Assembly (NCBI RefSeq): GCF_021026345.1
Contig: NZ_JAJNCZ010000002.1
Location: 620,001 to 684,000 of the forward strand
Source of the DNA: Rhizobium sp. GN54
GTDB taxonomy: Bacteria; Pseudomonadota; Alphaproteobacteria; Rhizobiales; Rhizobiaceae
Reading direction: 5' to 3'
DNA length: 64,000 bases
The first letter of the stretch is position 1. The number at the start of each line of letters is the position of its first letter. Positions 1 through 64,000 of the stretch are shown piece after piece. The position numbers were made by a program, and so were the translations under genes. The notes under the pieces were generated by a model, which had not been told where the DNA came from, made no database searches, and worked only from the letters and a program-made list of their open reading frames with translations.

Positions 1-1
1 T

Positions 2-367
2 CCCAACGGTGCCGTTGCGCTGTCGGAGGTGGTGCTGTCGGAGCAGAACCCGACCGATTTCCAGTATCTACTGCAGACGGCTGCGGACGAGCGCGAGGTC
101 GAGGCCCATTCCTTCGGCATGAGCGTGGATACGCCGCGCGGCCGCATCAGCGTGCTCAATTTCGCCGGGATGCAGGGCTTCTATGGCATCGAGCCGAAGT
201 CGACCGATCGCGGGCTGAAGGGCGAGGCGGTGGTGTTCCGGGTGGAGGATCTCGGTCGCTGCCGCAGGCATCTGGAAGACAACGCCATCGAATATGTGGA
301 GCGCGGCGGCCGCCTGCTGGTGCCGGCCGCGCCGGGGCAGGGTGCCCTTTTCGTCTTTGGAGATTGA
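2..367 (+). CDS. VOC (glyoxalase-like) family protein, 5' truncated by window edge
   Basis: The frame is open from the first bases of the window to the TGA at 365-367, so the true start lies upstream; the in-frame GTG at 29 is only an internal codon. The visible 121 residues look like the C-terminal part of a glyoxalase-like (VOC superfamily) domain, with the YGIEPKS and [16 protein letters not shown] segments followed by a final strand ending in FVFGD. VOC proteins bind a metal and a small substrate in a paired beta-alpha-beta-beta-beta fold, but the substrate here is unknown. It ends one base before kdsA, as VOC-type genes between pyrG and kdsA do in rhizobia (from memory), so it is probably co-transcribed with kdsA. 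Confidence 0.7.
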
Positions 368-368
368 T

Positions 369-1208
369 ATGGAAACCAATGCAGTCGTCACCGCCGGGGA
401 AGGCAGGGGCAAGGTCACGTTCTCGCAGAAGGAGCGGCTGACGCTGATCGCCGGTCCCTGCCAGATGGAGAGCCGCGACCATGCCTTCATGATCGCTGGC
501 ACGCTGAAGGAACTGTGCGGCAAGCTCGGCATGGGCCTCGTCTACAAGTCGTCGTACGACAAGGCAAACCGCACCTCGCTTTCGGGCAAGCGCGGCATCG
601 GCCTGGAGAAGGCGATGGAGATCTTTTCCGACCTGAAGGCGGAATTCGGCTTTCCGGTCCTGACCGACATTCACACCGAGGAACAGTGCGCCCTGGTGGC
701 GCCGACCGTCGACGTCCTGCAGATCCCGGCCTTCCTGTCGCGCCAGACCGACCTGCTCGTCGCGGCCGCAAAGACCGGGCGTGTCATCAACGTCAAGAAG
801 GGGCAGTTCCTGGCGCCCTGGGACATGAAGAACGTGCTGGCGAAATTCACCGACAGCGGCAATCCGAACGTGCTGCTCTGCGAACGCGGCGCCTCCTTCG
901 GCTACAACACGCTCGTCTCCGACATGCGCTCGCTGCCGATCATGGCCGCGCTCGGCGCGCCGGTCGTGTTCGACGCCACCCATTCCGTGCAGCAGCCGGG
1001 CGGGCAGGGCGGTTCCTCCGGCGGCCAGCGCGAGTTCGTCGAGACGCTGGCGCGGGCGGCGGTCGCCGTCGGCGTCGCCGGCGTCTTCATCGAGACGCAC
1101 GAGGATCCGGACAACGCGCCCTCGGACGGACCAAACATGGTGCCGCTGAAGGACATGCCGCGGCTTCTGGAAAAGCTGCTGGCCTTCGACGCCGTCGCCA
1201 AGGGCTGA
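369..1208 (+). CDS. kdsA: 3-deoxy-8-phosphooctulonate synthase (KDO-8-P synthase)
   Basis: KdsA condenses phosphoenolpyruvate with arabinose 5-phosphate to give KDO-8-phosphate, a cytoplasmic step towards the inner core of lipopolysaccharide. The 279-residue product has the normal family length. Visible signatures include [42 protein letters not shown] and [16 protein letters not shown]. The cysteine in GPCQMES sits where metal-dependent KdsA enzymes carry their metal-ligand Cys and the E. coli enzyme has Asn, so this is probably the metallo-type. The ATG at 369 follows the VOC stop by one base; the longer frame back to 294 is a read-through artefact. enolase, which makes PEP, follows. Confidence 0.97.
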
Positions 1209-2627
<1,419 letters not shown>

Positions 2628-2680
2628 GGCTGCACTGATTTTTTGGGGCCGCCGGACGGGATCCGTTCGGCATTGCGTCT

Positions 2681-2870
2681 TGCCCCTCACCCTAGCCCTC
2701 TCCCCGCAAGCGGGGAGAGGGGACAATGGCCGCAGTTCTGATCTCCCTCATCGCCCAGAATCGAACCCGGCCAGGCACGCTTTGAACGGTTTGCGAAGGG
2801 GCAAAGCATTTGCCACGCATTCCCTTCGCCCCGCTTGCGGGGAGAAGGTGCCGGCAGGCGGATGAGGGGC
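2681..2870. repeat. RIME-type palindromic intergenic repeat, copy 1
   Basis: This fills most of the 334-base gap between eno and ftsB. Two palindromes flank a unique centre: a perfect one at 2696-2721 (12-base arms, 2-base loop) and an imperfect one at 2823-2848. The outer ends GCCCCTCA (2682-2689) and TGAGGGGC (2863-2870) are themselves inverted, so the whole block could fold into a long cruciform. The arms closely match the copy at 9841-9979. The arrangement fits RIME elements (rhizobial intergenic mosaic elements); assignment is by recall, repetition is seen directly. No ORF in it looks real. Confidence 0.85.
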
Positions 2871-2961
2871 GATCGTCCGGCATTTCCAATTCCATCATGG
2901 TCAACGCTCGGTTAACCGATCGGCGCTAGAGTGTCTCCGTACTGCGTATCGGGACTTTTCC

Positions 2962-3270
2962 ATGTGGACCAAGCATCACAAGAAGCGCCGGCTCGGCCGG
3001 TTCATCGTTCCGGCGATCACCGTCGCCTTTCTCTCCTATTTCAGCTATCATTCCGTCCACGGTGATTTCGGCCTGCGGGCGATGGAGCGGTTCGAGCGCA
3101 CCCGGGTGACGCGGCAGGCCAAGCTCGACGTGCTGGTCGGCGAGCGCAGGCGGCTCGAGCGCGAGGTGGCGCTGATGAGCGACGGCTCGCTGGAAAGGGA
3201 CATGCTGGACGAAAAGGCACGCTTCGCACTGAACATGTCCCGGGTCGACGAAATCGTGATTTTTCACTGA
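2962..3270 (+). CDS. ftsB: Septum formation initiator, FtsB/DivIC family
   Basis: FtsB-type proteins are single-pass inner-membrane proteins that join FtsL and FtsQ in the divisome. The 102-residue product has a short basic cytoplasmic N-terminus (residues 1-12), a transmembrane segment at about 13-30, and a charged coiled-coil-like stretch at about 45-75 rich in Arg, Leu and Glu, then a short C-terminal part. This is the size and layout of alphaproteobacterial FtsB/DivIC. Placement between eno and pdhA is typical of alphaproteobacteria. The ATG at 2962 is the first Met. A perfect TCGGTTAACCGA palindrome lies at 2908-2919 upstream. Confidence 0.85.
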   Translation: MWTKHHKKRRLGRFIVPAITVAFLSYFSYHSVHGDFGLRAMERFERTRVTRQAKLDVLVGERRRLEREVALMSDGSLERDMLDEKARFALNMSRVDEIVIFH

Positions 3271-3278
3271 TTTCGACG

Positions 3279-3328
3279 ATTAACCTGAAATAGGTTAATT
3301 TCAAATATTTGAACAATTTCAAATATTT
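3279..3328 (+). promoter_or_regulatory. AT-rich inverted and direct repeats upstream of pdhA
   Basis: In this GC-rich region a 50-base AT-rich island stands out. It starts with an inverted repeat, ATTAACC (3279-3285) and GGTTAAT (3293-3299) around a 7-base loop. Two exact copies of TTTCAAATATTT follow at 3299-3310 and 3317-3328, spaced 18 bases start to start. The first contains the palindrome CAAATATTTG, and TTTGAA/TTTCAAA form a further inverted pair. The island lies about 90 bases before the pdhA start. A promoter/operator for the pdh operon is inferred; the regulator is unknown. Confidence 0.5.
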
Positions 3329-3418
3329 AGAGCGAATGCTAGCCATGCATTTATGGCATTGCTGAGGCCGCTTTCTTCCCCTATGTTGCCGCCAATGGCA
3401 GAAACTCGGGAGGATTGT

Positions 3419-4465
3419 ATGGCTCCGCGCAAGACCGCGACCGTATCGAGCCGCAAAACAGCGGCAAAACCTGTCAAGAAAGACTTCAACGGCGGTACAA
3501 TCGTCGACTTTTCCAAGGAACAGGATCTGAACGCCTACCGCGAAATGCTGTTGATCCGGCGTTTCGAGGAGAAGGCGGGCCAGCTTTACGGCATGGGCTT
3601 CATCGGCGGCTTCTGTCACCTCTACATCGGCCAGGAAGCCGTCGTCGTCGGCATGCAGATGGCGCTGAAGGACGGCGACCAGGTCATTACCGGCTACCGC
3701 GACCACGGCCACATGCTGGCCTGCGGCATGAGCGCACGCGGAGTGATGGCGGAACTGACCGGACGCCAGGGCGGCCTTTCCAAGGGCAAGGGCGGCTCCA
3801 TGCACATGTTCTCCAAGGAGAAGCACTTCTACGGCGGTCATGGCATCGTCGGCGCGCAGGTGTCTCTCGGCACCGGGCTTGCCTTCGCCAACCGCTACCG
3901 CGGCAACGACAATGTCTCGCTCGCCTATTTCGGCGATGGCGCGGCCAACCAGGGCCAGGTCTACGAGAGCTTCAATATGGCCGCTCTCTGGAAGCTGCCG
4001 GTGATCTACATCATCGAGAATAACCGCTACGCCATGGGCACCGCCGTCTCGCGCGCGTCCGCCCAGACCGATTTCTCCCAGCGCGGCGCCTCCTTCAACA
4101 TTCCGGGCTACCAGGTGGACGGCATGGATGTCCGCGCCGTGAAGGCTGCCGCCGACGAGGCGGTCGAGCATTGCCGCGCCGGCAAGGGGCCGATCATCCT
4201 GGAAATGCTCACCTACCGCTATCGCGGCCACTCCATGTCCGACCCGGCGAAGTATCGCACCAAGGACGAGGTGCAGAAGATGCGCTCCGAGCACGATCCG
4301 ATCGAGCAGGTGCGGGCACGCCTCCTGGAGAAGAAGTGGGCTTCCGAGGACGAGTTGAAGCAGATCGACAAGGACGTCCGCGACGTGGTTGCCGATTCGG
4401 CCGATTTCGCCCAGTCCGATCCGGAGCCGGATGTCTCCGAGCTCTACACCGACATTCTGATCTGA
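3419..4465 (+). CDS. pdhA: Pyruvate dehydrogenase E1 component, alpha subunit
   Basis: With PdhB, this forms the thiamine-diphosphate heterotetramer that decarboxylates pyruvate and passes the acetyl group to lipoyl-E2. The 348-residue product has the ThDP motif, GDGAANQG followed by IIENN, at about residues 178-205, and the [11 protein letters not shown] phosphorylation-loop region seen in E1-alpha. An Ala/Lys/Thr-rich N-terminal tail of about 25 residues precedes the fold, as in rhizobial homologues. ATG 3419 is chosen because GGGAGGA sits just upstream and the preceding codons back to 3353 are not conserved. pdhB follows after 19 bases in one operon. Confidence 0.97.
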
Positions 4466-4484
4466 CCCGGGCGGAGGAAACACC

Positions 4485-5882
4485 ATGCCAATCGATATTC
4501 TCATGCCCGCCCTGTCACCGACGATGGAAGAGGGCACGCTGTCCAAGTGGCTCAAGAACGAGGGTGACAGCGTCAAGGCCGGCGACGTGATCGCCGAGAT
4601 CGAGACCGACAAGGCGACCATGGAAGTGGAAGCCGTCGACGAGGGCACGATCGCCAAGATCGTCGTGCCCGCCGGCACCGAGAACGTGAAGGTGAACACG
4701 CTGATCGCGCTGCTCGCCGAGGAAGGCGAGGACGTGGACCAACTCGGCAAGGGTGTCGGCGAGGACGAGGTCGAGGCCGGGCCGAAGGGTGCAGAGGTCG
4801 AGGCGCCGAAGCCGGCGCCGGCCACAGCGGCTGCGGCATCGGTCCCGGCCGCACCGAAGGTCGAAGTCGCTGCCGATCCGGACATTCCGGCCGGCACCGA
4901 GATGGTCTCCACCACCGTTCGCGAAGCACTGCGCGACGCCATGGCCGAAGAGATGCGCCGCGACGGCGACGTCTTCGTCATGGGCGAGGAAGTCGCCGAA
5001 TACCAGGGCGCCTACAAGATCACGCAGGGCTTGCTGCAGGAATTCGGCGCCAACCGCGTCATCGACACCCCGATCACCGAGCACGGCTTCGCCGGCGTCG
5101 GCGTTGGCGCGGCGATGACCGGCCTGAAGCCGATCGTCGAATTCATGACCTTCAACTTCGCCATGCAGGCGATCGACCAGATCATCAACTCCGCCGCCAA
5201 GACGCTCTACATGTCCGGCGGCCAGATGGGCGCGCCGATCGTCTTCCGCGGCCCGAACGGCGCTGCGGCCCGCGTCGCCGCCCAGCACTCGCAGTGCTAT
5301 GCCGCCTGGTACAGCCACATTCCGGGCCTCAAGGTCGTCATGCCCTATACGGCGGCCGACGCCAAGGGCCTGCTGAAGGCTGCGATCCGCGATCCGAACC
5401 CGGTCATCTTCCTGGAAAACGAGATCCTCTACGGCCAGCACTTCGACGTGCCGAAGCTCGATGATTTCGTGCTGCCGATCGGCAAGGCCCGCATCCACAA
5501 GGCCGGCAAGGACGCGACCGTCGTTTCCTTCGGCATCGGCATGACCTATGCGACGAAGGCGGTCGCCGAACTCGAGAAGGACGGCATCGACGTCGAACTG
5601 ATCGACCTGCGCACCATCCGTCCGATGGACCTGCCGACGATCATCGAATCGGTGAAGAAGACCGGCCGCCTCGTCACCGTCGAGGAAGGCTATCCGCAGA
5701 ACTCGGTCGGCACCGAGATCGCCACCCGCGTCATGCAGCAGGCGTTCGACTATCTGGACGCGCCGATCCTGACGATCGCCGGCAAGGACGTGCCGATGCC
5801 GTATGCGGCCAACCTCGAGAAGCTCGCGCTTCCGAACGTCGGCGAAGTCGTCCAGGCGGTGAAGACCGTCTGCTACAAATAA
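4485..5882 (+). CDS. pdhB: Pyruvate dehydrogenase E1 component, beta subunit, with N-terminal lipoyl domain
   Basis: The E1-beta subunit completes the ThDP active site with PdhA. The 465-residue protein is longer than a typical E1-beta of about 330 residues because residues 1-80 form a biotinyl/lipoyl domain with the lipoylation motif ETDKATMEV (Lys at about 46). An Ala/Pro/Glu-rich linker follows at about 85-130, then the transketolase pyrimidine-binding domain ([25 protein letters not shown]) and the C-terminal transketolase domain. This fused form is usual in rhizobia and relatives. The lipoyl domain shares a 67-base identical DNA tract with pdhC. The Shine-Dalgarno GGAGGAAA precedes ATG 4485. 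Confidence 0.97.
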
Positions 5883-5897
5883 CGGGAGGGCGGAGAC

Positions 5898-7256
5898 ATG
5901 CCGATCAACATCACCATGCCTGCCCTGTCGCCGACCATGGAGGAGGGCAATCTCTCCAAGTGGCTCGTGAAGGAGGGCGACACCGTCAAGTCCGGCGACG
6001 TGATCGCCGAGATCGAGACCGACAAGGCGACCATGGAAGTGGAAGCCGTCGACGAGGGTGTTGTCGCCAAGATCGTCGTTCCGGCCGGCACCGAAGGCGT
6101 CAAGGTCAATTCGCTGATCGCGGTTCTGGCTGCGGACGGTGAGGACGTCAAGGCTGCGGCCAGTTCTGGCGGTGATGCGGCGCCGGCTCCAAAGGCGGAG
6201 GCCGCAAAGACAGAGGCCAAGGCCGAGGCGCCGAAGGCTGCCGCCGCACCGGCCGAGAAGCCGGTGACGGATGCTGCACCCGCCGCCGCCACGCCGGCTC
6301 CCAAGGCCGACGGCAAGCGCGTCTTCTCCTCGCCGCTGGCCCGCCGGCTGGCGAAGGAAGCGGGCGTGGATCTCGCAGCGATTGCCGGCTCCGGTCCGCA
6401 TGGGCGCGTGGTAAAGGCCGACGTCGAGGCCGCGGTTGCGGGCGGCGGCGCAAAGGCGCCCGCGCCGGCTGCTGCCGCAGCGCCGGCCGCCGCAATGGCC
6501 AAGGGTCCTTCGGACGATGCCGTGCTGAAGCTGTTTGCGGAAGGTTCCTACGAGCTGCTGCCGCATGACGGCATGCGCAAGACGATCGCCTCGCGCCTGA
6601 CCGAGTCGAGCCAGACGGTTCCGTCCTACTTCATCTCGATGGATTGCGAGATCGACGCGCTTCTCAAGCTGCGCGCCGAGATCAATGCGTCGACGCCGAT
6701 GAAGAAGACGGACAAGGGCGAGGTTCCGGCGTTCAAGCTCTCGGTCAACGACTTCATCATCAAGGCGATGGCGCTGGCGCTGCGCGACGTTCCGATGGCG
6801 AACGCCTCCTGGACGTCGACCGCGCGTGTCCTGCACAAGCATGCCGACGTCGGCGTGGCTGTCTCGATCCCGGACGGATTGATCACGCCGATCGTTCGCA
6901 AGGCCGAGGAAAAGGCGCTCTCCGTGATCTCCAACGAGGTCAAGGACCTGGCTCGCCGCGCCCGCGACAAGAAGCTGAAGCCCGAGGAATACCAGGGCGG
7001 TACCACGTCCGTATCCAACCTCGGCATGTTCGGTGTGTCGAACTTCACCTCGATCATCAACCTGCCGCAAGCCTCGATCGTCTCGATCGGCGCCGGCGTG
7101 GAGAAGCCGGTCGTCAAGAACGGCGAGATCAAGGTGGGCACGGTGATGACGGCGACCTTCGCCTTCGACCACCGCGTCATCGACGGCGCGCTCGGGGCGG
7201 AACTTGCTTCCGCTTTCAAGCGCTACATCGAAAGCCCGATGGGGATGCTCGTCTAA
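5898..7256 (+). CDS. pdhC: Pyruvate dehydrogenase E2, dihydrolipoamide acetyltransferase
   Basis: E2 forms the core of the PDH complex and transfers acetyl groups to CoA. The 452-residue protein has one lipoyl domain (residues 1-80, ETDKATMEV), an Ala/Pro linker, a peripheral-subunit-binding domain at about 138-175 ([28 protein letters not shown]), a second linker, and the catalytic domain ending with the DHRVIDGA active-site motif. It starts 15 bases after pdhB behind a GGGAGGGCGGAG ribosome-binding stretch. Its lipoyl group would be made by LipA encoded at 10.6 kb and reoxidised by LpdA at 8.4 kb. Confidence 0.97.
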
Positions 7257-7271
7257 CGGAGTGGTTCGGCC

Positions 7272-7913
7272 ATGAAAACGGTCCTCTGCTATGGCGACAG
7301 CCTCACCTGGGGCTATGACGCGGAGACGTTCGGGCGCCATGCGCCGGAGGACCGTTGGCCGAGCGTGCTTGCAAAGGCGCTCGGGCCCGGCGTGCAGGTG
7401 ATCGCCGAGGGCCTGAACGGCCGCACCACCGCCTATGACGATCATCTCGCCGATTGCGACAGGAACGGCGCGCGGATCCTGCCGACGATCCTGCACAGCC
7501 ACGACCCGATCGATCTCGTCGTCCTCATGCTCGGCGCCAACGACATGAAGCCGATCGTCTGCGGCACGGCCTTCGGTGCGATGCGGGGCATGGAGCGGCT
7601 GGTCGATCTCGTGCGGCATCATGCCTGGTCGTTCGAGGGCACGGAGCAGCCGGAGATCCTGATCGTCTCGCCGCCGCCGCTCTGCGAGACGGCGAACACG
7701 GCCTTTGCAGCGATGTTTTCCGGTGGCGTCGAGCAGTCGGCGATGCTGGCGACGCTCTATGCGGACCTCGCCGACGAGAAGGGCTGCGGCTTCTTCGATG
7801 CGGGCTCGGTGGCCAGGACCGCGCCGCTCGATGGCGTGCATCTGGACGCGGAGAACACGCGCGCCATCGGACGCGGGCTGGAGCCGGTCGTGCGCATGAT
7901 GCTCGGGCTTTGA
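7272..7913 (+). CDS. SGNH/GDSL-family hydrolase (arylesterase-like)
   Basis: This 213-residue protein carries the SGNH hydrolase blocks: GDSLTWG with the nucleophile Ser near residue 10, an Asn in LNGRTT (block II-like), GANDMK (block III) and DGVHLD, holding the catalytic Asp and His, near residues 187-192. Such enzymes hydrolyse esters or acyl groups; the real substrate cannot be told from sequence. No signal peptide is visible, so it is likely cytoplasmic. It starts 15 bases after pdhC with GGAG upstream, so it reads as the fourth gene of the pdh operon, an arrangement I recall from other rhizobia. A role in acyl or lipoyl metabolism would be a guess. Confidence 0.85.
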   Translation: MKTVLCYGDSLTWGYDAETFGRHAPEDRWPSVLAKALGPGVQVIAEGLNGRTTAYDDHLADCDRNGARILPTILHSHDPIDLVVLMLGANDMKPIVCGTAFGAMRGMERLVDLVRHHAWSFEGTEQPEILIVSPPPLCETANTAFAAMFSGGVEQSAMLATLYADLADEKGCGFFDAGSVARTAPLDGVHLDAENTRAIGRGLEPVVRMMLGL

Positions 7914-8020
7914 GAAGCGCAATGCCATCAACCGTTGCGAAGAGACGTTTGATGGGGATCAAGGAGTGAAAGCCCCGGGGGGCTAGGCTTGTTGCATCGA
8001 CGCCAAGAAGGAGATGCGCC

Positions 8021-8281
8021 ATGTCGAATACCCCGCACAAGCTGGCAGATGAATTCCCCGAATATGTCGGCGCGATCCGGCATCTGCGGGAGGTCGATGG
8101 TCACTTCAACCGCATCGCCGACGAGTACGACGCGGTGAACCGGGCGATCCATCGGGCCGAGACGGATATCGAGCCGGTGGACGACTTTCGCATGACGGAC
8201 ATGCGCAAGGAGCGGATGCGGCTGAAGGACGAAATCTACGGGTTGCTCGGGCGTTTCGAGGCCTTCGAAGAGCAGCCCTGA
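8021..8281 (+). CDS. DUF465 (YdcH-like) small protein
   Basis: The 86-residue product is highly charged and predicted helical, with FPEYVGAIRHLREVDGHFNRIADEYDAVNRAIHRAE followed by a MRKERMRLKDEIYGLL segment. That helix-turn-helix hairpin pattern fits the DUF465/YdcH family, whose function is unknown. The ATG at 8021 follows a clear AAGGAG. A GC-rich hairpin (AGCCCC/GGGGCT, 7971-7984) lies between the hydrolase gene and this one. lpdA starts 90 bases downstream, so it may be transcribed with lpdA. Confidence 0.8.
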   Translation: MSNTPHKLADEFPEYVGAIRHLREVDGHFNRIADEYDAVNRAIHRAETDIEPVDDFRMTDMRKERMRLKDEIYGLLGRFEAFEEQP

Positions 8282-8371
8282 GGGCGGAAGACCGCTTCCG
8301 CTCCTGCGACAACGACGGACGGTTCTCGCAAACGGGGATCGCCGCAGAAGAAAAGAGGAGTGGAAGCGCTC

Positions 8372-9817
8372 ATGTCGAATGCCTACGACGTCATCGTCAT
8401 CGGTTCGGGTCCCGGCGGCTATATCGCCGCGATCCGCGCCGCCCAGCTCGGATTGAAGACCGCGATCGTCGAGCGGGAGCACCTGGCCGGCATCTGCTCC
8501 AACTGGGGCTGCATCCCGACCAAGGCGCTCTTGCGCTCGGCCGAGATCTTCCATTACGCCCAGCATCCCGGCGATTACGGCATCAAGATCGAAGGCAGCG
8601 TGACGCCCGACCTGAAGGCGATCGTCGCCCGCTCGCGCGGCATCGCCCAGCGCATGAACGGCGGCGTCGGCTTCCTGATGAAGAAGAACAAGGTCGACAT
8701 CATCTGGGGCGAGGCGAAGCTTTCGAAGCCCGGCAAGATCGTCGTTTCCAAGACCGCCAAGAAGCCGGTCGAGCCGCAGGCGCCGCTGCCGAAGAACGTG
8801 CTGCCCGAGGGCACCTACACCGCCAAGCACATCATCGTCGCGACCGGCGCCCGCCCGCGTGCGCTGCCGGGCATCGAGCCGGACGGCAAGCTGATCTGGA
8901 CCTATTTCGAAGCGATGAAGCCCGCCGAAATGCCGAAGTCGCTGCTGGTCATGGGCTCGGGCGCGATCGGCATCGAGTTCGCCTCGTTCTACCGCACGCT
9001 CGGCGTCGACGTCACCGTCGTCGAGGTGATGAAGACGGTCATGCCGGTCGAGGACGCGGAAATCTCGGCGCTCGCCAAGAAGCAGTTCGAGAAGCAGGGC
9101 ATGAAGATCCACCTGGAGGCCAAGGTCACCAAGGTGGAGAAGGGCGCGAATTCCATCACTGCCCATGTCGAGATGAAGGACGGCAAGATCGAGAAGATCA
9201 CGGCCGACCGGATGATCTCCGCCGTCGGCGTCCAGGCCAATATCGAGAATATCGGGCTGGAGGCGGTCGGCGTGAAGACCGACCGCGGCTTCATCGCCAT
9301 CGACGGCTACGGCAAGACCAACGTGCCGGGCATCTATGCGATCGGCGACGTCGCCGGTCCGCCGATGCTGGCGCACAAGGCCGAGCACGAGGCGGTGATC
9401 TGCGTGGAGAAGATCGCGGGCCTGGCGAACGTCCATCCGATGGACAAGCTGAAGATCCCGGGCTGCACCTACTGCCACCCTCAGGTCGCTTCCGTCGGGC
9501 TGACGGAAGCCAAGGCCAAGGAGCAGGGCCGCGACATCCGCGTCGGCCGCTTCCCCTTCGTCGCCAACGGCAAGGCGATTGCGCTCGGAGAGGACCAGGG
9601 CCTCGTCAAGACGATCTTCGACAAGAAGACCGGCGAATTGCTGGGCGCGCATCTTGTCGGCGCCGAGGTGACCGAACTGATCCAGGGCTTCGTCGTCGCC
9701 ATGAACCTCGAGACGACCGAGGAAGAACTGATGCACACGATCTTCCCGCACCCGACCATTTCGGAGACGCTGAAGGAAAGCGTGCTCGACGCCTACGGGC
9801 GGGCGCTGAACGCGTAA
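8372..9817 (+). CDS. lpdA: Dihydrolipoyl dehydrogenase (E3)
   Basis: E3 is the FAD flavoprotein that reoxidises dihydrolipoyl groups on E2 and reduces NAD. The 481-residue protein has the N-terminal FAD motif GSGPGGY (residues 11-17), the redox-active disulfide CSNWGC (Cys42 and Cys47), the NAD-binding GSGAIGIEFASFY, the second FAD motif YAIGDVAG, and the C-terminal HPTISE with the catalytic His-Glu pair. ATG 8372 is preferred over the in-frame GTG at 8360 because AAGAGGAG lies upstream at a workable distance and MSNAYDVIVIG is the usual beginning. Position near pdhABC suggests it serves PDH. Confidence 0.97.
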   Translation: MSNAYDVIVIGSGPGGYIAAIRAAQLGLKTAIVEREHLAGICSNWGCIPTKALLRSAEIFHYAQHPGDYGIKIEGSVTPDLKAIVARSRGIAQRMNGGVGFLMKKNKVDIIWGEAKLSKPGKIVVSKTAKKPVEPQAPLPKNVLPEGTYTAKHIIVATGARPRALPGIEPDGKLIWTYFEAMKPAEMPKSLLVMGSGAIGIEFASFYRTLGVDVTVVEVMKTVMPVEDAEISALAKKQFEKQGMKIHLEAKVTKVEKGANSITAHVEMKDGKIEKITADRMISAVGVQANIENIGLEAVGVKTDRGFIAIDGYGKTNVPGIYAIGDVAGPPMLAHKAEHEAVICVEKIAGLANVHPMDKLKIPGCTYCHPQVASVGLTEAKAKEQGRDIRVGRFPFVANGKAIALGEDQGLVKTIFDKKTGELLGAHLVGAEVTELIQGFVVAMNLETTEEELMHTIFPHPTISETLKESVLDAYGRALNA

Positions 9818-9840
9818 GGGGAGGCACGGGGCCCTCGGGC

Positions 9841-9979
9841 TGCCCCTCACCCTAGCCCTCTCCCCGCATGCGGGGAGAGGGGACGTGGCCCACGCGCGGC
9901 TGGCGATCGGCGGGGGCATTGCGGCATCCGTCCTTCTCCCCGCTGGCGGGGAGAAGGTGCCGGCAGGCGGATGAGGGGC
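9841..9979. repeat. RIME-type palindromic intergenic repeat, copy 2
   Basis: This begins 23 bases after the lpdA stop and repeats the 2681-2870 element in the same orientation with a shorter central part. The first palindrome has CTCTCCCCGCA/TGCGGGGAGAG arms; the second is TCCTTCTCCCCGC/GCGGGGAGAAGG. The outer TGCCCCTCA and TGAGGGGC ends are again inverted. Strong stem-loops in the transcript could stabilise or end lpdA mRNA, which is inference. Confidence 0.85.
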
Positions 9980-10028
9980 GCGGACGCAGGTTCTCGCGGT
10001 TGGGGCAAAGCGGTCAGCCACCCTCGAT

Positions 10029-10142
10029 CGTCATCCCGGACTTGATCCGGGATCCAGTGGCGCCGCGTCTGCGGCGCGGAAATGCTCTTCTCGCGCACGG
10101 ACTTGCGCGGGCTGGATGCCGGATCAAGCCCGGCATGACGGA
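10029..10142. repeat. Second-family inverted intergenic repeat
   Basis: The left end at about 10029-10057 has GTCATCCCGGACTTGATCC and the right end at about 10112-10142 carries the inverted counterpart, CTGGATGCCGGATCAAGCC then CGGCATGACGG. The arms are imperfect inverted copies around a GC-rich centre with its own GCGCCGC/GCGGCGC hairpin. Similar sequence is widespread between genes in alphaproteobacteria (from memory). Together with the RIME copy this explains nearly all of the 480-base gap 9818-10297; I see no gene there. Confidence 0.75.
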
Positions 10143-10297
10143 ATTGAGGTGGCCTCGCTCCCGCCATGCGAGTGGCAGGCATCAAGGCGGAGAGTGCGTT
10201 TGCGCCTACGCCGAATTGCAGACGGGGTCGCGCTTGCCCATATGACGACGGGGCGGATTGGCGGCCCGACAAGAACAGATGCGAAGGAACAAACGGC

Positions 10298-10543
10298 ATG
10301 GAAGTGGGCTGGTTTGCGGGGATCATCATCGGGGGGCTGGCGGGTTGGCTCGCCGGCAAGCTGATGGACATCCGGTTCGGCATCTTCATGAACATCGTGA
10401 TCGGCATGGTGGGCGCGGTGGTAGCGAATGCGGTCTTCGATGCTGCCGGCATCCATGTCGCCAGCGGCTGGCTGGGTTACCTGGTGCAGGGTTTCGTCGG
10501 TTCGTGCATTTTGCTATTTGTCGCCAAACTCGTCAGGCGTTGA
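10298..10543 (+). CDS. GlsB/YeaQ/YmgE-family small membrane protein
   Basis: The 81-residue protein is almost entirely hydrophobic, with three predicted membrane segments (about residues 3-19, 28-45 and 58-77) and glycine-rich turns such as GIIIGGLAGWLAGKL, the signature of the transglycosylase-associated/YeaQ family. These proteins are stress-linked inner-membrane proteins of unclear mechanism. ATG 10298 is preceded by GAAGGAAC; the frame extends upstream to 10166 but that part overlaps repeat-derived sequence. It stands alone between the repeats and lipA. Confidence 0.85.
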   Translation: MEVGWFAGIIIGGLAGWLAGKLMDIRFGIFMNIVIGMVGAVVANAVFDAAGIHVASGWLGYLVQGFVGSCILLFVAKLVRR

Positions 10544-10621
10544 CGAAAAATCCCGCTCGGACGCATGTCGCGCAAGAGGCGCCGACATGCGATTGAAAGA
10601 AGCGGCTGAAGGCAGGTTTTG

Positions 10622-11596
10622 ATGGTCACCATTCTCGACAGGACGATCCCGGGCGAGGAAAAGCGCCTCCGGCATCCGGAAAAGGCGCATCGTCCCGACA
10701 ACGAGGTCATGCGCAAGCCGGACTGGATCCGCGTGCGCGCGCCAGTCTCCAAGGGCTACCAGGAGACGCGCTCCATCGTGAAGGAAAACAAGCTGGTGAC
10801 AGTCTGCGAGGAAGCGGGCTGCCCCAACATCGGCGAGTGCTGGGACAAGAAGCACGCCACCTTCATGATCATGGGCGAGATCTGTACGCGTGCCTGCGCG
10901 TTCTGCAACGTCGCCACCGGCAAGCCGAACGCGCTCGACATGGCCGAGCCGGAGAACGTCGCGAAGGCCGTCCGGGAGATGGGCCTCAGCCACGTCGTCA
11001 TCACCTCGGTCGACCGCGACGACCTGGAGGACGGCGGTGCGGAGCATTTCGAGAAGGTGATCTGGGCGATCCGTGCCGCGTCGCCTTCCACCACCATCGA
11101 GATCCTCACCCCCGACTTCCTGAAGAAGCCCGGCGCGCTGGAGCGCGTCGTCGCGGCCAGGCCCGACGTCTTCAACCACAACATGGAGACCGTGCCCGGC
11201 AACTACCTGACGGTGCGCCCCGGCGCGCGCTATTTCCACTCCATCCGCCTCCTGCAGCGGGTGAAGGAACTGGATCCGACCATGTTCACCAAGTCCGGCA
11301 TCATGGTCGGCCTCGGAGAAGAGCGCAACGAGGTGCTGCAATTGATGGACGACCTGCGCACCGCGGATGTCGATTTCCTGACGATCGGCCAGTACCTGCA
11401 GCCGACCCGCAAGCACCACAAGGTCGAGGCGTTCATTACCCCGGACGAGTTCAAGTCCTACGAGACGGTCGCCTACACCAAGGGCTTCCTGATGGTCGCC
11501 TCGAGCCCGTTGACGCGCTCGTCGCACCACGCCGGTGACGATTTCGCCCGCCTGCGTGCCGCCCGCGAGAAGAAACTCCTGGCTGCAGCCGAATAG
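10622..11596 (+). CDS. lipA: Lipoyl synthase
   Basis: LipA is a radical-SAM enzyme that inserts two sulfurs into octanoyl groups on lipoyl domains. The 324-residue product has both iron-sulfur clusters: the auxiliary cluster cysteines Cys62, Cys67 and Cys73 ([12 protein letters not shown]) and the radical-SAM CxxxCxxC at Cys88, Cys92 and Cys95 (CTRACAFC). The conserved C-terminal [11 protein letters not shown] is present. The ATG at 10622 is used rather than the adjacent TTG at 10619. It lies in the same block as pdhB and pdhC, whose lipoyl domains are its likely substrates. A strong terminator follows. Confidence 0.97.
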
Positions 11597-11617
11597 ACAT
11601 CCGCGTCGTTATCCCTT

Positions 11618-11653
11618 AAAGCCCCGCCCTCCATCCGACGGCGGGGCTTTTCT
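11618..11653 (+). terminator. Rho-independent terminator after lipA
   Basis: AAAGCCCCGCC and GGCGGGGCTTT form an 11-base perfect stem around an 11-base loop and run into TTTTCT. It starts 22 bases after the lipA stop and would separate lipA from the P-loop gene at 11669. Confidence 0.9.
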
Positions 11654-11668
11654 GTTCGGGAGCAGGCG

Positions 11669-12313
11669 ATGACGGTTTCGATCACGATCGACGAGGCGAC
11701 CGTGCGGCTGCGCCGGGCTAAGCGGGTGCTCGTCATCGGCTGCTCGGGCAGCGGCAAGAGCACGCTCGCCCGGCGGCTTTCCGGAACGCTCGGCTTGCGC
11801 CACGTCCCGATGGACCGCGAGATCTTCTGGATGCCCGGCTGGCGGATGCGCCCGCGGGACGAGGCGCTGGCGCGCCTGAGGGAGGTTGTGGCCACAGACT
11901 TCTGGATCATCGACGGCACCAGTCCCGGCACGCTGCCGTTGCGGCTGCCGCGCAGCGACCTCGTCATCTGGATGCGGCCGCCGCGGCGGGTCTCGCTCTG
12001 CGGAGTGCTGGGGCGCTGGCTGAAATGCCGGGGCCGGACGCGCCCGGACATGGCCGATGGCTGCCCGGAGCGGATCAGCCTGGAATTTCTGCGCTACATC
12101 TGGAACTTCGAGCGGACGGAGAGCCCGGAGATCGAGGCGCGGCTGGGCGAGCACGCCGCGGTGCCCGTGGTCGTGTTGCGCTCGCGGACAGAGGCGGACA
12201 GGCTGGCGATGGCGGTGGAGGCTGTGACGAACGCCGGCGATGCCCCGGTCTTCACCGATCGGGACGTCGCCTGCAGCGCGTCGGCACCGCGCCGGACGCC
12301 ATCGTCACATTAG
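11669..12313 (+). CDS. P-loop NTPase, adenylate kinase-like (FlaR-type)
   Basis: The 214-residue protein has a Walker A motif, GCSGSGKST, near residues 24-32, followed by LARRLSGTLGLRHVPMDREIFWMPGW. The DREIFWMPGW and FWIIDGTSPGTLPLR segments resemble the small kinase-like family annotated as adenylate kinase-like or topology modulation (FlaR) proteins. A nucleotide or small-molecule kinase activity is possible but the substrate is unknown. It sits behind the lipA terminator; the ATG at 11669 follows GGAGCAGGCG. The PLP decarboxylase gene follows after 134 bases. I do not recall either gene at this position in well-studied rhizobia, so the pair may be an accessory insertion. Confidence 0.7.
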   Translation: MTVSITIDEATVRLRRAKRVLVIGCSGSGKSTLARRLSGTLGLRHVPMDREIFWMPGWRMRPRDEALARLREVVATDFWIIDGTSPGTLPLRLPRSDLVIWMRPPRRVSLCGVLGRWLKCRGRTRPDMADGCPERISLEFLRYIWNFERTESPEIEARLGEHAAVPVVVLRSRTEADRLAMAVEAVTNAGDAPVFTDRDVACSASAPRRTPSSH

Positions 12314-12427
12314 TAATCGCGCAAAGAGATTGTCGGCTGCCGCTTGCAGGCGTAGGCTGTGCGGACCGCGCGCCGGGGGAGGCGGGCGGCGAACCGGGTC
12401 CGGCATATCGCGCCGGGGCGGTCCTCA

Positions 12428-12449
12428 ATCCGCAGGGAGGATTGCGGAT
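12428..12449 (+). promoter_or_regulatory. Hairpin presenting the Shine-Dalgarno and covering the start codon of the PLP decarboxylase gene
   Basis: ATCCGCA (12428-12434) and TGCGGAT (12443-12449) form a perfect 7-base stem. The 8-base loop GGGAGGAT contains the Shine-Dalgarno, and the 3' arm includes the first two bases of the ATG at 12448. Such a fold could modulate initiation; the function is inferred. Confidence 0.45.
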
Positions 12450-13857
12450 GGAAGTCGACAGCCTGTTCCATCTGGCGGCGGCCGAGGCCGCGCGCTTCCG
12501 CAACGCCGTGGCCGAGCGGCCGCACCGGCCGATGCGCGGCTATGCCGATAGCGTCGCGATGTTCTCCGAGCCGTTGCCCGATGCCGGTGCCGACGCGGAA
12601 GGCGTGATCATGCAACTTGTCGTCATGGCCGAGCCGGGGCTCCACCTGATGACGGGGCCGCGCTTCTTCGGCTGGGTGATCGGCGGTTCGCATCCCGCCG
12701 GCGTCGCTGCCGACATGCTGGCCTCGGCCTGGGGGCAGAACGCCGGCAATCATGCCGCAGCGCCGGCAGCGGCTGCCGCCGAGGTCGTCGCGGCGCGCTG
12801 GCTGCTCGACCTGCTCGATCTGCCGCGCGAAAGCTCCGTCGGCTTCGTCACCGGCGCCACCGTTGCCAATTTCACCTGCCTGGCCGCGGCACGCGGTGCG
12901 GTTCTGCGCGAGCACGGCTGGGATCCGGATTCGCGCGGCCTGTTCGGGGCGCCGCCGCTGACTGTCCTGATCGGCGACGATGCGCACACCACGGTGTTCT
13001 CGGCGCTGCAGTTTCTCGGGCTCGGCCACGATCGCGTGGTGCGGATCGAGACGGACGGGGAGGGACGGATACGCCCGGCCGCCTTCGAACGAGCCCTGGC
13101 AAAGCACAGCGGCCCGGTGCTGGCCATCCTGCAGGCCGGTCAGATCAACACCGGCGCCTTCGATCCCTTCGCCGTGCTGATTCCGCTCGCGAAGGCCGCC
13201 GGCGCTTGGGTGCATGTCGATGGCGCGTTCGGGCTCTGGGCGCGCGCCAGCGCCGACAGGCGTGCGCTCGCCGAAGGTGTCGAGCTGGCCGACAGCTGGG
13301 CGACCGACGGGCACAAATGGCTGCAGACGCCCTATGACAGCGGCTATGCGATCGTCCGGGACGAGATGGCGCACCGCCGGGCGATGACGATCGCGGCGAG
13401 CTACCTGCCGCTGGCGGAGGCGGGCGAGCGCGACCCGAGCCACTATGTGCCGGAACTGTCACGCCGGGCGCGGGGCTTTGCCACCTGGGCGATGATCCGC
13501 CACCTTGGCCGCAGCGGCATCGCCGCCATGATCGAGCGGAACTGCCGGGCCGCCGCGACGCTGGCCGGACGGCTGGCCGAGCACAACGGCATTGCGGTGC
13601 TGAACAGGGTGCAACTGAACCAGGTGGTGCTGCGGTTCGGGGCGAAGCTCTCGCCGGACGCCGGCGACCGGCTGACGCAGGCGGTGATCGCGCTGGTGCA
13701 GAAGGATGGGCGGGTCTTTGCCGGCGGCGCGGTCTGGCGGGGCCGGCAGGTCATGCGGCTGTCGGTCTGCAACTGGCAGACCGACGAGCAGGAGGCGCAG
13801 CTTGCCGCCGACGCCATCCTATCGGCCTATGAACGGGCGATGGATGAGACCGGCTGA
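12448..13857 (+). CDS. Pyridoxal-phosphate-dependent decarboxylase (group II / aspartate aminotransferase fold)
   Basis: The 469-residue protein has the group II decarboxylase layout. The region GFVTGATVANFTCLAAAR (about 132-149) forms the PLP phosphate-binding segment, His180 in GDDAHTT is the likely ring-stacking residue, Asp258 in HVDGAFG contacts the pyridine nitrogen, and Lys290 in TDGHKWLQTPYD is the Schiff-base lysine. Relatives act on tyrosine, tryptophan, DOPA, glutamate or 2,4-diaminobutyrate; the substrate cannot be read from sequence. No transporter gene of an amino-acid decarboxylation system is adjacent. ATG 12448 follows GGGAGGA; the frame extends to 12025 but overlaps the P-loop gene in another frame. 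Confidence 0.85.
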   Translation: MEVDSLFHLAAAEAARFRNAVAERPHRPMRGYADSVAMFSEPLPDAGADAEGVIMQLVVMAEPGLHLMTGPRFFGWVIGGSHPAGVAADMLASAWGQNAGNHAAAPAAAAAEVVAARWLLDLLDLPRESSVGFVTGATVANFTCLAAARGAVLREHGWDPDSRGLFGAPPLTVLIGDDAHTTVFSALQFLGLGHDRVVRIETDGEGRIRPAAFERALAKHSGPVLAILQAGQINTGAFDPFAVLIPLAKAAGAWVHVDGAFGLWARASADRRALAEGVELADSWATDGHKWLQTPYDSGYAIVRDEMAHRRAMTIAASYLPLAEAGERDPSHYVPELSRRARGFATWAMIRHLGRSGIAAMIERNCRAAATLAGRLAEHNGIAVLNRVQLNQVVLRFGAKLSPDAGDRLTQAVIALVQKDGRVFAGGAVWRGRQVMRLSVCNWQTDEQEAQLAADAILSAYERAMDETG

Positions 13858-13935
13858 GGCTTGTGCCTGGGCGAAAGCGTCGCGATCGGTGCGCGCCATC
13901 TTGTTTCGCGGCGCGTGTTTCAATATCTCCAGCCC

Positions 13936-14385
13936 ATGCCAAAGTTCGAAACCCGGCGGCCGGTGCCGCACAGTCCGGAACAGATGTATGCCCTCGTCGC
14001 CGACGTGGAGCGCTATCCCGAGTTCCTGCCGCTCTGCGAGGGGCTCGCCATCCGCTCGCGCAAGGAGCGCGACGGCAGGGAACTGCTGGTGGCGGACATG
14101 ACGGTCGGCTACAAGGCGATCCGCGAGACCTTCACCACCCAGGTGCTGCTCAACCCCGCCGAAGAGGCGATCGACGTCAAGTATCTGGACGGTCCGTTCC
14201 GCTATCTCGACAATCGCTGGCGGTTCGAGCCCTTGGGCGAGGGCAGGTGCAACGTGCACTTCTTCATCGACTACGAGTTCAAGAGCCGGATTCTCGGCGC
14301 GCTGATGGGCTCGATGTTCGACCGCGCCTTCCACATGTTCTCCGAAGCCTTCGAGAAGCGCGCCGATACGATCTACGGCAGCTGA
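13936..14385 (+). CDS. Coenzyme Q-binding protein COQ10, START-domain (RatA-like)
   Basis: The 149-residue protein matches the COQ10/RatA START-like family: the N-terminal RPVPHSPEQMYALVADVERYPEFLPLCEGL, the central TVGYKAIRETFTTQV, and the C-terminal FIDYEFKSRILGALMGSMFDRAFHMFSEAFEKRA helix. COQ10 proteins bind ubiquinone and aid its delivery to the respiratory chain; the E. coli homologue RatA was linked to ribosomes. The START is taken at ATG 13936; the upstream frame from 13861 is not conserved. Position next to cinA and ispDF is common in alphaproteobacteria. Confidence 0.9.
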   Translation: MPKFETRRPVPHSPEQMYALVADVERYPEFLPLCEGLAIRSRKERDGRELLVADMTVGYKAIRETFTTQVLLNPAEEAIDVKYLDGPFRYLDNRWRFEPLGEGRCNVHFFIDYEFKSRILGALMGSMFDRAFHMFSEAFEKRADTIYGS

Positions 14386-14445
14386 ACAAATCGCCCGCCT
14401 CATCCGTCACGACTGCAAGGGTCGGGGGATGCTGGAGTTTCGGGC

Positions 14446-14610
14446 ATGCAGAGATGGCTTCTTGCACTGAACGTCCTGTCGCTGGCCGTCGCCGCCTTTC
14501 TCGTCTTTGCAGACCAGAAGGGTGTTGCCGGCAGCGGCGCCTCGTCCGTCTCTGCGTCGATGGCGGGTGCGCCGGCTCCGGGCGCACGCCGCTTCGCGCC
14601 GCAGCGTTGA
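14446..14610 (+). CDS. Hypothetical small protein with a signal-like N-terminus
   Basis: A 54-codon frame from ATG 14446 to the TGA at 14608-14610 encodes MQRWLLALNVLSLAVAAFL and then a hydrophilic tail rich in Ala, Gly and Ser. The N-terminus looks like a membrane anchor or signal peptide (basic residue, then about 18 hydrophobic residues). It occupies the 238-base gap between coq10 and the convergent cinA gene and ends 13 bases before the cinA stop. No family is recognised. Ribosome-binding support is weak, so it could be a chance frame. Confidence 0.35.
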   Translation: MQRWLLALNVLSLAVAAFLVFADQKGVAGSGASSVSASMAGAPAPGARRFAPQR

Positions 14611-14623
14611 AGCAAACTGGCGT

Positions 14624-15124
14624 TCAGTCGGCTCCGAGTTCGGCCAGCATCTCCAGCGCGGTACGAACCGTGGCAAGGCGGATTTCGTGGCGGCCGATCT
14701 CGCCATAGCGCATCGCCCGGTGCAGCACGCGGCCATCGCGGCGCGCCGCCGCCAGATGCACGAGGCCGACGGGCTTTTCCGGCGATCCGCCGCCGGGACC
14801 GGCGATACCGGTGACGGCGACAGTGCAGTCGGCCTTCGAGGCTGAAAGCGCCCCTTCGGCCATCTCCCGCGCGGTCTTTTCGGAGACAGCGCCATGCGCC
14901 GACAGCGTCTCCGGCCGGACCCCGAGAAGCGTGGTCTTCGCCTCGTTGGAGTAGGTGACGAAGCCGCGGTCGACAACCGCGGACGAGCCGGCGATCTCGG
15001 TGAGTGCGCCGGCGATGAGGCCGCCGGTGCAGGATTCGGCCGTTGCGACCAGGAGCCCGCGCGCGGTGAAATCGGAAATCAGCCGGGCGGCCGCCTTTTC
15101 GATATCGTCCGGCCACATGCTCAT
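14624..15124 (-). CDS. CinA C-terminal domain protein, nicotinamide-nucleotide amidase
   Basis: The 166-residue product is the stand-alone CinA C-terminal (PncC) domain. It has [23 protein letters not shown] near residues 23-45 with the catalytic Ser in ESCTGG, the [16 protein letters not shown] helix and [19 protein letters not shown]. PncC-type enzymes deamidate NMN in pyridine-nucleotide recycling. The start codon at 15124 overlaps the ispDF stop as ATGA, so the two are translationally coupled; a second Met at 15118 is possible. The N-terminal molybdopterin-binding-like domain of long CinA proteins is absent, as in other alphaproteobacteria. Confidence 0.93.
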
Positions 15125-16332
15125 GACGCCTGTCCGCGGTAAACGACAGTGGCGGTGGCGATCGCGGCGATCCCTTCCCGGCGGCCGACGAAGCCGATCG
15201 TCTCGTTGGTCGTCGCCTTGACCGAGCAGCGCTCGATCGCGATGCCGAGGACTTCGGACAGCCTGCGGCGCATGTCCTCCCGGTGCGGCCCGATCTTCGG
15301 CGCCTCGGCGATCAGCGACACGTCGGCATTCATGATCGTGCCGCCGCGCGCGCGGACGAGCCTTGCCGCATGCTCGATGAAGATGCTGGACGCCGCCCCC
15401 TTCCATTGCGGATCGGAGGGCGGGAAATGATCGCCGATGTCGCCGGCGCCGCAAGTGGCAAGCAGCGCGTCGGTCAGCGCGTGCAGCGCCACGTCGGCGT
15501 CGGAGTGGCCCTTCAGCCTCTGGTCGTGCGGGATGAAGACGCCGCAAAGCGTGACGCCGTCGCCGGGCTCGAGCTGGTGGACGTCGTAGCCGTTTCCGGT
15601 GCGTACGTCGGGAAGCGGCGCGGAGAGCCGTTCGTCTGCCATGATCAGGTCCTTCTGCAGGGTCAGCTTGACGTTGGCGGCCGATCCCTCGACGAGACGC
15701 ACGGGAACGCCCGCCCACTCGGCGATCGCAGCATCATCGGTGAAGTCGTCGCGACCGTCCTCGGCGGCGCGCCGGTGGGCGTCGCGAATGGTGGCGAAAT
15801 GGAAGGCCTGCGGTGTCTGGGCGGCAAAGAGGCCGGTGCGCGACACCGTCTCCAGCACGTGGCCGGCGGCATCGGAGCGCTTGAGCGTGTCGGCGACGGC
15901 GACGGCCGGCAGGACGGCGCACTCGCCCGATGCAAGCGCGGCCGCGATCCGGTCGAGCAGGGCCTTCTCGACGAAGGGCCGGACGGCATCCTGGATGAGC
16001 ACCTGGTCAACGTCGAAGGGCGACAGCGCCTCGAGGCCGGCGAGCACGGACTGCTGTCGCGTGCGGCTGCCGGTCACGGCGATGATCCGGTCCCGGCCGC
16101 CCTTCAGCTGGTCCAGCGCGGCGTCGAACAGGTCGCGGTCGTCGGGATGGATGACGACGACGATCCGGCAGGCGGGGTCCCATTTGACAAAGGCGTCGAG
16201 GGTATGGGAAATAACGGGCCTTCCGGCGATCCGGCGATATTGCTTCGGGCCGTCCGGATGCGATCCGGCCCGTTCGCCACGCCCGGCGGCGACGACGATC
16301 ACGCCGCAATTGATCGGTTTCTGTGCGCCCAT
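15121..16332 (-). CDS. ispDF: Bifunctional IspD/IspF (MEP isoprenoid pathway)
   Basis: The 403-residue fusion carries two steps of the methylerythritol-phosphate pathway. Residues 1 to about 235 are the IspD cytidylyltransferase ([33 protein letters not shown]). From about 245 the IspF cyclodiphosphate synthase follows, with metal-binding DVH (Asp250) in [12 protein letters not shown] and then [17 protein letters not shown]. IspD-IspF fusion is common in alphaproteobacteria. It is divergent from dusB with a 155-base gap, and cinA overlaps its stop codon. Confidence 0.96.
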
Positions 16333-16436
16333 CCTGTCCTGGTTCCCTCACGGTAGAGCCGTTCCGGCCGGTTTAGAACGATCGCCGCCGCTTTGCCAGC
16401 CGCGTTGCGGAAAATTGCGGCACTCCGCCGAAACGA

Positions 16437-16465
16437 CTTGGCAAGCGGCATAAAGATGGCTAAAA
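16437..16465 (+). promoter_or_regulatory. Putative sigma-70-type promoter of dusB-ntrBC
   Basis: CTTGGC (16437-16442) and CTAAAA (16460-16465) are spaced by 17 bases and resemble the rhizobial housekeeping promoter CTTGAC-N17-CTATAT. Transcription would begin near 16472, about 16 bases before the TTG start of dusB. The region is the divergent gap between ispDF and dusB. Confidence 0.45.
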
Positions 16466-16487
16466 ATAATGCAGGCTTTAATATTGC

Positions 16488-17510
16488 TTGAAAGATAAGC
16501 ATTTGGTTTCGGCGTTCCTTTCAGATCCCCTGACGATCGGGCAGCAAGTGCTGCGAAACCGCGTCGTGCTCGCGCCCATGTCCGGCGTCACGGATCTGCC
16601 CTTTCGCGAACTGGCCTGGCGTTTCGGTGCGGGCCTCGTCGTCACGGAAATGATCGCGAGCCGCGAGCTTGCCGCCAATGCGCCCGAATCCTGGGCGCGG
16701 ATCCGCAACCGCGGCATTCGCCCGCATATGGTGCAACTGGCCGGACGCGACGCCGGCTGGATGGCCGAGGCGGCGAAGCTCGCCGAGGCCAATGGCGCCG
16801 ACATCATTGACATCAACATGGGATGCCCGGCCAAGAAGGTCATCGGCGGCTATTCCGGTTCGGCGCTGATGCGCGAGCCCGACCATGCGCTGGGGCTGAT
16901 CGAGGCGACAGTCGCGGCGGTCAAGGTGCCGGTGACGGTCAAGATGCGGCTCGGCTGGGATCACGAGAGCCTGAACGCCCCGCAGATCGCCGCCCGCGCG
17001 GAAGCCGCCGGCGTGCAGATGGTCACGGTGCACGGGCGCACGCGCATGCAGTTCTACGAAGGCAGGGCCGACTGGGATGCGATCCGAGCCGTGCGCGAGG
17101 CGATCACCGTGCCGCTCGTCGCCAATGGCGACGTCGATACGGCCGAGGACGCGGCCGAAATCCTGCGGCGTTCCGGGGCCGATGCCGTCATGGTCGGGCG
17201 TGCCGCGCAGGGGCGCCCCTGGCTGCCTGCGGTGCTGGCCGGTGCCTGTGCGCCGCCCCGCGGTGCAGCGCTCGCAGCCGTTGCCGTCGAACACTACCGG
17301 ATGATGCTCGATTTCCACGGCGCCGTCGCCGGTCTCCGGCACGCGCGCAAGCACGTCGGCTGGTATCTGGATCGTCATGCGCCCGGGCTGGAGCCCGCTG
17401 CGAAGGCCGCGCTGATGACGTCGACGGACAGCGGCTTTGTGGCTGACCGGCTGGCTGCGGCCCTGATCGAACACGGCACGGCGGTGCGACCGGAAGAGAA
17501 GGCGGCATGA
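16488..17510 (+). CDS. dusB: tRNA-dihydrouridine synthase B (NifR3)
   Basis: DusB reduces uridine to dihydrouridine in tRNA using FMN. The 340-residue protein has [14 protein letters not shown] at the N-terminus of the TIM barrel, the catalytic cysteine in INMGCPAKK (Cys113), the KMRLGW segment, [13 protein letters not shown] and ANGDV, and a C-terminal helical domain with RKHVGWYLD. No ATG is available before conserved sequence; TTG 16488 is taken as the start, with TTG 16503 as alternative, and neither has a strong Shine-Dalgarno. The stop overlaps the ntrB start as ATGA, the classic nifR3-ntrBC operon. Confidence 0.94.
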
Positions 17511-18652
17511 CCAGCACAGACGACGAACGTCGGCAGTCCGACGGCAATGGACTGGCCATGGCGGTGCTGAACGCCATCCAGCATCCCGTCATCCTCGTCG
17601 ATGCGGAGGGGCATATCGCCTTCGCCAACTGGGAGGCGGAATCCTTCTTCGGCGCCAGCGCCAGCCATCTGTCGCGGCATAATGTCAGCAATTTCATACC
17701 TTTCGGAAGCCCTCTTCTCACATTGATCGATCAGGTGAGGGAGCGGCTGGCGGCGGTCAACGAGTACCGGGTCGATCTCAGCTCGCCGCGGCTGGGCGCC
17801 GACAAGCTCGTCGATCTCTACGTGGCGCCGGTTACGACCGCGCCGGGCTCGGTGGTGATCGTGCTGCAGGAGCGCTCGATGGCGGACAAGATCGATCGCC
17901 AGCTGACCCATCGCGCCGCCGCCCGCTCGGTGACCGGGCTCGCCTCGATGCTGGCGCACGAGATCAAGAATCCGCTCTCCGGCATTCGCGGCGCGGCCCA
18001 GCTGCTGGAGACCTCGGTGCAGGACGACGACCGCGCGCTGACGCGGCTGATCTGCGACGAGACGGACCGCATCGTCTCGCTGGTCGACCGCATGGAGGTT
18101 TTCTCCGACGAGCGGCCGGTCGACCGGGTCGCGCTCAACATCCATTCCGTGCTCGACCACGTGAAGGCGGTGGCGAGCGCCGGCTTTGCCCGAAACATCA
18201 AGATCACCGAGAACTACGATCCGTCGCTGCCGCCGGTCTATGCCAATCGCGACCAGCTCGTGCAGGTGTTCCTCAACCTGATCAAGAACGCGGCCGAGGC
18301 CGTCGGCGACCGGCCGGACGGCGAGATCCAGCTGACCACGGCCTACCGTCCGGGCATCCGCCTGTCGGTGGCCGGCACGCGCGAGAAGGTCTCGCTGCCC
18401 CTGGAGTTCTGCGTGCACGATAACGGGCCGGGTGTTCCTCCCGATCTCCTGCCGCACCTGTTCGATCCGTTCATCACCACCAAGACCAACGGATCCGGGC
18501 TCGGGCTGGCGCTCGTTGCCAAGATCATCGGCGGCCATGGCGGCATCATCGAGTGCGACAGCCAGGGCCACCGCACGACGTTCCGCGTGCTGATGCCCGC
18601 CTCCAAGGGGCTGCACGAAGACGACGATACCTCCCGAGAGCAGAGGAAATAG
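17507..18652 (+). CDS. ntrB: Nitrogen regulation sensor histidine kinase NtrB
   Basis: NtrB phosphorylates NtrC under nitrogen limitation and dephosphorylates it when bound by PII (GlnB). The 381-residue cytosolic protein has a PAS-type sensor region (about residues 15-110), a HisKA dimerisation domain with the phospho-acceptor His151 in [13 protein letters not shown], and a HATPase domain with the N box (LIKNAAEAV), HDNGPGVP and GSGLGLAL motifs. No membrane segment is seen. It overlaps dusB by four bases and ends three bases before ntrC. Confidence 0.97.
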
Positions 18653-18655
18653 CAG

Positions 18656-20110
<1,455 letters not shown>

Positions 20111-20126
20111 TTTCACCCGGAACTGC

Positions 20127-20154
20127 GTTGCATTTTCGCCACAATGTGTTGCAT
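20127..20154 (+). promoter_or_regulatory. Direct repeat GTTGCAT in the ntrY upstream region
   Basis: Two exact copies of GTTGCAT at 20127-20133 and 20148-20154 lie 21 bases apart, two helical turns, in the 192-base gap between ntrC and ntrY. The spacing suggests two operator half-sites on one DNA face. No known regulator is assigned. Confidence 0.3.
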
Positions 20155-20302
20155 GGTGGTAACAGATGCGCGCGGGCGCGAATAGGCGTCGATCCTTCCT
20201 CGTTCCCTCCGCAGACGTCCCGCAGTTTCCACCCGCGGGTCCGTGCTTCTGCCTGAATGAGTGTGTCGGCCCGCCTGCGGCCGGTCGGAGTGAGTGCTTC
20301 GG

Positions 20303-22576
20303 ATGAACGAGAATGCGACCCTCATCGGAGGGGGAGACGACGCCGCGGGTAATGGCCGCGACCGCAGGGCCTCGTTCGCGCTTCCCGGCCTCCTGCTCGC
20401 TGGCGGCGCGCTCGTCGCGGCGACCCTGTCGCTGTTCATCCTGCTGGGACTGACGCCGATCAAGCCCGAGGCGAACGTGATCATCGCCTCGGTGGCGGTG
20501 AACGTGATCTTCGTCATCGGCCTGATCATCCTGATCGCCCGCGAGATCACCCGTCTGCTCAAGGCCCGCTCGCGCGGCCGCGCCGCCGCGCGCCTGCACG
20601 TGCGGATCGTCGCGCTGTTTTCGATCGTGGCGATCACGCCGGCGATCCTGGTCGCCATCTTCGCGTCGATCACGCTCGACGTCGGGCTCGACCGCTGGTT
20701 CTCGATCCGCACGCAGTCGATCGTCAGCTCGTCGCTGAACGTGGCGCAGGCCTATGTGCTGGAGAATGCGAGCTACCTGCAGGGCCAGACCGTGTCGATG
20801 TCGAACGATCTGGAGCGCAACCGGCAGCTCTACAGCCTCGACCGCACCGGCTTCAACGACCTCATCACCCGCCAAGCGCGTGGCCGCGGCATGCTCGGGG
20901 CGTTCCTGGTGCGCGGCGACGGGTCGCTCGTCCTGCAGGCCAACATCCCGACGGAGAAGCCTCTGCCGGCGGTTCCCGAGGAGGCGCTGACGTCTGCCGC
21001 CGCCGGCCAGCCGACGCTCATTCCGCCGGGGACGACCAATCTCGTCGGCGCGGTGATCAAGCTCGACAACATACCCGACGTCTACCTCTACACGATCCGC
21101 ACCGTCGATCCCGAAGTGATGCGCTCGATGCGGATGATGGAGGACAACACCGCGGAATACCGGGCGCTGGAGGCCGGCCGGACGTCGTTGCAGGTGGCGT
21201 TCGGGGTGCTCTATCTCGGCTTTGCGCTGATCGTGCTCCTGGCGGCGATCTGGACGGCGATCGCGGTGGCCGACCGCATCGTGCGGCCGATCCGCCTGCT
21301 CATCGGCGCTGCGGATGCCGTCGGTTCCGGCAATCTCGACGTGCACGTGCCGGTCAGGGCAGCCGACGGCGACGTCGGCCATCTGTCGCGCACCTTCAAC
21401 AAGATGATCGCCGAGATCCGGGCGCAGCAGGGACAGATCCTCGACGCCAAGGACGAGATGGAACAGCGCGGGCACTTCATCGAGGCGGTGCTCTCCGGCG
21501 TCACGGCTGCCGTGATCGGCGTGGAGGAGGGCGGCCGGCTGACGATCGCCAATTCCTCGGCCGAACTCCTGTTCGGACGCGCGGCGGGGGCGCTCGTCGG
21601 TGCGCAACTGGCCGATATCGCGCCCGAGGTCAACGAGGTGCTGCAGGAAGCCACGCACCGCTTCCGCAACGAGCATCGCCGGCAGATCAACATCATGCGC
21701 GGCGGCACCGAGCGGACGCTGAACGTACAGGTGACGCGCGAGGAGGCGAAGGACGCCAAGGAATCCTACGTCATCACCATCGACGACATCACCGACCTCG
21801 TCATCGCGCAGCGCTCGACGGCCTGGGCCGATGTCGCCCGCCGCATCGCCCACGAGATCAAGAATCCGCTGACGCCGATCCAGCTCTCGGCCGAGCGCAT
21901 CCGCCGTCGCTACGGCAAGCAGATCAACCAGGACGACCGCTCGGTGTTCGACCAGTGCACGGACACGATCGTCCGCCAGGTCGAGGATATCGGTCGCATG
22001 GTCGACGAGTTCTCCGCCTTTGCCCGCATGCCCAAGCCGACCAAGGACCGGTCGGACCTGCGCGCGATCCTGAAGGATGCGGTGTTCCTGCGCGAGATGG
22101 GCAACACGCACGTTGCCTTCATGAAGGACTTCGAGCAGCAGCCGCTCGTCGGCCACTTCGATTCGCGCATGCTCGGGCAGGCCTTCGGCAACATCATCAA
22201 GAACGCGGTGGAGGCGATCGAAGCCCTGCCGGCGGACGTCCAGCGCGACGAGCGCAAGATCCTCGTGCGCGCGGGACGCGACGGTGCCAGCGGGCATTTC
22301 GTCGTCGATGTGATCGACAACGGCAAGGGCCTGCCGACCGAGAACCGGCACCGGATCCTGGAACCTTACATGACCATGCGCGAGAAGGGCACCGGGCTCG
22401 GGCTTGCGATCGTCAAGAAGATTATCGAAGACCACGGCGGGCAGCTGGAACTGCACGACGCGCCGCCGGACTTCGACAACGGCCACGGGGCGATGATCCG
22501 CGTGATCCTGCCCGCCGAGGACACCCCGGCCGTCGATGCGGAAGAAGAAGACAAGGAACTGACCCATGGCCTCTGA
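20303..22576 (+). CDS. ntrY: Sensor histidine kinase NtrY
   Basis: NtrY is the membrane-bound kinase partner of NtrX in alphaproteobacteria, linked to nitrogen and redox responses. The roughly 757-residue protein has transmembrane segments near residues 25-50 and 60-85, a further one around 95-120, a periplasmic region, another segment near 300-325, a HAMP domain (ADRIVRPIRLLIGAADAVG), a PAS domain, and a HisKA/HATPase module with the phospho-acceptor His near 517 in [16 protein letters not shown] 20303 is chosen, with GTG 20294 possible. It overlaps ntrX by 11 bases. Confidence 0.95.
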   Translation: MNENATLIGGGDDAAGNGRDRRASFALPGLLLAGGALVAATLSLFILLGLTPIKPEANVIIASVAVNVIFVIGLIILIAREITRLLKARSRGRAAARLHVRIVALFSIVAITPAILVAIFASITLDVGLDRWFSIRTQSIVSSSLNVAQAYVLENASYLQGQTVSMSNDLERNRQLYSLDRTGFNDLITRQARGRGMLGAFLVRGDGSLVLQANIPTEKPLPAVPEEALTSAAAGQPTLIPPGTTNLVGAVIKLDNIPDVYLYTIRTVDPEVMRSMRMMEDNTAEYRALEAGRTSLQVAFGVLYLGFALIVLLAAIWTAIAVADRIVRPIRLLIGAADAVGSGNLDVHVPVRAADGDVGHLSRTFNKMIAEIRAQQGQILDAKDEMEQRGHFIEAVLSGVTAAVIGVEEGGRLTIANSSAELLFGRAAGALVGAQLADIAPEVNEVLQEATHRFRNEHRRQINIMRGGTERTLNVQVTREEAKDAKESYVITIDDITDLVIAQRSTAWADVARRIAHEIKNPLTPIQLSAERIRRRYGKQINQDDRSVFDQCTDTIVRQVEDIGRMVDEFSAFARMPKPTKDRSDLRAILKDAVFLREMGNTHVAFMKDFEQQPLVGHFDSRMLGQAFGNIIKNAVEAIEALPADVQRDERKILVRAGRDGASGHFVVDVIDNGKGLPTENRHRILEPYMTMREKGTGLGLAIVKKIIEDHGGQLELHDAPPDFDNGHGAMIRVILPAEDTPAVDAEEEDKELTHGL

Positions 22577-23933
22577 CATTCTGGTGGTGGACGACGAGGA
22601 GGATATCCGCGAGATCGTCTCCGGCATCCTCTCCGACGAGGGACACGAGACGCGGACCGCCTATGACAGCGACAGCGCGCTGCAGGCGATCAGCGACCGC
22701 GTGCCGCGGCTCGTCTTCCTGGATATCTGGATGCAGGGGAGCCGGCTGGACGGGCTGGCACTGCTCGACGAGATCAAGAGCCGCTATCCCGACCTTCCCG
22801 TCGTGATGATCTCCGGCCACGGCAATATCGAGACGGCGGTGTCGGCGATCCGCCGCGGCGCCTACGACTTCATCGAGAAGCCGTTCAAGGCGGACCGGCT
22901 GATCCTGATCGCCGAACGTGCGCTGGAGAACTCCAAGCTGCGGCGTGAGGTGACCGAGCTCAAGCGCCGCTCGGGCGACGCCGTCGAACTGATCGGCACA
23001 TCGGTCGCCGTGTCGCAACTGCGCCAGACGATCGAGAAGGTGTCCCCGACCAACAGCCGCATCATGATCCTCGGCCCGTCCGGCTCGGGCAAGGAACTCG
23101 TGGCGCGGATGATCCATCGCAAGTCGAGCCGCGCCAACGGCCCGTTCGTGGTGCTGAACGCGGCGGCGATCACGCCGGAGCGCATGGAGATCGCGCTGTT
23201 CGGCACCGAGGGCGGCGGCGGCGGGCAGCAGCGCAAGACGGGCGCGCTGGAAGAGGCCCACGGCGGCATCCTCTATCTGGACGAGATCGGCGAGATGCCG
23301 CGCGAGACCCAGAACAAGATCCTGCGGGTGCTGGTCGACCAGCAGTTCGAGCGCGTCGGCGGCTCCAAGCGGGTGAAGGTCGACGTCCGCATCATTTCGT
23401 CGACGGCCTACAATCTCGAGAGCCTGATCGCCGAGGGCGCGTTCCGCGAAGACCTCTATCACCGCCTTGCCGTCGTGCCCGTGCGCGTGCCGCCGCTGGC
23501 CGAGCGGCGCGAGGACATTCCCTTCCTGGTCGACATGTTCATGCGGCAGGTCAGCGAGCAGGCCGGGATCCGGGCGCGGAAGATCGGCGACGATGCGCTG
23601 GCGGTGCTGCAGGCCCACGACTGGCCCGGCAACATCCGGCAGCTGCGCAACAACATCGAACGCCTGATGATCCTTGCCCGCAGCGACGGTCCGGACAGCG
23701 CGATCACCGCGGACATGCTGCCGACCGATGTCGGCGACATGCTGCCGAAGGTCTCCAGCCAGGGCGATCAGCACATCATGACCCTGCCGCTGCGCGAGGC
23801 GCGCGAAATGTTCGAGCGCGATTACCTGATCGCCCAGATCAACCGGTTCGGCGGTAATATCTCGCGCACGGCCGAGTTTGTCGGCATGGAGCGATCGGCG
23901 CTCCATCGCAAGCTGAAATCGCTGGGTGTCTGA
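22566..23933 (+). CDS. ntrX: Response regulator NtrX
   Basis: NtrX is an NtrC-like regulator paired with NtrY. The 455-residue protein has a receiver domain with Asp53 in LVFLDIWMQGS, an AAA+ domain (Walker A GPSGSGKELVAR, Walker B GGILYLDEIGEM), and a Fis-type C-terminal helix-turn-helix (NISRTAEFVGMERSALHRKL). Where NtrC has GAFTGA, this protein has ALFGTEGGGGGQQRKTGALEEA, so the sigma-54 contact loop is missing. That is usual for alphaproteobacterial NtrX and suggests sigma-54-independent control. Confidence 0.96.
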   Translation: MASDILVVDDEEDIREIVSGILSDEGHETRTAYDSDSALQAISDRVPRLVFLDIWMQGSRLDGLALLDEIKSRYPDLPVVMISGHGNIETAVSAIRRGAYDFIEKPFKADRLILIAERALENSKLRREVTELKRRSGDAVELIGTSVAVSQLRQTIEKVSPTNSRIMILGPSGSGKELVARMIHRKSSRANGPFVVLNAAAITPERMEIALFGTEGGGGGQQRKTGALEEAHGGILYLDEIGEMPRETQNKILRVLVDQQFERVGGSKRVKVDVRIISSTAYNLESLIAEGAFREDLYHRLAVVPVRVPPLAERREDIPFLVDMFMRQVSEQAGIRARKIGDDALAVLQAHDWPGNIRQLRNNIERLMILARSDGPDSAITADMLPTDVGDMLPKVSSQGDQHIMTLPLREAREMFERDYLIAQINRFGGNISRTAEFVGMERSALHRKLKSLGV

Positions 23934-23963
23934 CAAAGGCATGCGGGCTTCGGGGTACGGCAC

Positions 23964-25340
23964 ATGAAGGTCATCATCTGCGGCGCGGGCCGGGTCGGCT
24001 ACGGCATCGCCGAACGGCTGTCACAGGAAGACAATGACGTCTCGGTCATCGATATCTCTCCCGCGCTGATTGCGGCGATCACCGAGACCCTCGACGTCAG
24101 CGGCGTGGTCGGCCACGGCGCCCATCCGGAAGTGCTGGCGCGCGCCGGCGCGGAGGAGGCGGAGATGATCATCGCCGTCACCCTGCACGACGAGATCAAC
24201 ATGGTGGCCTGCCAGGTCGCCCACTCGCTGTTCAAGGTGCCGACGAAGATCGCGCGTATCCGCGCGCAGAGCTATCTGGCGCCGGAATATTCCGATCTCT
24301 TTTCGCGCGACGACATGCCGATCGACGTGGCGATCTCGCCGGAGATCGAGGTCGGCAAGATGGCGCTGCGCCGGATCTCCTATCCCGGCGCCACCGACGT
24401 TGTACGCTTCGCCGACGACAAGATCGTCATGCTCGCGATCGAGTGCATGGAGGACTGCCCGGTCGTCAATACGCCGCTGCAGCAGTTGACGGAGCTCTTT
24501 CCCGACCTGAAGGCGACGGTCACCGCGGTCTACCGCGAGGGCAAGCTGTTCGTGGCAAGATCCGCCGACGAGCTCCAGACCGGCGACCTCGCCTATGTCG
24601 TCTGCGACGCCGCGCATGTCAGGCGCACCCTGTCGCTGTTCGGCCACGAGGAACAGGAGGCAAGGCGCATCGTCATCGCCGGCGGGGGCAATATCGGCCT
24701 GTTCGTTGCCAAGACGATCGAGCAATTCCAGCCGCGGACGCGCATCAAGATCATCGAGAACAACCGCGAGCGGGCGGTCCATATCGCCGACCAGCTGCGC
24801 AACACGGTGGTGCTGCACGGCTCGGCGCTGGACCAGAAGATCCAGCAGCAGGCCGACATGGAGAATGCCGACCTGTTCGTGGCGCTCACGAACAACGACC
24901 AGATCAACATTCTCGGCAGCGTCATGGCCAAGAGCCTCGGCTGCAGGCAGAGCCTGGTGCTCCTCAACGATCCGGCCTTCCACGACCTGATCGACAGCAT
25001 GGACATCGACGCCCACATCAATCCGCGCGCCGTCACGATCTCCGGCATCCTCCAGCACGTGCGCAAGGGGCGCATCCGCTCGGTCTATGCGGTGCAGAAG
25101 GGGTCGGCCGAGGTGATCGAGGCCGAGGCGCTGGAAACATCGCCGCTGGTCGGCACGGCGCTGCGCGATCTCGAGCTGCCGGAGGGCATCCGCATCGGGG
25201 CGATCTATCGCGACGGAACCGTACTGGCGCCCGGCGGCGAGCTGCGCATCAAGGCCAAGGACCGGGTGGTGCTGCTTGCGACGGGCGACGCGATCCGCCA
25301 CGTCCAGCAGCTCTTCCGCGTCAGCATCCAGTATTTCTAG
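23964..25340 (+). CDS. trkA: Trk system potassium uptake regulatory subunit TrkA
   Basis: TrkA is the cytoplasmic NAD(H)/ATP-binding gating subunit of the Trk potassium channel. The 458-residue protein has two tandem RCK units: the N-terminal Rossmann motif GAGRVGYGIAERL (residues 6-18) with a TrkA_C domain, then a second motif GGGNIGLFVAKTI near 237-249 with its own TrkA_C domain. No membrane channel gene (trkH) is present in the window. It starts 30 bases after ntrX and is commonly linked to ntrYX in alphaproteobacteria. Confidence 0.95.
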   Translation: MKVIICGAGRVGYGIAERLSQEDNDVSVIDISPALIAAITETLDVSGVVGHGAHPEVLARAGAEEAEMIIAVTLHDEINMVACQVAHSLFKVPTKIARIRAQSYLAPEYSDLFSRDDMPIDVAISPEIEVGKMALRRISYPGATDVVRFADDKIVMLAIECMEDCPVVNTPLQQLTELFPDLKATVTAVYREGKLFVARSADELQTGDLAYVVCDAAHVRRTLSLFGHEEQEARRIVIAGGGNIGLFVAKTIEQFQPRTRIKIIENNRERAVHIADQLRNTVVLHGSALDQKIQQQADMENADLFVALTNNDQINILGSVMAKSLGCRQSLVLLNDPAFHDLIDSMDIDAHINPRAVTISGILQHVRKGRIRSVYAVQKGSAEVIEAEALETSPLVGTALRDLELPEGIRIGAIYRDGTVLAPGGELRIKAKDRVVLLATGDAIRHVQQLFRVSIQYF

Positions 25341-25527
25341 CGTCTGTCATTCGTCCGTTCCCGGCGTTGCGGCAGGGAAGTGGTATGATGATTTTTCGAC
25401 ATTGCGGAGAAGTCTGCGATTTGATACCTAAACCGATGGATGGGCGAGATGTGCGTCGCCTGTCTCGGGGCACCAGTGTTTCAGTCAACCGGTCGGCAGG
25501 ACCGGCAATCAAGAAAGAAGCGGCGCG

Positions 25528-25770
25528 ATGGCGGAACGTTCTCAGAATCTGCAAGACCTTTTCCTTAATACCGTTCGCAAGCAAAAGATTTCCCTCACAA
25601 TCTTCCTGATCAACGGCGTGAAGCTGACGGGCGTCGTGACGTCCTTTGACAATTTCTGTGTGCTCCTGCGGCGCGACGGCCACTCGCAGCTCGTCTACAA
25701 GCACGCCATCTCCACCATCATGCCCGGTCAGCCGCTGCAGATGTTCGAGAGTGAAGAAAGCGCCTCCTGA
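25528..25770 (+). CDS. hfq: RNA chaperone Hfq
   Basis: Hfq is the hexameric Sm-like protein that promotes small-RNA/mRNA pairing. The 80-residue product has the Sm1 segment ([29 protein letters not shown]) and the Sm2 motif LVYKHAIST, with a short C-terminal tail, as usual in rhizobia. Because Hfq positively affects nitrogen genes in this group, its position next to ntrBC/ntrYX is notable but common. hflX follows after a 14-base gap. A 187-base gap from trkA suggests its own promoter, though I do not see a convincing one. Confidence 0.97.
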
Positions 25771-25784
25771 CAAGGTGAAGGCCG

Positions 25785-27167
25785 ATTAGCAAACGCGATA
25801 CATCCCAGGATTCGATCGTCCCGGAGCTCGAAAAGCGCCGCGACGATTCGCGTGCCGTCGTCATCGCCCCGGTCATCAAGAAGGGCAGGGCGGATGCCAA
25901 CGGCGTCACCGTGCGCTCGGACGAGGCGCGGCTGGCCGAGGCGATCGGGCTCGCCCGCGCCATCGATCTGGACGTCGTCTTCTCGGCGGTGGTGCCGGTG
26001 AGCCAGCCCAAGCCCGGCACGCTGCTCGGCACCGGCAAGATCGAGGAGATCAAGACGGCGCTGGACGCCAACGACGCGGGGCTGGTGATCGTCGATCATC
26101 CGCTGACGCCGGTGCAGCAGCGCAATCTCGAGAAGGAATGGAACGCCAAGGTCATCGACCGGACCGGGCTCATCCTGGAAATCTTCGGCCGCCGGGCCTC
26201 CACCAAGGAAGGCACGCTGCAGGTCGAGCTTGCCCATCTCAACTACCAGAAGGGCCGGCTGGTCCGCAGCTGGACCCACCTGGAACGCCAGCGCGGCGGT
26301 GCCGGCTTCATGGGCGGCCCGGGTGAAACCCAGATCGAGGCCGACCGCCGGCTGCTGCAGGAGCGGATCGTGCGGCTGGAGCGCGAGCTGGAGCAGGTGC
26401 GCCGCACCCGCCAGCTGCACCGCGCCAAGCGCAAGAAGGTGCCGCACCCGATCGTGGCGCTGGTCGGCTATACCAATGCCGGCAAGTCGACGCTGTTCAA
26501 CCGGATCACCGGGGCGGGCGTGCTGGCCGAGGACATGCTGTTTGCCACGCTCGACCCGACGCTCAGGCGCATGAAGCTGCCGCAGGGCCGCACCGTGATC
26601 CTGTCCGATACCGTCGGTTTCATCTCCGATCTGCCGACCCACCTCGTCGCTGCCTTCCGCGCGACGCTGGAGGAGGTGCTGGAGGCCGATCTGATCCTGC
26701 ACGTGCGCGACATGTCCGACCCCGACAATGGTGCCCAGGCCTCCGACGTGCTGCGCATCCTGGCCGACCTCGGCATTGACGAGAAGGACGGGGCGGAACG
26801 GATCCTGGAGGTCTGGAACAAGATCGACGACCTGCCGGTGGAGGCACGCGAAGCGCTGGTACAGAAGGCCGTGGCCACGCCGAACACGATCGCGGTATCC
26901 GCCCTGACCGGCGAGGGCGTCGATGCGCTGATGAACGAGATCAACCGGCGGCTGTCAGGCGTCCTCGTCGATCGCGACGTGGTGCTGCCGATCGACAAGC
27001 TGCAACTGCTGCCCTGGCTCTACGATCATTCGATCGTCGACGAGCGCGAGGACCAGGAAGACGGCAGCGTGCGCGTCTCCGTGCGGCTGACCGAGACGGA
27101 AGCCTCCGAGCTGGACCGGCGCCTTGGCCATGGCGCCAGGCGCCCGCTCGAGGACTGGGAACGATAG
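25785..27167 (+). CDS. hflX: GTPase HflX, apparent ATT start
   Basis: HflX is a ribosome-associated GTPase that splits stalled or hibernating 70S ribosomes. From 25785 the product would be about 460 residues: a charged N-terminal part with [11 protein letters not shown], the HflX N-terminal domain with GSGK-like [11 protein letters not shown], a helical linker ([15 protein letters not shown]), and the G domain (G1 [10 protein letters not shown]3 [10 protein letters not shown]). The first ATG/GTG/TTG in frame is GTG 25911, but that drops 42 residues that look like normal HflX sequence. ATT 25785 lies seven bases after AAGGTG and is one base away from ATG. Confidence 0.88.
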
Positions 27168-27184
27168 GCGCGCAAGACGCGCCT
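27166..27184. terminator. Hairpin between convergent hflX and mazG
   Basis: AGGCGCG and CGCGCCT form a perfect 7-base stem with a CAAGA loop, overlapping the hflX stop codon. It lies in the 37-base gap to the mazG stop. No T-tract follows on either strand, so terminator function is only possible. Confidence 0.3.
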
Positions 27185-27204
27185 CGAATCTTGCCCGTTC
27201 CGCT

Positions 27205-28038
27205 TTATCCGAGCTGCCGCTCGATCGCCTTTGCAGCCTGCCAGAGGTTTTCCATCCGTTCCAGCGTCGCCTGTTCCAGCGTTTCGCCGGCGGCGTGAAG
27301 CTCCGTCTCGATATGGGCGAAGCGGCGGCGGAACTTCGCGTTCGTGCCGCGCAGCGCCATCTCCGCATCCGTATCGGTGTGCCGGCCGATATTGACGACG
27401 GCGAAGATCAGGTCGCCGAGTTCGTCGGCCACCCTGGCGCGGTCGCCGGCGCGTAGCGCCTCGCGCAGTTCGCCGATCTCCTCCTCGATCTTGTCGAGGA
27501 TGGGCTCCGGCTCCGACCAGTCGAAGCCGACCTTGGCGGCGCGTTCCTGCAATTTCAGGGCTTCCACCAAAGCGGGGAAGGAGCGCTGGACCGAGCCGAG
27601 ATAGCCCTCGTCGCTCTCGGGCGGCAGCCCGCGTCCGGCGCGCCGTTCGCTGCGCTCGCGCTTTTCGGCTTTCTTGATCGCATCCCATTGCGCCTTGACC
27701 CGTTCGGGCGTGTCGGCGTCGGACCGGTCGAACACGTGCGGGTGGCGGCGGATCATCTTCCTCGTGATCGCCTCGACCACGTCGTCGAAGGAAAACGCGC
27801 CGGCTTCCTCCGCGATCCGGGCATGGAAGACGACCTGCAGCAGGAGGTCTCCGAGCTCGTCGCAAAGGTCGTGCATGTCGGCGCGCTCGATCGCGTCGGC
27901 CACCTCGTAGGCCTCCTCGATCGTGTAGGGCTTGATGGTGTCGAAGGTCTGCACCACGTCCCAGGGGCAGCCGGTCTCGGGCTGGCGCAACGCGGCCATG
28001 ATGTCGAGAAGGCCCTTGATATCGCGGGACGGCTGCAT
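27205..28038 (-). CDS. mazG: Nucleoside triphosphate pyrophosphohydrolase MazG
   Basis: MazG hydrolyses (d)NTPs to NMPs and pyrophosphate, removing abnormal nucleotides and lowering ppGpp in some bacteria. The product has two MazG domains: the N-terminal one with CPWDVVQTFDTIKPYTIEEAYEVADAI and DELGDLLLQVVFHA, and the C-terminal one with EEIGELREAL and DELGDLIFAVVN. The EExxE and ExxD metal-binding patterns are visible. ATG 28038 is preferred over 28044 because GGAG is only two bases from the first. It starts 21 bases after the deaminase stop on the same strand. Confidence 0.95.
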   Translation of the reverse strand: MQPSRDIKGLLDIMAALRQPETGCPWDVVQTFDTIKPYTIEEAYEVADAIERADMHDLCDELGDLLLQVVFHARIAEEAGAFSFDDVVEAITRKMIRRHPHVFDRSDADTPERVKAQWDAIKKAEKRERSERRAGRGLPPESDEGYLGSVQRSFPALVEALKLQERAAKVGFDWSEPEPILDKIEEEIGELREALRAGDRARVADELGDLIFAVVNIGRHTDTDAEMALRGTNAKFRRRFAHIETELHAAGETLEQATLERMENLWQAAKAIERQLG

Positions 28039-28059
28039 GCGCATTTCTCCGTCTGTCGC

Positions 28060-28647
28060 TCAGTTGAGCGGGATCGTGTTGTCGTCCTTGCCGGACTGGT
28101 AGGTCTGCGACAGTGCGTCATAGGCGCGGCGGATGCGGGCGTCCTGCACCTTCAGTTCCGCCTTTTCAGGCTCCGCGGCCGTCGCGATCAGGTCTCCGAT
28201 CGCGGCCGATCGCCAGAACGCGTTCGTCTTCGCATAGCCGCCCGGCTCGAGCCGGAAGACTTCCTTCAGGATCTTCAGGTCGTGCGGGATCGCGAAGGCG
28301 TCGCGGGAATCCTCATGGGTGAAGAAATAGTAGAAATTGTCGAAGCCCGCCCAGGTGATGGCGGAGAGGCACATGGAGCAGGGCTCGTGCGTGGACAGGA
28401 AGATCAGGTCCTTCGGATCGGGCTTGTCCGCCTGCTCGTGGAACCGCTTCAGCGCGTGGACCTCGCCGTGCCAGAGCGGGTTCTCCGTCTCGTTGTTGGT
28501 TTCGGCGATAACGAGCGAGAGATCGGATTTGCGCAGGATCGCCGCGCCGAAGATCTTGTTTCCGGCGGCGACGCCCTTTCTTGTCAGAGGGAGAATATCC
28601 GTCTCGATGACGTCGAGCAGGCGTCCTGCCAGGGCCGCTTGATCCAT
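28060..28647 (-). CDS. Nucleoside/guanine deaminase family protein (CDA fold)
   Basis: The 195-residue protein has the cytidine-deaminase-like zinc site: HGE (His60, Glu62 in WHGEVHAL) and PCSMC (Cys90 and Cys93 in HEPCSMCL). Family members deaminate guanine, cytosine nucleosides or dCMP; the exact substrate is not clear. ATG 28647 is chosen because GAGGAAAG precedes it; the longer TTG-started form to 28680 has no ribosome-binding site. With mazG immediately downstream, a joint role in nucleotide-pool clean-up is inferred. Confidence 0.8.
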   Translation of the reverse strand: MDQAALAGRLLDVIETDILPLTRKGVAAGNKIFGAAILRKSDLSLVIAETNNETENPLWHGEVHALKRFHEQADKPDPKDLIFLSTHEPCSMCLSAITWAGFDNFYYFFTHEDSRDAFAIPHDLKILKEVFRLEPGGYAKTNAFWRSAAIGDLIATAAEPEKAELKVQDARIRRAYDALSQTYQSGKDDNTIPLN

Positions 28648-28856
28648 GGCGCTTTCCTCGCTGGTGATGATCCGCGCCAACCTTTAGCGGGGTGGCGCGC
28701 ATGGACGCAAGGGGCAAGAGCCCAACGGAGAGATTTGCTCGAAATGCCCGGGAGGCGAGCAAAAGAATACGCCGCCCCGATGGGCCGCGAATTTCTGTTC
28801 CTTTAAATTTTGTCCCGTATTGGCGATATTGCGCCTCACTCGAACCGGACCATGAG

Positions 28857-30296
28857 ATGCAGCAGGCCAGCAACAAGCTTTCGGTATTCCCCGCCTTTTT
28901 CCGCGTCAGCGGCAAGAGGGTGGTGGTCGTGGGCGGTGGGGACGAGGCCTATGCCAAGGTCCGGCTGCTGCGCAACACCGATGCGGAAATCGCCGTCGTC
29001 GCTGCCGATCCGGTGGCCGAATTTGCCCGCTATCTAAAGGCCGAGGCGATCGAGGTGATTGCCGCGACGGTTTCGGCCGACATGCTCGCCGATGCAGTCC
29101 TCGTCTTCGCCGCGACGGGTGACGCTGCCGCCGACCGCAAGATCGCGACTCTCGCACGTGAACTGCGGAAACCCGTCAATGCCGTGGACCAGCCCGACCA
29201 GTGCGATTTCTTCACGCCCGCGCTCGTCAACCGTGCGCCGGTCGCGGTCGCGATCGGGACCGAGGGGGCGGGGCCGGTACTGGCCCAGATGATCCGCGGC
29301 CAGGTCGACCAGATCCTTTCGCCCTCGCTCGGCAGGCTCGCAACGCTGGCGGCCTCCTATCGCGAGGCGGTCGAGGCCATGGTGCCGCGCGGGGTGACGC
29401 GCCGCCTCTTCTGGCGTCGGTTCTTCCAGGGGCAGGTGGCGGACGCCATCGGCGCCGGCGACGAGGAGCTGGCGCGTCGGAAGGCGAGCGAGCTTCTTTC
29501 CCGCGCCCGCAAGGTGGAGGGCCATGTCTGGCTCGTCGGCGCCGGTCCGGGCGCTGAGGACCTTCTGACGCTGCGGGCGCAGCGGGTGATGATGGAGGCC
29601 GATGCGATCGTGTTCGATGCGCTGGTGCCGCAGGCGATCGTCGACATGGGGCGCCGCGATGCCGAACGGATATCCGTCGGCAAGCGCAAGGGCTGTCATT
29701 CCAAGTCGCAGGAGGAGATCAACGATCTCCTGGTCGAGCTCGGCCGCGCCGGCAAGCGCGTCGTGCGGCTGAAGTCGGGCGATCCGCTGGTCTACGGCCG
29801 GGCCGCCGAGGAGATGTCGGCGCTGCGCGAGGCGGGGATCACCTACGAGATCGTGCCCGGCATCACGTCGGCCTTCGCTGCCGCTGCGGACTTCGAGCTG
29901 CCGCTGACTCTGCGCGGCGTCGCGTCGTCTCTGGTCTTCACCACCGGCCACGACCTGACCGGAGCCGTCCTTCCCGACTGGGCGCGGCTTGCCGTTTCGG
30001 GCGCGACGATCGCGGTCTACATGGGCCGAACGGTTGCCGCCTCCGTCGCAGGGCGGCTGATGCAGGCTGGCCTGCCGGCGGAGACGACCGTCGCCGTCAT
30101 CGAGAATGCCAGCCGCGCCGACAGGCGGCTCCTGCACGGGACGCTGAAGGACCTGCCGGACCTGGAGCATCGCGACGAGCTGACCGGTCCGGTGATGGTC
30201 ATCATCGGCGATGCGGTCGCTGGCGCCAATTTCGAACATTCCGTTCCGCTCGTCCGCAGCCGCGCGACCGCGGACGCCGCATATCTGGGAGCATGA
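28857..30296 (+). CDS. cysG: Siroheme synthase (precorrin-2 dehydrogenase/ferrochelatase and uroporphyrinogen-III methyltransferase)
   Basis: CysG makes siroheme, the cofactor of the sulfite reductase two genes downstream. The 479-residue protein has an N-terminal NAD-binding domain (GKRVVVVGGGDEAYAKVRLL) with dehydrogenase/ferrochelatase function to about residue 210, and a C-terminal SUMT methyltransferase from about 220 (VGAGPGAEDLLTLRA, LKSGDPLVYGRAAEE, VPGITSA). ATG 28857 is the first Met of conserved sequence; the frame extends to 28692 without conservation. The 209-base upstream gap is AT-rich near 28800 (TTTAAATTTT), a likely promoter. The stop at 30296 is one base from DUF2849. Confidence 0.95.
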   Translation: MQQASNKLSVFPAFFRVSGKRVVVVGGGDEAYAKVRLLRNTDAEIAVVAADPVAEFARYLKAEAIEVIAATVSADMLADAVLVFAATGDAAADRKIATLARELRKPVNAVDQPDQCDFFTPALVNRAPVAVAIGTEGAGPVLAQMIRGQVDQILSPSLGRLATLAASYREAVEAMVPRGVTRRLFWRRFFQGQVADAIGAGDEELARRKASELLSRARKVEGHVWLVGAGPGAEDLLTLRAQRVMMEADAIVFDALVPQAIVDMGRRDAERISVGKRKGCHSKSQEEINDLLVELGRAGKRVVRLKSGDPLVYGRAAEEMSALREAGITYEIVPGITSAFAAAADFELPLTLRGVASSLVFTTGHDLTGAVLPDWARLAVSGATIAVYMGRTVAASVAGRLMQAGLPAETTVAVIENASRADRRLLHGTLKDLPDLEHRDELTGPVMVIIGDAVAGANFEHSVPLVRSRATADAAYLGA

Positions 30297-30297
30297 C

Positions 30298-30615
30298 ATG
30301 ACAGACAAGGTCCTGACCGCGAACCGGCTGTCGGACGGCATATCCGTCTGGCTCGATGCCGCAGGCAACTGGAACACATCGTTGCAGGAAGCCTTCGTGG
30401 CGCGCCACAAGGAAGCCGTCGAAGCACTCGAGGCGACCGGCAAGCAGGCGTTTGCCGATAACAAGGTGGTTGACGTCAACGTCGTGGACGTCGAAGAGGT
30501 CGACGGCGTGCTGCGCCCGCTTCGCATGCGCGAACGCATCCGGGCCGGCGGCCCGACGATCCCCTATGCCGCCGGATTTGCCGGCCTGAACGCGACCCGC
30601 GCAGCCGTGGCCTGA
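30298..30615 (+). CDS. DUF2849 protein of the sulfite-reductase operon
   Basis: The 105-residue protein matches DUF2849, found next to cysI and cysG in alphaproteobacteria. It has KVLTANRLSDGISVWLDAAGNWN at the N-terminus and a conserved VDVNVVDVEEVDGVLRPLRMRERIRAGGPTIPYA segment. No catalytic motif or cysteine is visible. Its function is unknown; the fixed place between cysG and cysI suggests assembly or cofactor delivery for sulfite reductase, which is inference. It begins one base after the cysG stop and ends 10 bases before cysI. Confidence 0.9.
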   Translation: MTDKVLTANRLSDGISVWLDAAGNWNTSLQEAFVARHKEAVEALEATGKQAFADNKVVDVNVVDVEEVDGVLRPLRMRERIRAGGPTIPYAAGFAGLNATRAAVA

Positions 30616-30625
30616 AGGACAAGAC

Positions 30626-32296
30626 ATGTATCGCTACGATGAATTCGACCACGCCTTCGTCAATGACCGCGTCGCTCAGTTCCGCGACCAGGTCGTCCGC
30701 CGCCTGTCCGGCGAACTGGCGGAGGATGCGTTCAAGCCGCTGCGGCTGATGAACGGCGTCTACCTGCAACTGCACGCCTACATGCTGCGCGTCGCCATTC
30801 CCTACGGCACGCTGAACAGCCGGCAGATGCGCATGCTCGCCCATATCGCGCGCAAGTACGACCGCGGCTACGGGCATTTCACCACACGCCAGAACATCCA
30901 GTTCAACTGGCCGGCTCTGTCGGATATCCCCGATGCGCTGGCCGATCTCGCCTCTGTCGAAATGCACGCGATCCAGACCTCGGGCAACTGCATCCGCAAC
31001 GTCACCGCCGACCATTTCGCCGGTGCGGCCGCCGACGAGGTCGCCGACCCGCGGCCCTATGCGGAAATCCTGCGCCAGTGGTCCTCGGTGCATCCCGAAT
31101 TCTCCTACCTGCCGCGCAAGTTCAAGATCGCCGTTACCGGCGCCGAGCGCGACCGCGCGGCGATCCAGGTGCACGATATCGGCCTGCACCTGAAGAAGAA
31201 CGACAAGGGCGAGATCGGCTTTGCCGTCTATGTCGGCGGCGGGCAGGGGCGGACGCCGATGATCGCCAAGAAGATCCGCGATTTCCTGCCGGAGGAGGAC
31301 CTGCTCTCCTACACGACCGCGGTCATGCGCGTGTACAACCTGCACGGCCGTCGCGACAACAAGTACAAGGCCCGCATCAAGATCCTCGTGCACGAGACCG
31401 GCGCCGAGGAACTGGCGCGCCAGGTCGAGGTCGAATTCGCCGATCTGAAGAACACCGAACTGAAGCTGCCCGACGCCGACATCCAGGCGATCGGCGCCTA
31501 TTTCGCCCCGCCGGCGCTGGAGCCGCGCGCCGAAGGATGGGCGAATCTCGCGCAGTGGAAGAAGGCGGATCCCGATTTCGCCCGCTGGGTGCAGCAGAAC
31601 GTCCAGCCGCACAAGCATCCCGACTACGGCATGGTGACGATCTCGCTGAAGCCGATCGGCGGCATTCCGGGCGACGCGACCGATGCGCAGATGGAGGCCG
31701 TTGCCGATATCGCCGAGGACTATGCCTTCGACGAGATCCGCGTCAGCCACGAGCAGAACCTGATCCTGCCGCATGTGGCGCTGGCCGACCTCGAGCCGGT
31801 CTACCGGGCGCTGGTCGCCGTCGGGCTTGCGACCGCCAATGCCGGCCTGATCACCGACATCATCGCCTGTCCGGGGCTCGACTATTGCGCGCTCGCGAAC
31901 GCCCGCTCCATTCCCGTGGCGCAGGAGATCTCCAACCGTTTTGCCTCGCCCGAGCGGCAGGCCGAGATCGGCGAGTTGAAGATCAAGATCTCCGGCTGCA
32001 TCAATGCCTGCGGACACCACCATGTCGGCCATATCGGCCTGCTCGGCGTGGAGAAGAAGGGCGAGGAACTGTACCAGATCACGCTTGGCGGCTCCGGTGA
32101 CGAGAACACGTCGATCGGCGAGATCATCGGGCGCGGCTTTGAGCCGGAAAAGGTCACCGATGCGATCGAGGTGATCGTCGAGACCTATCTCGGCCTGCGG
32201 CTCGATCCGTCGGAGAACTTCCTCGCCGCCTATCGCCGCGTGGGGCCGCAGCCGTTCAAGGATGCGCTCTACGGCGATACGGCGAAGGCGGCTTGA
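30626..32296 (+). CDS. cysI: Sulfite reductase hemoprotein (nitrite/sulfite reductase family)
   Basis: This siroheme/4Fe-4S enzyme reduces sulfite to sulfide with six electrons. The 556-residue protein has two ferredoxin-like half domains and siroheme-contact loops (YGHFTTRQNIQFNW, IQTSGNCIRNV, FDEIRVSHEQNLILPHV). The cluster cysteines are in CPGLDYC and SGCINACGHHH. A nitrite-reducing relative is hard to exclude, but cysG, DUF2849 and DUF934 context favours sulfite. No flavoprotein CysJ is present, so electrons probably come from ferredoxin, and the nearby fpr could feed that. Confidence 0.93.
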   Translation: MYRYDEFDHAFVNDRVAQFRDQVVRRLSGELAEDAFKPLRLMNGVYLQLHAYMLRVAIPYGTLNSRQMRMLAHIARKYDRGYGHFTTRQNIQFNWPALSDIPDALADLASVEMHAIQTSGNCIRNVTADHFAGAAADEVADPRPYAEILRQWSSVHPEFSYLPRKFKIAVTGAERDRAAIQVHDIGLHLKKNDKGEIGFAVYVGGGQGRTPMIAKKIRDFLPEEDLLSYTTAVMRVYNLHGRRDNKYKARIKILVHETGAEELARQVEVEFADLKNTELKLPDADIQAIGAYFAPPALEPRAEGWANLAQWKKADPDFARWVQQNVQPHKHPDYGMVTISLKPIGGIPGDATDAQMEAVADIAEDYAFDEIRVSHEQNLILPHVALADLEPVYRALVAVGLATANAGLITDIIACPGLDYCALANARSIPVAQEISNRFASPERQAEIGELKIKISGCINACGHHHVGHIGLLGVEKKGEELYQITLGGSGDENTSIGEIIGRGFEPEKVTDAIEVIVETYLGLRLDPSENFLAAYRRVGPQPFKDALYGDTAKAA

Positions 32297-32310
32297 GGGA
32301 AGGGCGAACC

Positions 32311-32811
32311 ATGACGAGAATCTGGAAGGAAACCGGCTTCGTCAACGACGATCCGTGGGTCGTCGAGAGCGAGGAGGCCAAGGCGGGATCGAACGAGAAG
32401 GCGATCATCGGCATCGATGATTTTCTCGCCCGGGTCGCAGAGGGTGAAGACGGGGGCTTCGGTGTCCTCGTCAATCCGGCGGACGACGTGCGGCGGCTGG
32501 CCGGGCACCTGGATCGCATCGCGCTCGTGGCCGTCGCGTTCCCCGCCTTCAGCGACGGCCGGGCGTTCAGCCATGCTTCGCTGCTGCGCTCGCGGCTCGG
32601 TTATGCGGACGAGGTGAGGGCGGTGGGCGACGTGCTGATCGACCATATCCCGCTGATGCTCCGCTGCGGCATCGACAGCTTCGCGGTGACAAACGCGACG
32701 GCCCTGAAGCGGCTGTCGGAAAACCGCCTGCCGGGGATCGACAACCACTACCAGCCGACCGCACGGCCGGCAGCGGAGGCGAAGTCCTACAGCTGGCGTC
32801 GCGTCGGCTGA
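32311..32811 (+). CDS. DUF934 protein of the sulfite-reductase operon
   Basis: The 166-residue protein belongs to DUF934, which co-occurs with cysI in proteobacteria. The segment FSDGRAFSHASLLRSRLGYADEVRAVGDVLIDHIPLMLRCGIDSF (about residues 78-122) is the family hallmark. It has no recognisable cofactor motif. A role as sulfite-reductase partner is inferred from gene order. ATG 32311 is preceded by GGGAAGGGCG and lies 14 bases after cysI. A terminator-like hairpin follows. Confidence 0.9.
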   Translation: MTRIWKETGFVNDDPWVVESEEAKAGSNEKAIIGIDDFLARVAEGEDGGFGVLVNPADDVRRLAGHLDRIALVAVAFPAFSDGRAFSHASLLRSRLGYADEVRAVGDVLIDHIPLMLRCGIDSFAVTNATALKRLSENRLPGIDNHYQPTARPAAEAKSYSWRRVG

Positions 32812-32825
32812 CGCATATTGTCGCG

Positions 32826-32868
32826 AAAGGGCCCGTTTTCCGGCTTTTGGCCGAGGCGGGCCTTTCTT
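32826..32868 (+). terminator. Rho-independent terminator after the cys operon
   Basis: AAAGGgCCCG (32826-32835) pairs with CGGGCCTTT (32857-32865) with one bulged base, and TTCTT follows. It lies 15 bases after the DUF934 stop. Confidence 0.65.
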
Positions 32869-32979
32869 CTTGCTGCGCCGCACATTATATGAGGTCCGTG
32901 ACCGGACGACGACCGATGGAATGCAAATTGCGCATGGCCGCTTCCTTTGGAACGCGATGCCTTTCGTCGGCAACCGCAG

Positions 32980-32985
32980 TATAAT
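32980..32985 (+). promoter_or_regulatory. Possible -10 element upstream of fpr
   Basis: A perfect TATAAT lies 47 bases before the fpr ATG, in a short AT-rich spot of a GC-rich gap. I do not see a good -35 at 16-18 bases upstream, so support is weak. Confidence 0.3.
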
Positions 32986-33031
32986 ATCTGCCTATGCGAC
33001 ATTCAGTAGAGACCGCAGGAACCGACCACGA

Positions 33032-33844
33032 ATGAACGCGCCCGCAAAGACCGAAGACCTTGCAGCCACCGTTCCCGCCGGCGTCTATGCCGAGACGGTG
33101 ACGAGCGTGCAACACTATACCGACCGCCTTTTCCGTTTCCGCATGACGCGTCCGGACGGCTTCCGGTTCCGCTCGGGCGAATTCGCCATGATCGGGCTGA
33201 TGGTCGACGGCAAGCCGGTCTACCGCGCCTATTCGATCGCGAGCCCGGCCTGGGGCGAGGAGCTGGAGTTCTTCTCCATCAAGGTTCCGGACGGCCCGCT
33301 GACCTCGCATCTGCAGCAGATCAAGCAGGGCGACCAGGTGCTGATGCGCAAGAAGCCGACGGGCACGCTGGTGCTCGACGCGTTGACCCCCGGCAAGCGC
33401 CTCTACATGTTCTCCACCGGCACCGGGATTGCACCGTTCGCAAGCCTGATCCGCGACCCGGAGACCTATGAGAAGTTCGACGAGGTGATCCTCACCCATA
33501 CCTGCCGCGAGATATCGGAACTGAAATACGGCTTCGACCTGGTCGAGGAGATCGCCAAGGACGAGCTTCTGTCGGAGGTCGTCGGCGGCAAGCTGCGCCA
33601 TTATGCGACCGTCACCCGCGAGCCCTTCCCCTACCAGGGCCGCATCACGGACCTGATCAGCAACGGCAAGATGTTCGCCGATCTCGGCGTCGCCCCCTTC
33701 GACCCGGCGGTCGATCGCGCGATGATCTGCGGTTCGGCAGCCATGCTGAAGGAAACCAAGCTTCTGCTCGAACAGGCCGGGCTGACCGAGGGCGCCAACA
33801 GCAAGCCCGGGGAATTCGTCATCGAGCGCGCCTTCGTCGACTGA
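33032..33844 (+). CDS. fpr: Ferredoxin--NADP reductase
   Basis: Fpr exchanges electrons between NADPH and ferredoxin or flavodoxin, and supports redox defence. The 270-residue protein has the FAD motif YRAYSIASP (RxYS) near residue 69, the PDGPLTSHL segment, an NADP-binding GTGIAPFASLIRDPETY near 131-148, and the C-terminal MICGSAAMLKE and FVIERAFVD, all typical of bacterial subclass FNRs. It is separated from the cys operon by a terminator, but ferredoxin-linked sulfite reduction makes the neighbourhood meaningful. Confidence 0.95.
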   Translation: MNAPAKTEDLAATVPAGVYAETVTSVQHYTDRLFRFRMTRPDGFRFRSGEFAMIGLMVDGKPVYRAYSIASPAWGEELEFFSIKVPDGPLTSHLQQIKQGDQVLMRKKPTGTLVLDALTPGKRLYMFSTGTGIAPFASLIRDPETYEKFDEVILTHTCREISELKYGFDLVEEIAKDELLSEVVGGKLRHYATVTREPFPYQGRITDLISNGKMFADLGVAPFDPAVDRAMICGSAAMLKETKLLLEQAGLTEGANSKPGEFVIERAFVD

Positions 33845-33870
33845 GGCCGGCTCGATCATAGGGGCATGAA

Positions 33871-33907
33871 AAAGGGGCGATGCCGCGCGCATCGCCCCTT
33901 TCGTGTT
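33871..33907 (+). terminator. Rho-independent terminator after fpr
   Basis: AAAGGGGCGATGC (33871-33883) and GCATCGCCCCTTT (33889-33901) form a perfect 13-base stem with a 5-base loop, followed by CGTGTTTT. It lies 26 bases after fpr. On the minus strand the symmetrical AAA/TTT arms could also stop transcripts from the protease gene. Confidence 0.9.
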
Positions 33908-33955
33908 TTCGGGTCCGCAAGGCAGCGATGGTGCCACCCCTGCGCGTTTCCGCCA

Positions 33956-35893
33956 TCAGGCCAGGATGAAGTCGCTCGCGCCGAGATGGGCGAGATCGAA
34001 TTCCTTCAGGACCAGGATATCCGTCGCCGCGAACTTGAAGCGGACGTCGTCATCGACCTGGGTCGCCTTGGCGAGTACCGACGAGACGGAGGAGAAATGG
34101 TAGCTGCGCAGGTCGATCTGGTCGACGCCATCGGTGAAACTCTGCACCGTGTCGGTTCCGTAGCCCTTGCCGAAGACGAAGTCGTCGTTGCCCTTGCCGC
34201 CGAAGAGCTTGTCGTGGCCCTTGCCGCCGTCGAGGACGTCGTTGCCGTCGCCACCCTTGAGCACATCCTTGCCGCTGCCGCCGAAGATGCGGTTGGCGGC
34301 GCTGTTGCCCGTCAGGTTGTCGGAATGGCTGCTTCCGACCAGACGCTCGATCGACGAGTAGCTGTCGCCCCTGGCGTCGCCGGTGTTGGCCGAGCGTGAG
34401 CCGAGGTTGACGGTCACGCCGGACGACGCGTTCTGGTAGCTTGCAGTGTCGCTGCCGCTGCCGCCGATCAGCCGGTCGGCGCCGGCGCCGCCGATCAGCG
34501 TGTCGTTCCCGGCCCCGCCGTTGAGCGTGTCGTTGCCCTTGCCGCCGCTCAGGCGATTGGCGGCGCTGTTGCCGGTCAGCTTGTCGGCATAGGCGGAGCC
34601 CAGCAGCTGCTCGATCGAGGAATAGCTGTCGCCGGCGGCGTCGTTGGTGTTGATCGAGGGCTTGGAGAGGCTTGCCGTCACGCCGGCGCGGGCCGTGGAA
34701 TAGGAGGCGGTATCGGTACCGCTGCCGCCGATCAGTCGGTCGCCGGCGGCCCCGCCGATCAGCGTGTCGTTGCCGCTGCCGCCGTCGAGCGTATCCTTGC
34801 CGCTGTTGCCGTAGAGCGTGTCCTTGCCGGTCAGGCCGTAGAGCCTGTCGTTGCCGCTGTTGCCCGTCAGCGTGTTGGCGGCCTGGTTGCCCCTGATGGT
34901 GTCTGCGCCCGCGCCGCCCTTGGCGTTCTCGATGAGGGAGCGCGTGTCGCCGTTATAGAGCATGGCGTTGTAGATGTTGCCGCCGGCGTAGTGATTGTCG
35001 CCAAGATGGGCGAGCTGCCGGTCGCTGAATTCGGAGCTGGAGCCGGGAGCGAGATCGATGTCGACGCCTTCGGAATAGGCGGAGAGGTCATAGGTGTCCT
35101 TGCCGCCGCCGTCCCAGATCGTGGCGAAGATCCGGTTGGCGCCGGGGGCGATGGCGACCTCGCCGTTGACGTAGGTCCTGCCGCCGTCCGGGTTCCATTT
35201 GTAGGTGGTGTTTCCGGAATTCGTCGTGAAGTCGGCGCCGTACATGCGCTGGAGCGCCGCGATGTCAGCCATCATGAAGGTCTGCGGGGCGCCGAACGCC
35301 TCATAGGTATACGCCTGCGAGGTGCTGCCCCGGTAGCTGTGGTAGGTCATCACCGTATATTCGACGCTGTCGTAGGACGCGGGAATCTTGCCGAAGCCTT
35401 CGTCCGTGTGGGCATGTTCCAGGCCGAGCGCGTGGCCGAGTTCGTGCATCAGCGTGTGCCAGCCGTAGTTGCCGGCCTGCGGGCTGCTGAGGTTGCTGCC
35501 GTTCCCGAACCAGAGATCGCCGGCTTCGTCGTAAGTCCCCGGGAAATAGGCCTTGGCCGTGGGGTTGTCGTAGGTCGATTTGGCGAAGCGAAGGTTTGCG
35601 CTCGTCTGCGAACCCGCGGAAAGATTGAGACCGGTGAACCCCTCCACCGAAAAGCCGTCATTGGCCTTGGAACCGTAGGACTGTTCCATGGCAAAGAGCG
35701 CGGCTTCCTTCACCTTGGCCGAGACGGCGCCGAAACCCTGGCTCGGTTCGTACTGCGAATAGCCATAGGCCGATTGGCTCGTCGGGAACGCATAGGTGAC
35801 GGTACCGCTCCAGGCCGTGTCGCCGAGCACGGCGTCGATGACGTCGTTTCCGGTCGCCGAGACGGTCTTGGTGCTCTTGTTGATGCCTGTCAT
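33956..35893 (-). CDS. Serralysin-like M10 metalloprotease with RTX repeats
   Basis: The 645-residue protein is a secreted zinc protease of the serralysin family. The catalytic domain has HELGHALGLEH (His150, Glu151, His154, His160) and the Met-turn VMTYHSY at about 181-187. A Peptidase_M10_C region follows (MMADIAALQRMYGADF), then calcium-binding RTX nonapeptides (GGxGxDxLx) from about 320 to 600. The C-terminus ends in a hydrophobic DFILA, like type I secretion signals, and no N-terminal signal peptide is seen. A block of about 90 residues in the RTX part is duplicated. No ABC/MFP/TolC exporter genes lie in the window. ATG 35893 follows AAGGAC; Met at 35941 is an alternative. Confidence 0.93.
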   Translation of the reverse strand: MTGINKSTKTVSATGNDVIDAVLGDTAWSGTVTYAFPTSQSAYGYSQYEPSQGFGAVSAKVKEAALFAMEQSYGSKANDGFSVEGFTGLNLSAGSQTSANLRFAKSTYDNPTAKAYFPGTYDEAGDLWFGNGSNLSSPQAGNYGWHTLMHELGHALGLEHAHTDEGFGKIPASYDSVEYTVMTYHSYRGSTSQAYTYEAFGAPQTFMMADIAALQRMYGADFTTNSGNTTYKWNPDGGRTYVNGEVAIAPGANRIFATIWDGGGKDTYDLSAYSEGVDIDLAPGSSSEFSDRQLAHLGDNHYAGGNIYNAMLYNGDTRSLIENAKGGAGADTIRGNQAANTLTGNSGNDRLYGLTGKDTLYGNSGKDTLDGGSGNDTLIGGAAGDRLIGGSGTDTASYSTARAGVTASLSKPSINTNDAAGDSYSSIEQLLGSAYADKLTGNSAANRLSGGKGNDTLNGGAGNDTLIGGAGADRLIGGSGSDTASYQNASSGVTVNLGSRSANTGDARGDSYSSIERLVGSSHSDNLTGNSAANRIFGGSGKDVLKGGDGNDVLDGGKGHDKLFGGKGNDDFVFGKGYGTDTVQSFTDGVDQIDLRSYHFSSVSSVLAKATQVDDDVRFKFAATDILVLKEFDLAHLGASDFILA

Positions 35894-36506
35894 TCGGATG
35901 TCCTTGTTCGGTATCGTGGAGAAAGCGTCATCGGCCGGCATTTTCCGTTATGCGTGTACAGGCAAAGCCTCAACAACTCATGACGTCCGGAGAGATGGAA
36001 CGCAAACAGTGCAGAGCTGTCCTCGGCGGCCTTGCGCGGTTCGTCGTGGTTGCCATGCTGAGAGCTCTCCCGCTTGATTTCGCGGCCCAAGCGCCGCCGG
36101 TCGGTCCCGACCCAGCGCAGGGTGTCGGGGGACCGAACGCGAGGGAGGCGATAGCGGCAGAATATGCCCGTCTCATGGCAGGCAGGGCCGGGAAGGCCCA
36201 TGGAGGCGCGTTGTCCCCGGTTTGCAGGCCGGGCCGCCGGCACCTTTCCGGAATGTTTTCTGCAGCGCGGACATTGGATTTTCGTTCTGAAACGTTGATG
36301 TCTCGAGGGTGACGAAATCACATGCGCGACACACGATGCGGACCGGCGGCCGAAAGGCGCGCGCCATCCGCTCGTGGCGACAGCGCGGCGAATTGGCCGC
36401 CGGCGCGGGCACATGCAGGCATCATCAGGTCTTCAACGGGCCGTGCTGATATCGGCGCGGACAGGGCCGGGCTCAGGGCAGCGATTCGCGGCGCCGGGAA
36501 TGGCGC
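35894..36506. other. 613-base gap without a convincing gene
   Basis: This lies upstream of the protease and downstream of moeA, both on the minus strand. Open frames here (for example 35950-36312 plus and 36173-36412 minus) have shadow-like composition and no family resemblance. It presumably holds the protease promoter. No terminator or repeat is clear. Confidence 0.5.
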
Positions 36507-37745
36507 TCAAGGGAACTGACGGTTAGTGGGCGACGGCCGGAGCAGGAGGATCTCACAAGGATCCCCGGCTTCGGCCGGTTCCGCATGCGGCGGGCGGACG
36601 AGAAGGCAGTCGGCGGCCGCGAACACCTTCATCATCGAGGAATCCTGCTTGTCGTAGGGCGTCGCCACCAGCGTGCCGTCGTCGCGGACGCTCACCGTCG
36701 CGCGAAGATAGTCCTGCCGGTGGTCATTGGCCGCAAGCGCGCTTCCGGCCAGCGCGAAGGTCCGCCGGTCGACGGCCGGCAGGCGCGACAGCCTGCGCAC
36801 GAGCGGCTCGAGGAACAGGAGCGCGCAGACCATACTGGAGGCCGGGTTGCCGGGAAGGCCGAGGATCTGCATGCCGCCGAGGCGGCCGACCATCAGCGGC
36901 TTGCCCGGCCGCATGGCGATGCGCCAGAAATCCAGTTCCATGCCGGCGGAGACCAGCACCGGTTGCACCAGGTCGTGATCCCCGACCGAGGCGCCGCCGA
37001 GTGTCACCAGCACGTCGGCGCCGCAGGCCTTCGCCCAGTCGACGGCGTCCATGATCGCATTGGGGTCGTCGGCGGCAATGCCGAGATCGATCACCTCGGC
37101 GCCGGCCTCGCGGGCGAGCGCTGCCACGCCATAGCTGTTGGAGGCAACGATCTGGCTGGGTCCGAGGGCCGAACCCGGCGGGACGAGTTCGTCGCCGGTC
37201 GCAAGCAGCGCCACCTTGGGGCGGGCGTAGACGTTGAGGACAGCATGGTTCATCGCCGCTGCGACTGTCAGCCGCCCCGCGTCGAGCATCTGGCCCTCGC
37301 GCAGCACGACCTCACCCTCGGTGAAATCCTGTCCGCGCGGGCGGATATGACGGCCGCGCGGTGGCAGGAAGGTATTGCGGATGCGGTCGTCGCCGATCGT
37401 CTCCGCGTCCTCCTGCAGCAGCACCGTGTCGGCGCCGGCCGGCAGCGGGGCGCCGGTGAAGATCCGCACGGTCTCGCCGGGGCCGACGGTTCCGGAAAAG
37501 GCATGGCCGGCAGCGGACCGGCCGACGACGCGCAAGGTGGCGCCGGGTTCGGCGATGTCCTGGTGGCGCAGGGCATAGCCGTCCATCGCCGAATTGTCGA
37601 ATGGGGGCTGGGTGAGGCGGGCGGCGACATCGCCGGCCAGCACGCGGTCGCAGGCCTCGTGAAGCGGCACGCTCTCGCTTCTTGCCGGTGGACGGGCTGC
37701 CTTCAACAGGCGTTCAAGCGCATCCTCTACCGGCAAAAGCGACAT
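36507..37745 (-). CDS. moeA: Molybdopterin molybdenumtransferase MoeA
   Basis: MoeA inserts molybdate into adenylylated molybdopterin. The 412-residue protein shows the MoeA N-terminal region (SVPLHEACDRVLAGDVAA, FDNSAMDGYAL), the molybdopterin-binding domain (ALLATGDELVPPGSAL, VTLGGASVGDHDLV, MRPGKPLMVGRLGG, GLPGNPASSMV) and the C-terminal domain. ATG 37745 lies two bases after the moaC stop. It is the last gene of ppiD-trpD-trpC-moaC-moeA. In several rhizobia lexA follows here; in this window it does not. Confidence 0.95.
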   Translation of the reverse strand: MSLLPVEDALERLLKAARPPARSESVPLHEACDRVLAGDVAARLTQPPFDNSAMDGYALRHQDIAEPGATLRVVGRSAAGHAFSGTVGPGETVRIFTGAPLPAGADTVLLQEDAETIGDDRIRNTFLPPRGRHIRPRGQDFTEGEVVLREGQMLDAGRLTVAAAMNHAVLNVYARPKVALLATGDELVPPGSALGPSQIVASNSYGVAALAREAGAEVIDLGIAADDPNAIMDAVDWAKACGADVLVTLGGASVGDHDLVQPVLVSAGMELDFWRIAMRPGKPLMVGRLGGMQILGLPGNPASSMVCALLFLEPLVRRLSRLPAVDRRTFALAGSALAANDHRQDYLRATVSVRDDGTLVATPYDKQDSSMMKVFAAADCLLVRPPHAEPAEAGDPCEILLLRPSPTNRQFP

Positions 37746-37747
37746 GT

Positions 37748-38248
37748 TCAATCCTGCTCCCCGCGGCGATAGTTTCCAGAGCGGCCGCCGGACTTGGCGA
37801 GAAGGCGGATGCCGCCGATCTCCATCTCCTTGTCCGCGGCCTTGGCCATGTCGTAGATCGTGAGGCAGGCGACGCTGACGGCCGTCAGCGCCTCCATCTC
37901 GACGCCCGTCCGCCCGCTCAGCTTCGCCATCGCCTCGACGCGCAGGCCGGGAAGGTCCGCATCCTCGGTAATGTCGACGGAGACCTTGGTCAGCATCAGC
38001 GGGTGGCAGAGCGGAATGAGGCTGGCGGTCTGCTTGGCGGCCATGATGCCGGCCAGCCGTGCGGTGCCGATCACGTCGCCCTTGCGGGCGTTGCCTTCGC
38101 GGATCAGCTCCAGCGTCTCCGGGCGCATCCGCACCGAGCCTTCGGCAACGGCGATCCGCACCGTTTCGGCCTTGTCGCCGACATCGACCATGTTCGCCTC
38201 GCCGGAGGCGTCGATATGGGTCAGTCCGTCGCGCCCGCCCGCCATCAT
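37748..38248 (-). CDS. moaC: Cyclic pyranopterin monophosphate synthase MoaC
   Basis: MoaC, with MoaA, converts GTP to cyclic pyranopterin monophosphate, the first step of molybdopterin synthesis. The 166-residue protein has [49 protein letters not shown], and [22 protein letters not shown], the family's conserved blocks. Its ATG (38248) overlaps the trpC stop as ATGA, implying coupled translation. moaA is not in the window. Confidence 0.96.
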
Positions 38249-39060
38249 TCCGCAGCCAGGACGGAGGGCTTGCCGGTGAGCAGCGTCCGCGTGGCCGCCG
38301 CCACGTCGTCCTGCCGCATCAGGCTTTCGCCGACGAGGAAGGTGGAGATGCCGGAAGCCTTCAGGCGCTCGCAGTCGGCATGGGTGAATATCCCGCTCTC
38401 GCCGACCAGCAGGCGGTCGTCCGGCACCATGCGCGCAAGGCGCTCGGAAACGGCGAGATCGACCTCGAAGGTCCTGAGGTTGCGGTTGTTGATGCCGACG
38501 AGCTTCGATTTCAGCGTCAGCGCCCGCTCCATCTCCGCCTCGTCATGCACCTCGACGAGGACGTCCATGCCGAGCGAAAACGCATGATCCTGCAGGCGCC
38601 TTGCGTCGTCGTCCGACAGCGAGGCCATGATGAGCAGGATGCAGTCCGCGCCCCAGGCCCGGGCTTCCTGGACCTGGTAGGTGTCGAACATGAAATCCTT
38701 GCGCAGCGCCGGCAGGCTGCAGGCGGCGCGGGCCTTCGTCAGGAACTCCGGCGCACCCTGGAAGCTCGGCCGGTCCGTCAGGACGGAGAGGCACGCCGCC
38801 CCTCCGGCCTCGTAGGCTTTCGCGAGTGCCGGCGGATCGAAATCCGGACGGATCAGGCCCTTGGAGGGGCTGGCCTTCTTGATCTCGGCGATCAGCCCGA
38901 AAGCGCCCTGCGCCTTCCTGTTCAGGAGGCTCGCGAAAAAGCCGCGCGGCGGTTCCTGGTCGCGGCCGATGGCCCGCAATTCGGCAAGCGGAAGGGCGGC
39001 CTTGGCGGCTTCGATTTCCTCGCGCTTGTAGGCTTCGATCTTCTTGAGGATGTCGGTCAT
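38245..39060 (-). CDS. trpC: Indole-3-glycerol phosphate synthase
   Basis: TrpC closes the indole ring in tryptophan synthesis. The 271-residue TIM-barrel protein has the expected [10 protein letters not shown] (catalytic Lys), [72 protein letters not shown] and VGESGI segments. It is the stand-alone form, not fused to TrpF. It starts nine bases after trpD and overlaps moaC. Confidence 0.97.
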
Positions 39061-39069
39061 GGCGCGAGC

Positions 39070-40092
39070 CTACCCCTGATCGGCGGCGTTGGAAACCGCC
39101 ACGAGCTTGCCGAGTGCCGTGCTGGCGCCGCCGCTCTCGAGCGACGCGCGCGCGATTTCCATGCCCTGGCCGAGCGAGCCGGCCTTGCCGGCGACGATCA
39201 GGGCGGCGGCGGCATTGGCGAGCGCGATGTCGCGATAGGCGTTTTCCGCGCCGCCGAGGACCGACTGCAAGGCCTCGGCATTGTGCGCGCCGTCGCCGCC
39301 GCGGATCGCGTCGAGCGTCACCTGCGGCAGGCCGAAGTCAGCGGGCGTCAGCTCGAAGGTACGGATCTTGCCGTTCTCCAGCGCCGCGACCCGGGTCGAG
39401 CCGGTCGTGGTGATCTCGTCGAGGCCGGAGCCGTAGACGACCCAGACGTGCTCGGAGCCAAGGTCGCGCAACACTTCCGCGACCGGCACCAGCCATTGCT
39501 CGGCATAGACGCCGACGAGCTGCCGCTTGACGCTGCCAGGGTTCGACAGCGGGCCGAGGAGGTTGAAGATGGTGCGCGTGCCGAGTTCGACGCGCGAGGG
39601 GCCGACGTGCTTCATCGCGGGATGATGGAGCTGGGCGAACATGAAGCCGAGGCCCGCCTCCGTCACGCAGCGCGAAATCGCTTCCGGGCCGATGTCGAGC
39701 TTGACGCCGAGGCAGGAGAGGGCGTCCGCGGTGCCTGACTTGGAACTCAGCGCGCGGTTGCCATGCTTGGCCACGGGCACGCCGGCGCCGGCGACGATGA
39801 CTGCGGCGAGCGTCGAGATGTTGTAGGTTCCGGCGCCGTCGCCGCCGGTGCCGACGATGTCGACCGCGTCGGCCGGCACGGATACCGGAAGCATGCGGGC
39901 GCGCATGGAACCGACGGCGCCGTAGATCTCGTCCACCGTTTCGCCGCGGACGCGCAGGGCCATCAGGAATCCGCCGATCTGCGAAGGGGTGGCGGCGCCG
40001 GACATGATGATCTCGAAGGCGCCGCGCGCCTCCTCCTTGTCCAGCGGCTGTCCGTTGGCGACCTTGGCGATGAATGGTTTCAGGTCAGACAT
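39070..40092 (-). CDS. trpD: Anthranilate phosphoribosyltransferase
   Basis: TrpD joins anthranilate and PRPP. The 340-residue protein has the PRPP-binding [14 protein letters not shown] near residues 81-94, [21 protein letters not shown], and [10 protein letters not shown]. An N-terminal helical domain with the [11 protein letters not shown] segment is typical. It is stand-alone with no TrpG fusion. It starts 21 bases after the ppiD stop and precedes trpC, so it is in the same operon. Confidence 0.97.
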
Positions 40093-40113
40093 ATGATCTG
40101 TTTTCCCGGCTCG

Positions 40114-41997
40114 TCATTGCATGCTGCGCTCGGCCAGCGACCGGTTGATCGAAACGCCGTAGGAGGTCTGCAGGCTGGAGACCATCTGGTCGAGGATGTC
40201 GTCGCCGCTGGCGCGGGCGATCGCCTCGATCTGCTGGTCGGCGTTCGCGAGCGCATCGCCCATGGCATCACTGTTGACTTCGGTCACCTGCAGGACGACC
40301 TGACCCTCGCCGCCGATGCCCGGCGCGTTGGCGACATGGCCCACCGGTCCGCCAAAAGCCGCCGTGACAGCGGCCGGGCTCAGGGTGATGTCCTCGGCGC
40401 CGCGGGTCAGTCCGGCCTTGTTCTCGACGGCAATCCCCATGTCCGCGGCGATGGCTGCCATCGTCTCGCCCTTGCGGATGCGCTCGGCGATTTCGGCAGC
40501 CTTCTTGCCGAGGGCGTCGCGCTGCTGCTCGGCGGTCCAGTCGGCGACGACGCTGTCGCGCGTCTCCTCGAGCGTGCGGTCCCGATCCGGAACGATGTCA
40601 CGCACCTCGTACCAGATATAGCCGTCGCGGCCATAGTTCACCGGCGGGTTCTCAAGCCCGGCCTCCGTTGCGAACACGGCGGCCAGCAGTCCTGCCTGTT
40701 CGGGGAGGGCGATCTCCTCGCCGTCCTGGCCCCTGCCGGTGTTGTCGGCGGCCTCGACCGTGACCAGCTTGAGGTTCGCCTGGGCGGCTGCGTCCTCGAT
40801 CGTGGCGCCATTGGCGACGGCTTCGTCGAAGCGGTCGTGGATGGCCATCAGGTCGTCGCTCGCCTGCGTCAGGGCCATTTCCTCGCGCAGTTCTTCCTTG
40901 ACGTCGTCGAAGGCTTTCGTCGCCTCCGGCCGGATGTTCGTCGCCCGCAGGATCACCGGGCCGAAGATGCCGTCGACGACAGGCGAGGTGCCCCCGTCCG
41001 CCGGGATGGCAAATGCAGCCTCCGCGAGCGTCTGTTCCGGCATCGCCGCCTTGGTGAAGTCGCCGAGCGTGACGTCGGCCTCGGTCTTGCCCTGTTCGGC
41101 GATCAGCGCATCGAAGGTCGTGCCCGCGGCAAGCTTGCCCGCAGCGGCATCGGCGGCCGCGCGATCGGGAAAGGTCAGCTGCTGGACGGTGCGCATCTCG
41201 TCCGTGCGGTACTTGTCCTTGGTCCGCTCGAATTCCTCGCGCAGCGCCGCGTCGTCGATCGCAGACGCGTCGGCGATGTCCTTGGGCGACAGCGCGACAT
41301 AGACGAACTTGCGATATTCCGGGGCGCGGTACTTCGCCTTGTTCGTTTCGAACCAGGCCGACAGCACGTCGTCGGCCGGCGCCTTGACCGGATCGATATT
41401 GGCGTTCGACAGCAGCAGGTAGTCGACCGTGCGTGCCTCGTTGCGGTACTGGCGGATCGCGTCGGTCAGGGCCTGCGGCGCCTGGTAGCCGTCGGAGATC
41501 GCCTCGACGATCTGGCTGCGGACGGCGACCTGGCTGCGATTGTTGATGTAATCGTTCTCGCGCAGTCCGGCATTGCGCAGGATGGAGGAGAAGGCGACCC
41601 GGTCGAAGCGGCCATTCGGCCCGCGAAACGCCGGATCTTCCGCGATCAGCTGGGCCAGGCGATCCTCGCTGAGGCCGAGGCTCATGTCGTTGGAGAGCTG
41701 GTCGAGGGCCGCGCCGGCGACGAGCTCCGCATAGACCTGGTTCTCGAGGCCGAACGCACGGGCCTGCTCGTTCGTCAGGCGGGTGCCGAAGCGCTGCGAA
41801 AGGGCGGAGAGCTGGCGCTCGTAGGCCAGGCGGAAGTCGGTGGCCGAGACATCGACGTCGCCCACGGTGACGACGGCGCTGGATGTTCCGGTGATGAGCG
41901 AGCTCGAGACGCCCCAGACGCCGAAGGACGCCACCAGGATGATCATGAGGGCTTTCGCGACCCAGGTCTGGGCGCCTTTTCTCAAAGTCTCGAGCAT
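40114..41997 (-). CDS. ppiD: Peptidyl-prolyl isomerase/periplasmic folding factor (PpiD/SurA-N type)
   Basis: The 627-residue protein has a short cytoplasmic N-terminus, one transmembrane anchor at about residues 17-35 (ALMIILVASFGVWGV), a SurA-N-type chaperone region (about 40-240), a degenerate rotamase-type domain (about 250-370), and a long C-terminal domain. This is the architecture of membrane-anchored PpiD, which helps outer-membrane and periplasmic protein folding. Start ATG 41997 is preferred over 42006 because AGGA directly abuts the latter. trpD follows after 21 bases, an arrangement seen in other rhizobia. Confidence 0.88.
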   Translation of the reverse strand: MLETLRKGAQTWVAKALMIILVASFGVWGVSSSLITGTSSAVVTVGDVDVSATDFRLAYERQLSALSQRFGTRLTNEQARAFGLENQVYAELVAGAALDQLSNDMSLGLSEDRLAQLIAEDPAFRGPNGRFDRVAFSSILRNAGLRENDYINNRSQVAVRSQIVEAISDGYQAPQALTDAIRQYRNEARTVDYLLLSNANIDPVKAPADDVLSAWFETNKAKYRAPEYRKFVYVALSPKDIADASAIDDAALREEFERTKDKYRTDEMRTVQQLTFPDRAAADAAAGKLAAGTTFDALIAEQGKTEADVTLGDFTKAAMPEQTLAEAAFAIPADGGTSPVVDGIFGPVILRATNIRPEATKAFDDVKEELREEMALTQASDDLMAIHDRFDEAVANGATIEDAAAQANLKLVTVEAADNTGRGQDGEEIALPEQAGLLAAVFATEAGLENPPVNYGRDGYIWYEVRDIVPDRDRTLEETRDSVVADWTAEQQRDALGKKAAEIAERIRKGETMAAIAADMGIAVENKAGLTRGAEDITLSPAAVTAAFGGPVGHVANAPGIGGEGQVVLQVTEVNSDAMGDALANADQQIEAIARASGDDILDQMVSSLQTSYGVSINRSLAERSMQ

Positions 41998-42339
41998 ATA
42001 TCGCATTCCTCGCTGGTACGGCGCCTGGGCCGGACGGAAATCGTCTCATAACGGAAAGTTTCAGTGATTAGAAGTCCGATGGTCGGCGCGTTTCCTTCCC
42101 GCGGACGGAGGCGTCGAGGCCGGCGGCCCGCAGGCGGCCGGAAAACCGTTCCGGGGCTGAATTTCCGGAACGGCGCGAACAGGCCGGTCGCAGTCGATTT
42201 TCATTTGCCGGCAAAAGGTCTGTTTCTGAAATAATTGATGAATTGCGCAAGCTGGGCTTTCTGCGATTCTCGCTGTCAGCCGTTATTGAGTGATACGGTT
42301 GCGGTTCGGCGGAGCAGGCGTGGCAGAAGAGGCGATGGC
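41998..42339. other. 342-base divergent gap, ppiD/Na-Pi transporter
   Basis: This separates the minus-strand ppiD operon from the plus-strand transporter gene, so it should hold both promoters. It contains GC-rich short inverted stretches, for example AAAACCGTTCCGG near 42140 followed by TTTCCGGAACGG, and an AT-richer part near 42215-42240. I see no gene, Pho box or confident promoter. Confidence 0.4.
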
Positions 42340-43983
42340 ATGGAATCGACGACCGTGATGATCAATCTGCTCGGCGCAGTGGCCCTGCTGCTGTTCGGGC
42401 TGGGGCAGGTGAAGGACGGTGTGACGCGGGCCTTCGGCAGCCGGTTGCGCAAGGGGCTGGCGCTCGGCACGGGCGGTTTCCTGCGGGCCTTCGTGTCCGG
42501 CTTCGTCGCCACGATCGCGCTGCAGAGCTCGACGGCGACGGCGTTGATGACCGCCTCCTTCGTCGAAAAGAACCTGATCCGGTCGCGCATGGCGCAGATC
42601 GTCCTGCTTGGCGCCAATGTCGGCACGGCCGTGACGGCCTGGATCGTCGCGACCGGGATCGAATGGGTGGCGCCGCTCCTCATCCTGGCGGGTGTTGTCC
42701 TCTACAAGGGCAGCTCGACGTTCCGGCAGGGCGCGGGCGCCGCCCTCGTCGGCATCGGCCTGATGCTCTTGTCGCTGCACCTGCTCAGCCAGGCGACGGA
42801 GCCGATGCGCCAGTCGGCGGCCCTTGCGGCATTCCTTTCGCTGCTCGACGGCGCGTGGCCGGTGGCGCTCGCCTTTTCGACGGCGCTCGCCGTCGTCTCG
42901 TCCTCGAGCCTGGCGGTCGTCGTTCTGATCCTGTCGCTTTCGGCCACCGGCATCGTGTCGCCCGGGCTCACCGTGGTGCTGGTCCTCGGCGCCAATCTCG
43001 GCGGCGCCGTGCCGCCGGTCATCGCCACGTTCCGCGCGGCGGCGCCGGCGCGCAGGGTGACGCTCGGAAACCTGCTCGTGCGGGCGGCGGGCTGCCTTGC
43101 GGTTCTGCCGTTTGCCGATCTGGCCGCAGGCGCGCTGCTGCAACTGCCGCTGCCGCTTGCGAAACTGCCCGTCGATGCGCATCTCGCCTTCAACATCGTC
43201 GTGGCGCTGGTGTTCTGGCCGCTTTCGCCGCTGGTGGCGCGGCTGATGGAACGGCTGGTGCCGGACGAGCCGCCGGCCGAGACCGGTCCCCAATACCTGG
43301 ACGAGGCGGCGCTCGATACGCCGGTGGTGGCACTGTCGGGAGCCACCCGCGAGGTCCTGCGCGTCGGCGATCTGATCGAGGCGATGCTGATCCATACGAT
43401 GAAGGCGTTCGAGGAGAACAACCTGACCGAACTCGGCAGGATCGGCGTGCTGGAGAAGCAGGTCGACGAATTGCAGCAGGCGATCAAGATCTACCTCTCG
43501 CGGCTCGGCAACAAGGGCCTGAGCGCGGAGAACAGCGCCCGCTCGATCGTCGTCATCGACTATGCGATCAATCTCGAGCATGTCGGCGACATCATCGAGA
43601 AGGGCCTGCAGGAACAGGTGCGCAAGAAGGTCGTCAACGGCCTGCGGTTTTCCAGCGACGGCTATGCGGAGCTTTCCGGGCTGTTCAACCTCACGATCGA
43701 AAACCTGCGGATCGCGCAGACGATCCTGGTCTCGCGCGATTTCGCCCTCGCAAGGCAGCTGGTGGAGGTCAAGGTCGCCGTGCGGCACATGGAGAAGCAG
43801 TCGTCCGAACGCCACCTTGCCCGGCTGCGCGACGGCAGGATGGAGAGCCTGCAGACGAGTTCGCTGCATCTCGACATGCTGCGCGACCTCAAGCGGATCA
43901 ACGCCCACCTGGTCTCCGTCGCCTATCCGATCCTCGATGAGAGCGGTCTTCTGGTCGAGAGCCGGCTGCGCGGTACCGAATAG
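42340..43983 (+). CDS. Na/Pi cotransporter family protein with PhoU-like domain
   Basis: The 547-residue inner-membrane protein has two Na_Pi_cotrans repeats (about residues 10-150 and 165-290). Each repeat has a [13 protein letters not shown]-type or [15 protein letters not shown]-type signature, with eight or more hydrophobic segments, followed by a cytoplasmic helical PhoU-like domain from about 340. It probably imports phosphate or a related anion with sodium. ATG 42340 follows AGAAGAGG. glmU begins 74 bases downstream of its stop. Confidence 0.9.
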
Positions 43984-44057
43984 GCGCGATTTCCCTTTGT
44001 CTCCGACGGGCCTCGTTTGATATGGAACGGCACCCGATCAGTTTTACGAGGATGCCG

Positions 44058-45437
44058 ATGCACAAGGACGAGACGAAGCGCAGCTGCCTGGCGATCATCC
44101 TGGCGGCGGGCGAGAGCACGAGGATGAAGTCCTCGCAGTCGAAGGTGCTGCATCCGATCGGCAACCGCGCGATGATCGCCCATGTGGTCGAGGCGCTTTC
44201 GGGCGCCGGGATCACCGAGGTGGCGCTCGTGCTCGGCCGCGACGCGGACAAGGTGGAGGCCGCCGCCCGGCATTCTGCGGTCCGTTCCGAAACCTATATC
44301 CAGACGGAGCGGCTCGGCACGGCGCATGCGGTGCTTGCCGCCCGTGAGGCCATCGAGAAGGGCTATGACGATATTCTCGTCGTCTTCGGCGACACGCCAC
44401 TCTTGACCGCCGCCCCCCTGCAGGCCGCGCGCGCCGGGCTTGCGGCGGGCAGCGACGTCGTCGTCGTCGGCTTCATGGCGGCCAATCCCTTCGGTTACGG
44501 TCGCCTGATCGTTGAGGACGGCGAGCTTCTCGCGATCCGGGAAGAAAAGGACGCCACGCCGAAGGAGCGGGAGATCGCCTATTGCAACGGCGGGCTGATG
44601 GCGATCGACGGCCGCAAGGCGCTGGAATTGATCGAGAAGATCGGCAACGCCAACGCCAAGGGCGAATACTACCTGACCGACATCGTCGAGGTGGTCCGGG
44701 CCGCCGGTGGCCGGGCCACGGCCGTCGAGGCGCAAGAATCGGAGCTGACCGGCTGCAACACCCGCGCCGAGCTCGCCTACATCGAGCGGCTGTGGCAGGA
44801 GCGGCGGCGAACCGCGCTGATGCTCTCCGGCGTGTCGATGATCGCGCCCGAGACGGTGTTCCTGTCCTACGACACGCAGCTTGCGCAGGACGTGACGATC
44901 GAGCCGAACGTGGTGTTCGGGCCGGGCGTGACGGTGGAGAGCGGCGCGGTCGTCCATGCCTTCTCGCATCTGGAGGGTGCCCATGTCGGGCCCGGCGCCA
45001 CGGTCGGGCCGTTCGCGCGGCTTCGCCCGGGAGCGGACCTCGGGGCCGGCTCGAAAGTCGGCAATTTCTGCGAGGTGAAGAAGGCGGAGATCGGGGAGGG
45101 CGCCAAGGTCAACCACCTGACCTATATCGGCGACGCCTTCGTCGGCGCCGGCAGCAATATCGGCGCCGGTACGATCACCTGCAACTACGACGGCATCAAC
45201 AAGCACGAGACGCGAATCGGCGCGAACGCGTTCGTCGGCTCCAATTCGGCGCTGGTGGCCCCGGTGACGATCGGCAACGGCGCCTATGTCGCCTCGGGCA
45301 GCGTCATCACCATGGACGTTCCGGACGACGCCGTCGCCTTCGGCCGGGCGCGGCAGGAAAACAAGCCGGAGCGCGCCAGGCAGGTCCGCGAGCGCAACGC
45401 GGCGATCAAAGCGGCACGCAAGAAGGCGGCCGAATAG
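44058..45437 (+). CDS. glmU: Bifunctional UDP-N-acetylglucosamine pyrophosphorylase / glucosamine-1-phosphate acetyltransferase
   Basis: GlmU acetylates GlcN-1-P and uridylylates it, giving UDP-GlcNAc for peptidoglycan and lipid A. The N-terminal uridylyltransferase has [20 protein letters not shown] and [11 protein letters not shown]. From about residue 255 the left-handed beta-helix hexapeptide repeats follow, with [44 protein letters not shown] 44058 is preferred because GAGG (44048-44051) is six bases upstream; ATG 44052 and 44022 are alternatives. glmS lies 214 bases downstream. Confidence 0.96.
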
Positions 45438-45651
45438 GCCACAGGCATTAACGCATGAAATCGAAAGTGAGCGCTAGGTGATTGCGCTCGCTACAAAAAC
45501 CGCTACCAGAATGCGCCAGCTACACCGCATACCCCCCGAAAGTCCGAGTGGATTTTCGGCCGGTGTCATGCGTCGATCAATCGTGTGGTCCGCGTTGCTG
45601 CCAGAATGGCCGGCGACAGGCGCGACCCGGCCAAAAAAACGGAGTGGTTTC

Positions 45652-47478
45652 ATGTGCGGTATTGTCGGCATCGTCGGGACAGAGCCGGTGGCCGGGCGAC
45701 TGGTGGAGGCGCTGAAGCGCCTCGAATATCGCGGCTATGATTCGGCGGGCGTCGCCACCATTCTCGACGGGCGGCTCGATCGCCGGCGCGCCGAGGGCAA
45801 GCTCGTCAATCTGGAGGCGCGCCTTGCCGACAATCCGCTCGACGGCACGATCGGCATCGCCCACACCCGCTGGGCGACGCACGGCGCACCGACGGAGGGC
45901 AACGCGCACCCGCATTTCACCGACGGCGTCGCCGTCGTCCACAACGGAATCATCGAGAACTTCTCCGAGATCAAGGACGAACTGATCGCCGGCGGGGCGG
46001 AATTTTCCACCCAGACCGATACCGAAGTCGTGGCCCAGCTCCTGGCGAAGCTGCGGCGCGAAGGCCATGGCCGGCGCGAGGCGATGCTGTCGATGCTGCA
46101 GCGGGTCAGCGGCGCCTATGCCTTGGCGGTGATGTTCGAGGACGACCCGTCGACGATCATGGTCGCCCGCAACGGCCCGCCGCTGGCGATCGGCCACGGC
46201 CAGGGCGAGATGTTTCTCGGCTCCGATGCGATCGCGCTCGCTCCCTTCACCTCCGAGATCACCTATCTTGTCGATGGCGACTGGGCCGTGGTCGGGCGCA
46301 ACGGCGCGCACATCTTCGATCTGGCGGGCAATCCGGTCGAACGTCGCCGGCAGGTCTCCAGCGCCGCCGCCTACATGATCGACAAGGGCAATCACCGGCA
46401 CTTCATGGAAAAGGAGATCCATGAGCAGTCCGAGGTCGTGTCCCACACGCTGAGCCACTATATCGACTTCATCGAGAACAAGGTGAAGAAACCTTCCGAA
46501 GAGATCGATTTCGCTTCGGTTTCCAGCCTCGCCATCTCGGCTTGCGGCACCGCCTACCTGGCGGGGCTCGTCGGCAAGTACTGGTTCGAGCGGCTGGCAC
46601 GGCTGCCGGTGGAGATCGACGTCGCCTCGGAGTTCCGCTACCGCGAGATGCCGTTGAACCCGACCTCGGCGGCGCTGTTCATCTCGCAATCGGGCGAGAC
46701 CGCCGACACGCTGGCGTCGCTGCGCTACTGCAAGGAGGCGGGGCTGAAGATCGGTGCGATCGTGAATGCGCCGGAATCGACCATCGCCCGCGAGGCGGAT
46801 GTCGTCTATCCGACGCTCGCCGGCCCGGAGATCGGCGTCGCATCCACCAAGGCGTTCACCTGCCAGCTTGCGGTCCTCGCGTCGCTGGCGCTCCAGGCGG
46901 CCCATGCGCGCGGCACGCTGAATGCTGCCGACGAGAGTGCTTTGGTGCGCCATCTGGCGGAGACGCCGCGGCTGATCGCCAACGTGCTGAACACCATCCA
47001 GCCGGCCGTCGAGCAACTGGCGCGCGAACTTTCGAAGTGCCGCGACGTGCTCTATCTCGGCCGCGGCACCAGCTATCCGCTGGCGCTGGAGGGCGCGCTG
47101 AAGCTGAAGGAGATTTCCTACATCCACGCCGAAGGCTATGCGGCCGGCGAGTTGAAGCACGGGCCGATCGCGCTGATCGACGAGAACATGCCGGTGATCG
47201 TGATCGCGCCGTTCGACCGCTTCTTCGAAAAGACCGTCTCGAACATGCAGGAAGTGGCAGCGCGCGGCGGGCGGATCATCTTCATCACCGACGAGCGCGG
47301 CGCGGCGGCGACCAGGCTCGAGACGATGGCGACCATCGTGCTGCCGGCGGTCGACGAGATCATCGCGCCGGTGCTCTATGCGCTGCCGATCCAGCTGATC
47401 GCCTACCACACGGCCGTCTTCATGGGCACCGACGTCGACCAGCCGCGCAACCTGGCAAAATCGGTGACGGTGGAATGA
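45652..47478 (+). CDS. glmS: Glutamine--fructose-6-phosphate aminotransferase (isomerizing)
   Basis: GlmS makes glucosamine-6-phosphate from fructose-6-phosphate and glutamine. The 608-residue protein begins MCGIVGIVG, exposing the Cys1 nucleophile after Met removal. The glutaminase domain (to about 240) has YRGYDSAG and HTRWATHG. Two SIS isomerase domains follow with ISQSGETADTLA and the C-terminal DQPRNLAKSVTVE. ATG 45652 is fixed by the needed Cys; the frame extends to 45478 artefactually. The 214-base leader shows no glmS ribozyme that I can recognise. The stop overlaps the GNAT start. Confidence 0.98.
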   Translation: MCGIVGIVGTEPVAGRLVEALKRLEYRGYDSAGVATILDGRLDRRRAEGKLVNLEARLADNPLDGTIGIAHTRWATHGAPTEGNAHPHFTDGVAVVHNGIIENFSEIKDELIAGGAEFSTQTDTEVVAQLLAKLRREGHGRREAMLSMLQRVSGAYALAVMFEDDPSTIMVARNGPPLAIGHGQGEMFLGSDAIALAPFTSEITYLVDGDWAVVGRNGAHIFDLAGNPVERRRQVSSAAAYMIDKGNHRHFMEKEIHEQSEVVSHTLSHYIDFIENKVKKPSEEIDFASVSSLAISACGTAYLAGLVGKYWFERLARLPVEIDVASEFRYREMPLNPTSAALFISQSGETADTLASLRYCKEAGLKIGAIVNAPESTIAREADVVYPTLAGPEIGVASTKAFTCQLAVLASLALQAAHARGTLNAADESALVRHLAETPRLIANVLNTIQPAVEQLARELSKCRDVLYLGRGTSYPLALEGALKLKEISYIHAEGYAAGELKHGPIALIDENMPVIVIAPFDRFFEKTVSNMQEVAARGGRIIFITDERGAAATRLETMATIVLPAVDEIIAPVLYALPIQLIAYHTAVFMGTDVDQPRNLAKSVTVE

Positions 47479-47999
47479 TCGTCCGCGACGAGACACCTGC
47501 CGACATTGCGGCGATCGGAGCGCTGACCGCGGAAGCCTTCGCACCGATGGCCTACAGCGACGGCACCGAGACCGCGATCATCGAGCGCCTACGCGCGGCC
47601 GGCGCGCTGACGATCTCGCTCGTCGCCGAAGAGGACAGCGAGGTGGTCGGCCACGTGGCCTTCTCTCCCGTGACGATCCTAGGCGAGGGTGAGGGCGGAG
47701 ACGTGGGGCAGGGCCAGCGTCAGGCATGGTACGGGCTCGGCCCGATCTCGGTTCGGCCCGCGCGCCAGCGGTCGGGAATCGGCAGTACCCTCGTCCGTAC
47801 GGGGCTGGAGCGACTTCGCGCGCTCGATGCCGGGGGATGCGTGCTGGCGGGAGATCCCGCCTATTACGGCCGGTTCGGATTCGCGACGGATCCGGCCTTC
47901 ACCTCGCCCGGGATCCCTCACGAGTATTTCATGCGGGTTGCGTTTTCACCGGTTTACGCGGGCGGCACGGTTACCTATCATCCGGCTTTCTTCGGCTGA
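47475..47999 (+). CDS. GNAT-family N-acetyltransferase
   Basis: The 174-residue protein has a GNAT fold, with the acetyl-CoA motif RQRSGIGSTLVRTGL near residues 97-111, preceded by ISVRPA and followed by CVLAGDPAYYGRFGF, a pattern of the YhbS-like group. The substrate is unknown. It overlaps glmS as ATGA, so it is produced with glmS. Since GlmS makes an amino sugar, an amino-sugar or cell-envelope acetylation is tempting but unproven. Confidence 0.85.
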   Translation: MIVRDETPADIAAIGALTAEAFAPMAYSDGTETAIIERLRAAGALTISLVAEEDSEVVGHVAFSPVTILGEGEGGDVGQGQRQAWYGLGPISVRPARQRSGIGSTLVRTGLERLRALDAGGCVLAGDPAYYGRFGFATDPAFTSPGIPHEYFMRVAFSPVYAGGTVTYHPAFFG

Positions 48000-48021
48000 G
48001 GCTTCCGGCGGCATACAGGTG

Positions 48022-48720
48022 ATGACCGATATCGTTCCGCGACTTTCCGTGGCCACGCGGCTGCGAAACAATTTCCTGACAGGGCTCGTCATCTGCGCGC
48101 CGATCGCGATCACGATCTGGCTGACCTGGACGTTCATCCACTGGGCCGACAGCTGGGTGAAGCCCTATATTCCGAACCGCTACAATCCGGAGAACTATCT
48201 CCAGTTCGCTATCCCCGGCTTCGGCCTGCTGATCGCGCTGGTGGTGATCACGCTCGTCGGCTTCCTCGGCAAGAACCTGATCGGGCGGTCGATCGTCAAT
48301 TTCGGCGAGACGATCCTCAACCGCACGCCGCTGGTCAGCACGATCTACAAGAGCCTCAAGCAGATCTTCGAATCGGTGCTGAAGGAGAAGGGCACCTCGT
48401 TCAACAAGGCGGGGCTGATCGAATATCCGAGCGCCGGCCTGTGGTCGGTGGTGTTCATCGCCACCGATGCCAAGGGCGAGATGAAATCGAAGTTCGACGC
48501 CATGGGGCGCGACATGGTCGCCTGCTTCCTGCCGCCGACGCCGTTTCCGACCGCCGGCTACCTCGTCTTCGTGCCGCGCGAGAAGATCGTGCTGCTCGAC
48601 ATGAGCGCCGAGGACGCCGCCAAGCTGATCATCTCCGTCGGCCTCGTCAATCCGCCGGACAAGCTGATGTCCGCGCCAACGCCGTTCACGGCGAAGCTCA
48701 AGGAAAAGTTCAGGAAGTAG
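48022..48720 (+). CDS. DUF502 membrane protein
   Basis: The 232-residue protein has two transmembrane segments (about 19-37 and 62-85) and a cytoplasmic C-terminal region. The FLTGLVICAPIAITIWLTWTF and TPLVSTIYKSLKQIFESV stretches, and CFLPPTPFPTAGYLVFVPREKI, are typical of DUF502. Its role is unknown. ATG 48022 is chosen; GTG 48019 is adjacent. It ends two bases before the convergent recG stop. Confidence 0.9.
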   Translation: MTDIVPRLSVATRLRNNFLTGLVICAPIAITIWLTWTFIHWADSWVKPYIPNRYNPENYLQFAIPGFGLLIALVVITLVGFLGKNLIGRSIVNFGETILNRTPLVSTIYKSLKQIFESVLKEKGTSFNKAGLIEYPSAGLWSVVFIATDAKGEMKSKFDAMGRDMVACFLPPTPFPTAGYLVFVPREKIVLLDMSAEDAAKLIISVGLVNPPDKLMSAPTPFTAKLKEKFRK

Positions 48721-48722
48721 TC

Positions 48723-50828
48723 CTAGCCCGCGCGCAGGAAGCGGATCGCCTCGTCGCGGCGGTAGAGATAGAGGAGCGTGCGGATCGCCTGTCCGCGCTC
48801 GCTTTCCAGCTGCGGGTCCTTTTCCAGCGTATAGGTGGCCTCCTTGCGGGCGATCTCCAGCAGGTCGCCATGCGCCTCGATGCTGGCAACGAGGAAGCCG
48901 GGCGTGCCGGACTGGCGCGTGCCCAGCAGCTCGCCTTCGCCGCGCAGCTTCAGGTCCTCCTCGGCGATGCGGAAGCCGTCCTCGGTCTCGCGCAGGATGC
49001 CGAGCCGGGCGCGGCCGTTCTCGCTGAGCGGGCCCTTGTAGAGCAGGATGCAGGAGGAGGCGCCTGCGCCGCGCCCGACGCGGCCGCGCAACTGGTGGAG
49101 CTGGGCGAGGCCGAAGCGCTCGGCGTGCTCGATGACCATGATCGTCGCGTCGGGGACGTCGACGCCGACCTCGACCACGGTCGTGGCGACCAGAAGGCGG
49201 GTCTCGCCGTTCTTGAAGGCCTGCATCGCATCGTCCTTCTGCGGACCGCTCATGCGGCCGTGCACGAGGCCGACGGCGTTGCCGAAGACGCCGGCAAGCG
49301 TCGCGTGCCGCTCCTCGACGGACATCAGATCCGATTCCTCCGTTTCTTCGACGAGCGGGCAGATCCAGTAGGCCTTCTTGCCCTCGGCGATCGCCGCACG
49401 CAGCCGCTCGACGATCTCGCCGGTGCGCTCCTGCGGCATGATGACGGTCTGGATCGGCTTGCGGCCGGCCGGCTTCTCGGTCAGCTTGGAGACGTCCATG
49501 TCGCCGAAGGCGGCCAGCACCAGCGTGCGCGGGATCGGCGTCGCCGTCATCACCAGCATGTGCGGCGAGATTCCCTTCGCCGTCAGCCGCAGCCGCTGGT
49601 GGACGCCGAACCGGTGCTGCTCGTCGACGACGGCGAGCGCAAGGTCGCGGTAGACGACATTGTCCTGGAACAGCGCATGCGTGCCGATCACGATGTTCGT
49701 CTCGCCGCTTTCGATGCGCTCGAGGTTCTGGTCGCGCTCGCGGCCCTTGGTCCGGCCGGTGAGGACATCGAGGGTGATGCCGGCCGGTTCGGCCATTTTC
49801 ACCAGCGTCGCATGATGCTGGCGGGCGAGGATCTCCGTCGGCGCCATCAGCACGGCCTGTCCACCGGCCTCGACCGCGGCCAGCATCGCCATCAGCGCCA
49901 CCGCCGTCTTGCCGGAGCCGACGTCGCCCTGCAACAGTCGCAGCATGCGCTGGTCGGTCGCCATGTCCGCCTTGATCTCGGCGATCGCCGTCTGCTGGCT
50001 GCCGGTGAGCGCGAACGGCAAAGCGGCGAGCACCGGCTCCGACAGGACACCGGTTGCCGTCACCGGACGGCCGGCGACGCGTCGCAGCGTCTGGCGCACC
50101 AGCGCCAGCGAGATCTGCCCGGCCAGGAATTCATCATAGGCGAGCCGGCGGCGGGCCGGCGTCTGCAGATCGAGATCGAGGGTGTCGCGCGGATGATGGA
50201 GGGCGGAAAAGGCTTCGGACGCGGCGGGGAAACCCTGACGGGCGACGAGCGGACCGTCGATCCATTCCGGCAGGGACGGGACCCTTTCGACGGCCGCCTC
50301 GATCGCCTTGCGTAGGGTGCGCGGCGACAGTCCGGCCGTCAGCCCGTAGACCGGCTCGACCAGCGGCATGGTCTCGGCTTCCGTGGCCTTCACCATGAAA
50401 TCGGGATGGACCATCGAGGCGCGGCCGTTGAACCAGTCGACCTTGCCGCTGACGATCACCTGCTCGTCCACCGGCAGGCTCTTTTCCAGCCAGTCGCCCC
50501 TGGCGCGGAAGAAGGTCAGCGCCAGTTCGCCGGTGTCGTCGTGCAGGAACACCCGGTAGGGCACGTTGGACTTGCCGCGCGGCGGCGGCTGGTGGCGGTC
50601 GACACGGCCGGAGACGGTGACGATCGTCCCCTGCGGCGCGTGCGCGATGCCGGGCTGGTTGCGGCGGTCGATTAGGCTGTGCGGCAGGTGGAACACGAGG
50701 TCGATGACGCGGCAGTCGTCGATGCTCTCCTGTCCGAGCAGCTTGGCGAACAGCTCGCCCGTCTTCGGCCCGATTCCGGGCAGCGAGGCGAGGGAGGCGA
50801 ACAGGGGATCGAGCAGGGCAGGACGCAT
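48723..50828 (-). CDS. recG: ATP-dependent DNA helicase RecG
   Basis: RecG remodels stalled replication forks and Holliday junctions. The 701-residue protein has the N-terminal wedge/OB domain (VTVSGRVDRH), then superfamily 2 helicase domains: Walker A GDVGSGKTAVALM near residue 300, DEQH (VVDEQHRFGVHQR), TATPIPRTL, and RGRVGRG near the C-terminus. ATG 50828 (MRPALLDPLF) is used; an upstream Met at 50873 is not conserved. It is convergent with DUF502 and divergent from sdhE, sharing a 269-base intergenic region. Confidence 0.97.
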   Translation of the reverse strand: MRPALLDPLFASLASLPGIGPKTGELFAKLLGQESIDDCRVIDLVFHLPHSLIDRRNQPGIAHAPQGTIVTVSGRVDRHQPPPRGKSNVPYRVFLHDDTGELALTFFRARGDWLEKSLPVDEQVIVSGKVDWFNGRASMVHPDFMVKATEAETMPLVEPVYGLTAGLSPRTLRKAIEAAVERVPSLPEWIDGPLVARQGFPAASEAFSALHHPRDTLDLDLQTPARRRLAYDEFLAGQISLALVRQTLRRVAGRPVTATGVLSEPVLAALPFALTGSQQTAIAEIKADMATDQRMLRLLQGDVGSGKTAVALMAMLAAVEAGGQAVLMAPTEILARQHHATLVKMAEPAGITLDVLTGRTKGRERDQNLERIESGETNIVIGTHALFQDNVVYRDLALAVVDEQHRFGVHQRLRLTAKGISPHMLVMTATPIPRTLVLAAFGDMDVSKLTEKPAGRKPIQTVIMPQERTGEIVERLRAAIAEGKKAYWICPLVEETEESDLMSVEERHATLAGVFGNAVGLVHGRMSGPQKDDAMQAFKNGETRLLVATTVVEVGVDVPDATIMVIEHAERFGLAQLHQLRGRVGRGAGASSCILLYKGPLSENGRARLGILRETEDGFRIAEEDLKLRGEGELLGTRQSGTPGFLVASIEAHGDLLEIARKEATYTLEKDPQLESERGQAIRTLLYLYRRDEAIRFLRAG

Positions 50829-50866
50829 GGTGCAAAAATGCGCCGGACAATTGCCGCTTGGCAAGG

Positions 50867-50894
50867 CTGACAATCCGCTTTCCAGCGTCTATAG
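50867..50894 (+). promoter_or_regulatory. Putative sigma-70-type promoter for sdhE-mfd
   Basis: CTGACA (50867-50872), 16 bases, and CTATAG (50889-50894) match the rhizobial -35/-10 pattern well. The -10 sits in the inverted repeat GCGTCT-ATAG-AGACGC (50885-50900), a candidate operator. The leader to sdhE would be about 195 bases. Confidence 0.5.
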
Positions 50895-51097
50895 AGACGC
50901 GGCGATCGTCCGCGTGCATCCGCGCCGGGCGCTCGCCTGCGTCCGTCGCCCCGAATGAGAGCCGGCGGCCGCGACAAGGACTTGAATTTGCGCGTGATCC
51001 TGCCCCAGGCCGCTTTCGGCCCGCCGGCAGCTTGCGCCTCGGCCGTGCGCTGCCGAAACCAGGCGGACGGGCGGACAGCCATGCGGGAAAGACGGCC

Positions 51098-51415
51098 ATG
51101 ACGGGCACCACACGCTCCAGCGCAGACATCGAACCGCGCCGCAAGCGCATCCTCTTTCGCTGCTGGCATCGCGGCATCCGCGAGATGGACCTGGTGCTCG
51201 GCACCTTTGCCGATGCCGAGATCGAGACGCTTTCGGAGGCTGAACTGGACGAACTGGAAGCGATCATGGCGGAACACGACCGCGATCTCGTCATGTGGGT
51301 GACGGGCGAGCGGCCCGTTCCGGAACGGTTTCAGACCGGCCTGTTCCCGCGTATCCGTGCCTTCACCCCTGACTTCTCGCCGGTCACGGCGGAGACCTTC
51401 GGAAAAGCGAAATGA
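51098..51415 (+). CDS. sdhE: FAD assembly factor SdhE (succinate dehydrogenase assembly factor 2)
   Basis: SdhE helps covalent FAD attachment to SdhA. The 105-residue protein has the signature RGIREMD (RGxxE motif) near residues 25-31, followed by FADAEIETLSEAELDELEAIM and DRDLVMWVTGE. The length is somewhat above the 80-90 of E. coli, with a C-terminal extension common in alphaproteobacteria. The stop overlaps the mfd start by four bases. The sdhCDAB genes are not in the window. Confidence 0.9.
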   Translation: MTGTTRSSADIEPRRKRILFRCWHRGIREMDLVLGTFADAEIETLSEAELDELEAIMAEHDRDLVMWVTGERPVPERFQTGLFPRIRAFTPDFSPVTAETFGKAK

Positions 51416-54400
51416 TCCCCGGACTCGATACTTCAGCGCTTGCAACGATCGGCCAGCCGGCCACGATCGGCTCTGTTCCGGGCGGTGCCGAGCCGCTGGT
51501 GCTGGCCGAGATCGCCCGCACGCTCGGCCCGGTCGCCTATGTCATGTCGGACGGCCAGCGGATCGGCGACATGGAGCAGATGCTGGGCTTCGCCGCACCC
51601 GACATTCCGGTGCTGACGCTGCCCGGCTGGGACTGTCTGCCCTATGACCGCGTCTCTCCGAGCGCGGACACTTCGGCGCGCCGGCTGTCGGCGCTGTCGG
51701 CGCTGATCGCTCACGGCAATAACCCGCATCCGGCGATCGTGCTCGTCACGGTCAACGCCATGCTGCAGAAGATGGCGCCGCGACAGGTGATCGCGAACCT
51801 CGCCTTTTCGGCCCGCCCCGGCAACCAGGTGCGGATGGACGATCTTGCGGGACGGCTGGAGCGCAACGGCTTCGAACGGGTCGCCACCGTGCGCGAGGTC
51901 GGCGAATATGCCGTGCGCGGCGGCATCCTCGACGTGTTCGTGCCGGGCAGCGGCGAGCCCGTCCGGCTCGACTTCTTCGGCGATACGCTGGAGAGCATCC
52001 GCACCTTCGATCCCGCGAGCCAGCGCACCACCGGGCAGGCGCGGAGCCTCGATCTGAACCCGATGAGCGAGGTGACGCTGACGCCGGAGACGATCAGCCA
52101 TTTCCGCAAGGAATACCTGTCGCTGTTCGGGGCGGCGACGCGCGACGACGCGCTCTACCAGGCGGTCTCCGAGGGCCGGCGCTATGCCGGCATGGAGCAC
52201 TGGCTGCCGCTGTTCTACGACGAGATGGAGACGGCGTTCGATTATCTGAAGGGCTTCCGCATCGTCACCGACCATGCGGCGCGCGAGGCGGCTGCGGAGC
52301 GGTCCAAGCTCGTGCGCGACTATTACGACGCGCGATTGAGCTCGGCCTCGGCGAAGGGCCAGCTGGCGCAGGCCACGCCCTACAAGCCGGTACCGCCGGG
52401 CGCGCTCTATCTCGACGACGATCGGTTCGCAGCCCTCCTGAACGAGCACGACGCAATCCGCATCTCACCCTTCAACGAGCACGAAGGCGAGGCGCGCCGG
52501 GTTTTTCCGATCGAGGCCCGCGCCGGGGCCCGCTGGGCCAAGGCCGCCAAGGACGGTGACGGCGCCGGTGAGCGCGTCAACGTCTTCGACCAGGTGGTGA
52601 AATATATCGCCGACCTGCGCGCAGCTGGCAAAAAGGTGCTGGTGACCGGCTGGAGCGAGGGCTCGCTCGACCGGCTGATGCAGGTGCTTTCCGAGCACGG
52701 CCTCGGCAATGTCGTCGGCGTCGAGGATCTTCAGGACCTGCGCAGGCTGAAGCCGGGCGAGGCGGGGTCGGCCGTGCTTAGCCTGGAGAACGGCTTCGAG
52801 GCCGGCGAGTTCGTCTTTATCGGCGAGCAGGACATTCTCGGCGACCGCATGGTCCGCCGCACGCGCCGGCGCAAGCGCGGGGCGGATTTCATCGCGGAAG
52901 TGGCGGGGCTGGACGAGGGCAGCATCGTCGTCCATGCCGAGCACGGCATCGGCCGCTTCGTCGGCCTGCGCACCATCGAGGCGGCCGGTGCGCCGCATGC
53001 CTGCCTGGAACTGCGCTACGCCGACGACGCCAAGCTGTTCCTGCCGGTGGAGAATATCGACCTTCTCTCGCGCTATGGCGGCGAGGGGACGGATGCGATC
53101 CTCGACAAGCTCGGCGGGGTCGCCTGGCAGGCGCGCAAGGCCAAGCTGAAGAAGCGCCTGCTCGACATGGCGAACGGCCTGATCCAGATCGCCGCCGCCC
53201 GGCTCGTGCGCCACGCGCCGGTGCTTGCCGCGCAGGACGGTGTCTACGACGAGTTCGCCGCGCGCTTTCCCTATGACGAGACCGACGACCAGGCGACCGC
53301 CATCGATGCGGTGCGCGAGGATCTCAGTGCCGGCCGGCCGATGGACCGGCTCGTCTGCGGCGACGTCGGCTTCGGCAAGACCGAGGTGGCGCTGCGCGCC
53401 GCCTTCATTGCCGCGATGAACGGGGTTCAGGTGGCGGTCGTCGTGCCGACGACGCTGCTCGCCCGCCAGCACTTCAAGACCTTCACCGAACGTTTCCGTG
53501 GCCTGCCGATCCGCCTGCAGCAGGCCTCGCGCCTCGTCGGCTCCAAGGAACTGGCGCTGACAAAGAAAGAAGTGGCGGACGGCAAGACCGACATTGTCGT
53601 CGGCACGCATGCGCTTCTCGGCAGCTCGATCAAGTTCGCCAATCTCGGGCTTCTCATCATCGACGAGGAGCAGCATTTCGGCGTCAAGCACAAGGAGCGG
53701 CTGAAGGAGCTGAAGAGCGACGTGCACGTGCTGACGCTCTCGGCCACGCCGATCCCGCGCACGCTGCAGCTGGCCATGACCGGCGTGCGCGAACTGTCGC
53801 TGATCACCACGCCGCCGGTGGACCGGATGGCGGTGCGCACCTTCATCTCGCCGTTCGATCCGCTGGTGATCCGCGAGACGCTGATGCGCGAGCACTATCG
53901 CGGCGGCCAGAGCTTCTATGTCTGCCCGCGGCTCAGCGACCTTGCCGAGATCCAGGAGTTCCTGCAGCAGGACGTGCCCGAGCTGAAGGTGGCCGTCGCG
54001 CACGGCCAGATGCCGGCCACCGAGCTGGAAGACATCATGAACGCCTTCTATGACGGGCGCTACGACGTGCTTCTGTCGACCACGATCGTCGAATCGGGCC
54101 TCGACGTGCCGACGGCGAACACGCTGATCGTGCACCGCGCCGACATGTTCGGGCTGGCGCAGCTCTACCAGTTGCGCGGCCGTGTCGGCCGCTCGAAGGT
54201 GCGCGCCTTCGCGCTCCTGACGCTGCCGGTGAACAAGAAGCTGACGGCGACGGCGGAGCGGCGGCTGAAGGTGCTGCAGTCGCTGGATACGCTCGGCGCC
54301 GGCTTCCAGCTCGCCAGCCACGACCTCGACATCCGCGGCGCCGGCAATCTCTTGGGTGAGGAGCAGTCCGGCCACATCAAGGAGGTCGGCTTCGAGCTCT

Positions 54401-54924
54401 ACCAGCAGATGCTGGAAGAGGCGGTCGCCGAGATCAAGGGCGACGAGGAGATCGTCGATACCGGCTGGTCGCCGCAGATCTCCGTCGGCACGCCAGTGAT
54501 GATCCCGGACGACTACGTTCCGGACCTGCACCTGAGGCTTGGCCTCTACCGGCGCCTCGGCGAGATCACCGAGCTTTCCGACATCGACGCCTTCGGCGCC
54601 GAACTGATCGACCGCTTCGGGCCGCTGCCGCTGGAGGTGCAGCATCTGTTGAAGATCGTCTACATCAAGTCGCTGTGCCGGACGGCCAATGTGGAGAAGC
54701 TGGACGCGGGGCCGAAGGGCGTCGTCGTGCAGTTCCGCCACAAGGAGTTCCCGAACCCGGCAGCACTCGTCGGCTATATCGCCAGGCAGGGCACGCTAGC
54801 CAAGATCCGGCCCGACCAGAGCCTGTTTCTGTCGCGCGACCTGCCGACGCCGGAAAAGCGGCTGACGGGGGCTGCGCAACTGATGACGCAACTGGCAGGG
54901 CTGGCACGGCAGGCGGCGGCCTGA
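51412..54924 (+). CDS. mfd: Transcription-repair coupling factor Mfd
   Basis: Mfd removes RNA polymerase stalled at DNA lesions and recruits UvrA. The 1170-residue protein has the UvrB-like N-terminal module (about 1-350), the RNA-polymerase-interaction domain (about 480-570, with VHAEHGIGRFVGL), the translocase motor with Walker A GDVGFGKTEVAL near residue 650, DEEQ (IIDEEQHFG), TATPIPRT, and RGRVGRS, and a C-terminal TRCF domain. Its ATG overlaps the sdhE stop, so sdhE and mfd form one operon, a common alphaproteobacterial pair. Confidence 0.97.
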   Translation: MIPGLDTSALATIGQPATIGSVPGGAEPLVLAEIARTLGPVAYVMSDGQRIGDMEQMLGFAAPDIPVLTLPGWDCLPYDRVSPSADTSARRLSALSALIAHGNNPHPAIVLVTVNAMLQKMAPRQVIANLAFSARPGNQVRMDDLAGRLERNGFERVATVREVGEYAVRGGILDVFVPGSGEPVRLDFFGDTLESIRTFDPASQRTTGQARSLDLNPMSEVTLTPETISHFRKEYLSLFGAATRDDALYQAVSEGRRYAGMEHWLPLFYDEMETAFDYLKGFRIVTDHAAREAAAERSKLVRDYYDARLSSASAKGQLAQATPYKPVPPGALYLDDDRFAALLNEHDAIRISPFNEHEGEARRVFPIEARAGARWAKAAKDGDGAGERVNVFDQVVKYIADLRAAGKKVLVTGWSEGSLDRLMQVLSEHGLGNVVGVEDLQDLRRLKPGEAGSAVLSLENGFEAGEFVFIGEQDILGDRMVRRTRRRKRGADFIAEVAGLDEGSIVVHAEHGIGRFVGLRTIEAAGAPHACLELRYADDAKLFLPVENIDLLSRYGGEGTDAILDKLGGVAWQARKAKLKKRLLDMANGLIQIAAARLVRHAPVLAAQDGVYDEFAARFPYDETDDQATAIDAVREDLSAGRPMDRLVCGDVGFGKTEVALRAAFIAAMNGVQVAVVVPTTLLARQHFKTFTERFRGLPIRLQQASRLVGSKELALTKKEVADGKTDIVVGTHALLGSSIKFANLGLLIIDEEQHFGVKHKERLKELKSDVHVLTLSATPIPRTLQLAMTGVRELSLITTPPVDRMAVRTFISPFDPLVIRETLMREHYRGGQSFYVCPRLSDLAEIQEFLQQDVPELKVAVAHGQMPATELEDIMNAFYDGRYDVLLSTTIVESGLDVPTANTLIVHRADMFGLAQLYQLRGRVGRSKVRAFALLTLPVNKKLTATAERRLKVLQSLDTLGAGFQLASHDLDIRGAGNLLGEEQSGHIKEVGFELYQQMLEEAVAEIKGDEEIVDTGWSPQISVGTPVMIPDDYVPDLHLRLGLYRRLGEITELSDIDAFGAELIDRFGPLPLEVQHLLKIVYIKSLCRTANVEKLDAGPKGVVVQFRHKEFPNPAALVGYIARQGTLAKIRPDQSLFLSRDLPTPEKRLTGAAQLMTQLAGLARQAAA

Positions 54925-54972
54925 CCCGCAACTGCGGGCCGGCACGGGCGGATGGAAATAAGGGGGCGGCCG

Positions 54973-55662
54973 TCAGGCCTGGGCGGCAACCTGGCAGGCG
55001 GCTGCAGCCTCCTGGCGCTTCATGGCCGCCACCTCGCGCAGGGCATCAGCGAGCACCTCGGACGTCTGCGCGCCCACGACCGCATACTTGTTGTCGATGA
55101 TGAAGCAGGGGACGCCGGTGACGCCCATCTGGCGGGCAAGGCCGATCTCCTCCTTGACCGAGCCGACATCGGCGCCGGCCGAGAACAGCGCTGCGACGAC
55201 GGCGCGATCGAGGCCGGCCTTCTCGGCGATGTCGAGCAGCACGTCGCGGTCGCCGATATTGCGGCCGTCTTCGAAATAGGCCTTGAACAGGGCGAGCGAT
55301 ACGCGGCTCTGCACGTCCGGCCCCTCGATCATCGCCCAGCGCAGCAGGCGGTGCGCATCCAGCGTGTTCGGGCTGAGTTCGATCTTCTCGAAATGAAAGT
55401 CAACGCCCGCCTCGCGGCCGAGGCCGGCCAGCATGCCATGGGCCTTGTCGACGGCATCCGCGCCGCCCAGCTTTTCGGCCAGGTGCTTCTTGTGGTCGAC
55501 GCCCTGCGCCGGCATGTCGGGATTGAGCTGGTAGGGGCGGAAGGTCACGGACACGTTCAATTCGTCCGAGACGGCCTCGATGGCCTTTTCAAGACGCTTC
55601 TTGCCGAGATAGCACCACGGACAGACAACGTCTGACACGACGTCGATCGCTACGGTTTCCAT
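54973..55662 (-). CDS. DsbA-family oxidoreductase (FrnE-like)
   Basis: The 229-residue protein has a thioredoxin-like fold with the active-site CPWC (Cys14 and Cys17) in SDVVCPWCYLG, the FRPYQLNPDMP segment, and the cis-Pro loop GVTGVPCFIIDNKYAVVGAQ. FrnE/2-hydroxychromene-2-carboxylate isomerase-type proteins act in the cytosol; no signal peptide is visible. ATG 55662 lies 10 bases after AGGAGG; TTG 55668 is too close to it. A perfect 18-base palindrome lies at 55737-55754, about 75-90 bases upstream. The substrate is not known. Confidence 0.88.
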   Translation of the reverse strand: METVAIDVVSDVVCPWCYLGKKRLEKAIEAVSDELNVSVTFRPYQLNPDMPAQGVDHKKHLAEKLGGADAVDKAHGMLAGLGREAGVDFHFEKIELSPNTLDAHRLLRWAMIEGPDVQSRVSLALFKAYFEDGRNIGDRDVLLDIAEKAGLDRAVVAALFSAGADVGSVKEEIGLARQMGVTGVPCFIIDNKYAVVGAQTSEVLADALREVAAMKRQEAAAACQVAAQA

Positions 55663-55736
55663 TCCCAATCAACCTCCTGCGGGCCGCCGGTCGCGGCCTT
55701 ACGTCGAGATAGGCTCTGGGGCGGCGGAGTTCAATG

Positions 55737-55754
55737 GGTTACCTGCAGGTAACC
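55737..55754 (-). promoter_or_regulatory. Perfect palindrome, candidate operator of the DsbA-family gene
   Basis: GGTTACCTGCAGGTAACC is an 18-base perfect inverted repeat in the 105-base gap between the DsbA-family gene (ATG 55662) and the stop of the solute-binding protein gene (55768). It has the shape of a dimeric-repressor site, resembling operators I associate with HxlR-type redox regulators; that assignment is weak. No regulator gene is nearby. Confidence 0.5.
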
Positions 55755-55767
55755 GGCCCCCGCCGGC

Positions 55768-57585
55768 TCATTGCTGTGCGTCCGCATCCCACCAGACGGG
55801 AAACTGGTAGCCGTAGAGCGGCACGGTCTCCGGACGGGCGATGTGGCGGTGACGGGCCACCCATTGCCGGCCCAGATGATAAAGCGGCAGGACATAGTGA
55901 TTGGAGAGCAGCAGCCGATCGTGCGCACGGACGGCGGAGCGGAAGTCGTCGGCACTGCGCGCAGCCAGGATCGCATCGACCATCCGGTCGACATCGGGAT
56001 CGTTCGCGCCGGCAAAGGCCTCGCTGCCGTCGCGGTCGCGGAAGTCCGAACGCCAGCGCACGGCCTGTTCCAGCCCCGGCGAGAGCGAGGAGGCATAGGC
56101 ACGGACGATGACGTCGTAGTCGAAGGTCTGGGTCCGGCTCTGGTATTGCGAATCGTCGACGGTCCGCACGGCGGCGCGGATGCCGAGCGCATGCAGGAAC
56201 CGCTGGTAGGCCAGCGCCAGCTTCTCCTGGTCGGCGTTCTGGGTCATGATCTCGAAAGCGAGCGGGCGGCCGCTTTCGTCGCTCATGACGCCGTCCTTGA
56301 TCGTGTAGCCGGCCTCCTTCATCAGCAGTACGGCTTGCTTGAGCACCTTGCGGTCGCGTCCCGAGGCATCGGTCACCGGCCAGCGGTAGCTGCCGTCGAG
56401 GATCGCCGGTTCGACACGCGCCAGCGCCGGTCCCAAAAGTTCCTTCTCCCGTTCGTCGACGGCGGTGCCGAGCGAGGACAGGTCGGAATTCTGCCAGAAG
56501 CTCTCGGTCCTGCGGTAGGCACCCTCGAACAGGTTCCGGTTCACCCATTCGAAGTCGAACACGAGCGACAGCCCGTGGCGAAGCCTGGCATCGGCGAACA
56601 TCGGGCGGCGGGTGTTGAAGACGAAGCCGAGCATGCCGGAGGGGACCTTCGGGGTGAACTCGTCCCTGACGATCTCGCCCGACCGGACGGCCGGGAAATC
56701 GTAGCCGCGCGTCCACTTGGTCGGATTGCCCTCCTGGTAGACGTCGATCGTGCCCTTCTTGAAGGCCTCGAACAGCGTGTTCTCCTGCAGGAAGTATTCG
56801 ACGCTGATGCGGTCATAATTGTCGAAGCCGATCTTGGAGGGGATGCCCTTTCCCCAGTAGTCCGGGTTACGCTCGAAGACGATTTTCTCGCCGGGCCTGA
56901 CCTCCTTGACCCGGTAGGGGCCGGAGCCCAGCGGGAACTGCAGGGAGGTGCGGTCAAAGCCTTCGGCATCCGTCGCATGCTTCGGCAGGATCGGAGACAG
57001 CGCCAAAAGCAGCGGCGATTCGCGGTCGGCCTTATCGTTGAAGGTGAAGCGGACGCTGTGCTCGCCGATCTTCTCCATCCGTTCGACCACGTCCAGTCTG
57101 CGGCTAAAAGGGGAACGGCCCTTGTCGCGCAGAAGCTCGAAGGAGAAGATCACGTCCTCGGGGGTGACCGGCTTGCCGTCCGCCCAGCGCGCCTTCGGGT
57201 TGAGATTGAACTGGATGAAGCTGCGGGCATCGTCCCATTCGACCGTCTCGGCGAGCAGGCCGTACATCGAGAACGGCTCGTCGCGCGAGCGCTGCATCAG
57301 GGATTCGGTGACGAGATTGCCGAATTCGGGGTCCCACATCCCGCGTGCGGTGGTGCGCATGCTCTTCAGGATGAACGGGTTGAGGTTGTCGAAGGTGCCG
57401 ACGACGCCGTAGGTGATCGCGCCGCCCTTCTTCACGTCCGGATTGACGTAGGGGAAGTGGCTGTAGTCCGGTGGCAGCGCCGGCTCGCCGTGCATCGCGA
57501 TCCCGTGCAGGGGTGCTGCGTCCGCCATGCGCGCAGCCGGTGCCATGGTGGCGATCAACAATGCTGTCAGTAGGAGCCGCAACAT
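55768..57585 (-). CDS. ABC transporter extracellular solute-binding protein, family 5 (YejA-like)
   Basis: The 605-residue periplasmic protein has a signal peptide (MLRLLLTALLIATMAPAARM, cleavage near ADA-AP), then a peptide/nickel-type binding domain with KKGGAITYGVVGTFDNLNPF, WADGKPVTPEDVIFSFELL, SGPYRVKEVRPGEKIVFERNPDYWG, and the GLSLVFDFEWVNRNLFEGAY segment of YejA-like proteins. It likely binds oligopeptides. No permease or ATPase gene is beside it. ATG 57585 follows GAGG; Met at 57609 would put charge ahead of the signal peptide. Confidence 0.92.
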   Translation of the reverse strand: MLRLLLTALLIATMAPAARMADAAPLHGIAMHGEPALPPDYSHFPYVNPDVKKGGAITYGVVGTFDNLNPFILKSMRTTARGMWDPEFGNLVTESLMQRSRDEPFSMYGLLAETVEWDDARSFIQFNLNPKARWADGKPVTPEDVIFSFELLRDKGRSPFSRRLDVVERMEKIGEHSVRFTFNDKADRESPLLLALSPILPKHATDAEGFDRTSLQFPLGSGPYRVKEVRPGEKIVFERNPDYWGKGIPSKIGFDNYDRISVEYFLQENTLFEAFKKGTIDVYQEGNPTKWTRGYDFPAVRSGEIVRDEFTPKVPSGMLGFVFNTRRPMFADARLRHGLSLVFDFEWVNRNLFEGAYRRTESFWQNSDLSSLGTAVDEREKELLGPALARVEPAILDGSYRWPVTDASGRDRKVLKQAVLLMKEAGYTIKDGVMSDESGRPLAFEIMTQNADQEKLALAYQRFLHALGIRAAVRTVDDSQYQSRTQTFDYDVIVRAYASSLSPGLEQAVRWRSDFRDRDGSEAFAGANDPDVDRMVDAILAARSADDFRSAVRAHDRLLLSNHYVLPLYHLGRQWVARHRHIARPETVPLYGYQFPVWWDADAQQ

Positions 57586-57774
57586 GATTCCTCGTAGCGG
57601 TGCAAACACGATTCGGTGACAACTTACATAATCGCGCGCCGGCCGAACAACCTTGGCCCTTCTTTTTCAGGAAGTCGGGGTAAAATTGCGACGAAAGACT
57701 GGATATCCGCGGGCGCACAATGTAACAGGGTGCCTGAAAAGCGGGTCATGCAAATGCCTCAATTCGCCGACAGA

Positions 57775-57817
57775 GAGCGCTGAGCTGACCGAAATACCTT
57801 AGGGGCGAACAGCGCTC
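57775..57817 (+). promoter_or_regulatory. Leader stem-loop upstream of ialB
   Basis: GAGCGCTG (57775-57782) and CAGCGCTC (57810-57817) form a perfect 8-base stem with a 27-base loop, 31 to 73 bases before the ialB ATG. It lies in the likely 5' leader. It might be an operator or an mRNA stem; the function is unknown. Confidence 0.35.
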
Positions 57818-57847
57818 GGCATCGGATCTCAGGAGACGGAACTCGTT

Positions 57848-58471
57848 ATGATCACCAAATCGACCTTCACCAAGCAGGCCGCAGTTTCGGCGTTCGCAGC
57901 GTCGCTCGTCGCAGCAGCCCTGCCGTCGGCCGCCTCGGCCCAGCAGACGCAAGCGCCGCAGGGCTGGTTCAAGGTCTGCACCAAGCAGGAAGACAACGAT
58001 GTCTGCATCGTGCAGAACCTGCTCACCGCCGGTGGTGGCCAGCTGCTGACGGCTGTCGGCCTGATCACGGTCGAGGGCAAGGTCAACCGCAAGATCCTGC
58101 AGGTTTCGGTTCCGAGCGCCCGTCTCGTCCCGCCCGGCATCTCGATGCAGATCGACGGCGGCAAGGCGCAGAAGCTCGACTACGCCATCTGCATGCCCGA
58201 CAAGTGCGTCGCCGAAGCGCCGCTTTCGGACCAGATGCTGGCCAGCCTGAAGAAGGGCGGCGAGGTGGTCTTCACCTCCGTCAACTTCCAACGCTCGCCA
58301 AACCCGATCAAGATGTCGCTGTCCGGTTTCACCGGTGCCTATGACGGCGAACCGATCGAGCAGTCCAAGCTCGAGGAGCGCCAGCGCCTGCTGCAGGAAG
58401 AAATGCAGAAGAAGGCCGACGAGGCCCGCAAGAAGCTCGAAGACGCCCAGAAGGCCGCCAAGAGCCAGTAA
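57848..58471 (+). CDS. Invasion-associated locus B (IalB) family protein
   Basis: The 207-residue secreted protein has a signal peptide (residues 1 to about 31, cleavage after ASA before QQT) and an IalB fold: GWFKVCTKQEDNDVCIVQN, VSVPSARLVPPGISMQIDGGKAQKLDYAICMPDKCVAEA with paired cysteines, then a C-terminal Lys/Glu/Ala-rich helical tail (about 168-207). IalB proteins are periplasmic and linked to host interaction in Bartonella and Brucella; the role here is unknown. AGGAGA precedes ATG 57848. A strong terminator follows. Confidence 0.92.
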   Translation: MITKSTFTKQAAVSAFAASLVAAALPSAASAQQTQAPQGWFKVCTKQEDNDVCIVQNLLTAGGGQLLTAVGLITVEGKVNRKILQVSVPSARLVPPGISMQIDGGKAQKLDYAICMPDKCVAEAPLSDQMLASLKKGGEVVFTSVNFQRSPNPIKMSLSGFTGAYDGEPIEQSKLEERQRLLQEEMQKKADEARKKLEDAQKAAKSQ

Positions 58472-58496
58472 CCGGCATCATCCGCACCACATGCAT

Positions 58497-58528
58497 GAAA
58501 AACCCGGCCGATGGCCGGGTTTTTTGTG
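58497..58528. terminator. Bidirectional rho-independent terminator, ialB/hspQ
   Basis: AAAACCCGGCC-GATG-GGCCGGGTTTT is a strong stem flanked by A on one side and TTTTTT on the other, so it works for ialB (plus) and can also work for hspQ (minus). Confidence 0.9.
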
Positions 58529-58569
58529 TGCTTCATTCCTGCGTGTTCGCCGTTTGCGGCGGCTCGCCG

Positions 58570-58905
58570 TCAGTGGACGATGCCGGCGTCCACCTTCCAG
58601 TGATAGGTGCCGCCGTCGTCCGGCGCCATGAGCGCGCGGACCTGCGGATGGCGGACCGGCATGCCGCTGTCGTCGGGCACGAGGTTCTGTTCCGAAACGT
58701 AGGCGACGTATTCGGTTTCGGCGTTTTCCGCGAACAGGTGGTAGAAGGGCTGGTCCTTCGAGGGGCGGATCTCCGCCGGTATGGCGTCCCACCATTCGTC
58801 CGTGTTTGCGAACTCCGGATCAACGTCGAAGACCACGCCGCGGAACGGGTAGATCCGATGGCGGACCACATCTCCGATACCGTATTTGGCTGTTCTTACT
58901 TTCAT
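58570..58905 (-). CDS. hspQ: Heat shock protein HspQ
   Basis: HspQ is a hemimethylated-DNA-binding-type protein and a Lon specificity factor in enteric bacteria. The 111-residue product has KYGIGDVVRHRIYPFRGVVFDVDPEF and DQPFYHLFAENAETEYVAYVSEQNL, the YccV/HspQ core. ATG 58905 is preferred; the GTG at 58923 would place the AAGGAAGG ribosome-binding site inside the gene. It ends before the shared terminator with ialB. A heat-shock-type promoter lies just upstream. Confidence 0.92.
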   Translation of the reverse strand: MKVRTAKYGIGDVVRHRIYPFRGVVFDVDPEFANTDEWWDAIPAEIRPSKDQPFYHLFAENAETEYVAYVSEQNLVPDDSGMPVRHPQVRALMAPDDGGTYHWKVDAGIVH

Positions 58906-58926
58906 GTATGGCCTTCCTTTCACTGT

Positions 58927-58956
58927 ATATCTGGGAAGGAATGCGGAAAACTCAAG
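58927..58956 (-). promoter_or_regulatory. Putative RpoH (sigma-32) promoter of hspQ
   Basis: On the minus strand CTTGAG (58956-58951), 16 bases, then CCAGATAT (58934-58927) resembles the alphaproteobacterial RpoH pattern CTTGAA-N16-CCTATAT. Transcription would start about 15 bases before the hspQ ATG. Confidence 0.4.
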
Positions 58957-59010
58957 GTTTCACGCCCTGGGGCCGCGAGCCCCGCCTACACTTCTGCGCG
59001 ACATGCTCTA

Positions 59011-59042
59011 GCAAAAAGCCCGGCCTTGGGGCCGGGCTTCTC
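59011..59042 (-). terminator. Rho-independent terminator after glnA
   Basis: On the minus strand GAAGCCCGGCC and GGCCGGGCTT form a strong stem around CCAA, followed by TTTTTG near 59012. It lies about 45 bases beyond the glnA stop. Confidence 0.9.
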
Positions 59043-59082
59043 GGGTTTCGGCTTCCGCACTGATGGGCGGAAGCGCTCGGCA

Positions 59083-60492
59083 TCAGGCCGAGTAGTACAT
59101 GTCGAACTCGACCGGGTGCGGGGTCATTTCGAAGCGCATGACTTCCGCCATCTTGAGTTCGATGTAGGCGTCGATCTGGTCGTCGTCGAAGACGCCGCCG
59201 GCGGTCAGGAACTTGCGGTCCTTGTCCAGGCTTTCCAGGGCTTCGCGCAGCGAGCCGCAGACGGTCGGGATCTTCTTGAGCTCCTTCGGCGGCAGGTCGT
59301 ACAGGTCCTTGTCCATGGCCTTGCCCGGATGGATCTTGTTCTTGATGCCGTCGAGGCCGGCCATCAGCATGGCGGCGAAGCCGAGGTAGGGGTTCGCCAG
59401 CGGGTCGGGGAAGCGGACTTCGACGCGCTTGGACTTCGGACCGGTGCCGAACGGAATGCGGCACGAGGCCGAACGGTTGCGGGCCGAGTAGGCGAGCAGA
59501 ACCGGAGCTTCATAGCCCGGGACGAGACGCTTGTAGGAGTTCGTCGTCGGGTTGGTGAAGGCGTTGATCGCCTTGGCATGCTTGATGATGCCGCCGATGT
59601 AGTAGAGGCACGATTCGGACAGGCCGGCATATTCGTCACCGGCGAAGGTCGGCTTGCCGTCCTTCCAGATCGACTGGTGCACGTGCATGCCCGAACCGTT
59701 GTCGCCGAAGATCGGCTTCGGCATGAAGGTTGCCGTCTTGCCGTAGGCGTTGGCGACCTGGTGGACGACGTACTTGTAGATCTGGATCTTGTCGGCGTTG
59801 CGCACCAGCGTGTCGAACTTGACGCCAAGCTCGTGCTGGGCGGCAGCCACTTCGTGGTGCTGCTTCTCGACGACGACGCCCATTTCGGCCAGAACCGTCA
59901 GCATCTCGGAGCGCATGTCCTGGCAGCTGTCGACCGGCGGGACCGGGAAGTAGCCGCCCTTGACGCGCGGACGGTGGCCGAGGTTGCCGGTGTCGTAGTC
60001 GGTGTCGTCGTTGGACGGCAGTTCGGAACTGTCGAGCTTGAAGCCGGTGTTGTACGGGTCGGCCTTGTACTTGACGTCGTCGAAGACGAAGAATTCCGGT
60101 TCCGGGCCGACGAAGACGGTGTCGCCGATGCCCGACGACTTCAGGTAGGCTTCGGCCTTCTTGGCGATGCCGCGCGGGTCGCGGTTATAGGCTTCGCCGG
60201 AGATCGGGTCCAGGATGTCGCAGAAGACGACCATGGTGGACTGGGCGAAGAAGGGGTCCATGTGGACGGTCGCCGGATCGGGCATCAGCACCATGTCCGA
60301 CTCGTTGATGGCCTTCCAGCCGGCGATCGAGGAACCGTCGAACATGACGCCGTCGGCGAACATGTCTTCGTCGACGCAGGAAACGTCCATCGTCACGTGC
60401 TGCAGCTTGCCCTTCGGATCGGTGAAGCGCAGGTCCACGAACTTGACGTCGTTCTCCTTGATTTGCTTCAGAATGTCTTTGGCAGTCGTCAT
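59083..60492 (-). CDS. glnA: Glutamine synthetase type I
   Basis: GlnA joins ammonia and glutamate. The 469-residue protein has the GSI N-terminal [36 protein letters not shown], the ATP/metal site [11 protein letters not shown], the [12 protein letters not shown] loop, [18 protein letters not shown], and RSASCRIP. The adenylylation site is in DKDLYDLPP near residue 398, so GlnE control is expected. It starts 60 bases after the glnB stop on the same strand and is read as part of a glnBA operon. Confidence 0.98.
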
Positions 60493-60552
60493 GTTTTGAA
60501 AGTCCCTATGTAGTGGAGGGGTGGAAAGCCCGTGCCGGACGGCCAGGCGGGA

Positions 60553-61080
<528 letters not shown>

Positions 61081-61097
61081 CTAAAAATTATGTCGCA

Positions 61098-61197
61098 GGC
61101 ACCAATCGGGACGCACGATTCCGGCAATCGGCCGCGGATTTTCAGAAGAGCACGGAATTTAAGCATGAAAGACGTGCATATGCATAAATAAGGTGCA
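61098..61197 (-). promoter_or_regulatory. Candidate NtrC-binding sites upstream of glnBA
   Basis: TGCATAAATAAGGTGCA (61181-61197) matches the NtrC dyad TGCACC-N5-GGTGCA perfectly in one half and at four of six bases in the other. A weaker copy, GGCACCAATCGGGACGC, lies at 61098-61114. They are about 225 and 142 bases upstream of the predicted glnB start, workable for enhancer-type activation. They share the 362-base gap with the divergent nnr gene; no ORF is seen there. Confidence 0.5.
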
Positions 61198-61253
61198 TTT
61201 CTGCCGGGAAAAATTGCCGTTGGCAGGATCCGGCGTTGGAGGCATTGTGAGGC

Positions 61254-62735
61254 ATGCACAGCGAACTGGAGACAATCGTCGTCACGCCTGAGGAAATGGC
61301 CGGCATCGACCGCGCCGCCATCGCTTCCGGCATCGACGGCTACGGACTGATGGAGAAGGCCGGGCAGGCGGTCGCCGCCGCAGCACTTCGGCTTTTTCCC
61401 GGTGGCCGGCGCTTCGTCGTGCTTGCCGGTCCGGGCAACAATGGCGGCGACGGCTACGTGGCCGGGCGCGCGCTGTCCGATGCCGGTTGCCCGGTCGAGC
61501 TCTACGGGATCGGCGCGCCGGCCGCGGGCAGTGACGCCGACCGTGCCCGGCAACGCTATGCCGGCCCGACGCTGGCGCTTGGCGACTACGCGCCATCCTC
61601 CGGGGACGTCGTGATCGACGCGCTGTTCGGGGCGGGGCTGTCGCGCGATCTGGACGCAGCGGTCTGCGCACTGATCGGCCGGGTCAACAGCCTTGCCGTA
61701 CCCGTCGTCGCGGTCGACCTGCCGAGCGGTGTCGACGGCCGCACGGGCCAGGTCCGCGGCGCGGCGTTCCAGGCACGGCACACGGTGACCTTCATGTGCC
61801 GCAAGCCGGGGCACCTGCTGATGCCGGGGCGGGCGCTCTGCGGCGATGTCGAGGTGTACGACATCGGCATTCCGGGGCGGATCGTCTCGGCTGCTTCGCA
61901 TCACCTGCGGGTGAACGGGACGGCGATCTGGCGCATGAGCCTGCCGCTGGCGGATCCGTCTGCACACAAATATGGCCACGGCCATCTGGCGGTCTTCTCC
62001 GGCGGGCGGCTTTCGACCGGCGCCGCCCGGCTGTCGGCCGCAGCGGGATTGCACGCCGGGGCGGGGCTGGCAACGCTGCTGTCGCCCGGGTCGGCGGCGG
62101 CCGTCAATGCGGCGCAGCTTTCGGCCGTCATGCTGCGGCAGGTCGACGACGTCGCCGGCCTCGAGGCGCTGATTACCGATCCGCGCCTTTCGGCCTTCGT
62201 GCTGGGTCCGGCCTTCGGCGATCTCGAAAGGGCGCGCGCCTATGTGGCCGCGCTGCGCGGCCGTCCGCTGGTGCTGGATGCCGATGGCATCACCGCCTTC
62301 CGCGACCGACCGGAAGCGCTTTTCGAGATCCATGCCGATGGCGAGGGTCCTCTCGTGCTGACTCCGCATGACGGCGAGTTCGCAAGGCTCTTTCCCGATC
62401 TTGCCGCCGATGCCGGCCTGTCCAAGGTGGAGCGCGCCCGCAAGGCCGCCGCACGTAGTGGCGCAGCGGTCGTGCTGAAGGGAGCCGACACCGTGATCGC
62501 CGCGCCGGACGGACGGGCGCTGATCAACACCAACGCGCCGCCATGGCTCGCCACCGCCGGGTCGGGCGACGTGCTGGCCGGCATCATCGGGGCTCATCTG
62601 GCGCAGGGCATGCCGGCCTTCGAGGCGGCGGCGGCCGGCGTCTGGCGTCATGGCGAGGCGGGCTGCCGCGCCGGCCCCGGCGCAACCGCCGAGAATCTCG
62701 TCACCGTGCTGAAGGGCTCCGATCAAACCAGATGA
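61254..62735 (+). CDS. nnr: Bifunctional NAD(P)H-hydrate epimerase / ADP-dependent dehydratase
   Basis: Nnr repairs damaged NADHX and NADPHX. The 493-residue protein joins an N-terminal YjeF_N epimerase (about 10-210; GLMEKAGQAVA, GPGNNGGDGYVAGR) to a C-terminal carbohydrate-kinase-like dehydratase (about 230-490; GHLAVFSGG, LTPHDGEFARLF, VLKGADTVIAAPDG, TAGSGDVLAGIIGA). ATG 61254 follows GGAGG by 11 bases. Its position next to glnBA is known from other rhizobia; a functional link is not clear. Confidence 0.96.
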   Translation: MHSELETIVVTPEEMAGIDRAAIASGIDGYGLMEKAGQAVAAAALRLFPGGRRFVVLAGPGNNGGDGYVAGRALSDAGCPVELYGIGAPAAGSDADRARQRYAGPTLALGDYAPSSGDVVIDALFGAGLSRDLDAAVCALIGRVNSLAVPVVAVDLPSGVDGRTGQVRGAAFQARHTVTFMCRKPGHLLMPGRALCGDVEVYDIGIPGRIVSAASHHLRVNGTAIWRMSLPLADPSAHKYGHGHLAVFSGGRLSTGAARLSAAAGLHAGAGLATLLSPGSAAAVNAAQLSAVMLRQVDDVAGLEALITDPRLSAFVLGPAFGDLERARAYVAALRGRPLVLDADGITAFRDRPEALFEIHADGEGPLVLTPHDGEFARLFPDLAADAGLSKVERARKAAARSGAAVVLKGADTVIAAPDGRALINTNAPPWLATAGSGDVLAGIIGAHLAQGMPAFEAAAAGVWRHGEAGCRAGPGATAENLVTVLKGSDQTR

Positions 62736-62862
62736 CATTGACGGCCGGCCGTGAGCCGGTTGTACCCGGGACATCGCTCAGTGGCATGCTTCTCGCCGGA
62801 TGCATATCCGTGCAGGTTGGTATAAAGCTCCGTGGATTGAAGTGCAGAGAGAAGACGTATCC

Positions 62863-63753
62863 ATGGGCCTGATCGATATCGCCCTGCTGGTGCTGGTGGC
62901 GGCGCTGTGGGGGTTCAACTTCGTCGTCATCAAGATCGGTATCGCCAATTTCCCGCCGATCCTGTTCTCGGCGCTGCGGTTTCTGTTCGCCGCCCTGCCG
63001 CTCGTCTTCTTCCTGCCGCGCCCGGCCGTGCCGTGGCGGCTGATCCTCGGCATGGGGCTGGTGCTGGGCGTGGTGAAGTTCAGCCTGCTGTTCATTGCGA
63101 TGGATGTCGGGCTGTCGGCGGGGCTGGCCTCGCTGCTCTTGCAGGCGCAGGCCTTCTTCACCGTCATCCTCGCCGCGATCGTGTTCGGCGACCGGCCGCG
63201 GCCGGTGCAGGTCACAGGCATCCTCGCCGCCCTCGCCGGGATGACGGTGATCGCCTCGACGGTCGACGGCGGCTTCACCTATGCCGGGCTGGCGCTGGCG
63301 CTCGGCGCCGCGCTCGCCTGGGCGGTATCCAACATGATGATGAAGAAGGTCGGCAGCGTCGACATGCTGGCGCTGATGGTATGGGTCAGCCTCGTGCCGC
63401 CGATCCCGCTGATGCTCATATCGCTTGCCACAGAGGGGCTGGACCGCGACCTCGCGGCGCTGGCGGCGCTCTCGTGGGAAGGGCTCGGCGCCGTCGCCTA
63501 CATCGCCTACGTCGCGACGATCTTCGGTTTCGGGGTCTGGGGCTACATGATCCGCAAGCACGGGCTGTCCTCGGTGGCGCCGTTCTCACTGCTGGTGCCG
63601 GTGTTCGGGATGAGTTCCTCGGCGCTGGTCTTCGGCGAGAGCTTCGGGCCGGTCCGCCTCGGCGGCGCAGCCCTCGTCGTCTGCGGCCTGGTGTTCACCG
63701 CGCTCGGGCCGCGCCTGCTCGACAGGATGCGCCGCCCGGCATCGGCCTCGTAG
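62863..63753 (+). CDS. EamA (DMT superfamily) transporter
   Basis: The 296-residue inner-membrane protein has about ten hydrophobic segments in two EamA repeats (about 1-135 and 145-290). The first begins LLVLVAALWGFNFVVIKIG and includes FSALRFLFAALPL; the second has ALGAALAWAVSNMMMKKV and ends with GGAALVVCGLVFTALG. EamA exporters handle amino acids and metabolites; the substrate is unknown. ATG 62863 is chosen, as the 21 residues added by Met at 62800 are hydrophilic and not conserved. Confidence 0.88.
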   Translation: MGLIDIALLVLVAALWGFNFVVIKIGIANFPPILFSALRFLFAALPLVFFLPRPAVPWRLILGMGLVLGVVKFSLLFIAMDVGLSAGLASLLLQAQAFFTVILAAIVFGDRPRPVQVTGILAALAGMTVIASTVDGGFTYAGLALALGAALAWAVSNMMMKKVGSVDMLALMVWVSLVPPIPLMLISLATEGLDRDLAALAALSWEGLGAVAYIAYVATIFGFGVWGYMIRKHGLSSVAPFSLLVPVFGMSSSALVFGESFGPVRLGGAALVVCGLVFTALGPRLLDRMRRPASAS

Positions 63754-63882
63754 GACAGGGCCGTTCTCTATCCAAACGCTGGATCCGGCCGCGTGGGCAC
63801 GCAAGAAGGCGTCGCACCGCAGGGCTGGCGGCGCCAGAGGCTTCCGCCGGCCGGATCTGCGCCAACCCGGCCGAACCCGCCG

Positions 63883-64000
63883 TCAACCCATGGGCTGCGT
63901 GCGCTTCTGCAGTTCGCGCGCGCCGTTCGGTGCATTGACCTTGCCGGAGGTGATGAAGAAGGCGAACACGTCGCGCGGCTGGCGCGCCGGCACGTTGCCG
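63883..64000 (-). CDS. DUF72-like protein, C-terminus only (cut by window edge)
   Basis: A minus-strand frame enters at the window end and stops at TGA 63885-63883. The 38 visible residues include RDVFAFFITSGKV and NAPNGARELQKR, which resemble the C-terminus of DUF72 (YecE-like) proteins. The match is from memory on a short piece. It is convergent with the EamA gene with a 129-base gap. Confidence 0.45.
   Translation of the reverse strand, partial: GNVPARQPRDVFAFFITSGKVNAPNGARELQKRTQPMG

What the first reader, a model, noticed from the sequence alone, without database searches (positions are those of the whole stretch)
25779..25913. hflX appears to start at an ATT codon
The hflX frame is open from 25779 and holds no ATG, GTG or TTG before GTG 25911. 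The 42 codons in between encode a plausible HflX N-terminus ([18 protein letters not shown]). ATT at 25785 lies seven bases after AAGGTG, right for a Shine-Dalgarno, and one base away from ATG. ATT starts are rare; infC is the known example and uses it for IF3-dependent autoregulation. HflX also acts on ribosomes, so a similar feedback is an attractive but unproven idea.
Basis: partly seen in the sequence, partly recalled or inferred. Interest (0 to 1): 0.7.

Follow-up and report, generated by a model that had tools for sequence, protein, structure and literature searches.

The report
hflX starts at AUU, not AUG
The gene for a ribosome-splitting factor in this soil bacterium begins with the rare start codon AUU instead of AUG, and most of its examined close relatives keep AUU, AUC or AUA there, which looks like a deliberate brake on how much of the protein is made.

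Summary
The hflX frame 25779-27167 has no ATG, GTG or TTG before GTG 25911. ATT 25785 lies 7 bases after AAGGTG, and an in-frame TGA is three codons upstream. In 117 of 130 Rhizobiaceae genomes examined (26 genera; the most similar of 394 searched) the homologous codon is ATT (80), ATC (29) or ATA (8). In 95 of these no canonical start lies in frame upstream, back to a stop or 45 bases into hfq. Coding constraint begins there: pN/pS is 0.91 over the six codons before and 0.32 over codons 2-21. Codon use (ATT 24 of 37) differs from other Ile columns (ATT 134 of 885). At least 17 third-base changes are seen within the class; one genus has moved to a nearby ATG. infC is ATT in 30 of 30 loci read; hfq is ATG in all 117. 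GTG 25911 would remove the first predicted strand. I conclude that AUH (AUU/AUC/AUA) is the real start, apparently kept weak by selection; other families of the order mostly use TTG. Control by IF3 is plausible but untested. This is a new, conserved member of a known kind.

The parts
25528..25770 (+). hfq, upstream gene, ATG start, TGA stop 25768-25770
   Evidence: hfq start is ATG in 117 of 117 genomes with an AUH hflX
25772..25777 (+). Shine-Dalgarno AAGGTG, 7 bases before ATT
   Evidence: duplex energy with the 16S tail -4.5 here; -3 or better in 109 of 117 AUH genomes
25776..25778 (+). in-frame TGA that closes the hflX frame upstream, leaving only AGG and CCG before ATT
25785..25787 (+). 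ATT, inferred start codon of hflX
25785..27167 (+). hflX coding sequence read from ATT (460 aa plus stop), HflX ribosome-splitting GTPase
25788..25847 (+). codons 2-21: N-terminal tail under purifying selection in this frame
   Evidence: pN/pS 0.32 (95% 0.20-0.46), against 0.91 for the 6 codons before AUH
25842..25877 (+). residues 20-31 ([12 protein letters not shown]), first predicted beta strand; lost if translation began at GTG 25911
   Evidence: AlphaFold2 model, strand 20-31, pLDDT 87 for residues 21-30
25911..25913 (+). GTG, first canonical start-like codon in the frame; rejected as the start

Best explanation
hflX is translated from ATT 25785 by initiator fMet-tRNA, guided by the AAGGTG Shine-Dalgarno. 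Selection keeps this start at AUU, AUC or AUA and mostly away from AUG, so that little HflX is made next to hfq, whose start is AUG. Shown by sequence: the codon, its conservation, the onset of coding constraint at it, and the rarity of ATG. Inferred: that initiation occurs there, that it is inefficient, and, less surely (about 0.3), that the sensitivity of such starts to IF3 serves as a regulatory link between HflX and ribosome state.
For: Codon: ATT 80, ATC 29, ATA 8 in 117 of 130 family genomes; 95 of the 117 have no ATG/GTG/TTG in frame upstream (back to an in-frame stop or 45 bases into hfq), and 81 have none from there to codon 20. In the 94 genomes aligned directly the first two bases are invariant and the third is T, C or A, never G. 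Coding constraint starts at the codon: pN/pS 0.91 before, 0.32 after; in the set the other two frames after it give 1.6-2.2. Codon use is that of a start, not of an internal Ile: ATT in 24 of 37, against 134 of 885 Ile codons in the 29 other Ile-consensus columns, Fisher p 4e-11 (sequences are related, so p is indicative). Among AUH genomes at least 17 third-base changes on the tree, 6 of them to A. infC control: ATT in 30 of 30 loci read. hfq control: ATG in 117 of 117. Outside the family the first canonical hflX codon is TTG in 31 of 49 and ATG in 3 of 49; E. coli hflX is annotated at a TTG.
Against: No protein or ribosome-profiling data were seen. 22 of the 117 have a canonical codon upstream in frame; in the one annotated S. 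meliloti record seen, hflX is annotated from a GTG nine bases upstream. 91 of 117 have ATG or GTG at codons 21-23, which could serve as a shorter start. One genus (g97, 3 genomes) starts at an ATG about two codons further on, so AUG is tolerated somewhere; if that counts as a change of the same start, the tree has one change to ATG. AUH is not universal in the family: g14, g85, g20 and the TTG-using genera lack it.
Confidence: 0.85

Rival explanations
1. Translation starts downstream, at ATG in the 'RDD-M-RAVV' column (codon 22) where present, or at GTG 25911 in the window; the upstream stretch is untranslated.
For: 88 of 117 AUH genomes have ATG and 3 have GTG at codons 21-23.
Against: Codons 2-21 evolve as protein (pN/pS 0.32). 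The column is TCG or TCA in the window and the genus members printed, and TCG in the two S. meliloti records there. SD energy there is weaker (median -2.7 against -4.1). GTG 25911 would cut off predicted strand 1.
Confidence: 0.07
2. Translation starts upstream at another codon (GTG in Sinorhizobium, or CTG/ACG) and ATT is an internal Ile.
For: S. meliloti strain Ak57 is annotated from GTG nine bases upstream; 22 of 117 have a canonical codon upstream.
Against: The window has only AGG and CCG before ATT. 30 of 117 have an in-frame stop within 4 codons upstream. Other genomes of g46 and g71, the Sinorhizobium-like genera, have GTT, GTA or CTG at that place. No constraint on the 6 codons upstream. 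ATT-biased codon use is unlike internal Ile.
Confidence: 0.05
3. HflX is joined to Hfq by readthrough or programmed frameshifting, so no start is needed.
For: The genes are adjacent, 11-16 bases apart in 92 of 117.
Against: The distance from the hfq stop to AUH falls in all three frames (49, 31 and 37 genomes) and is 30-192 bases in 23 genomes, so no fixed shift fits; the hfq stop codon varies.
Confidence: 0.01
4. The weak start only sets a fixed, low HflX:Hfq ratio; IF3 sensitivity is a side effect without regulatory use. (A variant of the best explanation, not an alternative to the ATT start.)
For: hflX has a weak but canonical TTG start in most other loci examined (31 of 49 outside the family), which suggests throttling in general.
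Against: The class is TTG in most other families but AUH, as in infC, in the Rhizobiaceae core, and stays AUH through at least 17 changes. This is suggestive only.
Confidence: 0.55

Closest known systems
infC (IF3) with AUU start, E. coli and others
   Same: AUU start with SD; ATT at the start in this genome and in 30 of 30 family loci read; translation-factor gene
   Different: For infC control by IF3 through the AUU is shown (cited in PMC1780047 and PMC2268962, passages read); nothing is shown for hflX. infC was ATT only in those 30, hflX varies ATT/ATC/ATA
pcnB (poly(A) polymerase) with AUU start, E. coli
   Same: Expression limited by an inefficient AUU start (title of Binns and Masters 2002, seen in the reference lists of PMC1780047 and PMC13009471)
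   Different: Unrelated gene; the start is described there as a limit on expression
cvfC1 (AUU) and ccpN (AUA) of Staphylococcus aureus
   Same: Newly found starts of the same class; that of cvfC1 conserved among Staphylococci; about 10% of AUG output in poor medium, up to 30% for ccpN in rich medium (PMC13009471, passages read)
   Different: Mapped by ribosome profiling and reporters there; only comparative evidence here
lepA with proposed AUU start, Borrelia burgdorferi and Bacillus licheniformis (PMC1780047, passages read)
   Same: GTPase gene acting on the ribosome with an inferred AUU start
   Different: Two single species, proposed to restore a full-length reading frame; here 117 genomes
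uORFC-6-1 leader of hflX in Bacillales (PMC8632094, passages read)
   Same: A translation-based control proposed for hflX
   Different: A leader peptide with RNA structure; here no Rfam match and no conserved structure over the start

Membership tests
HflX GTPase | TIGR03156 over the curated cut-off; GTP-bdg_N, GTP-bdg_M, MMR_HSR1 and HflX_C domains | tested here: met
   454 bits against 217; four Pfam domains over cut-off
Genes with an AUU/AUC/AUA start | AUH at the 5' boundary of coding constraint | tested here: met
Genes with an AUU/AUC/AUA start | No usable AUG/GUG/UUG start in frame | tested here: met
   Window: none before codon 43. AUH relatives: 95 of 117 none upstream, 81 of 117 none from there to codon 20
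Genes with an AUU/AUC/AUA start | Shine-Dalgarno in the right place | tested here: met
   109 of 117 at -3 kcal/mol or better by my scoring
Genes with an AUU/AUC/AUA start | AUG avoided although one base away | tested here: met
   No ATG at this codon in the 94 directly aligned genomes; 3 of 130, one genus, start at a nearby ATG. At least 17 changes within ATT/ATC/ATA; that count was made on AUH rows only
Genes with an AUU/AUC/AUA start | Lower output than with AUG | not testable with these tools
   needs a reporter
infC-like IF3-controlled genes | Output rises when IF3 activity falls, and this depends on the start codon | not testable with these tools
   needs an IF3 mutant or depletion
infC-like autoregulated genes | The product represses its own start codon | not testable with these tools
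   no data; HflX is not known (recall) to discriminate start codons

The most novel reading that the evidence does not exclude
In the Rhizobiaceae the AUH start of hflX, set 11-16 bases after the hfq stop in 92 of 117 genomes, is a built-in gauge of ribosome-splitting capacity. When free IF3 or recycling runs short, start-codon discrimination relaxes and unsplit post-termination ribosomes restart at AUH, making more HflX, which splits 70S ribosomes and closes the loop. PMC2268962 (passage read) reports that loss of the recycling factor RRF causes starts at non-canonical codons downstream of stops. Against it: in some genomes, among them two named Agrobacterium, the start lies 130 bases or more from hfq and is still ATT, so the restart part cannot be general.
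Probability: 0.13. Interest if true: 0.85.

Novelty: new member of a known kind. Interest (0 to 1): 0.6.

Why it matters
Few bacterial genes are known to start at AUU, AUC or AUA, and infC is the classic one (recall; PMC1780047, passage read, speaks in 2007 of two examples shown for AUU). A second ribosome-factor gene that keeps such a start across 26 genera, including model symbionts, would extend the class to ribosome rescue and recycling and makes infC-type control of it directly testable. hflX gene models in this group may be wrong: the one annotated Rhizobiaceae record seen here (S. meliloti Ak57) starts at a GTG that overlaps the presumed Shine-Dalgarno. The same test, an Ile-like column with start-like codon use at the onset of coding constraint, could be used to look for more such genes.

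Tried and rejected
Rejected: a start at GTG 25911 or at the codon-22 ATG, an upstream start, and Hfq-HflX frameshifting (see rivals). No conserved RNA structure over the SD and start: the RNAalifold consensus of 13 loci pairs only hfq bases and bases from about codon 12 on. No Rfam match in 24900-26200. The four-codon frame GTG AAG GCC GAT TAG at 25775-25789 looked like a possible leader; its GTG is GTC in two other genomes of the genus (L008, L011) but kept in M. azooxidifex (L050), so I did not pursue it. Literature: no paper holds hflX with 'start codon' and AUU. The one with hflX, hfq, Rhizobium and start codon is about Salmonella by its title, listing only. The one with hflX, UUG and start codon is on structured leader RNAs. 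One search (at least 2 of 6 terms: hflX and non-canonical-start terms) listed 15 of 228 papers; none of the 15 contained hflX, the other 213 were not seen. The library is open-licence PMC only.

Limits of my counts. The 130 family genomes are 30 automatic loci plus 100 fetched out of 394 searched; they are the most similar ones and lean towards the AUH clade. The start in 23 of 117 was placed by hand. Three of the 117 (genus g25) have a TTG two codons before the ATC and are ambiguous. The 94-genome set was filtered to alignments reaching residue 3 and over 45% identity. The 37 are the window plus named loci aligned from residue 3, over 70% identity and near full length, out of 80 named loci. 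'No canonical upstream' was scanned back to an in-frame stop or 45 bases before the hfq stop only. The tree is a quick one of 551 columns, and its 17 changes were counted on AUH rows alone, so they cannot show a change to ATG; with g97 and g14 included the minimum is 20. The comparison of 6 changes to A with 0 to G is therefore crude; with g97 it is 6 against 1. The hfq control: in the 73 genomes outside the 117, 44 had ATG at the aligned place, 23 another codon (probably Hfq N-termini of other length, not checked) and 6 were skipped. The infC loci are the 30 best of 60 matches; some have canonical codons further upstream, and one (L293) has a TTG two codons before ATT.

Full report
What is there. 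The window lies in a 5.57 Mb genome whose nearest named relative at hflX, among the loci returned, is Mycoplana azooxidifex, family Rhizobiaceae (96% identity). The neighbourhood reads ntrY-ntrX-trkA-hfq-hflX, with a mazG-like gene on the other strand after it (names other than hfq and hflX by recall). The hflX frame runs 25779-27167. Upstream it is closed by TGA 25776-25778, leaving AGG, CCG, then ATT 25785. The next canonical start-like codon is GTG 25911. AAGGTG at 25772-25777 is 7 bases before ATT. The protein is a full HflX and the only close HflX match in the genome (the two others are at E 5e-9 and 8e-6).

Conservation of the codon. I examined the hfq-hflX junction in 130 genomes of the family: 30 automatic loci plus 100 fetched, out of 394 searched. 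The homologous codon is ATT in 80, ATC in 29 and ATA in 8, together 117 genomes in 26 genera. The 13 others are genus g97 (3, ATG about two codons further on), g14 (4, GTG) and g85 (6, other or unclear). Three of the 117 (g25) carry TTG-ATC-ATC and are ambiguous. Eleven more family genomes were seven TTG, two GTG, one ATG and one with no canonical codon in the scanned stretch. Named loci with the class include Mycoplana, Shinella, Sinorhizobium, Rhizobium, Neorhizobium, Agrobacterium, Martelella and Hoeflea.

Is it the start? Four tests. (a) Canonical codons: 95 of 117 have none in frame upstream, back to a stop or 45 bases into hfq, and 81 none from there to codon 20; 30 have an in-frame stop within four codons upstream. 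(b) Coding constraint: within-genus pN/pS, averaged by genus over 19 genera, is 0.91 (0.79-1.06) for the six codons before AUH and 0.32 (0.20-0.46) for codons 2-21. With the pairs of the 94-genome set the other two frames over codons 2-21 give 2.2 and 1.6. In the 13 genomes with no canonical codon before codon 24 the value is 0.47 (0.12-0.93), weak because only 14 pairs in 4 genera remain. (c) Codon use: in 37 full-length genes (36 named loci and the window) the column is ATT 24, ATC 11, ATA 2; the 29 other Ile-consensus columns hold ATC 733, ATT 134, ATA 18, Fisher p 4e-11, the sequences being related. (d) ATG: none at this codon in the 94 directly aligned genomes. Among AUH rows the third base changes at least 17 times on the tree, 6 of them to A. 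This count cannot itself show a change to ATG; g97 would add one.

Controls. infC, the classic AUU-start gene, has ATT at its start after a purine-rich SD in 30 of 30 loci read, the window's own genome included (61 genomes searched, the 30 best loci taken). hfq, on the same stretch, is ATG in 117 of 117 AUH genomes. Outside the family, among 49 loci of 23 families, the first canonical in-frame codon near the hfq stop is TTG in 31, GTG in 6, ATG in 3 and none in 9, often as TGATTG overlapping the hfq stop. E. coli K-12 hflX is annotated at a TTG. So hflX carries a weak start in much of the order, and the Rhizobiaceae core went further. In family f2, five loci of four genera (g190, g202, g211 twice, g218) show ATA or ATC with no canonical codon in the first 59 bases after the hfq stop, while four loci of its genus g153 have GTG or TTG. 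This may be an independent case and was not tested for coding onset.

Why not GTG 25911 or codon 22. An AlphaFold2 model from 23 HflX sequences (mean pLDDT 75, pTM 0.67) has its first strand at residues 20-31 counted from ATT (pLDDT 87 for 21-30), while 1-15 are under 50, i.e. a loose tail. GTG 25911 is residue 43 and would remove the strand. ATG at codon 22 is present in many relatives, but the column is TCG or TCA in the window and the genus members printed, TCG in the two S. meliloti records there, and its SD is weaker (median -2.7 against -4.1).

How it works, most likely. The AUH start makes initiation inefficient; a moderate SD in a region without conserved structure still allows it. This limits HflX made from an hfq-hflX message (the dicistronic reading is from PMC2848018, passage read, 'seems to form'). 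HflX was found in S. meliloti proteomics in only one replicate of one fraction (PMC3484140, passage read), which fits low abundance but proves nothing. Raised IF3 inhibits non-canonical starts (PMC2268962, passage read, citing others), and canonical there means AUG, GUG, UUG. Any AUH gene should therefore respond to IF3. HflX splits 70S ribosomes and IF3 keeps subunits apart (PMC9067457, passages read), so a link is reasonable, but nothing here tests it.

Standing. This works like the AUU-start genes infC and pcnB, and by sequence it belongs to the class of AUH-start genes. It is not shown to be autoregulated. Genomes with hfq 86-192 bases away (22 of 117; two named Agrobacterium) keep AUH, so the start, not the coupling to hfq, is the conserved element.

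Noticed in passing
L005:750-752 (Sinorhizobium meliloti Ak57 pSymB record CP090106.1): hflX is annotated from a GTG nine bases before ATT; the GTG overlaps GTGAGGA, the likely Shine-Dalgarno, and is GTT, GTA or CTG in some genomes of g46 and g71. Probably a wrong gene model.
   Followed up: partly
L187, L191, L193 (genus g97): One genus has an ATG about two codons downstream (in L191 directly after an ATC): a natural escape from the AUH start.
   Followed up: partly
L207, L208, L219 (genus g25): TTG-ATC-ATC after an in-frame stop, which looks like an intermediate between the TTG start and the AUH start.
   Followed up: no
L303, L259, L304, L234, L307 (family f2); L129 (Ahrensia kielensis): ATA or ATC in start position of hflX with no nearby canonical codon; possible independent AUH starts.
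   Followed up: partly
L231:673-675 (E. coli K-12): E. coli hflX itself is annotated at a TTG start.
   Followed up: yes
L230, minus strand (own genome, contig C26 near 205657-206151): infC has ATT at its start after GAGGAG; ATT is there in 30 of 30 family loci read.
   Followed up: yes
window 25775-25789: Four-codon frame GTG AAG GCC GAT TAG whose stop overlaps the ATT; its GTG is kept in L050 but is GTC in L008 and L011.
   Followed up: partly
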